Made by a program: the position numbers and the translations under genes. Shown one piece after another: positions 1 to 34,182 of a stretch of 34,182 nt of DNA (positions are counted from its first letter, which is position 1; every line of letters starts with the position of its first letter). The stretch is from Sulfurimonas sp. (GTDB lineage: Bacteria > Campylobacterota > Campylobacteria > Campylobacterales > Sulfurimonadaceae): positions 1-34,182 of the forward strand of contig JAOTSA010000010.1 of the NCBI GenBank assembly GCA_030247515.1, given 5' to 3'. The notes beneath the pieces are model-generated. The model saw only the letters and a list, made by a program, of their open reading frames with translations, was not told where the DNA came from and searched no databases.

Positions 1-32
1 TTTGCAAAAAAGTTTGTAACTACTAAATTTCC

Positions 33-113
33 CAAAAAGTTTACTTTTTGTAGCTTTAGGGGATTGCGAAGGACTTTAGTCCTTGCCACTTTATGGGCTT
101 TGCTCATAAAGTG
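33..113. repeat. Three consecutive hairpins upstream of mrp
   Basis: Three perfect inverted repeats lie one after another in the 151 bases before mrp. The first has 8-bp arms at 33-40 and 43-50. The second has 7-bp arms AAGGACT/AGTCCTT at 69-75 and 78-84. The third has 9-bp arms CACTTTATG/CATAAAGTG at 87-95 and 105-113. No T-tract follows the last two, so they do not look like ordinary intrinsic terminators; the first is followed by only a short T-rich run. They may be a dispersed intergenic repeat or mRNA-processing structures of an upstream transcript. I see no second copy in this window, so repeat status is inference. Confidence 0.5.
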
Positions 114-151
114 CGTAACATCAGATAAAAATTTAAACAAGGAAATAGATA

Positions 152-1264
152 GTGACTAAAGAGATTGTAAATGCAGCACTATCAAAAGTTCTTTATCCTG
201 GGTTTACTAAGGATATCGTTACTTTTGGTTTTGTAAACAGTATAGAGATTAACGGAGATGATGTAAGTTTTAATGTTGAGATTACATCAAGCGCACCAGA
301 AGTGGCACAACAAATCACAGATGATGCAACAAAAGAGCTTAAAGCAGTGGGTGCTAACAATGTAAATGTGAACATTAAAGCTCCAAAAATGCCAGAAGCT
401 CCAAAGCCAAAGAGCAAAAACATCGCACCACAGATTAAGAACTTTTTGATGGTAAGCTCTGGAAAAGGTGGCGTTGGCAAATCAACAACATCAGTCAACA
501 TCGCTATTGCACTTGCACAGCAAGGCAAAAAAGTGGGACTTTTGGATGCGGACATCTATGGACCAAACATTCCTAGAATGTTAGGTGTGGCTGATGTAAA
601 ACCAGAAGTTGTTGGCAATAAAGTTCTTCCTATCAAAGCGTATGGTTTAGAGATGATGTCGATGGGCTCACTTATGGAAGAGGGGCAGTCGCTTATCTGG
701 CGTGGTGCTATGATTATGAAAGCAATCGAGCAGTTTTTAAGAGATATCTCGTGGAGCGAGTTGGATGTTTTGGTTATCGATATGCCTCCAGGAACTGGCG
801 ATGCACAACTAACATTAGCTCAAAGTGTACCAGTAACTGCAGGTTTGACGGTTACAACACCTCAAGCAGTTTCTCTTGACGATTCTCGTCGTTCACTTGA
901 TATGTTTAAAAAATTAAATATTCCAATAGCGGGTGTTATTGAAAATATGAGCGGTTTCATCGCACCTGACACAGGTGTAGAGTATGATATCTTTGGAAAA
1001 GGAACTTCAGAGCCTATGGCTAAAGAGTTCGGCACTAAGGTAATTGCAGAGATTCCAATCGAGCAAAGCATCAGAACTGGCGGAGATGAGGGTAAACCTA
1101 TCACTTTCGTAGCACCGACAAGTCAAAGTGCAAAACGCTACATGGCAGCAGCTGAGTCTATCTGGGCTACTATCGAAGCGGTAAACGCACAAGGCGGAGC
1201 AAGCAATGAGGGCGTGCAACCAACCACACCTCCAGGCGTAAGTGCTTGTAGCACAAAACACTAA
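152..1264 (+). CDS. mrp: Mrp/ApbC/NBP35-family Fe-S cluster carrier P-loop ATPase
   Basis: This 370-residue protein is a Mrp-type ATPase that in this family binds and delivers Fe-S clusters to apoproteins in the cytoplasm. Residues 1-75 form a DUF59/MIP18-like domain. A linker rich in Pro and Lys follows, then the deviant Walker A motif SGKGGVGKST at 103-112 and a switch region containing DMPPGTGD. The start is GTG at 152, preceded by a GGAA-type ribosome site at about 141-144; no better in-frame ATG precedes the conserved domain. The E. coli-type CxxC near the ENMS motif is not present here (the segment reads FIAPDTG), and the only other cysteine is near the C terminus (SACSTKH). A terminator follows directly. 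The family call is secure; the cluster ligands are uncertain. Confidence 0.93.
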   Translation: MTKEIVNAALSKVLYPGFTKDIVTFGFVNSIEINGDDVSFNVEITSSAPEVAQQITDDATKELKAVGANNVNVNIKAPKMPEAPKPKSKNIAPQIKNFLMVSSGKGGVGKSTTSVNIAIALAQQGKKVGLLDADIYGPNIPRMLGVADVKPEVVGNKVLPIKAYGLEMMSMGSLMEEGQSLIWRGAMIMKAIEQFLRDISWSELDVLVIDMPPGTGDAQLTLAQSVPVTAGLTVTTPQAVSLDDSRRSLDMFKKLNIPIAGVIENMSGFIAPDTGVEYDIFGKGTSEPMAKEFGTKVIAEIPIEQSIRTGGDEGKPITFVAPTSQSAKRYMAAAESIWATIEAVNAQGGASNEGVQPTTPPGVSACSTKH

Positions 1265-1273
1265 CAATCCACA

Positions 1274-1300
1274 AAGCGACGCATTTCTGCGTTGCTTTTT
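1274..1300 (+). terminator. Intrinsic terminator of mrp
   Basis: The sequence shows a 10-bp stem with one G-T pair (arms 1274-1283 and 1288-1297, loop TTTC), continuing into a run of T to 1300. It begins 9 bases after the mrp stop and overlaps the last codon of the convergent diguanylate cyclase gene. Confidence 0.8.
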
Positions 1301-3146
1301 AAAACTTATCTCCTTGCTGGAACATCTCTGCTTTAAATTCTACTATTTTGTTTCTTCCCGTATTTTTAGCTTCATAAAGTGCAGTGTCTGCATGCTTGAT
1401 ACATTTCCAGATAGTATCGCCATCTGTTGGAAACTTTGCTATACCTATACTAATGGTCTTTCTGAGACTCTCAGACGTTCCAACATCAAAAGAGAGAGCC
1501 GCAAATGATGTGTGTATTTTATTTGCTACTTGCATCACGCCATCATCCGTTGCATTGCTTAAAAGGATAACAAACTCTTCTCCTCCATAGCGGATGGCAA
1601 GGTCTGATTCACGGATAGAACTTTTTAAAATTTTTGACAATGCGACGATAACTTTATCGCCAACATCATGACCGTATGTATCGTTAACCATCTTAAAGAA
1701 GTCAACATCAAGCATTAAAACGGCGTAAGTGTCTTTGTTTCTTGTTGCTTGACTCATGATTTTGTCGATTACTTCTTCTAAAAATCTTCTATTGTAAAGA
1801 CCTGTCATTCCATCACGAAGTGAGGTGTCTCTTAGTTTTTCCATAAGAATTTGGCTCTCAATTACAGGTTTTGCCGCCTCTAAATAGTGTTTGATGCTTG
1901 GAATATTTTTTTTCATAAGCTCCACTTCACTTCTCTCTGGTGATGTCATAGATATCACTAAAGTAATATCATGATTTATAGGAAAGGGGACACAAACATA
2001 GTTTATATCATGTGCCGAGCAGGCTTGGCAGAGATTTGGAAACTCTGTAGAGATGGTAACAGTGTTGGTTCTGTAAGCTCTGCATTGGATGGCATTTTTG
2101 TTTGTTTTTTCAAAACAGATGCTCTTATCTTCTGTAGAGTAAATCAACTTTCTTTCGCTGCTGACATTGTTGACTTCATAAAAAGCGAAATGCCCGACAT
2201 GATATTTGAGTTTTAAAATATCTATAATCCTCGTGTAAACCTCGCTCTTTGAAGCGTCAAGCTCTATGGTTTTTTTGAATTTGTAGATATCTGAGAGTTC
2301 GCTGATAATGGTTTTTGCTTCATGAAGCGGGTCTTTTGAGGAGACACACCCTTGAGGGATAAATGTAGCAAGATTGTACTTGATATCGCCAAAAGTCTCC
2401 TGCATTTTGCGAAAAAGAGAGTTCATCTGTTCGACAACATTTTTCGCATCACCTCCTACTTTAGAGATAAATTCATGTGTAAAATCTCCACTGTAAGCCT
2501 TTTTGATACCGCTTTGAAGATTTGAGAAGAGGTTCATGTATGGTGTTACATAGTAGTTGATAAGTAAAAGTGCAATAATGATAAACAGAAGATTTATACC
2601 AAGTATCTTAGCAATAGTCATAATTCCGCTATTTCTCATATCGCCTATGTCAAACTCCATGCTGATAACACCAAGAACATCACCTTTTTGAACGTCGTGA
2701 CAGTTGGTACAACTTGAAATAGTGTTGTCAGATGTAGCCTTATAGGGGATACTAACTCTTAGTTTTGTACTTTTTGCAGTTTCTGTGATTTTTTCTATGT
2801 TGTTGCCAGTTTTTAACACCTCTTCATCAATGGCATCACGTAAACTCTCTTTTTCAAAACCCTTTCCATACTGTTTTATAACATGTGTGCCTCTTACAAG
2901 CCTTAGGTATTCGACATCATTGCTGTTGGAGATTTGGTTTAAAAAATAGGCTCTTTTATCCATTATGCCATTGACCATATGTGCGGTAATGCCATCTTTG
3001 ACGACATTTGCAGTCATCTGGGCTTTTTCGGTTGCGCTTTTGATGCTGTAATCCCGAAAGTTGAGAGAGACGTTGATGATGGTTGCAGCGGTAAGCCCAA
3101 GAAGCATAGACGTAACGATAAGAAGAAGTCGTGATTTTGTTGTCAT
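1299..3146 (-). CDS. Membrane diguanylate cyclase with periplasmic c-type heme motif and cytoplasmic cysteine cluster
   Basis: This 615-residue protein should make cyclic-di-GMP from two GTP. A membrane segment at about 5-27 and another at about 175-199 flank a periplasmic sensor region containing one heme c motif, CTNCH at 146-150. A HAMP-like linker follows, then a GAF-like middle region with five cysteines (344, 355, 373, 376, 385), and a C-terminal GGDEF domain with active site GGEEF at 521-525. RESD at 512-515 lies five residues before the active site, as expected for the product-inhibition I-site. All catalytic features look intact, so it is probably active and senses redox state or a gas ligand at the heme (inference). 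It lies downstream of glmS after a 99-base gap that holds a hairpin. Confidence 0.88.
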   Translation of the reverse strand: MTTKSRLLLIVTSMLLGLTAATIINVSLNFRDYSIKSATEKAQMTANVVKDGITAHMVNGIMDKRAYFLNQISNSNDVEYLRLVRGTHVIKQYGKGFEKESLRDAIDEEVLKTGNNIEKITETAKSTKLRVSIPYKATSDNTISSCTNCHDVQKGDVLGVISMEFDIGDMRNSGIMTIAKILGINLLFIIIALLLINYYVTPYMNLFSNLQSGIKKAYSGDFTHEFISKVGGDAKNVVEQMNSLFRKMQETFGDIKYNLATFIPQGCVSSKDPLHEAKTIISELSDIYKFKKTIELDASKSEVYTRIIDILKLKYHVGHFAFYEVNNVSSERKLIYSTEDKSICFEKTNKNAIQCRAYRTNTVTISTEFPNLCQACSAHDINYVCVPFPINHDITLVISMTSPERSEVELMKKNIPSIKHYLEAAKPVIESQILMEKLRDTSLRDGMTGLYNRRFLEEVIDKIMSQATRNKDTYAVLMLDVDFFKMVNDTYGHDVGDKVIVALSKILKSSIRESDLAIRYGGEEFVILLSNATDDGVMQVANKIHTSFAALSFDVGTSESLRKTISIGIAKFPTDGDTIWKCIKHADTALYEAKNTGRNKIVEFKAEMFQQGDKF

Positions 3147-3162
3147 GTTAGGTTCTCTTGTC

Positions 3163-3181
3163 GTTGGCTTTTAAAGCCAAC
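3163..3181 (-). promoter_or_regulatory. Hairpin just upstream of the diguanylate cyclase ribosome site
   Basis: Perfect 9-bp arms GTTGGCTTT/AAAGCCAAC at 3163-3171 and 3173-3181 flank a single central base. The element lies 17 bases before the start codon in the glmS to diguanylate cyclase gap. In the minus direction no T-run follows, so it is not a clear terminator; it may be a leader structure or part of a plus-strand signal. Confidence 0.35.
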
Positions 3182-3245
3182 TTTAAATTTTATTTTGAAG
3201 ATAGTATCTAAGAAAATATAAATTTAGTTTGAAATGCCACTAAAA

Positions 3246-5060
3246 TCACTCAACTGTAACGCTTTTTGCTAAGTTTCTAGGCATATCGACATCATTACCT
3301 AATCTTATAGATATCTCTAGTGAAAGAAGCTGAACAACTACCATCATTTCAAAAAATTCTAGCATATAGTGTTCGCATGCAGAAATCTCTACAAAATCAT
3401 CTGCTTTGTCAAAGGGAATCTGGCTGATAGCGCAGATGGTGGAGTCTCTTGCGCTTAGCTCTTCAACGTTGCTTTTTGCTTTTTCATAGAGCAGATGTTT
3501 TGGGAGCAGGGCGATAGTGAAGAGTGTAGGGTCGGCAAGTGCGATAGGACCATGCTTCATCTCTCCAGCAGGATAACCCTCTGCATGAAGGTAGGAAATC
3601 TCTTTGAGTTTAAGCGCACCCTCCAGTGCCAACGGGTAGAAGATATCTCTGCCGATAAAGAAGAAACCATGCCCGTGAAGGTATCTTTTAGAAAGCCTTT
3701 TTATACGTTCATGCATCTCATCGCTTACCTTTACGTGTGACGGCACTTTGCGAAGCGTATCTATATGAGAAGCTGTCTCCTCTTGGCTTAAAGAGCCTCT
3801 GAGCTTTGCAATATATAAAGATAGCATCCAAAAAACGGTAATTTGTGTCGCAAATGCCTTTGTAGAAGCAACCCCTTTTTCTATGCCTGCACGGGTAAGA
3901 ATGGAAGCGTCAGCGAGGCGAACCATGGAGGAGTTGTCAACATTGCAGATTACCAATGTTTTAAGTCCTGCTGCTTTTGCCATTTTAAGAGTTTCAAGAG
4001 TATCGGCAGTTTCCCCGCTTTGTGAGATGACAACAAATAGCGTATCTTTGGTCATAATCGGTTTTCTGTAGCGAAACTCACTTGCAACCTCGATAGAAGT
4101 TTTGACCTTTGCATATCGTTCAAAAAGATAAGATGCACTCATGGCAGCGTGGTAAGATGTGCCGCATGCGCATAGTTTTATCTCGTTTATCCCATCAAAA
4201 AGAGAGCTGTCTAACTCATCAAAAAGAATCTCATCCTTGCCCGCTCTTCCCATAAGTGTGTCGGAGATAACTCTGCTTTGCTCGTAAATCTCTTTTTCCA
4301 TAAAAAAGCGGTAACCCTCTTTTTGTGCAAGTAGTTTGTTTTGGGAGAGAGCAACAAACTTTGTCTCTTTCTCTGCTCCGTTTTTATCAAAAAGTGCAAT
4401 CTTTGTAGGAGTTACATACCCGTAATCGCCGTCTTCCAGATAAGTTACATCACTGCACTGTCCGATAAGCGGTGTGTCCGATGAAGCAAAATATTTTTCA
4501 TTTACGTCGTTGATGCCTATGAGCAGCGGTGAACCCTGTTTTGCAAAAAAGAGTGTTTCGCTCTCCCCTTTGGTAGCAAGTAAAATAGCATATGCACCAT
4601 GAATATCTTTGATGGTTTTTGTAAAAGCTTCAAAAGAGTTGTTACTCTCTTTTTGGTTTTTTTCAAATTGGTGGACGATAACCTCGGTATCCGTCTGGCT
4701 TAAAAAGGTTACACCGTCCGTCTGAAGTTCTCTTTTAAGCTCTGCATAGTTTTCTATAATTCCATTGTGAACAACACAAGAGTTTTCTCCAAAATGCGGG
4801 TGTGCGTTAAGTTCTGTCGGTTTGCCATGCGTTGCCCAACGTGTATGTCCGATGCCAAGAGCAAAACCCTCTGTTTTAAAATCTTTTGTTTTCATTTCAA
4901 GGTTTATGAGCTTGCCTACTGCTTTATAGCTTGAAAAGATACCGTTTTGTAAAACTGCTATCCCTGCTGAGTCATAACCGCGATACTCAAGTTCTTTAAG
5001 TCCCGAGAGTAAAATCTCTTTTGTATTTTTTGTACCTATGTATCCGACAATTCCACACAT
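3246..5060 (-). CDS. glmS: Glutamine-fructose-6-phosphate aminotransferase (isomerizing)
   Basis: GlmS makes glucosamine-6-phosphate from fructose-6-phosphate and glutamine, the first step toward UDP-GlcNAc for peptidoglycan, lipid A and glycans. The 604-residue length is full. The N-terminal glutaminase domain begins MCGIVGYIG, with Cys2 as nucleophile. Two sugar isomerase (SIS) domains follow; CGTSYHA and SQSGETADT mark the sugar-phosphate site, and the C terminus reads NLAKSVTVE as is typical. The start has an AAGGAA ribosome site 9 bases upstream. It follows glnD with 18 bases between, so the two are probably co-transcribed, linking nitrogen signalling and a glutamine-consuming enzyme. 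Nothing is missing. Confidence 0.97.
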   Translation of the reverse strand: MCGIVGYIGTKNTKEILLSGLKELEYRGYDSAGIAVLQNGIFSSYKAVGKLINLEMKTKDFKTEGFALGIGHTRWATHGKPTELNAHPHFGENSCVVHNGIIENYAELKRELQTDGVTFLSQTDTEVIVHQFEKNQKESNNSFEAFTKTIKDIHGAYAILLATKGESETLFFAKQGSPLLIGINDVNEKYFASSDTPLIGQCSDVTYLEDGDYGYVTPTKIALFDKNGAEKETKFVALSQNKLLAQKEGYRFFMEKEIYEQSRVISDTLMGRAGKDEILFDELDSSLFDGINEIKLCACGTSYHAAMSASYLFERYAKVKTSIEVASEFRYRKPIMTKDTLFVVISQSGETADTLETLKMAKAAGLKTLVICNVDNSSMVRLADASILTRAGIEKGVASTKAFATQITVFWMLSLYIAKLRGSLSQEETASHIDTLRKVPSHVKVSDEMHERIKRLSKRYLHGHGFFFIGRDIFYPLALEGALKLKEISYLHAEGYPAGEMKHGPIALADPTLFTIALLPKHLLYEKAKSNVEELSARDSTICAISQIPFDKADDFVEISACEHYMLEFFEMMVVVQLLSLEISIRLGNDVDMPRNLAKSVTVE

Positions 5061-5078
5061 ATCGTTATTTCCTTAATT

Positions 5079-7592
5079 TTATACTGATTTTTTTGTAAGC
5101 AGTTCATAAATTTTCGCAACATTATTGCATAGTTCGTTTTGTTTTTCTATTAAGAAGCTGTCTCTTACTCTGTGTTTGGTGCTGTGGATTTTTGCCGTGA
5201 CGATGTTTATGCCCAGCTCCTCAAAACACTCCATGATGTACGCCAAAAGACCCTTTTGATTTTGGGTGTTTACCGTGACTTCCGCAAGTGTAAGTGAGTG
5301 TTCACAATCCACGCTAATCTCCTCTTTATGGATAGTAACATCTTTGAGTTTGACATGGCGGTTCATGTCAAATGCGTTGTGGATGATGGTTTGGATATGC
5401 TCTGCTTCCTCTGCTTCTACATGTTCTATAAACTCGATTTTGAAGTATTTTACCCCATCAAATAGCGTGAAAATCTCCATTGAAGCGACATCAAGGTGAC
5501 TTAGCATCGCAAGAAGATAGCCGATGTTTAGCGGAATCTTTCTGTAAATCTCAATGCTAAGTGATGCGTCGGTGTTGATGGAGAAGTTGTAGTTTTGTGT
5601 CTCTTTTGCGATTTTTTCTTTTCTGATGTTGTCAAGCGGCGTGTGCTTGAAAAAGAAGAGGTTTGACTCTACCCGCAAAAGTTTGCTTTGCAACAGTTTT
5701 GGAAGTTCGGTAAATTCAGAGAGTTTCTGCAACTTTTTCTCTATGTTGATTCGTTTGGTAGCCTCGTTGATTCTTCCAAAATCCTCGGCGGCTTCAAGCG
5801 CACTGACGTAGAGTTCATGAAGAAGATTTGAGTTAAAAGAGTTAAAAACTCCATCGCCGACGCCGTTGATATCGGCATAAGTGAGGATGTAGAGGAGTTT
5901 TAGGTTGGTTACATCTTCTATGGTGGACATAAACTTGTAGAGCGTTTTTTCGTTGTGGATGTTCTCTTTAAAGGCGATATTACTCATGCTAACATGCTGT
6001 TTGATAAGCGTGACACATCTTTGAATCTGCTCTTCCGTGAACTTCATCTTTTTGACAAAAGGGACTATGAGTTTTGCTCCGACTTCGCTGTGGTCCTGAA
6101 CCCTTCCTTTTCCCGTGTCATGAAAGAACGTGACTATTTTGAGCAGAAGTTTTTCATCCATATCAAGCGCATTATAAAGTTTTTTGATAAAAGGTTCTTT
6201 TATGTTTTCTAACGCCTCGATGCACTTGATGGAGTGGATGTCAACAGGGAAGTGGTGGTAGCCGTCAAACTGCGGGAGGTGAAGCACTTTTTTAAATGCA
6301 CCAAAGAGCTGATGTAGTACGCCTGCGTCATAAAAGAGCTTTAAAGAGCTGTACATATTTTGCTTTTTAAAGAGTTCTTTTAGAAGAGTATATGTTCTTG
6401 CCTGAAGCGGATGAGAGATTTTTGTGTAGGTAAATTGGCGCAAAAATCCTGCATCAAAGTGGTGCGGTCTATCTTCAAGCGAAACTAAAACCTCCAGAAG
6501 ATTGTTAAGCGGTTGAATCTCAAGGTTGTAGGAGGCGTAAACTCTGCCATCGAGTGTATAAACACCTCTGCTTAAGCGATTTTTTTTGAACTTTGCCACA
6601 TGTGACATGTCAACGATATAGGGACGTACCATCTTTTTGACAAAGATTTGCGTAAAGTTGCTGATGCGCCACTGTGCTTCAAGAACTTTTGTTACCATCT
6701 TTTGCGGATTTTTAAATCCAAGCATCTGGCTAACATCGGGGATGAGTTCCAAAAGAAGTCTATCTTCTTGCTTTTTTGTGATGATGTGAAGTGCGCTGCG
6801 TACACGAAAAAGAAGCTCTAGGGCTACTCTATACTCTCTGTACTCCTCTTCTGAGAAAAGTTTTCCAGTCAAATCTTTAAGCGAGTTTACCCCGTAAATG
6901 GTTTGCGCTACCCAAAAAAGAAGGTTAGAATCACGAAGCCCGCCCGCACTCTCTTTGATGTTTGGCTGCATCACATTTGGATACTTTTTGCGTCGCACTT
7001 GCGCCTCTTCTATCTTGGCAAGGATAAACTCTTTTTGGCTAAATAGGCGAATTTTGCCTAGCTCTTTTGTTGTGCTGTGCCATGTGAGGGTAGAACCTGT
7101 GACAAACCTCGCCTCCATAAGTGCCGTGCGAATAGTGATGTCGTTTTGACTTGCCGCAAAAAGCTCTTTTGTCTCATGAACTCTGTGTCCAAGCTTTAAC
7201 CCTGCATCAAGGGCAAGATAGAAGAACTTTTCGATGATAAGTTTGGTGTGAAAGCCTTGCACATCCTCATATGCTATAAGCAAATCGATGTCGCTATGCA
7301 CACACAACTGCTCCCGCCCATAACTCCCAAGCGCAACGATGGCAACAGGAACAGAGCTGCGCATAGGCATATAATTTCCAAAAAGGCGTCTTAAGACAGT
7401 TTTATACATCAAAGAGATGATAGAATCAAGCCCTTTGGTGTGACGGACTAAAAAATCCTTCCCCTGACTCTTAAAAAAAAGCTCCCCCAAAGACTCTTTA
7501 TACTCCTTGATATAAGCCTTAAAAAGTTTAGAGAGCTCAAAATCACTGCCGTTTTTTTCAATAATATCTTCTATCTGCAGAGTTAAATCCAA
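5079..7592 (-). CDS. glnD: PII uridylyltransferase / uridylyl-removing enzyme
   Basis: GlnD adds UMP to the PII protein when glutamine is scarce and removes it when glutamine is plentiful. The 837-residue protein has the nucleotidyltransferase motif GSYGRE with metal ligands DID at 101-103. An HD hydrolase domain follows with HD at 491-492 (FFHDTGKG), and the C terminus is ACT-like, containing an NQKGLLAYIMECFEELGI segment typical of amino-acid sensing. The start is TTG at 7592, supported by AGGAAG six bases upstream; no ATG lies nearby. A TATAAT-like box at 7617-7622 on this strand implies a short leader. It heads the glnD-glmS unit. Confidence 0.93.
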   Translation of the reverse strand: MDLTLQIEDIIEKNGSDFELSKLFKAYIKEYKESLGELFFKSQGKDFLVRHTKGLDSIISLMYKTVLRRLFGNYMPMRSSVPVAIVALGSYGREQLCVHSDIDLLIAYEDVQGFHTKLIIEKFFYLALDAGLKLGHRVHETKELFAASQNDITIRTALMEARFVTGSTLTWHSTTKELGKIRLFSQKEFILAKIEEAQVRRKKYPNVMQPNIKESAGGLRDSNLLFWVAQTIYGVNSLKDLTGKLFSEEEYREYRVALELLFRVRSALHIITKKQEDRLLLELIPDVSQMLGFKNPQKMVTKVLEAQWRISNFTQIFVKKMVRPYIVDMSHVAKFKKNRLSRGVYTLDGRVYASYNLEIQPLNNLLEVLVSLEDRPHHFDAGFLRQFTYTKISHPLQARTYTLLKELFKKQNMYSSLKLFYDAGVLHQLFGAFKKVLHLPQFDGYHHFPVDIHSIKCIEALENIKEPFIKKLYNALDMDEKLLLKIVTFFHDTGKGRVQDHSEVGAKLIVPFVKKMKFTEEQIQRCVTLIKQHVSMSNIAFKENIHNEKTLYKFMSTIEDVTNLKLLYILTYADINGVGDGVFNSFNSNLLHELYVSALEAAEDFGRINEATKRINIEKKLQKLSEFTELPKLLQSKLLRVESNLFFFKHTPLDNIRKEKIAKETQNYNFSINTDASLSIEIYRKIPLNIGYLLAMLSHLDVASMEIFTLFDGVKYFKIEFIEHVEAEEAEHIQTIIHNAFDMNRHVKLKDVTIHKEEISVDCEHSLTLAEVTVNTQNQKGLLAYIMECFEELGINIVTAKIHSTKHRVRDSFLIEKQNELCNNVAKIYELLTKKSV

Positions 7593-7616
7593 AACACACT
7601 TCCTAATTTTTTTACT

Positions 7617-7622
7617 ATTATA
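7617..7622 (-). promoter_or_regulatory. Candidate -10 box for glnD
   Basis: TATAAT on the minus strand lies 25 bases before the glnD TTG start, within an A+T-rich stretch. No -35 hexamer is obvious, which is usual for sigma-70 promoters in Campylobacterota. Confidence 0.45.
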
Positions 7623-7633
7623 TGCTAATTCGA

Positions 7634-7639
7634 TATAAT
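7634..7639 (+). promoter_or_regulatory. Candidate -10 box for the ABM-domain gene
   Basis: TATAAT on the plus strand lies 38 bases before the ATG at 7677 and back to back with the glnD -10 box, so this 84-base gap looks like a divergent promoter region. The ribosome site GGAGAGG follows at about 7664-7670. Confidence 0.5.
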
Positions 7640-7676
7640 CCTTAGATTAAAAATTAACCACTTTGGAGAGGCAAAG

Positions 7677-7964
7677 ATGATAGTAACAAAGAAAGTAACG
7701 TTTATAGCAAAAAAAGATGGTGTCGATAAAATGAAAGAGCTTCTAAGTGCGATGGTAGCACCCTCAAAAGCTGAAGATGGATGTCTGTTTTACGAGATTT
7801 TCCAGTGCAAAGAGAGACCTGAAAAGTTTTTTGCGGTTGAGACATGGAGAGATGAAACGGCACTTGACGGACATAAGGCATCTGAGCATTATAAAATATA
7901 TAAGTCGAGTTATGAGCAGTACTGTGAAGACAAATACAGCGATGAACTGGAAGTTTTGGGGTAA
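7677..7964 (+). CDS. Small ABM-family (antibiotic biosynthesis monooxygenase, YgiN-like) protein
   Basis: This 95-residue protein matches the dimeric ferredoxin-like ABM fold: an N-terminal strand (VTKKVTFIAKKDG), a helix (MKELLSAMVAPSKAEDGCL), then FYEIFQ and a strand with FFAVETWRDE, followed by a helix rich in His and Lys (LDGHKASEHYKIY). E. coli YgiN, a quinol monooxygenase, is a known member, but substrates vary and cannot be told from sequence. A strong ribosome site (GGAGAGG) supports the ATG. It is divergent from glnD and followed by the REP-like element and gene remnants, so it is probably monocistronic. Confidence 0.8.
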   Translation: MIVTKKVTFIAKKDGVDKMKELLSAMVAPSKAEDGCLFYEIFQCKERPEKFFAVETWRDETALDGHKASEHYKIYKSSYEQYCEDKYSDELEVLG

Positions 7965-7981
7965 ACTAAATTGTGATTTTC

Positions 7982-8076
7982 TTTTCCTCGTTTTCACGGT
8001 CTCCGTGGGAATGCATATAAAGTTAAAGCGACAAAAATGTACACACTCCCATGCAGGAGCATGGGAGCGAGAAAAA
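7982..8076. repeat. REP-like inverted pair (two hairpin units facing each other)
   Basis: Two related hairpin units lie in opposite orientation. Unit A, on the minus strand (7982-8017), reads TGCATTCCCA, a short stem, then AACGAGGAAAA. Unit B, on the plus strand (8043-8076), has 9-bp arms CTCCCATGC/GCATGGGAG at 8046-8054 and 8059-8067 and ends GCGAGAAAAA. The outer ends therefore form an imperfect terminal inverted repeat over about 95 bases, like a paired REP (BIME) or a tiny non-autonomous element. A third unit of the same family lies at 32851-32886. No transposase is present in the window. Confidence 0.7.
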
Positions 8077-8215
8077 TACACAACAAAAATGCCCTAGATG
8101 CAATGAGGGTGTGTTAGTGCTAAGAGAAGCTAAATCAAAACAAGCCAAAGAGAAATATGAAAAAAATAGTTTTTGGGGATGTAGCAGGTACCCTGCGTGT
8201 AGATATACGCAATGA
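8051..8215 (+). pseudogene. Zinc-ribbon (topoisomerase C4-type) gene remnant
   Basis: A reading frame open from 8027 to the stop at 8213-8215 encodes a C4 zinc ribbon: CPRC from 8090, then about 28 residues on GCSRYPACRYTQ and stop. This is the C-terminal finger seen in topoisomerase I and in several nucleases and helicases. The only ATG (8051) lies inside the REP-like unit B and has no ribosome site, and the first dozen residues come from the repeat. The simplest reading is the 3' end of a larger gene whose front was lost at the repeat. A free-standing 54-residue zinc-ribbon protein is possible but less likely. Confidence 0.6.
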
Positions 8216-8244
8216 TTTTTTTAATCAATTCAAGGAGATACTAA

Positions 8245-9351
8245 ATGGGTAAAATAATCAATGAAAACGAATACAAAAACTTTATACTTCAAGTAGCTAC
8301 GAAAATAAAACAGACTCAAATCAAACTTGCAGTGAGTGTAAATAGTGGGTTGTTGCATTTTTATTTTGAGCTTGGGCAAATGATTTCACTCAAACAGCAG
8401 CAGGCAAAATGGGGAAGTAAGTTTATTGAAAATATGGCAAAAGACCTTAAAAAAGAGTTTCCAGACCTTCAAGGTTTTTCACGAACAAATCTTTTTTATA
8501 TCAAAAAATTTTATGAATTTTACGCTTGCGCATTAGTCCAACTCCCCGTTGGACTAATGCAAAGCGAGGAAAACAGAATAGTCCAACTCCCCGTTGGACT
8601 ATTAGACGAGATATTGTTTACGATACCTTGGAGACATCATATAGAGATTTTAAATAAAGCAAACACGATAGACGAAGCCGTATATTACATCAAACAAACT
8701 ATCACAAATAATTGGAACAAAGATACCTTAGCACTAAATCTCAAAACGAACCTTTATGCAAGAGATGCAAAAGGAGTAAATAATTTTCAAAATACTCTTC
8801 CCCAACCACTTTCAGATTTGGCGACACAGACGATAAAAGACCCGTATGTATTTGATTTTTTGACATTTGAAAAACCTTTTGTTGAGAGAGATATAGAAAA
8901 TAAACTTATTGATAATATCACAAAATTTTTGCTAGAACTTGGTCGTGGCTTTGCTTATGTAGGAAAACAGTATCACTTAGAAATAGCTGGGGTTGATAGA
9001 TATATTGACCTTCTTTTTTACCATATTGAACTGAAATGTTATGTGGTTATTGAACTTAAAAATAAAAAGTTTATCCCAGAATATGCTGGAAAACTTAATT
9101 TTTACATATCAGCAATCGATACAATTTTAAAAAAAGAAAATGACAATCCAACCATCGGGATACTTCTGTGTCGTGATAAAAACAACATTGAAGTTGAATT
9201 TTCATTGCGAGATATAAATAAACCAATGGGTGTGAGTGAGTTTGAATTAACAGAGATATTGCCTGAAAAATTTAAAAGTTTATTGCCGTCTATTGAAGAT
9301 TTTGAAGCAGAATTAAGTGAATTATTGGTAAGTGATAAGGAGGAAATATGA
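8245..9351 (+). CDS. DUF1016/YhcG-family PD-(D/E)xK nuclease domain protein
   Basis: This 368-residue protein has the two-part DUF1016 architecture. An N-terminal helical DNA-binding region (about 1-95) contains GFSRTNLFYIKKFYEFY. The C-terminal nuclease-like domain (about 190-345) contains YIDLLFYH (Asp255) and VIELK (Glu270, Lys272), the D...ExK core. Members are widespread in mobile and defence-associated DNA; cellular targets are not established. The linker holds two copies of VQLPVGL (about 98-104 and 113-119), each encoded by a perfect DNA palindrome. The start has AAGGAGAT upstream. Its stop overlaps the lsrK-like start by four bases (ATGA), and its last codons double as that gene's ribosome site. 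Likely an acquired gene. Confidence 0.85.
   Translation: MGKIINENEYKNFILQVATKIKQTQIKLAVSVNSGLLHFYFELGQMISLKQQQAKWGSKFIENMAKDLKKEFPDLQGFSRTNLFYIKKFYEFYACALVQLPVGLMQSEENRIVQLPVGLLDEILFTIPWRHHIEILNKANTIDEAVYYIKQTITNNWNKDTLALNLKTNLYARDAKGVNNFQNTLPQPLSDLATQTIKDPYVFDFLTFEKPFVERDIENKLIDNITKFLLELGRGFAYVGKQYHLEIAGVDRYIDLLFYHIELKCYVVIELKNKKFIPEYAGKLNFYISAIDTILKKENDNPTIGILLCRDKNNIEVEFSLRDINKPMGVSEFELTEILPEKFKSLLPSIEDFEAELSELLVSDKEEI
8530..8603. repeat. Two in-frame palindromes inside the DUF1016 gene
   Basis: Palindrome 1 has 13-bp perfect arms at 8530-8542 and 8548-8560. Palindrome 2 has 11-bp perfect arms at 8577-8587 and 8593-8603. Both share the loop TCCCC and the inner stem AGTCCAAC/GTTGGACT. The outer stem pairs differ between copies yet stay complementary in each. 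Each encodes VQLPVGL in the linker between the two domains. Confidence 0.9.
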
Positions 9352-10910
9352 ACTACTTAATGGCAATAGACGCAGGAACAGGGAGTGTTAGGGCAGTTAT
9401 ATTTGATACCTTGGGCAATCAGATAAGCGTGGCTCAAAAAGAGTGGACACACCTTGAGGAAGAGGGCGTGCCAAACTCTATGAGTTTTGATTTTGAAAAA
9501 AATTGGCTTTTGGTGTGCGAGTGTATAAAGGAGTCGTTCAAAGCGGCAAACCTGAGCGGCGAAGATATAGCCGCTCTTAGCGCTACAAGTATGCGTGAGG
9601 GAATCGTTCTTTATGACAGAGATGGCAATGAGCTTTGGGCAGTTGCTAATGTGGATGCGAGGGCGGATAAAGAAGTTCGGTTTTTAAAAGAAAATTTTAA
9701 GGGCATCGAAGAGGAGTTTTACGCTGAGTCTGGGCAGACTTTTGCGCTTGGGGCGATACCTCGTATCATGTGGTTAAAGAACAATAGAGCAGAACTTTAT
9801 GAGAGAGTGGCGAAAATCTCTATGATTGGGGATTGGATTTTGGCTCGACTTTGCGGAGTTATTGCAACAGATCCTAGTAACGGCGGGACAACTGGGATAT
9901 TCTCTTTGAAAAAGCGTGACTGGGCGGGCGAAATGGCTGCAAAAGTCGGGCTTAAGGATGATATTTTTCCTAAAGTGTTGGAAGTCGGAACTCTTATGGG
10001 CGGTGTTACGGACAAGGCTTCAAAAGAGAGCGGCTTGTCAACAAACACTAAAGTAGTTATGGGCGGCGGCGATGTTCAACTTGGTTCGGCAGGACTTGGC
10101 GTTGTTGAGGTTGGTCAGGTAGCGATTCTTGGCGGCTCTTTTTGGCAGCAGGTCGTAAATATAGACAAAAACACGCCTCCCCCACTTGATATGAACATAA
10201 GAGTAAATCCGCATGTGATTCCAAACCTCTCTCAAGCAGAGGGCATCACCTTTTTCAGCGGTCTGGTTATGAGATGGTTTAGGGATGCTTTTTGCGATAT
10301 GGAGAAGCTTCAAGCAAAAGAGCAGGGCGTGGATGTTTACGCACTTATGGAAGAAAAAGCCGCACAAGTTCCCGCAGGTTCATACGGAATTTTGCCGATT
10401 TTTTCGGATAGTATGAAGTACTCCAAATGGTACCACGCAGCTCCTAGTTTTTTAAACCTTAGTATAAACCCAGAAATTTGTAACCGTGCTTCAATGTTTA
10501 GAAGTTTGCAAGAAAATGCGGCTATAGTGTCTGCCATAAATCTTGATAAAATAAAAGAGTTTACGGACATAAAAATAGAGACAATAGTTTTTGCAGGCGG
10601 TGCAAGCAAAGGCAAACTTTGGTCTCAGATAGTTGCCGATGTGACGGGGTGTAGAGTTAAAATCCCTCGTGTAACAGAAGCAACTGCTTTAGGTGCTGCT
10701 ATGGCGGCTGGCGTGGGAGTGGGGATATACAGAGATATAGCAAGTGCGGCAAAAGAGTTGGTAGTTTGGGATAAAACTTATGAACCAAATATGGAAAATA
10801 AAAAAATTTACGATGAGATAAAAATAAAGTTCCAAAGCGCATATGAAGCACAGTTGAAGTTAGTTGATGATAACATCACGGCTTCAATGTGGAGAGCGCC
10901 TGGTCTTTAA
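9348..10910 (+). CDS. lsrK: Autoinducer-2 kinase (FGGY family), LsrK-like
   Basis: LsrK phosphorylates the quorum-sensing signal AI-2 (an open-chain form of DPD) in the cytoplasm after uptake. The 520-residue protein closely follows the E. coli LsrK pattern as I recall it: MAIDAGTGSVRAVIFD at the N terminus (ATP phosphate loop), SMREGIVLY, NVDARA, VDP-like TDPSNGGTTG, GGGDVQLG, SFWQQVVN, RVNPHVIP, MRWFRDAFCD, IFSDSMKY and FAGGASKGKLWSQI, ending in SMWRAPGL. The start is supported by AAGGAGG just upstream. No lsrACDBFG transport or processing genes, nor lsrR, are nearby. A divergent FGGY sugar kinase is the alternative, but the motif match is strong. A leader of 76 bases separates it from metK. 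Confidence 0.87.
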   Translation: MNYLMAIDAGTGSVRAVIFDTLGNQISVAQKEWTHLEEEGVPNSMSFDFEKNWLLVCECIKESFKAANLSGEDIAALSATSMREGIVLYDRDGNELWAVANVDARADKEVRFLKENFKGIEEEFYAESGQTFALGAIPRIMWLKNNRAELYERVAKISMIGDWILARLCGVIATDPSNGGTTGIFSLKKRDWAGEMAAKVGLKDDIFPKVLEVGTLMGGVTDKASKESGLSTNTKVVMGGGDVQLGSAGLGVVEVGQVAILGGSFWQQVVNIDKNTPPPLDMNIRVNPHVIPNLSQAEGITFFSGLVMRWFRDAFCDMEKLQAKEQGVDVYALMEEKAAQVPAGSYGILPIFSDSMKYSKWYHAAPSFLNLSINPEICNRASMFRSLQENAAIVSAINLDKIKEFTDIKIETIVFAGGASKGKLWSQIVADVTGCRVKIPRVTEATALGAAMAAGVGVGIYRDIASAAKELVVWDKTYEPNMENKKIYDEIKIKFQSAYEAQLKLVDDNITASMWRAPGL

Positions 10911-10986
10911 AAACCAAAACCAAAATGCGTCCTCTAAACTAGTCTGCACTCTCGCAGGCTGATAATAACTTAAGGAAAAATAATAG

Positions 10987-12192
10987 ATGTATTTATTTAC
11001 AAGTGAAGTAGTAAGCCCTGGGCATCCAGATAAATGTGCGGATATTATCGCAGACAGTATAGTCGATAAGTTGATTATCGGAGACCCAAAATCAAGAGTT
11101 GCATCAGAGGTTTTTGTTGCAGGAAAACATATTGTAATCGGTGGCGAAGTTACATCAAAAACAAGAGTTACAACGGAAGATTATAAAAAAATTGTTCATG
11201 ATGCGCTTGTAAACATTGGCTATGACGGAAATCCGTACTTTACAAAAGAGGAGTGTCTGCACCCCGAAGATGTAGAACTTCAAGTGCTTTTAAATGCACA
11301 ATCTCCTGACATAAACCAAGGTGTTGACCAAGAAGACGGCGAAACAGGTGCGGGTGATCAGGGGATAATGTTTGGTTATGCTGACATTGAGACAAAAAAC
11401 TTTATGCCGAGTGCTATCACATATGCCAGAGTTCTGATGGAAAAAGTTTATAATTTTGCAAAGGAAAATCCATCTAAACTAGGTGTTGATATCAAGACGC
11501 AAGTTACTATGGATTATGGCAAAAAAGAGAACTTTGAGAAGTGCCAACCGCAAAAGATTCACACTATTGTTGTATCTGCTCCATGTGTAAACACGATGGA
11601 CATTGTGAGTGTGCGAAAACTTATCGGTGCGCTTATAGACGATGCAGGGCTTCCAAGTGAGCTTTACAACAAAAACGACTGTATCATCCACATCAATCCG
11701 ACTGGAAAATATGTATCTCACTCTTCACTGCATGATTCAGGATTGACGGGGAGAAAGCTTATAGTTGACAGTTTTGGCGGTTACGCACCTATTGGTGGCG
11801 GAGCGCAGAGTTCTAAAGACTACACAAAAGTGGACAGAAGCGGACTTTATGCGGCACGATACATTGCAAAACATATCGTTGCGGCGGGACTTGCTAAAAA
11901 AGCGTTGGTTCAAATCTCTTATGCCATTGGTGTAGCAAGACCGACATCTGTTGCGGTGGACACTTATGGAACGGTTATCAGCGGTTTGGATGATGATAAA
12001 CTCTCAACATTTGTGCAAGAGAGTTTTCCGCTTACTCCAAACTGGATAACACGCAAATTTAACCTTGACCATCCCTCAAAAGAGACATTTTTGTACGCAG
12101 ATGTTGCGGCTCGAGGACAGGTGGGGCAGAGTGATTACCCTTGGGAAAAGCTGGATGAGTTAGAGAAATTTGAGGCTCTTAAATCGTTATGA
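10987..12192 (+). CDS. metK: S-adenosylmethionine synthetase
   Basis: MetK makes SAM from methionine and ATP. The 401-residue length is normal. Visible signatures are SEVVSPGHPDKCADIIADS at the N terminus (ATP site), the hexapeptide GAGDQG with MFGYA, and GGGAQSSKDYTKVDRSG, equivalent to the GGGAFSGKD loop with Ser in place of Phe. The start is ATG with an AAGG ribosome site. A 7-bp hairpin with one G-T pair (10941-10947/10954-10960) lies in the leader but has no T-run. Its stop overlaps the mqnE start (ATGA), so SAM synthesis is translationally coupled to a SAM-using enzyme. It heads the run metK-mqnE-pglB-galU-pgi. Confidence 0.95.
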   Translation: MYLFTSEVVSPGHPDKCADIIADSIVDKLIIGDPKSRVASEVFVAGKHIVIGGEVTSKTRVTTEDYKKIVHDALVNIGYDGNPYFTKEECLHPEDVELQVLLNAQSPDINQGVDQEDGETGAGDQGIMFGYADIETKNFMPSAITYARVLMEKVYNFAKENPSKLGVDIKTQVTMDYGKKENFEKCQPQKIHTIVVSAPCVNTMDIVSVRKLIGALIDDAGLPSELYNKNDCIIHINPTGKYVSHSSLHDSGLTGRKLIVDSFGGYAPIGGGAQSSKDYTKVDRSGLYAARYIAKHIVAAGLAKKALVQISYAIGVARPTSVAVDTYGTVISGLDDDKLSTFVQESFPLTPNWITRKFNLDHPSKETFLYADVAARGQVGQSDYPWEKLDELEKFEALKSL

Positions 12193-13244
12193 GCCTTAGA
12201 GAGAAGATAGAAGCAGGAGAGAGAGTTAGTTTTGATGAGGCTCTCTCGCTTTACGATATGGATTTGTTTGAACTCGGTTCACTTGCATCTGGCATAAGAG
12301 AGAAGCTTCATGGCAAAAAAACATACTACAACATCAACCGCCACATCAATCCGACAAATATTTGTGCGGATGTCTGCAAATTTTGCGCTTACTCTGCAAC
12401 GAGAAAAAATCCAAACCAATACACCATGACGCACGAACAAATCATGGACATCGTAAAAGATGCCTCTGCAAGAGATATAAAAGAGGTGCATATCGTCTCT
12501 GCTCACAACCCAAATACGGGGCTTGAGTGGTATTTGGAGATTTTTAAAAAGATAAAAACTGCATATCCGCATCTACATGTAAAAGCTCTTACTGCCGCTG
12601 AGATAGACTTTTTGGCAAGACATTACGGCAAAAGTTATGATGAGATACTTGATTTGATGGTAGAGTACGGTGTGGACTCTATGCCTGGTGGCGGAGCTGA
12701 AATCTTTGATGAAGAGGTGCGAGACTATATCTGCAAAGGCAAAGTCTCCTCTGATGGCTGGCTTGAAATCCACAAAAAGTGGCATGAACGAGGCAAAAAA
12801 AGCAATGTAACTATGCTCTTTGGACATGTAGAGAGCCGTGCAAACCGCATAGACCACATGATGCGCATACGAGAGCTTCAAGATATGACGGGTGGTTTTA
12901 ACTGCTTTATCCCGCTTGTTTACCAAAAAGAGAACAACTACCTAAATATCAAAGACCCCATAACGGCAAATGAGATTTTAAAAACTATGGCAATAAGCCG
13001 CATTGTTTTAGACAATGTGCCAAACCTAAAAGCTTACTGGGTTACTTCAACCGTAGGGCTGGCACTTGTTGCTCAAGAGTTTGGTGCAAACGACTTAGAC
13101 GGAACGATAGAAAAAGAGTCTATCAACTCTGCAGCAGGTGCAAAGAGTGCAAACGGGGTGAAGCTTGGAGATTTTACTGCTCTTATCAAAAACAGCGGTT
13201 TTGTCCCTGTTGAGAGAGACAGTCTTTATAATGAACTAGGGTAG
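12189..13244 (+). CDS. mqnE: Aminofutalosine synthase, radical SAM enzyme of menaquinone synthesis
   Basis: MqnE joins the enolpyruvyl group of 3-(1-carboxyvinyloxy)benzoate to SAM-derived adenosine to give aminofutalosine in the futalosine pathway used by Campylobacterota. The 351-residue protein has the radical SAM cluster motif CxxxCxxC at Cys59, Cys63 and Cys66 (CADVCKFCAYS). The segment GVDSMPGGGAEIFDEEVR is typical of the MqnE/MqnC/CofH group. The related cyclase MqnC is the main alternative; overall pattern and the YNINRHINPTNIC N terminus favour MqnE. It overlaps metK by four bases and precedes pglB by 11. Confidence 0.88.
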   Translation: MSLREKIEAGERVSFDEALSLYDMDLFELGSLASGIREKLHGKKTYYNINRHINPTNICADVCKFCAYSATRKNPNQYTMTHEQIMDIVKDASARDIKEVHIVSAHNPNTGLEWYLEIFKKIKTAYPHLHVKALTAAEIDFLARHYGKSYDEILDLMVEYGVDSMPGGGAEIFDEEVRDYICKGKVSSDGWLEIHKKWHERGKKSNVTMLFGHVESRANRIDHMMRIRELQDMTGGFNCFIPLVYQKENNYLNIKDPITANEILKTMAISRIVLDNVPNLKAYWVTSTVGLALVAQEFGANDLDGTIEKESINSAAGAKSANGVKLGDFTALIKNSGFVPVERDSLYNELG

Positions 13245-13255
13245 GGAGCATCTTT

Positions 13256-15367
13256 ATGAATGCCATGACACAAGAGACAAAGCAAACACTGCTCTACATA
13301 GCCATTGCATTTGCGTTTTCAGTTGCCGTTCGTCTGATTTGGTATTATCAGTTTAGCGGCTATGAACCCTTTATGTTTAACTCCCAGTTTATGATAAACA
13401 CAAATGACGGTTACTACTTTGCAGAGGGTGCTAGAGATATCTTAAGCGGTGTGAACCAAGAGAACGATTTGTCTCCCATAACTATGGCGGCTTCAAGACT
13501 AACCGCACTTTTTGCTTTTATACTCCCATTTTCATTTGAAACTGTTATTTTTTTTATGCCAGTGGTGCTTAGTTCGCTTGTTGTTATCCCCATTATCCTT
13601 ATAGCAAGAAGCCTTGGGGATTTGGAAATGGGGCTTGTTGCGGCACTTTTGGCAAGCATCGCACATAGTTACTACAACCGCACAATGATAGGCTACTTTG
13701 ATACCGACATGCTTAATATTGTACTGCCGATGTTCTTGCTTTGGTCGATTATTTTGGCGATAAGAACAAATGAGGACAAATACCTTCTCGTTATGGCATT
13801 TGATATCTTGCTTTATCGTTGGTGGTATCCTCAGAGTTACTCTTTGGAGTTTGCATTTTTTGGATTAATCCTCTTTTACACACTTATATGGGAGAGAAAA
13901 AATCTCTACAATTACAAGCTTTTAGCCATTATGATGTTTGCGATGGTTGGGCTTGACGAGTATTTGCGATTTCTTATTGTTATGGTTGTTTTTGCACTCT
14001 ATAAACAGAAGAAGTTTGAAAAATATGTTTATGCACTGCTTGGCATAGCAGTTGTTCTCTTTTTTGCTTCAGGAGGATTTAAACCTATCTGGTATCTTTT
14101 GAAAATATATGTTTTTAAAGATGCCGTTATGGCAGGAGATTTGGGTCTAAAACTTCATTTTTATGCAGTCATGCAGACTGTACGAGAAGCAGGACATATC
14201 CCTTTTGAAACATTTGCAAGCCGTATAAGCGGGCATGTTGTTACATTTTTAGTTTCAGTGGCTGGGTTTGTTTATCTTACATATAAACACAAAGTGATGC
14301 TCTTTGGTTTGCCACTTATCGGGCTTGGTTTTTTGGCTTATGCTGGAGGGCTTCGATTTACCATCTATGCAGTCCCTGTTTTAGCTTTTGGAGCAGCATT
14401 TCTTATCACACAGACCGCTCAATTTATGCCGACGCCAAGGCTGAAATTTCTCGCACCTCTGCTTCTTACGATTCTGGCTTTGGTTCCAAATATCATACAT
14501 ATCCAAAACTACAAAGTTCCGACTGTTTTTCAAGCCGATGAGGTAAAGGTTTTAGAGAAGCTTAAAGCAGAAGCAAAGAGAGAGGATTATGTCGTTGCGT
14601 GGTGGGATTATGGTTATCCGATTCGTTACTACAGTGATGTTAAGACGTTGGTTGATGGTGGTAAGCATGATGGAGATGTCAATTTTCCTGTTAGTTTTAT
14701 GCTGACAAATCCACCTGAAGTTGCCGCAAAAATGGCGAGACTTGATGTGGAATATACCGAAATGCGCTATAAGCGTACGAAAGAGGATAAAAATCTCACA
14801 CTTCTTTCAAATATAGAGGAGATGACAAAGGCGTATGGTTTTAGTGACACAAATGACTTTTTGTACTCACTCCAAACAGAGACAACGCTTCCTGAAAAAA
14901 CAAGAGATGTCTATTTCTATCTTCCTGTTAGAATGAGCGATATTTACCCAACAGTGGAGATGTTTTCTAACATTGACCTCATGAGCGGCGAGATGAAAAA
15001 ACGCTCTTTTTTCTATACAACAAAATCTTTTAAACAAGATGGCAACAAAATCAATCTTGATCAAGGAATTGTCTTTGATTTGCAAAGTACAACTGTCATG
15101 ATAGGGACTCAAAAAGCATCTGTAAAAAGGTTCGTTCAAACAGCTTATGATAAAAACATGAAGCTTACAAAAAACATACAAATGGCAAATCCTGAAGGGG
15201 AGATGAGTGTGGTATATATGTCAAATTATGGGACTTTTTTGGTTCTTGATGAAAAAACATATAATTCTCTCTATATTCAGTTAGCAGTTTTAGAAGAGTA
15301 TGATAAAATGTTATTTGAAGAGGTTGTTTTAGCCCCTCAAGCAAAAGTATATAAATTAAAAATTTAA
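13256..15367 (+). CDS. pglB: Oligosaccharyltransferase PglB/STT3 family (protein N-glycosylation)
   Basis: PglB moves a lipid-linked oligosaccharide onto Asn in D/E-x-N-x-S/T sequons at the periplasmic face of the inner membrane. The 703-residue length is close to C. jejuni PglB. About 12-13 hydrophobic segments fill residues 1-410. NTNDGYYFAEGARD in the first periplasmic loop supplies an acidic metal ligand and GYFDTDML carries a DxD-like motif. The soluble periplasmic domain has WWDYG at 449-453 followed by YPIRYYSDVKTLVDGGKH, and RMSDI fits the MxxI motif of bacterial enzymes. It ends AKVYKLKI, as in Campylobacter. The ribosome site is AGGGAGC. The rest of the pgl glycan cluster is not here; galU and pgi follow and feed nucleotide-sugar supply. 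Confidence 0.94.
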   Translation: MNAMTQETKQTLLYIAIAFAFSVAVRLIWYYQFSGYEPFMFNSQFMINTNDGYYFAEGARDILSGVNQENDLSPITMAASRLTALFAFILPFSFETVIFFMPVVLSSLVVIPIILIARSLGDLEMGLVAALLASIAHSYYNRTMIGYFDTDMLNIVLPMFLLWSIILAIRTNEDKYLLVMAFDILLYRWWYPQSYSLEFAFFGLILFYTLIWERKNLYNYKLLAIMMFAMVGLDEYLRFLIVMVVFALYKQKKFEKYVYALLGIAVVLFFASGGFKPIWYLLKIYVFKDAVMAGDLGLKLHFYAVMQTVREAGHIPFETFASRISGHVVTFLVSVAGFVYLTYKHKVMLFGLPLIGLGFLAYAGGLRFTIYAVPVLAFGAAFLITQTAQFMPTPRLKFLAPLLLTILALVPNIIHIQNYKVPTVFQADEVKVLEKLKAEAKREDYVVAWWDYGYPIRYYSDVKTLVDGGKHDGDVNFPVSFMLTNPPEVAAKMARLDVEYTEMRYKRTKEDKNLTLLSNIEEMTKAYGFSDTNDFLYSLQTETTLPEKTRDVYFYLPVRMSDIYPTVEMFSNIDLMSGEMKKRSFFYTTKSFKQDGNKINLDQGIVFDLQSTTVMIGTQKASVKRFVQTAYDKNMKLTKNIQMANPEGEMSVVYMSNYGTFLVLDEKTYNSLYIQLAVLEEYDKMLFEEVVLAPQAKVYKLKI

Positions 15368-15384
15368 AATAAAGAGGTCAGAGA

Positions 15385-16224
15385 ATGCCAATAGACAAAA
15401 CAAAGATAAGAAAATGCCTTTTCCCTGCAGCGGGATACGGAACGAGATTTCTTCCTGCAACAAAAGCTATCCCAAAAGAGATGTTGCCGATTTTAACAAA
15501 ACCACTTTTACAGTACGGTGTAGAAGAGGCTAGAGAAGCAGGAATTAGTACTATGGCAATAGTAACAGGGCGTGGAAAACGTGCTATTGAAGACCACTTT
15601 GACCGCTCTTATGAGCTTGAGCATCAGATAGATGGAACTTCTAAAGAGATACTCATGAAAGAGATACGTGACATCGTTAAAAATTGTACTATCAGCTACA
15701 CGAGACAAGTCGAGATGAAAGGTTTGGGTCATGCTATTTTGACGGGGCAAACGCTTATCGGGGATGAGCCTTTTGCGGTTGTTTTAGCAGATGACTTGTG
15801 CGACAACAACGGCGAATCTATCTTAACGCAAATGGTAAAGCTCTTTGAAACATACCAGTGCTCTATCGTGGCGGTTGAAGAAGTGCCTCTTGAAGAGACA
15901 AATAAGTACGGTGTGGTAGCGGGTGAATTTATAGCAGATGATGTGATGCGTGTTACTCACATGGTTGAAAAACCAGAGTCTAAAGATGCGCCTTCAAATC
16001 TTGCCATCATTGGACGCTATATCCTAACGCCAGATATTTTTGACATTTTGAAAGAGACAAAGCCAGGAAAAGGCGGAGAGATTCAGATAACAGATGCTCT
16101 TTTAGAACAAGCTAAGCAAGGTAAAGTAATCGCTTACAAATTTAAGGGCAAGAGATTTGACTGTGGAAGTGTTGAGGGTTTTGTCCAAGCGACAAACTTC
16201 TTTTATACTAAAAACAAAGGCTAA
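15385..16224 (+). CDS. galU: UTP-glucose-1-phosphate uridylyltransferase
   Basis: GalU makes UDP-glucose from UTP and glucose-1-phosphate for envelope glycans. The 279-residue protein begins with the nucleotide-binding motif AAGYGTRFLPATKAIPKEML from residue 15, and has VLADDLCD and the sugar-site segment VEKPESKDAPSNLAIIGRYI. FDCGSVEGF near the end is also typical. The length is standard for bacterial GalU. AAAGAGG lies just upstream of the ATG. It sits 17 bases after pglB and two bases before pgi. Confidence 0.95.
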   Translation: MPIDKTKIRKCLFPAAGYGTRFLPATKAIPKEMLPILTKPLLQYGVEEAREAGISTMAIVTGRGKRAIEDHFDRSYELEHQIDGTSKEILMKEIRDIVKNCTISYTRQVEMKGLGHAILTGQTLIGDEPFAVVLADDLCDNNGESILTQMVKLFETYQCSIVAVEEVPLEETNKYGVVAGEFIADDVMRVTHMVEKPESKDAPSNLAIIGRYILTPDIFDILKETKPGKGGEIQITDALLEQAKQGKVIAYKFKGKRFDCGSVEGFVQATNFFYTKNKG

Positions 16225-16226
16225 TC

Positions 16227-17435
16227 ATGCATTATGAACATAACTTTATCCCGACAATTTCAGATGAAGATGTTTTTCATCGCATAGAAGCGCAAAGAGA
16301 CTCTATCGGTTACTATAACCTTGTACATCAAGATACTTCTGCTTTAAAAGCGTATGCCTCAAAAGTAAAGCAGCAAAATGTTGTTGTTATCGGGATTGGA
16401 GGGAGTACGCTTGGTACTTACGCAATCTACAAATTTCTAAAACACTCTAAAAATTTGAGTAAAAAACTCTTTTTTCTTGAGACAACAGACCCGATAGATA
16501 TCAAATCAAAACTAAAAAATATTGACTTAGAAGATACTCTTTTTATCGTAATATCCAAGTCAGGAACAACGATTGAAACGGTTTCTATTTTCAAATATAT
16601 CAACTCTTTGGTAAAGTGTGACGAACACAACACTGTTGTTGTCACAGAGAGTGATTCAAAGCTCAATGAGTACGCTGTTGCTAACGGGCTTCTAAACTTT
16701 GAGATACCAAAAAATGTTGGCGGAAGATTCTCTGTTTTTAGTGCTGTGGGGCTTCTTCCTTTGGCGATTGTCGGTATAGATATTGATGAGCTTTTAGATG
16801 GCACAAAAAAGATTTATAACTCATTTTTTGAGCAAAAAGATGCGTATGAGAGAGTGCTTAAAAAAGCTCGTTTCTTTGTAGAGTGCAAAAATAGTTTTAA
16901 CATCAATGTTGTTTTTTCCTACTCATCAAGATTAGAGGGTTTTAACAAGTGGTATATTCAGCTTTGGGGCGAGAGTTTAGGTAAAGTAGATCGCAACACT
17001 ACAAGACAGGGACTTACTCCTATTGGTATCATCGGACCGATTGACCAACACTCTTTTTTACAGCTTATTGTAGAGGGAAGACGTGACAAAACAGTTAGCG
17101 TTATCAAAGTAAATGATTTTGCAAGTGATTTAAAAATCCCAAAAATCGCACTTCAAGGGCTTGAAGAGTTAAACTATATAGATGAGATAGAGTTCTCAGC
17201 ACTTATCAACAAGCAGGCAGACGCTACCATAGAGTCCATACGCAATCTGGGAGATATCCCATGTGACGTTATGACGATAGATGGAGTTAATGAGCAGAGT
17301 ATCTCGTCTCTTATGTATGAGTACGAACTCTTAACATCTGTATGTGCGGAGTTTATGTACATCAATGCCTATGACCAACCAGGTGTGGAAGCAGGCAAAA
17401 TCATCCTTAAGCAAAAGCTTAAAGAGGGTAGATAG
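16227..17435 (+). CDS. pgi: Glucose-6-phosphate isomerase (short form)
   Basis: Pgi interconverts glucose-6-phosphate and fructose-6-phosphate; the fructose form is also the GlmS substrate. At 402 residues it is shorter than the ~550-residue E. coli enzyme, as is common in Campylobacterota. Signatures are GIGGSTLGTYAIYKFL, the SIS phosphate loop SKSGTTIET, GGRFSVFSAVG, LWGESLGK and the C-terminal NAYDQPGVEAGK with catalytic Lys. It is the last gene of the plus-strand run; the stem-loop at 17441-17475 lies directly after it, though that structure has a better T-run in the opposite direction. Confidence 0.94.
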   Translation: MHYEHNFIPTISDEDVFHRIEAQRDSIGYYNLVHQDTSALKAYASKVKQQNVVVIGIGGSTLGTYAIYKFLKHSKNLSKKLFFLETTDPIDIKSKLKNIDLEDTLFIVISKSGTTIETVSIFKYINSLVKCDEHNTVVVTESDSKLNEYAVANGLLNFEIPKNVGGRFSVFSAVGLLPLAIVGIDIDELLDGTKKIYNSFFEQKDAYERVLKKARFFVECKNSFNINVVFSYSSRLEGFNKWYIQLWGESLGKVDRNTTRQGLTPIGIIGPIDQHSFLQLIVEGRRDKTVSVIKVNDFASDLKIPKIALQGLEELNYIDEIEFSALINKQADATIESIRNLGDIPCDVMTIDGVNEQSISSLMYEYELLTSVCAEFMYINAYDQPGVEAGKIILKQKLKEGR

Positions 17436-17475
17436 AAAAATGTGGGGCTGTTCTTAAACTAGAACATGCCCCACA
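17436..17475 (-). terminator. Strong intrinsic terminator closing the 12-gene minus-strand run
   Basis: On the minus strand an 8-bp G+C-rich stem TGTGGGGC/GCCCCACA (17468-17475 with 17441-17448) is extended by a 6-bp stem (17461-17466 with 17449-17454) across one bulged base, with loop at 17455-17460. It is followed by TTTTT at 17440-17436. The stem includes the stop codon of the ATP-grasp gene. In the plus direction it may also stop pgi transcripts, but only AATTT follows. Confidence 0.85.
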
Positions 17476-18632
17476 AATTTGCTCATATTGTTTAAAATCT
17501 CTCCGCCTTTTCTAAAACCAAGTCCGCATGCTTCATAAGCAAAGAAAACTCCAGCTTGATATTTTGCCCCGTCTTTGTCTTTTGGGAGTTCGGCGTACTC
17601 TTGATACACTTTTTTATGATTTCCATAAACTCCATCTTGCTCCTCAATAAGTGTTCCATCACCCCCATAGATAGCAACATTCGCTCCCTCTCTGCCAAAA
17701 ACAGTTTTTTCAACATGTTTTAGCCCTTTGAGTGGCTCAAATGATGCCTTAAGAAGATAAGGCGAATCAGGAAAAAGGTCCCACAGAATCTTAAGCATCC
17801 CTTTTGATTGGAACAGAAGAGTATATGCAGGGTTTAAGATAATTGCGTTTTGGTTTTGCATGATGTTTGTAAGAGTTGTTGCAAGTTCTGGCTCATCTGT
17901 CGCTATATCTTCCCATGGATAGAGTTTAAACCAATATTCGTACTGATTGTCATCTCTATCATAGATACCATCTTCATCAAATCGTACACTCTCAAGATAC
18001 TCAAAACCAGTGTTAAACCCAGCATCAGTTGCCATCTGACGTAAAAGTTTTGTTGTTGCTTCCTCTTCATCATTGCCGCTAATAGACGAGAAGAGTATTT
18101 TCCATCCCTCGTATCGCTCGTCAAAAAGCTCTGTATCCTCAAAGAGTGTTATAAGGCGTTTGAAGTTCTCTTTAATAGCCTCATAAACATTGTTAAACTG
18201 CTCATTTTCATCCATATTGTTGGCCCTTAAGAGTCCCCATTGAAGCAGAGCTGTCTCGAAAAGTGAGGTTGGCGTGTCAGCGTTGAACTCCAAAAGTTTG
18301 ATAGGTTTTCCATCAATCCCGCCAGCAAAATCAAATCTGCCATAGATATGCCAGTGAACGTCACTTTCCCAGCTTTTTTTGATAGCATCTATGAGGTTAA
18401 AAGGGATGCCAAGCTCAAAAAAGAGGTTGTTTTCTATGACATATCCAGCGGCCTCTGCGTACATGTCATAAATCTCATTAGCCGCTTCATAATAAGCTTC
18501 TGCCTCGTCGTGCGTCACTTGAACCAATGAATCGCTTACGTATCTGCTCTTGTCGCTGTCTGTATGCCATGTAAGCCCTAGCTCTTCAAGTTGTTCATTT
18601 TTGAGAGTTTTTATATGTTGTAATTGAACCAT
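17454..18632 (-). CDS. Glutathionylspermidine synthase-like ATP-grasp ligase (YgiC/YjfC type)
   Basis: This 392-residue protein belongs to the GSP_synth family, whose characterized member, the E. coli Gsp synthetase domain, joins an amine of spermidine to the C-terminal glycine of glutathione using ATP. There is no N-terminal amidase domain, so it matches the stand-alone YgiC/YjfC type. Visible motifs are LLEFNADTPTSLFETALLQW, FKLYPWEDI, a Lys-led ATP-grasp segment KTVFGREGANVAIYGGDG and LGFRKGG near the end. The true substrate of this subgroup is not established. The start lies three bases after the UPF0323 lipoprotein stop, and that pairing recurs in Campylobacter (Cj0372/Cj0371, recalled). 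It is the last gene before the terminator. Confidence 0.85.
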   Translation of the reverse strand: MVQLQHIKTLKNEQLEELGLTWHTDSDKSRYVSDSLVQVTHDEAEAYYEAANEIYDMYAEAAGYVIENNLFFELGIPFNLIDAIKKSWESDVHWHIYGRFDFAGGIDGKPIKLLEFNADTPTSLFETALLQWGLLRANNMDENEQFNNVYEAIKENFKRLITLFEDTELFDERYEGWKILFSSISGNDEEEATTKLLRQMATDAGFNTGFEYLESVRFDEDGIYDRDDNQYEYWFKLYPWEDIATDEPELATTLTNIMQNQNAIILNPAYTLLFQSKGMLKILWDLFPDSPYLLKASFEPLKGLKHVEKTVFGREGANVAIYGGDGTLIEEQDGVYGNHKKVYQEYAELPKDKDGAKYQAGVFFAYEACGLGFRKGGEILNNMSKFVGHVLV

Positions 18633-18635
18633 TAT

Positions 18636-19253
18636 TTAACCACCGTTTGTTGAACTGCTAGATGTTGATGAAGGTGAAGTGGAAGCTGGTGCTGCAGTTG
18701 AACCCGAACCGCCAAAGTAGCTTTTTTTTGTAGAGGACGCCGCCGCACTTGATGCTCCTGAAGCAGGGCGGTTATACGCACTTTGATTGACTGTTGAAGC
18801 TCTTTGTGAAAAGTTTTTGTTGTTCATAAGGGCATTGCCTATCATATTTCCCAAAAGTGAACCTGCGGCAACTGCCAAAATAGTTCCCGCAAGCCCCATT
18901 CCAGCACCACCCTCAGAAGAGCTTAGAGTTTCAGAACTGCCATCTTGTACTTTTTTGTACTCCAGTTCTGCAAGTGCTTTCATCTCTGCTTCACTCATAA
19001 TACGCTCAGTTTTGTTTCCGTTTGCATCCGTTTCACGAATAATTGCTCTGCTTGGACCCTCTGTTGGCATCTCCTCGACAACAACATACTTTCCATTTGC
19101 TTGTTGCTCTATAACTAAAAACTTGTTTTGTTGCTGCTTTTGTTCTTGCTGCTGCTGTTGTTGGCTAGATTCGCATCCGCCAAGAACACTCATCATAACT
19201 ATGCCAGCACTCCCCAGTGCCACACCGCTTGCAATTGAGTAGATATGCTTCAT
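18636..19253 (-). CDS. UPF0323-family lipoprotein with Gln tract and Gly-Gly C terminus
   Basis: This 205-residue protein has a lipoprotein signal: basic start, hydrophobic stretch and lipobox LGGC with Cys27. A Gln-rich tract (about 30-42) follows, then a conserved mixed region (FLVIEQQANGKYVVVEEMP), a Gly/Ala-rich hydrophobic segment (GMGLAGTILAVAAGSLLGNMIG, about 117-138, glycine-zipper-like) and a long Ser/Thr/Ala/Gly tail ending STNGG. The family is found in Campylobacterota (C. jejuni Cj0371 and H. pylori HP0232, from memory) and has been linked to motility; its mechanism is not known. Its start overlaps the membrane protein stop (ATGA) and the ATP-grasp gene follows three bases later, so the three look like one module. 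Confidence 0.82.
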   Translation of the reverse strand: MKHIYSIASGVALGSAGIVMMSVLGGCESSQQQQQQEQKQQQNKFLVIEQQANGKYVVVEEMPTEGPSRAIIRETDANGNKTERIMSEAEMKALAELEYKKVQDGSSETLSSSEGGAGMGLAGTILAVAAGSLLGNMIGNALMNNKNFSQRASTVNQSAYNRPASGASSAAASSTKKSYFGGSGSTAAPASTSPSSTSSSSTNGG

Positions 19254-19693
19254 TGCACTAAATCCTTTTTGTCAAATGTAACTGTTTTTTTGAGATTGTA
19301 ACTATAAAAAGTAATTTTTTCTCTTCCATTGTAGATAATATCACCCACATAACTATGTCTTTTAATCTTAATGGTTATATTTTTTTTCATAAACATCGCT
19401 TCTCCTGCTTTATAACCGACATTCTCAAAGAGTGTGAGTGAGACAAAAAGAGCAACTAGCGGTATGGGAATCAAGGAGATTTTAGAGTTTTTTACATAAA
19501 CGACAATATATCCCAAAACAACAGAGAGAGTAAAAAAAAGATACCAATTTTGGTTGTCTGCAAAGAGGATGTTGTAGTAAACCCCAACTTCATAATGCTC
19601 TGTGTAGTGAAGAAAAATTCCCAAAAATAGAAAAAAATCCAAAACAAACGTGATAAACATTCCCGTTAGGAGTGCCTGAATCGCTTTACTCAT
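19250..19693 (-). CDS. Small inner-membrane protein of unknown function
   Basis: I do not recognise this family. The 147-residue product has hydrophobic segments at about 6-27, 51-66 and 73-92, then a basic, likely soluble C-terminal part rich in Lys (KKNITIKIKRHSYVG ... TVTFDKKDL). I chose the ATG at 19693 over one at 19708: it has GGAGAAG nine bases upstream and overlaps the stop of the Sua5-like gene as ATGA. Its own stop overlaps the lipoprotein start in the same way, implying translational coupling. In E. coli the yjf cluster also pairs a small membrane protein with a lipoprotein and a GspS-like ligase, so a shared envelope role is an inference. Confidence 0.7.
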   Translation of the reverse strand: MSKAIQALLTGMFITFVLDFFLFLGIFLHYTEHYEVGVYYNILFADNQNWYLFFTLSVVLGYIVVYVKNSKISLIPIPLVALFVSLTLFENVGYKAGEAMFMKKNITIKIKRHSYVGDIIYNGREKITFYSYNLKKTVTFDKKDLVQ

Positions 19694-20121
19694 CGTAATC
19701 TTCTCCATTTTTTAGCATTTATCTTAATAACTTTTGATGCGCTCTTTTCTCTTAGTCTCTCACTTTCCTCGATAATTATATCAGCTTTTGCTTCACAAAA
19801 TGCTCTCTCAAAATGCTCACCGCTTCTGTTGGCAGAAGTTGAGTAAAACCATGGAGTGTCTCGTAAAAACTGTGAATGCAGAGGTACTTTGGCAATGCGA
19901 AAAGAGAAATCGCCAATGATAAAAGTAGTTTTTTTGGAACGACGGATAAGTTTTTTTCTCTTTTTAGGAACTCTTTTACCATCATTGATAAAACTTTTGA
20001 AATCTTTATAAACTCTGATAAAGGGCTTTGAAGAGGGACGGGATTTGATGTCGCAAAGTTTTTGTGCATCTTGCGACAAAAAACCGACAGTAGTGTCGGT
20101 TTGAGTTAAGATTATCGGCAT
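19690..20121 (-). CDS. Short Sua5/YciO/YrdC (TsaC)-like protein
   Basis: This 143-residue protein resembles the YrdC fold that makes threonylcarbamoyl-adenylate for the t6A modification of ANN-reading tRNAs. Signatures are TQTDTTVGFLSQD near the start (in place of PTETVYGLG), KSRPSSKP (the KxR...KP motif) and STSANRSG (the SANxSG motif). It is clearly shorter than the ~190-residue E. coli TsaC. The segment between the two motifs is compact and Lys-rich. I chose the ATG at 20121, two bases after the carB stop, over an upstream ATG at 20163 that would overlap carB by 40 bases. Whether it is the functional TsaC depends on whether another copy exists in the genome. Confidence 0.68.
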   Translation of the reverse strand: MPIILTQTDTTVGFLSQDAQKLCDIKSRPSSKPFIRVYKDFKSFINDGKRVPKKRKKLIRRSKKTTFIIGDFSFRIAKVPLHSQFLRDTPWFYSTSANRSGEHFERAFCEAKADIIIEESERLREKSASKVIKINAKKWRRLR

Positions 20122-20123
20122 CT

Positions 20124-23100
20124 CTATGCTAGAAAATCTTGTAATGCTTTTGAGTTTGACCATGAATCGTTTTTCATCTCATCAAGGGCAAGGATAAGCG
20201 CTCTTGCGGCACTTAGCGTTGTAAAATAGGGAATATTGCGTTTTAAAACTTCTTGGCGGATAACTACAGCATCTTTTTTTGAAGTGTTATTGTCGGAAGT
20301 GTTAATCGCCATATTTATAATATCATTTTTCATGCTATCTTCGATGTTTGGACGACCCTCTGAAATCTTTAAAACTACCTCACAAGGGATGCCTGCTTCT
20401 TCTATAACGGATTGTGTGCCTCTTGTCGCAACAAGTTTAAAACCGTGTCTATGAAGTCCACTTGCTATCTCTGGGGCATGTTTTTTGTCTGTGTCAACAA
20501 AAGAGAGGAAACATGTTCCCTCTGTTACGATTCTGTTTCCAGCCGCTATCTGTGCTTTTGCAAAACTGATACCAAAGTTCGAGCTGATACCCATAACTTC
20601 GCCAGTTGATTTCATTTCAGGTCCTAGAACCAAATCCGCACCATAGAGTTTATGGAATGGAAAAACCGCTTCTTTAACAGAGATATGACCTTTTAGACGA
20701 GGTTTAAGAAGTCCATTTTGCTCTTCAACAATGTTGTATTTGTCATAGTAAGCAAGTGCATCTCTTAGAGTCTCTCCGACCATAACACGAGTTGCAACTT
20801 TTGCAAGCGGCATACCCGTTGCTTTGCTGACAAACGGAACAGTTCGGCTTGCTCTTGGATTTACTTCGATTAGGTAAATTTCATCTTGATAAATTGCATA
20901 CTGAACATTCATAAGCCCGATAACGCCAAGTCCGAGAGCGATTGTTTTTGTCTGCTGCTCAACTTTATCAATCATTTCTTTTGAGAGGTTAACTGGAGGA
21001 AGTGAACACGCACTGTCACCAGAGTGGATGCCTGCCTCTTCTATGTGTTGCATAACAGAACCGATGTAAACATCTTTGCCATCACAAATAGCATCAACAT
21101 CAAGCTCAATCGCCTGATCTAAAAATTTGTCTATCAAAACAGGAGCGTTATTTGAGATAGATACCGCCAAATCAATGTACTGTTTAAGCTCATTTTCACT
21201 ATAAACTATTCTCATTCCACGCCCGCCAAGAACAAACGATGGGCGAACAAGTACAGGATAGCCGAGTTTTTCTGCGATAACAAACGACTCCTCTTTTGTA
21301 CGAGCAAGACCGTTTGCAGGCTGCTTCAATCCATGCTTGTTTACAAAGTTGGAGAACTGCTCTCTATCTTCTGCCAAATCGATTACATGAGAGGGTGTAC
21401 CTGCGATTTTTGTTCCTATTTTTGTAAGAGAATCTGCAAGTTTAAGAGGAGTTTGACCGCCAAAGTGAACGATGACACCATCTGGATTTTCATTTTCTAT
21501 AACTTCTCTTACATGCTCAAAATCAATAGGCTCAAAGTAGAGAACATCTGAAGTATCATAGTCTGTTGAAACAGTTTCAGGGTTACAGTTGTACATGATA
21601 GTCTCGATACCCATCTCTTTTAGGGCAAATGCAGCGTGGACACAACAGTAGTCAAACTCTATACCTTGACCGATACGGTTTGGTCCGCCGCCAAGAATAA
21701 GAACTTTTTTCTTGTCACTCACTCTATTTTTGACATTTGGAAGTTTTGTGATGTTTGTTGTAGAGTAAAGATAAGGTGTAAGTGCTTCAAACTCTGCCGC
21801 ACATGTATCAACTTCGTTATATTCGAGATTTACGCCAAGAGATTTTTTAGCTTTGTAAACATCCTCTTCGCTTACTTCTTTGTTTGAGTTTTTAGTTATC
21901 AGTTGAGAGATTCTTTTATCTGAAAAACCGTCAACTTTTACGCTTCTCATAAACTCTTCATCAGTTAAAATCTTATCCGTAATAATGCTCTCTGTTTGGA
22001 TAATCTCTTCAAGCTGATATAAAAACCATGGGTCAATATTGCAGAGTTCAAACATCTCTGCAATGCTAAGTCCACGGCGGAAACCCTCTGCAACATAGAG
22101 AACTCTCTCTGCATTTGGACGGCGAATCTCATGCTTAATAAAGTCAAAATCAGTGTCAATCGGGTCAAATCCGCATAGTCCAGTCTCAAGTGAGCAGAGT
22201 GCCTTTTGGATAGACTCTTTGAATGTACGCCCGATAGCCATAACTTCGCCAACGCTCTTCATGCTTGTGCTAAGTGTATTTTGTGCTTCTGGGAATTTTT
22301 CAAATGTAAAACGAGGGATTTTTGTCACAACATAGTCGATTACTGGTTCAAATGACGCAGGAGTTCCTGTGATGTCGTTTGTGATTTCATCAAGCGTAAA
22401 ACCAACAGCCAAAAGAGTTGCAACTTTTGCAATAGGATAACCAGTAGCTTTAGAAGCCAAAGCTGATGAGCGAGAAACACGAGGGTTCATCTCGATAACT
22501 ATCATACGCCCTGTTTTTGGGTCTATAGAGAACTGAACGTTACTTCCGCCTGTGTCAACGCCTATCTCTCTTAGGATATCAAAAGAGGCATTGCGCATTC
22601 TTTGGTACTCTTTGTCTGTAAGCGTTAAAGCGGGAGCTACTGTGATAGAGTCGCCCGTATGAACGCCCATCGGGTCAAAGTTCTCGATAGAACAGACGAT
22701 GATACAGTTGTCCGCTTTGTCACGGATAACTTCCATCTCATACTCTTTCCAACCAAGAAGTGACTCTTCGATGAGAATCTCAGTAACTGGAGATTCGTCA
22801 AGACCACGTTTTGCCAGCTCTTTGAACTCGTCCATGTTGTAAGCAACACCGCTTCCCCCACCAGCAAGAGTGAATGATGCACGGATGATAATCGGGAAAC
22901 CGATAGTCTCAGCAGCTTTAAGAGCATCGTCCATGTTGTAGGCGTACATCGAAAATGGTAAATCCATCCCGATTTTAATCATTGCCTCTTTAAATGCCGA
23001 ACGGTCTTCGCCTTTATGGATAGCTTCAGGAGATGCGCCTAAAAATTCGACACCCTCAAGCATACCTTTTTCATACATTTTAGTAGCAACGTTGAGTGCC

Positions 23101-23381
23101 GTTTGTCCGCCCATAGTAGGAAGGATAGCATCAACTTTTTCATCTCTGATGATTTTGGCGATCACATCTTCTCTGATAGGTTCAATATATGTTCTATCTG
23201 CAAATTCAGGGTCTGTCATAATGGTAGCAGGGTTTGAATTGATAAGAACTACACGGTATCCTAGCTCTTTTAGCGTTTTAACCGCTTGTGTGCCAGAGTA
23301 GTCAAACTCACAAGCTTGACCGATGATAATAGGACCTGAACCAATGAGTAAAATAGTATGAATGTCGGTGCGTTTTGGCAT
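20124..23381 (-). CDS. carB: Carbamoyl-phosphate synthase large subunit
   Basis: CarB makes carbamoyl phosphate from bicarbonate, ATP and ammonia supplied by CarA, feeding pyrimidines and arginine. The 1085-residue protein has both duplicated ATP-grasp halves: the first begins [19 protein letters not shown] and the second [19 protein letters not shown] (about residue 565). The last ~135 residues form the allosteric MGS-like domain ([12 protein letters not shown] before it, then [14 protein letters not shown]). The ATG has AAGG upstream. A TATAAT-like box at 23418-23423 suggests its own promoter within the 80-base gap after mreC. carA is not in the window. Confidence 0.97.
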
Positions 23382-23417
23382 TGTTTACCTTTAAGATTTT
23401 AACATAAAAATTTGGTT

Positions 23418-23423
23418 ATTATA
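23418..23423 (-). promoter_or_regulatory. Candidate -10 box for carB
   Basis: TATAAT on the minus strand lies 36 bases upstream of the carB ATG in an A+T-rich 80-base gap downstream of mreC. It could start a carB-led transcript through the Sua5-like gene to the ATP-grasp gene. Confidence 0.45.
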
Positions 23424-23461
23424 GGTAAAAAGCACTTAATGTTTGATGAGATATGCTGGGG

Positions 23462-24223
23462 TTATTTTACTTTTTTTATCATATGAAAGTAGTTTGGTGT
23501 GTTGGCTTTGTAAAATGGTTCAACTATTGCAGTTTGGTAACCTTGCGATTTTGTAACAGAGATAACCTTTCCGACATTCAAGCCTTGAAAAAAAATCTCA
23601 TCCAAGCCAGATGTTACAACTCTGTCTCCCTCTTGAACCAAAAACCATGCAGGGATAAACTTGACAACAAGATGATTCGAGTTGTTTCCGTGTACGATAC
23701 CAGGAGCGTTGTTTTTGCCAACATATACGGAATATGAGCTTTTTACATCACTGTTTAGCAGTGCAAGAGGTCGTTGGTTTTCAGAGATAACAATACCTGC
23801 GACAAGGTTGTTGTAAACAAGCCCATAGATGCGTGAAGCATTATAATCTTCTACCTCAAGCCATACTCTGTTGAAATCGCCAAAGGCTTGGTAGGAGAGC
23901 GTTCTGACAAGTTCTATCTCTGGTTTGACCTGCATTTGGGAGTGGTTTTCTAAAAAAATGTTGTTTAGTTCAAAAGAGAGAGCTGTTATAACAAGATGAT
24001 TGTCCTCATAAATTTTAAGCTTCTCTTCAAGTGTAGCAATGTGTGCTGCTTGAAAAAAGTGTCTCTCTACCTGCCCTGCGGCAAATGCAATAGAGTTGTG
24101 GTAGTGAGACCTGATGCCATTAAGCAGAGATAAAAAAGGAGATTGAACAGTATTTGTGTAGTAGAGTGCACCCACAATGAGTGCAATTATGATAAAAAAA
24201 AAGCTAAAAAGCCCCTTATTCAT
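23462..24223 (-). CDS. mreC: Rod-shape-determining protein MreC
   Basis: MreC is a bitopic inner-membrane protein whose periplasmic part organises the cell-wall elongation complex with MreB. The product is 253 residues from the ATG at 24223, which I prefer over TTG at 24229; it overlaps mreB by eight bases. A membrane segment (about 5-23) is followed by a helical coiled-coil-like region (ATLEEKLKIYEDNH) and a beta-rich C-terminal domain with YNNLVAGIVISENQRPLALL, HLVVKFIPAWFLVQEGDRVVTSG and IFFQGLNVGKVISV. No mreD follows; carB comes next. Confidence 0.9.
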   Translation of the reverse strand: MNKGLFSFFFIIIALIVGALYYTNTVQSPFLSLLNGIRSHYHNSIAFAAGQVERHFFQAAHIATLEEKLKIYEDNHLVITALSFELNNIFLENHSQMQVKPEIELVRTLSYQAFGDFNRVWLEVEDYNASRIYGLVYNNLVAGIVISENQRPLALLNSDVKSSYSVYVGKNNAPGIVHGNNSNHLVVKFIPAWFLVQEGDRVVTSGLDEIFFQGLNVGKVISVTKSQGYQTAIVEPFYKANTPNYFHMIKKVK

Positions 24224-25253
24224 TTTCAAAAAGTTCTTGGAGTAAATCTATCTCTTCAAGCGCACGACCCGTACCACGTGCAACTGCAAGAAGAGGCTCA
24301 TCAGCAACATAAACTGGAATTCTGATAATGTCTGAAAGATATTTGTCAAGTTGACGGATGAGCGCCCCGCCTCCTGTGAGAATGATTCCATGACTTACGA
24401 TATCTCCTGCAAGGTCTGGCGGCATCTGCTCTAACACATCACGAAGTGCCTCCGCAATCTCTTTGAGTGGCTCTTTCATAGCCTCTCTTGCATCCTCACT
24501 CGTAAGCTCAACAGTACTCAATAGCCCTTCTACTTGGTCTCTTCCTGTGATAGATGTTCGTAACTCCTCATCAAGTGTTACCGCTGTGCCTATTGCAATT
24601 TTTATCTCTTCTGCAATTCTTTCACCGATAAGAAGGTTATATTTTCTTCTTACATAGTTTACGATGGCTTGGTCTATCTTGTCTCCTGCTGTGCGGATTG
24701 ATTTTGAGAGTACAAGACCGCCTAGAGAGACAACGCCGATTTCGGTTGTACCGCCTCCTATGTCAACAACTAGATTTCCTTGTGGTTCACGGATATCTAT
24801 TCCTGCCCCAATTGCCGCTGCCATAGGCTCTTCTATAAGAAAAACTTCTCTAGCCCCCGCACTTAGTGCCGATTCACGAACTGCTTTTCGCTCAACTTGT
24901 GTCAAACCATACGGAACGCATATGATGATTCTAGGGCTTATGAGAGAGCTTCTGCCATGCGCTTTTTCAATGAACTTTCTTATCATCTTCTCTGTCATGT
25001 CAAAGTCGGCTATGACACCATCACGCATCGGGCGAATCGCTTTGATGTTACCTGGGGTTTTGCCTACCATCTCTTTTGCTTCATGTCCGACTGCCAGAAC
25101 TGTTTGCTGCCCAAACTTTCCAGTCTTTACTGCAACAACTGATGGCTCATTGATGATAATGCCACGTCCTTTTGCTATGACGATAGTGTTTGCTGTTCCC
25201 AAATCTATAGATAAATCATTAGAAAAAAGACCAATTAATTTGTTAAATATCAT
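24216..25253 (-). CDS. mreB: Rod-shape-determining actin-like protein MreB
   Basis: MreB forms membrane-bound filaments that guide lateral wall synthesis. The 345-residue protein has the actin-type nucleotide motifs: SIDLGTANTIV (phosphate 1), DIGGGTTEIGVVSLGG (phosphate 2) and HGIILTGGGALI (adenosine). MEEPMAAAIGAG is also characteristic, seen here as IEEPMAAAIGAG. It sits between clpX (nine-base gap) and mreC (short overlap), the usual Campylobacterota order. Confidence 0.97.
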   Translation of the reverse strand: MIFNKLIGLFSNDLSIDLGTANTIVIAKGRGIIINEPSVVAVKTGKFGQQTVLAVGHEAKEMVGKTPGNIKAIRPMRDGVIADFDMTEKMIRKFIEKAHGRSSLISPRIIICVPYGLTQVERKAVRESALSAGAREVFLIEEPMAAAIGAGIDIREPQGNLVVDIGGGTTEIGVVSLGGLVLSKSIRTAGDKIDQAIVNYVRRKYNLLIGERIAEEIKIAIGTAVTLDEELRTSITGRDQVEGLLSTVELTSEDAREAMKEPLKEIAEALRDVLEQMPPDLAGDIVSHGIILTGGGALIRQLDKYLSDIIRIPVYVADEPLLAVARGTGRALEEIDLLQELFENE

Positions 25254-25262
25254 TATCTTACC

Positions 25263-26507
25263 TTATGCACTCTGCTGGGAGTGTTTTTTAATATATACAG
25301 GAGCTTCTCCGCCATCGATAACCGCTTTTGTGATTAAAACTTCATACCCATTATACTCAGGAAGTTCGTACATAACGTCTATCATGTTCTCTTCCAGAAT
25401 TGCACGAAGTCCTCTTGCTCCTGTTTTTCTCTTGATAGATTTTGTAGCGATTGCCCTAAGTGCATCCTCTTCAAAGTTAAGCTCAACATTGTCAATGGAG
25501 AAGAGTTTTTTGTACTGTTTTATAATAGAGTTTTTAGGTTCGGTAAGGATGCGCACCATATCATCTTCTGTTATCTCGTTTAGTGAAGCTATGATAGGAA
25601 GTCGCCCTACAAGTTCTGGGATAAGACCAAAACTCACCAAATCATCAGGCTCTACCGCATCATAGCTCATTTTTTGCTCTTTTTTGCTCTTTTTTTCCTG
25701 CCCAAAACCTAAAACATTTTCACCCTGTTTTTTCTTGAGTATCTCGTCAAGCCCATCAAATGCACCGCCACAGATAAAAAGAATGCCCGTTGTGTCAATA
25801 GCGATAAACTCTTGGTTTGGATGTTTACGTCCACCCTTTGGCGGAATGTTGACAACAGCACCTTCAATAATCTTTAAAAGAGCTTGTTGTACACCCTCGC
25901 CTGAGACGTCACGAGTGATGGAGCGATTTTCGCTCATGCGTGAAATCTTGTCTATCTCATCGATAAAGACTATCCCTCTTTGTGCTTTTTGTACATCACC
26001 ATCAGCTGCTTGAAGAAGTTTGGTCAAGATGTTTTCTACATCCTCTCCAACATATCCAGCCTCTGTAAGACTTGTTGCATCGGCGATAGCTATGGGAACA
26101 TTTAGCACTCTGGCGATTGTTTGCGCCATAAGTGTCTTTCCGCTTCCAGTTGGTCCTATAAGAAGTACATTTGATTTTGCTATTTCAGTTTCATCATCTT
26201 TGACATTGTGCGTCTTAAAGATTCTTTTATAGTGGTTATAAACTGCGACACTAAGAAGTTTTCTCGCACGTTCTTGCCCAATGATATAGTCTGCCAAAAA
26301 GATATTAAGCTCTTTTGGCGTCATAAGTTCACCGTTTGCTCCGTCAAAATCGCTCTCTTTTGTGGATGTTTGGAGTTTGTCGTCGCCAAACATTATCTTG
26401 TAAGCGGAGATTACGCAATTTTTGCAGATATAGACGCCATTGCCTGCTATAAGAGGATTTGTATCGCTCTCATGCGCATTACAAAAGCTACATGTTCTAA
26501 AAATCAT
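25263..26507 (-). CDS. clpX: ATP-dependent protease ATP-binding subunit ClpX
   Basis: ClpX unfolds tagged proteins and feeds them to ClpP. The 414-residue protein starts with a C4 zinc-binding domain (Cys6, Cys9, Cys28, Cys31). The AAA+ domain has Walker A GPTGSGKT, the pore motif GYVGED, Walker B FIDEIDK and an arginine-finger region PELVGRLP. The C-terminal subdomain has [10 protein letters not shown]. The ribosome site AAGGAAAC lies in the end of lpxA, and the genes overlap by four bases. clpP is not in the window. An IGF-type ClpP-docking loop appears as LGF within ENVLGFGQE. Confidence 0.97.
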
Positions 26508-27289
26508 AGATGTTTCCTTTCATATGGAATACCACGTTTTGTTTTAAGAACAAAGTTACAAAGTGACTGTACGTGGTAGTTTGTTGTTTTTTCAAGTATC
26601 TCATTTGCTACATCTTTGAGAGGTTTCCCTGCTTCAAAAAGTTCTTTGTATGCTGCTTTTATCTCGTCTATCTCTTCACGTTCTATATGTCTTCTAAGAC
26701 CTGTGAGATTTAGTCCTCTAAGTGTTGCACGATTGCCCTCAACCATACAAAATGGCGGGACGTCTTGTGCAAGTGCAGATGCGCCAGCCACCATTGCGTA
26801 TTCGCCTATGTGGACAAACTGATGAATAGGTGTCATGCCACCGATAACGGCATAGTCTCCCATCTCTACATGCCCAGCAAGCGTCGCTGCGTTTGCAAGG
26901 ATACAGTGGTTTCCGATGATAACATCATGTCCGATATGGACATAACCCATAAAAAGGTTGTGCGAACCGATGATGGTTTTGCCGCCGCCGCCTTTTGTGC
27001 CAGGATTAAAGAGTGTAAATTCTCTGATTTTGTTGTTGTCCCCGATGATAAGCTCTACATCTTCACCTGCAAATTTCAAATCCTGTGGCTGTGAACCAAT
27101 GACTGCATGTGAAAATATGTGGTTGTTTTTGCCGATGGTTGTTTTGCCATAGATGCAACTGCTTTGCTCTATCTTTGTACCATCGCCGATAGTTGTGTCT
27201 TTGGAAACAAAACAATACGCTCCGATTTCGACATCATTGCCTAAAATTGCGCCATCTTCAATGATGGCTAATGGGGAGATTTTGCTCAT
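26504..27289 (-). CDS. lpxA: UDP-N-acetylglucosamine acyltransferase
   Basis: LpxA carries out the first step of lipid A synthesis, acylating UDP-GlcNAc from hydroxyacyl-ACP. The 261-residue length matches the family. The left-handed beta-helix is visible as repeated hexapeptides ([39 protein letters not shown]), with HIGHDVIIG carrying the catalytic His. A helical C-terminal region ([18 protein letters not shown]) follows. It is joined to fabZ by a one-base stop/start overlap and to clpX by four bases. Confidence 0.96.
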
Positions 27290-27738
27290 TATTTGTCCAC
27301 TATCATAGCTTTGAGTTCAGCTTCAGAGACTAAAACATCATCAACAAACGCTTTGCCATCAAGTACCCAAATCTGACCTTTGTTTTTGATGACACTCAGG
27401 CGGTACTCAAGTCTATCGCCTGGTTTTACAGGGGCACGAAACTTTGCTCTGTCGATACTCATAAAATAGACAACTTTTTTAGCTGCTTCCTCTTCTGTCA
27501 TGTCGCCCATGCTCTTAAACGCCAAGATGCCGCCCGCTTGCGCCATCCCCTCTAAAATCATAACGCCTGGATAAATCGGATGACCTGGAAAATGACCTTG
27601 AAAAACGTTGTCACCGATGGTAACATTTTTAAATCCGATAAGAGATTCGTTCTCTTTTATCTCGGTAACTCTATCTAAAAGTAAAAAAGGGTAGCGGTGG
27701 GGTATAATTTTTTGAATTTCTGTAACATCCATAATCAT
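27289..27738 (-). CDS. fabZ: 3-hydroxyacyl-ACP dehydratase FabZ
   Basis: FabZ removes water from 3-hydroxyacyl-ACP in fatty-acid elongation, using the same acyl-ACP pool as LpxA. The 149-residue hotdog-fold protein has [13 protein letters not shown] near the start and the active-site segment [20 protein letters not shown], with catalytic His and Glu. Two in-frame ATGs, at 27738 and 27732, are both possible starts. A TATAAT-like box at 27786-27791 within the end of queH may give it a separate promoter. Confidence 0.96.
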
Positions 27739-27786
27739 AGAAAGAAAGCCTTTATAAAATTTTTGAATATTTTAGCTGAAAAAAGA

Positions 27787-28869
27787 TTATAGAAGGATTA
27801 GTTTTTCTCTCGTGTCTTCATAGATTTTTGCATCAAGCTCTATAAAAAGTTTTGTGTTTGGGATAGAATCAACGATGACAATCGGACTTAAATCATAAGA
27901 CGAAGTTATCAGTTTGTTTCGAAATTGAAGTTCATCTTCAACATTTGGAGCGGTAAAAAGAAGCTCTTTTACGCTTTTGTAAGCATAGTTGCATGTTGTG
28001 TTAAAAAACTCTAATGTTACAAACTTAATCTCTTCACGGTTGAAATAGTAGAGGTTGTTATGTGAAAATTCTATTTTTCCCTCTGCTTTTTTTCTTGGAA
28101 GTGTTGAGTAAAAAAGAGCATAAGCGGAGATGATTTCATTTTTGTTTGTATAGAGTTTGAAGCTGAACTGACGGTAGTTTAAAAACTTTTCTCTAACGAT
28201 TTTATAAGGTATGTTTTGCTCTTCAAGTTCGCCTCGATATTCGTACATCTTTAGACGCTCTTCTACAGATGCTGGAAGGATTTGATTTGAGATAGGAGAG
28301 AACATCTCATCCATAAGTCGTTCTTGAAGTTCACGTTGGATGGTTAGCCCAAAGATACAGCCGCAATAGTCTTGGCGGTAGAGCTGCTCCTCTTTGCTTA
28401 CACGGCTCTGTTCTTGAGAACCGCCATCTGCACGGTAGTCAAAAGAGATAAACTCTATGCCATGTTTTTGAAAAAAGAGTTCGCCACTCTTTTTAAGTTG
28501 TTCTTGAGACTTTAGAGGGCTGACAAGCAGAGAGGTGGTAAAGCTTTTCTCGCCTAACTCAAGTGCTTTTTGTGCCGTAACTTCAAAGCGTTTATCAAAG
28601 CAAACCTCACATCTTTTGCCTTTTTCAGGTTCATTTTCCAACCCTCGTACCGCCTGCATCCACGCTTCAAAGTCATATGCACCCTCAAGAAGCTCAATGC
28701 CCAGTCTTTTGCATGAGCGTTTTACATCCAACAGGCGTAGTTGATATTCGGAGTAGGGATGGATATTTGGGTCGTAGAAGAAACCTACAAGCTTCTCCTG
28801 TGGGTAATCTCGTTGCAGTTTTTCTAAAAAAAAGTGTGAATCAACACTGCAACAGATATGTACTAGCAT
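27787..28869 (-). CDS. queH: Epoxyqueuosine reductase QueH with C-terminal extension
   Basis: QueH performs the last step of queuosine tRNA modification, reducing epoxyqueuosine with an Fe-S cluster and a second metal site; it is unrelated to QueG. The 360-residue protein has the QueH cysteine set: CC at 6-7, RCEVC (Cys87, Cys90) and YCGC (Cys169, Cys171), with FYDPNIHPYSEYQLR between. QueH proteins are often ~180-250 residues, so about 180 extra C-terminal residues form a second, unassigned domain. It starts 13 bases after the cyclophilin stop. Confidence 0.9.
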   Translation of the reverse strand: MLVHICCSVDSHFFLEKLQRDYPQEKLVGFFYDPNIHPYSEYQLRLLDVKRSCKRLGIELLEGAYDFEAWMQAVRGLENEPEKGKRCEVCFDKRFEVTAQKALELGEKSFTTSLLVSPLKSQEQLKKSGELFFQKHGIEFISFDYRADGGSQEQSRVSKEEQLYRQDYCGCIFGLTIQRELQERLMDEMFSPISNQILPASVEERLKMYEYRGELEEQNIPYKIVREKFLNYRQFSFKLYTNKNEIISAYALFYSTLPRKKAEGKIEFSHNNLYYFNREEIKFVTLEFFNTTCNYAYKSVKELLFTAPNVEDELQFRNKLITSSYDLSPIVIVDSIPNTKLFIELDAKIYEDTREKLILL

Positions 28870-28882
28870 TTAGTGTATGGTT

Positions 28883-29386
28883 TTATGAACGAGCTTCAAA
28901 AATCTCAACAGAGTTGATATCATCTTGCATTTTGATGCTATCAAGCGTTGCGAAACTTTCAGCATCATCCTTCTCAATCGCTCCAAAAACAGTGTGAACG
29001 CCATCAAGGTGCGGTGTTGAAACAAATGTGATGAAAAATTGGCTTCCACCTGTATTTGGTCCAGCGTGTGCCATAGAGATAACGCCTCTTCTATGTTTTG
29101 TGACATTTGTTTTTGTCTCACATGGGATTGCCCAGTCTGGTCCGCCAGTGCCTGTGCCGTGTGGACAGCCGCCTTGAGCCATAAATCCAGGGATTACACG
29201 GTGAAAATTAAGACCATTGTAAAAACCAGACTCTGCTAAGTGTGCAAAGTTTGCTACAGTGTTTGGAGCTTCTTCAGGAAGGAGTTTTAACCAGATGTCA
29301 CCTTTGCTTGTTGCTATTTTTGCCCATTGAAGTTTGCTAACCTCTACATCTGTAAGTTCGTATCGTCTTAGTTTTTTACCAAACAT
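28883..29386 (-). CDS. Cyclophilin-type peptidyl-prolyl cis-trans isomerase
   Basis: This 167-residue protein speeds proline isomerisation in protein folding. Core cyclophilin motifs are [20 protein letters not shown] (catalytic Arg in FHRV), [16 protein letters not shown] and [10 protein letters not shown]. No signal peptide is seen, so it should be cytoplasmic. An AAGG ribosome site precedes the ATG. It is the first gene of the minus-strand run and is divergent from the histidine kinase gene. The exact paralogue (PpiA or PpiB) cannot be told. Confidence 0.94.
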
Positions 29387-29413
29387 TTTTTGCCTTTAAA
29401 AAGATTTAGCGGT

Positions 29414-29428
29414 ATTATAATATATAAT
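29414..29428. promoter_or_regulatory. Bidirectional -10 region between cyclophilin and histidine kinase genes
   Basis: Two TATAAT hexamers on the plus strand (29416-29421 and 29423-29428) overlap one on the minus strand (29414-29419). The whole divergent gap is only 49 bases. The second plus-strand box would place the transcription start at about the kinase ATG (29436), and no ribosome site precedes that ATG, so a leaderless mRNA is possible. Confidence 0.45.
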
Positions 29429-29435
29429 CGCATAT

Positions 29436-30653
29436 ATGAAAATAAAGTCACTCTTTCAAAATATTACTATCAAGCGGGCAGATATCTTTACGATATTGGT
29501 CGTTTTTTTCTTTACAATGGTCTTTGTAGGCGTTTTGGTGGAGGAGATGTACAAGGATTATGAGAGGGCGCTTGAACAAAGTTCTATCGCAAAAAATCCT
29601 GAGCTTTCAAATAGTGATATTTTAGAACAAAATCAAAAAAAATTAAAATCACTTCTTATAAAAACTGTTTTAGCTATCATCACTCTTTCTTTCATTATCT
29701 TTGCTATATTTTTAGGGCTAAATACGCTATTTAGCAAACTGCTTCAAAGAGACACCCAGACATTTTTGGATGCACTTAAAAGAGCTTTGGATATGGAAGA
29801 ACCCATCAGTGCCAAAAATATATTTTTTCAGGATTTTAGAGAGATGGCTGGTTATGCAAACGAGATGGTTGCCAAGATAAATGAGCAAAAAAAGAGTCTT
29901 AAAGAGCTTAATTTTGGGCTTGAAGAGAGAGTGAAAAAAAAGACCGAGGCTCTTTTGGAAATCAACAAAAACCTTGAAGAGGAGAAGATTTTTTCGCAAG
30001 AACTTCTCAAATCGCAAAAGGAGTTTTTGCGCTATACCGTTCATGAGACAAATACACCTTTGAGCGTGATTCTTACAAGCATTGAGCTTTATCTTATGAA
30101 AAATCCTAAAGACAGACAGCTCTCTAAGATAGAAGCGGCGACGAAAAATATCTTTAGTATTTATGATGATTTGAGTTATCTTGTCAAAAAAGACCATATA
30201 GAGTACAAAAAAACGGTTGTAAATCTCAACAATTTTTTAAGTAGCAGGGTCGATTTTTTTCGTGAAGTGGCAGCATTTTCACTTTTAGAGTTTATCTACC
30301 ATGCACCAAGCGAGGAGCTGCATATCCATTTTAATGAGACAAAACTCCAGCGCATCATAGACAATACTTTGACAAATGCCATAAAATACACTCTGCCAAA
30401 TGAAAAAGTAGATGTTGTTCTGCTTCAGGTTGGTGCTTTTGCGGAGTTTGTGGTAAGTAGCAAATCAAAGACGATTCAAGATACGGACAGGGTCTTTGAT
30501 GCCTACTACCGAGAAGAAAAAGCAAAAGATGGTTTTGGGCTGGGACTTAGACTTGTCAAGAGCATCTGCGAGGAAGAGGGCGTTGGCGTGAGTGTCTCGT
30601 CCGATGCGTCTCTTACGACATTTCGATATAGATTTAAAGTGATGGGTGAGTAA
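29436..30653 (+). CDS. Membrane sensor histidine kinase
   Basis: This 405-residue protein is the sensor of a two-component system. Membrane segments at about 17-36 and 72-95 flank a short periplasmic loop of about 35 residues, too small for a large ligand domain. A HAMP-like and coiled-coil segment (about 140-190, ERVKKKTEALLEINKNLEEE) leads to the phosphorylation helix YTVHETNTPL with His203. The ATPase domain has DNTLTNAIKYT (N box) and FGLGLRLVK (G box). All key residues are present. Its stop overlaps the regulator start (TAATG). The partner regulator is frameshifted, so the pathway may be broken. The signal is unknown. Confidence 0.9.
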   Translation: MKIKSLFQNITIKRADIFTILVVFFFTMVFVGVLVEEMYKDYERALEQSSIAKNPELSNSDILEQNQKKLKSLLIKTVLAIITLSFIIFAIFLGLNTLFSKLLQRDTQTFLDALKRALDMEEPISAKNIFFQDFREMAGYANEMVAKINEQKKSLKELNFGLEERVKKKTEALLEINKNLEEEKIFSQELLKSQKEFLRYTVHETNTPLSVILTSIELYLMKNPKDRQLSKIEAATKNIFSIYDDLSYLVKKDHIEYKKTVVNLNNFLSSRVDFFREVAAFSLLEFIYHAPSEELHIHFNETKLQRIIDNTLTNAIKYTLPNEKVDVVLLQVGAFAEFVVSSKSKTIQDTDRVFDAYYREEKAKDGFGLGLRLVKSICEEEGVGVSVSSDASLTTFRYRFKVMGE

Positions 30654-31308
30654 TGAAGATACTTCTTTTAGAAGATGAAGTGATGCTGAGTGAGTCCATT
30701 AGCGAGTATCTGGAGTCGCAAGGACATCAAGTAGAGAGTTTTTTTAACGGACTTGATGCGTTAAGTGCCATACAGGAGCGTTCCTACGATTTGCTTGTTT
30801 TAGATATTACTGTTCCAGGGCTTGATGGACTCTCTTTTTTAGAGAAGATTCACGAGCTTAAAATCCATGCAAGTGCTATCTATATTAGCGCATTGGTTGA
30901 CATAGAAGATTCTCCCGTGCTTATGATTTGGGATGTCATGACTACCTGAAAAAACCCTTTCACCTCAAAGAACTCTCGTTGAGAGTAGATAGAGTAAAAA
31001 TCGCACAAGAGACCCCAAGAGTACATCTCAGACTCTGCAAAAACTACAGTTACGACCAAGAACACTCCACGCTTCTCTTCAACCAAGAACCCCAAATCCT
31101 CACAAAACGCCAATCCCAAATCATTGACCTTTTATCAAGAAATCGTGGACGCATCGTCGATTTTGAACAGTTCCAGAGCTATGTTTGGAGTGAGCAGATA
31201 GTTGACAACGCCACCATTCGCACCGAGATCAACCGCCTCAAAAAAAATCTCAAAGAGGACTTTATCATCAATGTGCGTGGCATGGGTTATATGATAGATA
31301 AGCCATAA
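30653..31308 (+). pseudogene. OmpR/PhoB-family response regulator, broken by a one-base frameshift
   Basis: The first part (30653 to a stop at 30947-30949) encodes a receiver domain with acidic pair Glu7-Asp8 and phospho-acceptor Asp51 (VLDITVPG). Around 30908-30912 the frame is lost. From there a second frame continues with SRAYDLGCHDYLKKPFHL (the conserved Lys-Pro) and a winged-helix DNA-binding domain (TKRQSQIIDLLSRN ... ATIRTEINRLKKNL ... VRGMGYMI) to 31308. Adding one base after the codon for Asp86 would restore a normal regulator of about 218 residues. The site is not a homopolymer, so both a real deletion and an assembly error are open. The kinase upstream is intact. Confidence 0.88.
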
Positions 31309-31331
31309 CATCTTTTTGTATAGTATATATT

Positions 31332-31799
31332 TTATTTGAGGGCTTTTTTCTCTAGCGAGAGTAAAAACTCTTTTCTCCACACACCGCCGCTATATCCACC
31401 GATAGTTCCATCTGATGCGACAACTCGATGACAGGGGATGATGATGGAGATGGGGTTTTTGGAGTTTGCGTTGGCGACTGCTCTTGTGGCTTTTGGGTTG
31501 CCAAAGAGTTTTGCTTCTTGTGCGTAGGAGAGGGTTGTGCCAAACGGGATTTTTTGGAGTGTTTCCCAAATACCTTTTTGAAATGGCGTTCCAAAAGGAG
31601 AGAGCGGCACGGTAAATATTTGTCGCCTTTTGGAGAAGTATTCGTTTAGCTCTTGCTCAAGTTGAAGTAAAAGAGGATGGTTGGAACACTCGCTTTGTAT
31701 CTCTTCATCCACAAAATCAAGATAAACCAAAGCATCAGCTTCCGCCACAGCAATCATCTCACCGATGGGAGTAGATATAATGCGGCTAAAGCGTAACAA
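31332..31799 (-). CDS. ogt: Methylated-DNA-protein cysteine methyltransferase
   Basis: This 155-residue protein repairs O6-methylguanine by transferring the methyl group to its own cysteine. The active site IIPCHRVV places the acceptor at Cys123, followed by GTIGGYSGG. The helix-turn-helix segment GTTLSYAQEAKLFGNPKATRAVANANSKNP precedes it, with the Arg finger in ATRAV. It has no AdaA-type domain and so is Ogt/MGMT-like. It is convergent with the broken regulator and lies three bases after the next gene upstream. Confidence 0.94.
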   Translation of the reverse strand: MLRFSRIISTPIGEMIAVAEADALVYLDFVDEEIQSECSNHPLLLQLEQELNEYFSKRRQIFTVPLSPFGTPFQKGIWETLQKIPFGTTLSYAQEAKLFGNPKATRAVANANSKNPISIIIPCHRVVASDGTIGGYSGGVWRKEFLLSLEKKALK

Positions 31800-31802
31800 A
31801 AG

Positions 31803-32225
31803 CTACTCCTCTTTTTTTTCTGGTTTTTCTGGTTTTTTGCGAAACATATGGTATTTTTCTCTCTCTAAAAGATCCTCAACATAAGACTCTTCAGCTTTTT
31901 TTACCCTCTTCCAGACACCTGATGGAAGTCTTACTTGAAGCCTGTTTTTCTCTTTTAGTTTGATGATTTTTTTTACCGAAAGCACTTTTGCAACAGGAGA
32001 GAAATCGACATCCGTCAAATCTATATCATTTTTATAGTAAAGCGTCTGCTTTTTGAAGTTCCCCCACCCAGGGATACCATCCTCAGTATATGGAACTTCA
32101 TAGCCATTTTTAAAACTTACCATTATCTTATAGTGGCTGTTTTCAAAGATTTGCGTTATCTCGCCAGCTCCAAATACCAAACCATAGACGCTATCCCCGA
32201 CTTTTGCATTATCAAAATATGCCAT
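31803..32225 (-). CDS. Unknown 140-residue protein with SH3/KOW-like N terminus
   Basis: I do not recognise a named family. The N-terminal 65 residues look like a small beta-barrel: KVGDSVYGLVFGAGEITQI, then YKIMVSFKNGYEVPYTEDG and QTLYY. Similar segments occur in proteins of phages and mobile DNA, as I recall. The C-terminal half is highly charged, ending in a Lys/Glu/Pro-rich tail (RKKPEKPEKKEE), suggesting nucleic-acid contact; this is inference. The start is well supported by AAGGAGC eight bases before the ATG and a TATAAT-like box at 32248-32253. Three bases separate it from ogt, so the two may be co-transcribed. Confidence 0.65.
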   Translation of the reverse strand: MAYFDNAKVGDSVYGLVFGAGEITQIFENSHYKIMVSFKNGYEVPYTEDGIPGWGNFKKQTLYYKNDIDLTDVDFSPVAKVLSVKKIIKLKEKNRLQVRLPSGVWKRVKKAEESYVEDLLEREKYHMFRKKPEKPEKKEE

Positions 32226-32247
32226 TTTAGCTCCTTTTTTGAACTAA

Positions 32248-32253
32248 ATTATA
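32248..32253 (-). promoter_or_regulatory. Candidate -10 box for the 140-residue protein gene and ogt
   Basis: TATAAT on the minus strand lies 22 bases before the ATG at 32225, with the ribosome site AAGGAGC between. It may also transcribe ogt. Confidence 0.45.
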
Positions 32254-32287
32254 CTATGGAAGCGTTACAGAATAGCTACTATAAAAA

Positions 32288-32917
32288 CTAAAATGTACTA
32301 TCAAATAAATTACGACTTAAAGAACTCTCGTTTATTTTAGCACTTCTTGCGATATCCTCTATGTCTGCACCGCTTTTTTGAAGGCTGTAAAACTGTGTCT
32401 CTCCCAAAAGCAAATAACTCCAAGTTTTACCGTCTCTTAGCTCTTTATCAAGTGAATTTATCCGCCTTACAAAATCAAGCGTGGCTCTCTGCTTTTGCTT
32501 GACATTGACATCTTTTAAATCTTTGTCGGATTTTGTCTCGACCAAATGTACATGTAACTCCGTCTCAACCATAAAATCAGGATAGTAACTAGCCATAAGT
32601 CCGTCATCTCTAAAATAACTTATCGTTGCAAAATCATGTTTAAATTCAAGTATTTTTATAAACTTTAAAACTTTGCTATCGGTGTCTAAATACTCCAAAA
32701 ACGCTTTTTCAAATCCGCCTTTGTTTGAGGGATAAGCGGTTTTTTCGTATATCGTTTTTTGCAAATCAAGCGCATAAGCATCAAAACACGCCAATTTTCT
32801 AGCTACTAGGCTCCAACTTTGGGGCTTATATGGCAGTTGCTGTTTCTGTGTGCATCCCCATCTGGGACGATGGGAACGAGAAAAATGCTTTTTGTTTCTA
32901 CATGTCAAGCCGTTCAT
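32288..32917 (-). pseudogene. C-terminal nuclease fragment of a type III-like restriction helicase
   Basis: The 209-residue frame matches only the end of DEAD/DEAH-type restriction (Res-like) proteins, which normally run to 800-1000 residues. From about residue 34 it reads WSLVARKLACFDAYALDLQK, then YPSNKGGFEKAFLEYLD and ASYYPDFMVETELHVHLVETK. The last carries a PD-(D/E)xK nuclease core (Asp114, Glu127, Lys129). TWSYLLLGETQFYSLQ follows. No helicase motors are present upstream. The first ~25 residues come from a REP-like unit (32851-32886) and are not protein-like. The fragment is best read as a remnant cut near that repeat. The nuclease core itself looks undamaged. Confidence 0.75.
32851..32886 (+). 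repeat. REP-like hairpin unit, third copy
   Basis: The unit begins TGCATCCCCATC and ends GATGGGAACGAGAAAAAT, with 6-bp stem CCCATC/GATGGG (32857-32862 and 32869-32874). It shares the TGCATyCCCA start and the GCGAG/ACGAG-AAAAA end with the pair at 7982-8076, about 25 kb away. It lies at the 5' end of the truncated restriction gene. Confidence 0.7.
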
Positions 32918-32980
32918 TTTCTTTGTTAAAAGTGGAGATGTCGCCTCTGGGCATATATCTATATTTAAACCTATTAATTC

Positions 32981-33901
32981 CTAAATTGTTTTTTCCGCCC
33001 ATATAATTTTATTTTCGGCGTTAATTAATCCTGTATGTGTATGTAGCGCTCTGTATTTTGCATAACCAAAATCATTTGTAATCCTATAACAATCACATGA
33101 AGCGTGCTCAATTTTTGAATCAACAGTAGAAGGTTTTAATGCAATTACTGGATCACCTTCAGACTTAACGGATGTATAGATAACTCCATCAATGGATTCG
33201 CTATCAGAAAAAATCTTAAATAACTTTGATGTTACTTTGTAAAGGTTACCACTATTTTTTCTTCGTAAAATATCCGCAAAAAATGCATCAGCCAATAAAC
33301 ATGCCATAAAAACACTTTTGTTATACATTTTCTCTTGATATTCATAAGATTCTGTAAAAGAATCAAACATATTTGGTAATAAAAACCAAGGCTTAGATTG
33401 CCTGTGTACATAATTATAAATACCAATGAAGCGGACTTTTATTTCTTTTATTGTCTTAGAACGCAAGATATTAACGGTGTCGCCTACTTCAGAATTCGAT
33501 TCCGCAAATGCTACATTGAGTCCATCTGTGTCAGTAAAGTATATACATCCATAGTAAATAGGCTGTTTTTCTTTGTTTAATCGACCCAAGCCTACTATCT
33601 CTTTATTCTCTTCTGAAATGTGTGACAATTCAGAAACTTCTTCTTCACAATGAACTACTTTATAAGTTCGTGCCCTTAAAAATTTTGAGCCCACATCAAT
33701 TGGCATATCTAGGGTGGTAGTAAAATAGCCCGCAAGCTCAGATAAAATTTCATCGACTTGTTGCTCTGATAACTCTCTTTTTTGATCAATATAATCGTTA
33801 AGCATTAAAATTTTACTTGAAACGTATGCCGCCAAATCACCTTCAGAATTTAGCTCTACTGCCTTTGCATCAATTAAATCTTTTACGTTTTGTCGTAACA
33901 T
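32981..33901 (-). CDS. RES-domain-like protein (possible NAD+-degrading enzyme)
   Basis: The 306-residue protein has a helical N-terminal part (about 1-65) and then a segment resembling RES domains: FLRARTY (Arg76, Arg78), GLGRLN (105-109), PIYYGCIYF (Tyr116, Tyr117), VAFAESN (Glu134) and DGVIYTSVKSEG (Ser244) followed by VIALKP. RES toxins degrade NAD+ using conserved Arg, Tyr/Glu and Ser in this order. The fit is by eye and moderate. It is longer than compact RES toxins, with an insert of about 100 residues before the Ser motif. A small ORF lies 30 bases upstream; no Xre-type antitoxin is seen next to it. Local A+T content is high, suggesting acquisition. Confidence 0.5.
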   Translation of the reverse strand: MLRQNVKDLIDAKAVELNSEGDLAAYVSSKILMLNDYIDQKRELSEQQVDEILSELAGYFTTTLDMPIDVGSKFLRARTYKVVHCEEEVSELSHISEENKEIVGLGRLNKEKQPIYYGCIYFTDTDGLNVAFAESNSEVGDTVNILRSKTIKEIKVRFIGIYNYVHRQSKPWFLLPNMFDSFTESYEYQEKMYNKSVFMACLLADAFFADILRRKNSGNLYKVTSKLFKIFSDSESIDGVIYTSVKSEGDPVIALKPSTVDSKIEHASCDCYRITNDFGYAKYRALHTHTGLINAENKIIWAEKTI

Positions 33902-33931
33902 GTTTCTCCAATATTTTGTTAGAATTTTTCA

Positions 33932-34150
33932 TTATTTTCTTATAAAATCTATTATTTTAGTTAAAGCTTGATTTTCTTCTTCTGTTTTTGATATTTTATT
34001 TAAATCAACAATAAATTCTTCAATTCTTGGCATATCTTCTAGCTTTAATTATTGACTATTTAAGCTTATTAATATAGCCATTGCTTCTGACACTTCATTT
34101 GCTGGTATGAAATTTTTATTTATTATTTGTATTAACTTTTCGTATTTCAT
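33932..34150 (-). pseudogene. Small helical ORF with an in-frame stop, upstream of the RES-like gene
   Basis: An ATG at 34150, with a good GAGAGG ribosome site, opens a frame of 33 codons that meets TAA at 34049-34051. The same frame then continues for 38 more codons to a second TAA at 33932-33934. Both halves look protein-like and helical (MKYEKLIQIINKNF, SEAMAILISL; then MPRIEEFIVDLNKIS, ALTKIIDFIRK). One sense codon in place of the internal TAA would give 72 residues. An internal ATG at 34033 could restart translation. Its place just before the RES-like gene would suit an antitoxin or small partner, but I see no known fold. Confidence 0.5.
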
Positions 34151-34182
34151 TGTAACCCTCTCTATCAATATTTAGTCCATTA

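Follow-up and report, generated by a model that had tools for sequence, protein, structure and literature searches.

Ligases of the family considered here activate a C-terminal carboxylate with ATP and then join it to an amine, and the amidoligases were reportedly surveyed by Iyer in 2009. In E. coli, two lipoprotein genes, ygiB and yjfM, stand right before the PF03738 ligase genes ygiC and yjfC, respectively, and the two ligases provide the closest solved folds for the enzyme described below. The lipoprotein tails carry RGGFG or RGGYG and end in SMGG and HWGG, so that the statement of an earlier note on the present DNA, namely that YgiB is encoded beside YgiC and has a GG-ending tail, holds for these DUF1190 proteins. 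The yjf cluster contains in addition YjfI, PspA-like, DUF2491 and DUF350 genes. Both YgiC and YjfC are annotated as peptide-spermidine ligases, an activity which, according to the accessible text of the papers citing it, was published in vitro on peptides (Pederick 2023, cited in PMC10948618, PMC12568646, PMC12270671), and glutathionylspermidine synthase activity is absent from YgiC (PMC12506659). DUF1190-ligase neighbourhoods have also been described, DUF1190 being called a metal-chelating lipoprotein, and in the accessible part of that paper neither a tail motif nor a substrate idea was found (PMC11237479). Among the papers listed by our literature search, DUF1190 is mentioned and UPF0323 is not; nor did this search find an established in vivo substrate for the peptide-spermidine ligase group.

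The window analysed here consists of 34,182 nucleotides from Sulfurimonas sp. (contig JAOTSA010000010.1), and Cj0371 from Campylobacter jejuni, which we take to be a UPF0323 lipoprotein, shares its phylum with the window protein. Cj0371 is described as polar, CheV-binding and chemotaxis-inhibiting, with no mention of a ligase or of the tail in the available parts of the two papers (PMC4944492, PMC6104132). In Haemophilus influenzae, NTHI1101/NTHI1100 comprise a lipoprotein of the outer membrane whose operon also encodes a putative glutathionylspermidine synthase, an operon layout resembling the present one; the portion of the paper at hand proposes no link between lipoprotein and ligase (PMC13055389). 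Regarding the chemistry, the C-terminal LGG of SUMO is conjugated to spermidine in eukaryotes, i.e., a protein C-terminal Gly-Gly carboxylate is joined to spermidine with ATP as in the proposal made below (PMC12270671). Unlike the window, that system is eukaryotic and relies on E1/E2 enzymes, with neither an ATP-grasp ligase nor a lipoprotein. No statement of the bipartite tail reported below was found in the literature search and, as key subscription papers lay outside its reach, the novelty of this tail should be considered provisional.

Organization of the locus

The three ORFs of the locus, coding for a ligase, a lipoprotein and a small membrane protein, lie on the minus strand of the window. 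They had been described in the earlier note as a module of three coupled genes closed by a strong terminator. The genes and their coupling do exist: an ATGA at 19250-19253 joins the membrane gene to the lipoprotein gene, and only 3 nt (18633-18635) separate the latter from the ligase gene. The terminator stands as well, as a minus-strand hairpin at 17441-17475 (-25.3 kcal/mol, z -5.6, with 0 of 200 shuffles equally stable), which overlaps the last codons and the stop codon of the ligase gene and is followed by UUUUUC. However, the chain of genes reaches further upstream, where a translationally coupled Sua5/YciO-like ORF (19690-20163, minus strand; PF01300, E 2.4e-9), syntenic in the genome's own family, overlaps both the membrane gene and the end of a carB-like ORF. 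For the membrane gene itself (19250-19693, minus strand), the longest ORF starts at 19708; the start at 19693 fits most relatives, which begin with MSK, MNR or MTR, and gives an ATGA overlap with the preceding gene. Homologues of the membrane protein are found at the same place only in genomes of this same family, whereas the lipoprotein-ligase pair is phylum-wide. The membrane gene was therefore rejected as a conserved third part, and the conserved unit consists of the lipoprotein and the ligase.

The two genes of this unit are jointly present or absent in about 248 of the 249 Campylobacterota genomes scanned: 225 have both, about 22 have neither, 1-2 have the lipoprotein alone and none has the ligase alone. 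As the genomes lacking both are scattered across many families and genera, several joint losses are suggested. In one genome, G212, a normal lipoprotein ending in GFGG is present and the ligase was not detected; in another, G232, the lipoprotein gene is cut by the contig end and the ligase was not found. Several genera keep the lipoprotein and ligase genes apart from each other.

The ligase and the body of the lipoprotein

The ligase (17454-18632, minus strand) is a YgiC/YjfC-type ATP-grasp acid-amine ligase of 392 aa, predicted to be cytoplasmic. It matches the Pfam family GSP_synth (PF03738) at E 4.6e-127, with 424.7 bits vs a cut-off of 29.3 and over model positions 2-370 of 371. The solved structures nearest to it in sequence are the PDB chains of E. 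coli YgiC and YjfC (E about 1e-40), the identity to the two E. coli enzymes being 29-31%. An AF2 model built with 28 relatives (pLDDT 87) has as its best PDB match YjfC 7uk6 (TM 0.85, 27% identity), 7uk8 giving TM 0.81, and the structural matches rank YjfC before YgiC and YgiC before the bifunctional Gss. With Gss, the window ligase has in common the ATP-grasp core and active-site residues: R316, E330, N332, K498, K533 and R598 of GspS, which together with E391 we take to be active-site residues, are aligned with R99, E115, N117, K277, K309 and R374, respectively. E391 is invariant in the five sequences aligned, where Glu392 is present as Glu or Asp; Asp610, presumably a spermidine-contacting residue, is not kept by the YgiC group in this alignment. 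Gss differs by its amidase domain, which the profile search did not find in the window ligase, and by its use of glutathione. On the bifunctional Gss profile (NF007801), the window ligase reaches 113 bits vs 882 and matches only model positions 254-586. The earlier note had taken the glutathione-spermidine enzyme as the characterized reference; this choice has to be abandoned, the nearest characterised enzymes being peptide-spermidine ligases and not glutathionylspermidine synthases. As NspC is encoded in the same genome, spermidine or a relative is probably made by it.

The lipoprotein (18636-19253, minus strand; 205 aa), which co-occurs with the ligase and is the proposed substrate, matches the UPF0323 profile NF003146 over nearly its full length (E 2.3e-54), scoring 184 bits vs a cut-off of 194; the members of the genome's own family that were tested likewise score under this cut-off. 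It shows features of UPF0323, namely a signal peptide with a lipobox, a conserved glycine-zipper segment and a disordered tail. Read from the sequence, the lipobox is LGGC (residues 24-27; 19173-19184) with Cys27 as the lipidated residue. The glycine-zipper segment, delimited by hydropathy (residues 120-142; 18828-18896; consensus ILaSAAGAilGSwIGnKLFNN), is the most conserved portion of the UPF0323 body. An AlphaFold prediction from the single sequence was uninformative (pLDDT 51). In contrast to the E. coli lipoproteins, whose body is DUF1190, no Pfam match, be it to DUF1190 (PF06693) or to another family, was obtained for the window lipoprotein. That UPF0323 could be a remote DUF1190 was rejected, since a profile-profile comparison aligned the signal peptide only; the score of a global alignment between the two was forced and has been left out of the argument.

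The C-terminal tail within and beyond Campylobacterota

The tail had been noted as ending in STNGG, which is the case in ORF 18636-19253. UPF0323 genes from the 249 scanned Campylobacterota genomes were aligned at the C-terminus, with 43 genera weighted equally. The tail is rich in Ser, Thr and Lys and varies freely except for a terminal [F/Y]-G-[G/S/A]: position -2 is Gly in 41 of the 43 genera (tail background 10.5%), position -1 is Gly, Ser or Ala in 42 (31.5, 8 and 2.5, respectively) and position -3 is Phe or Tyr in 32, positions -4 to -15 remaining near the tail background (0.1-0.6 bits vs 1.9-2.9). In the window protein, the corresponding element is Asn-Gly-Gly (18639-18647, minus strand), the putative amide site according to this genus-weighted profile. 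Exceptions are genus g18, with ends that are mostly FNS or FNA, and the lipoprotein of locus L052, which ends in LSS. At L020, the lipoprotein gene appears to be frameshifted, as SGFFGG* can be read in a different frame immediately ahead of the start of the ligase gene. The UPF0323 match in G086 is false and has no tail.

The conservation of a C-terminal Gly-Gly, and its restriction to ligase neighbourhoods, had both been put forward as a test in the earlier note. Regarding the former, the penultimate Gly is indeed kept but, as the last residue can be Gly, Ser or Ala, "Gly-Gly" is too strict a description. Regarding the latter, the motif persists without adjacency, and negatives for the comparison are nearly lacking, since a lipoprotein without the ligase is so rare. 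Moreover, the tail has an internal element, absent from that note, which is more universal outside Campylobacterota. In UPF0323 it is KSGFFGG (consensus kSGFFg), located about 20 residues before the C-terminal end, and in the window protein KKSYFGG (residues 176-182; 18708-18728, minus strand), a divergent local form of KSGFFGG/RGGFG.

Lipoproteins with differing bodies and similar tails can be found as ligase neighbours on plasmids, and these loci gave the hypothesis of an RGGFG-like motif in the last 60 residues together with a small C-terminus. The prospective test set consisted of 80 YgiC-type ligase loci obtained by scanning genome contigs independently, 34 of them from Enterobacterales, and included Planctomycetes, Verrucomicrobia, Acidobacteriota, Armatimonadota, Bacteroidota, Actinomycetota, a Geobacter relative as well as alpha-, beta- and gammaproteobacteria. 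The adjacent upstream ORF has the tail motif in all 80 loci (78 by the preset pattern and two by eye), vs one of 503 control ORFs, none of which combines the motif with a small end. The consensus is [S/T][V/I]xRGGFG (R in 75 of 80, G in 79, F in 77, G in 79), placed 2-29 residues ahead of a small C-terminal residue, the last residue of the 78 pattern-matched partners being G in 50, S in 22, E in 3, T in 2 and A in 1. The partners include DUF1190 proteins, lipoproteins of 105-140 residues with no confident Pfam family, and actinobacterial proteins with one N-terminal membrane segment; that of the Geobacter relative matches DUF1190 below the cut-off and over the last 24 model positions, i.e., the tail, only. 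Distant ligases from cyanobacteria and Bacillota have partners with related tails (RVSGFG..GGSSS, KSGIG..GASS, SSGFGG), and no tail-bearing neighbour of an Azospirillum ligase was found in the stretch scanned. Judged from these sequences, the bodies of the partner proteins differ while the tail is common to them.

Proposed reaction and alternative explanations

The pairing of enzyme and tail was found in almost all bacterial groups and phages checked, so that the tail can be considered the best candidate yet for the natural target of the ligase. An enzyme amidating a C-terminus needs a flexible tail, an internal element and a fixed small C-terminus, and the tail fits. On balance, we lean, if only slightly, toward an enzyme-substrate pair in which the ligase would amidate the C-terminus of the lipoprotein tail with a polyamine, either ahead of export or in the course of it. 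This proposal is based on the pairing of the genes, the conservation of the tail, the co-occurrence, the fold of the ligase and its conserved active site; from these we infer that the tail is the substrate, as well as which amine is used, when the reaction takes place and what its physiological function would be. The disordered tail would carry two signals, the internal recognition element (RGGFG, or a KSGFFGG-like form here) and the small residue at the C-terminus, which in most cases follows Gly. The ligase would most likely bind the tail in the cytoplasm while this final portion of the preprotein still awaits export, activate its C-terminal carboxylate as an acyl phosphate and couple the latter to a polyamine, for which spermidine is the likeliest candidate. 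In this way, the envelope protein would acquire a tail end that is positively charged and resists carboxypeptidases. The earlier idea that the ligase acts on the C-terminal tail of the lipoprotein thus agrees with all the comparative tests, although it made the terminal Gly-Gly too strict and missed the second element.

Export had been seen as the weak point of this idea, and the underlying observation stands, since the ligase has no export signal and most partners have lipoprotein or N-terminal membrane signals; modification must therefore precede or accompany export. The difficulty is not fatal because the C-terminus leaves the cytoplasm last, and the internal element fits capture at that time. 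It is also possible that the UPF0323 tail is cytoplasmic by virtue of the Gly-zipper segment. For Cj0371, a GFP fusion that appears to be C-terminal gives polar fluorescence, and Cj0371 itself binds the cytoplasmic CheV (PMC4944492, PMC6104132), though the H. influenzae lipoprotein encoded together with such a ligase is located in the outer membrane (PMC13055389). A cytoplasmic C-terminus reached through a Gly-zipper helix was rejected as a solution for all partners, since this helix is missing from several short ones and the actinobacterial ones look N-in/C-out and have cysteine pairs.

Whether the terminal motif informs on the protein at all has been considered, since GGNGGN before the ligase start could simply be the Shine-Dalgarno sequence of the ligase gene. 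At linked loci, GGA GGN is a frequent codon pair at the proper distance, and E. coli yjfM ends GGGGAGGC ahead of yjfC. Yet when the ligase starts more than 40 nt away or is encoded elsewhere, Gly is still found at -2 in 20 of 22 cases, one exception being L020 with its apparent frameshift, and such unlinked UPF0323 proteins end in FGS, MGA, FGA, IGG, TGG or FGG; FGS enders retain this Gly and put the Shine-Dalgarno sequence after the stop codon; and in Sulfitobacter and Roseomonas the lipoprotein gene lies downstream of the ligase gene and its product still ends in RGFGG and YSSGG. As a full explanation, this origin is largely refuted by the unlinked and downstream genes and is hardly credible, so that, as read from these sequences, conservation of the motif is at the protein level; a Shine-Dalgarno role may favour Gly over Ser or Ala as the final residue in some tightly linked genes. 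A counter-point to the enzyme-substrate reading is that the C-terminal residue varies outside Campylobacterota (G, S, E, T, A), a looseness that is odd for a carboxylate-activating enzyme, and that RGGFG is there more conserved than this residue. Conservation of the tail beside the ligase could then reflect docking and not catalysis, the tail being a docking or regulatory element that anchors the ligase at the membrane or activates it, and the true substrate a small peptide or another protein; peptides do serve as in vitro substrates of YgiC and YjfC (Pederick 2023, cited in PMC12568646). We consider this unlikely, though the least so of the alternatives, as the family chemistry is C-terminal carboxylate activation and the Campylobacterota tail is most conserved in its last three residues, up to the carboxylate, a pattern not expected from docking.

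Other alternatives keep the tail as the site of modification. Since Asp610 of GspS is not conserved, the amine may differ from spermidine, and the C-terminus could be joined to homospermidine, to another aminopropylated amine or, as a cross-link, to the amine of a macromolecule. A homospermidine synthase adjoins the pair in phage Motura, and PSP/AdoMetDC gene neighbourhoods appear in the accessible part of one paper (PMC11237479), but YgiC and YjfC are reported as peptide-spermidine ligases and the conservation of Glu391 and of an acidic residue at Glu392 speaks for spermidine, which makes another amine rather improbable. A tail that is modified and then cleaved, thereby freeing a small peptidyl-polyamine in the manner of a RiPP with the lipoprotein body as a mere carrier, would account for the leader-core-like layout of a recognition element with a short downstream core, and for body families that differ around a common tail. 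Against this, no dedicated peptidase was seen beside the pair at most loci and the lipidated body is kept nearly everywhere, so that such a scheme seems quite improbable.

Returning to the enzyme-substrate pair, YgiC and YjfC had no assigned function until the recent in vitro demonstration that they couple peptides to spermidine, and the tail offers a concrete, testable candidate for a natural substrate. If true, C-terminal polyamination of bacterial envelope proteins would be established, DUF1190 and UPF0323 would gain a function, and polyamine metabolism would be tied to the envelope-stress genes of the same operons. More broadly, and only tentatively, it can be hypothesized that a modification spans the phyla, whereby a portable bipartite tail on unrelated envelope proteins would receive a C-terminal polyamine amide from a GspS-like ligase before export, including in phages, perhaps for remodelling host envelopes.

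The proposal, if correct, would also hint at why phages carry the ligase-tail pair. Such ligases are present in more than 100 records of the phage collection, mainly from Acinetobacter and Aeromonas phages, a few of these records being bacterial contigs; no UPF0323 was found in viral contigs. A tail-bearing partner adjoins the ligase in Motura, where the pair lies beside the homospermidine synthase gene, in Acinetobacter phage MD-2021a and in FADO, and it is nearby in phiAS4 and Ochrobactrum phage OC. In DSS3_VP1, which has no adjacent partner, one was predicted, and a tail-bearing ORF then turned up at the opposite end of the record, at 170-424 (KSTGGFGRSATASRGGSFGG); if this genome is permuted or circular, the ORF would follow the ligase gene.

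Gene arrangements next to the ligase

The UPF0323 lipoprotein gene can be found in tandem duplicate upstream of the ATP-grasp ligase gene, as in genome G113 (locus L029, 1501-2826), where the first copy ends in SSFGG; genome G156 has a similar tandem arrangement. At three loci of the Campylobacterota family f8 (L037, L040, and L078), the lipoprotein and ligase genes are separated by a gap of about 100 nt containing a very short hydrophobic ORF with HMIGLY or HMIGIY, which perhaps encodes a small membrane protein.

Variant ends and phage-borne pairs

Some partners of the ligase display GE instead of GG or GS at their C-terminus. These ends, namely GGGE, SAGE, and GAGE, are found in Verrucomicrobia, Acidobacteriota, and Bacteroidota (loci L128, L134, L160, and L161) and recall the C-terminal end of Pup. 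The ligase and the tail-bearing lipoprotein are carried jointly by phages Motura, phiAS4, OC, FADO, and DSS3_VP1 (L198-L204); in Motura, the pair is accompanied by a homospermidine synthase.

Other ORFs of the window

By translation reading alone, the ORF at 13256-15367, harboring a WWDYG motif, appears STT3/PglB-like, and those downstream of it would be UDP-glucose pyrophosphorylase-like and glucose-6-phosphate isomerase-like. A short Sua5/YciO-like ORF (157 aa; 19690-20163, minus strand) overlaps the end of a carB-like ORF and is coupled to the membrane gene (19250-19693, minus strand), a synteny kept in the genome's own family.
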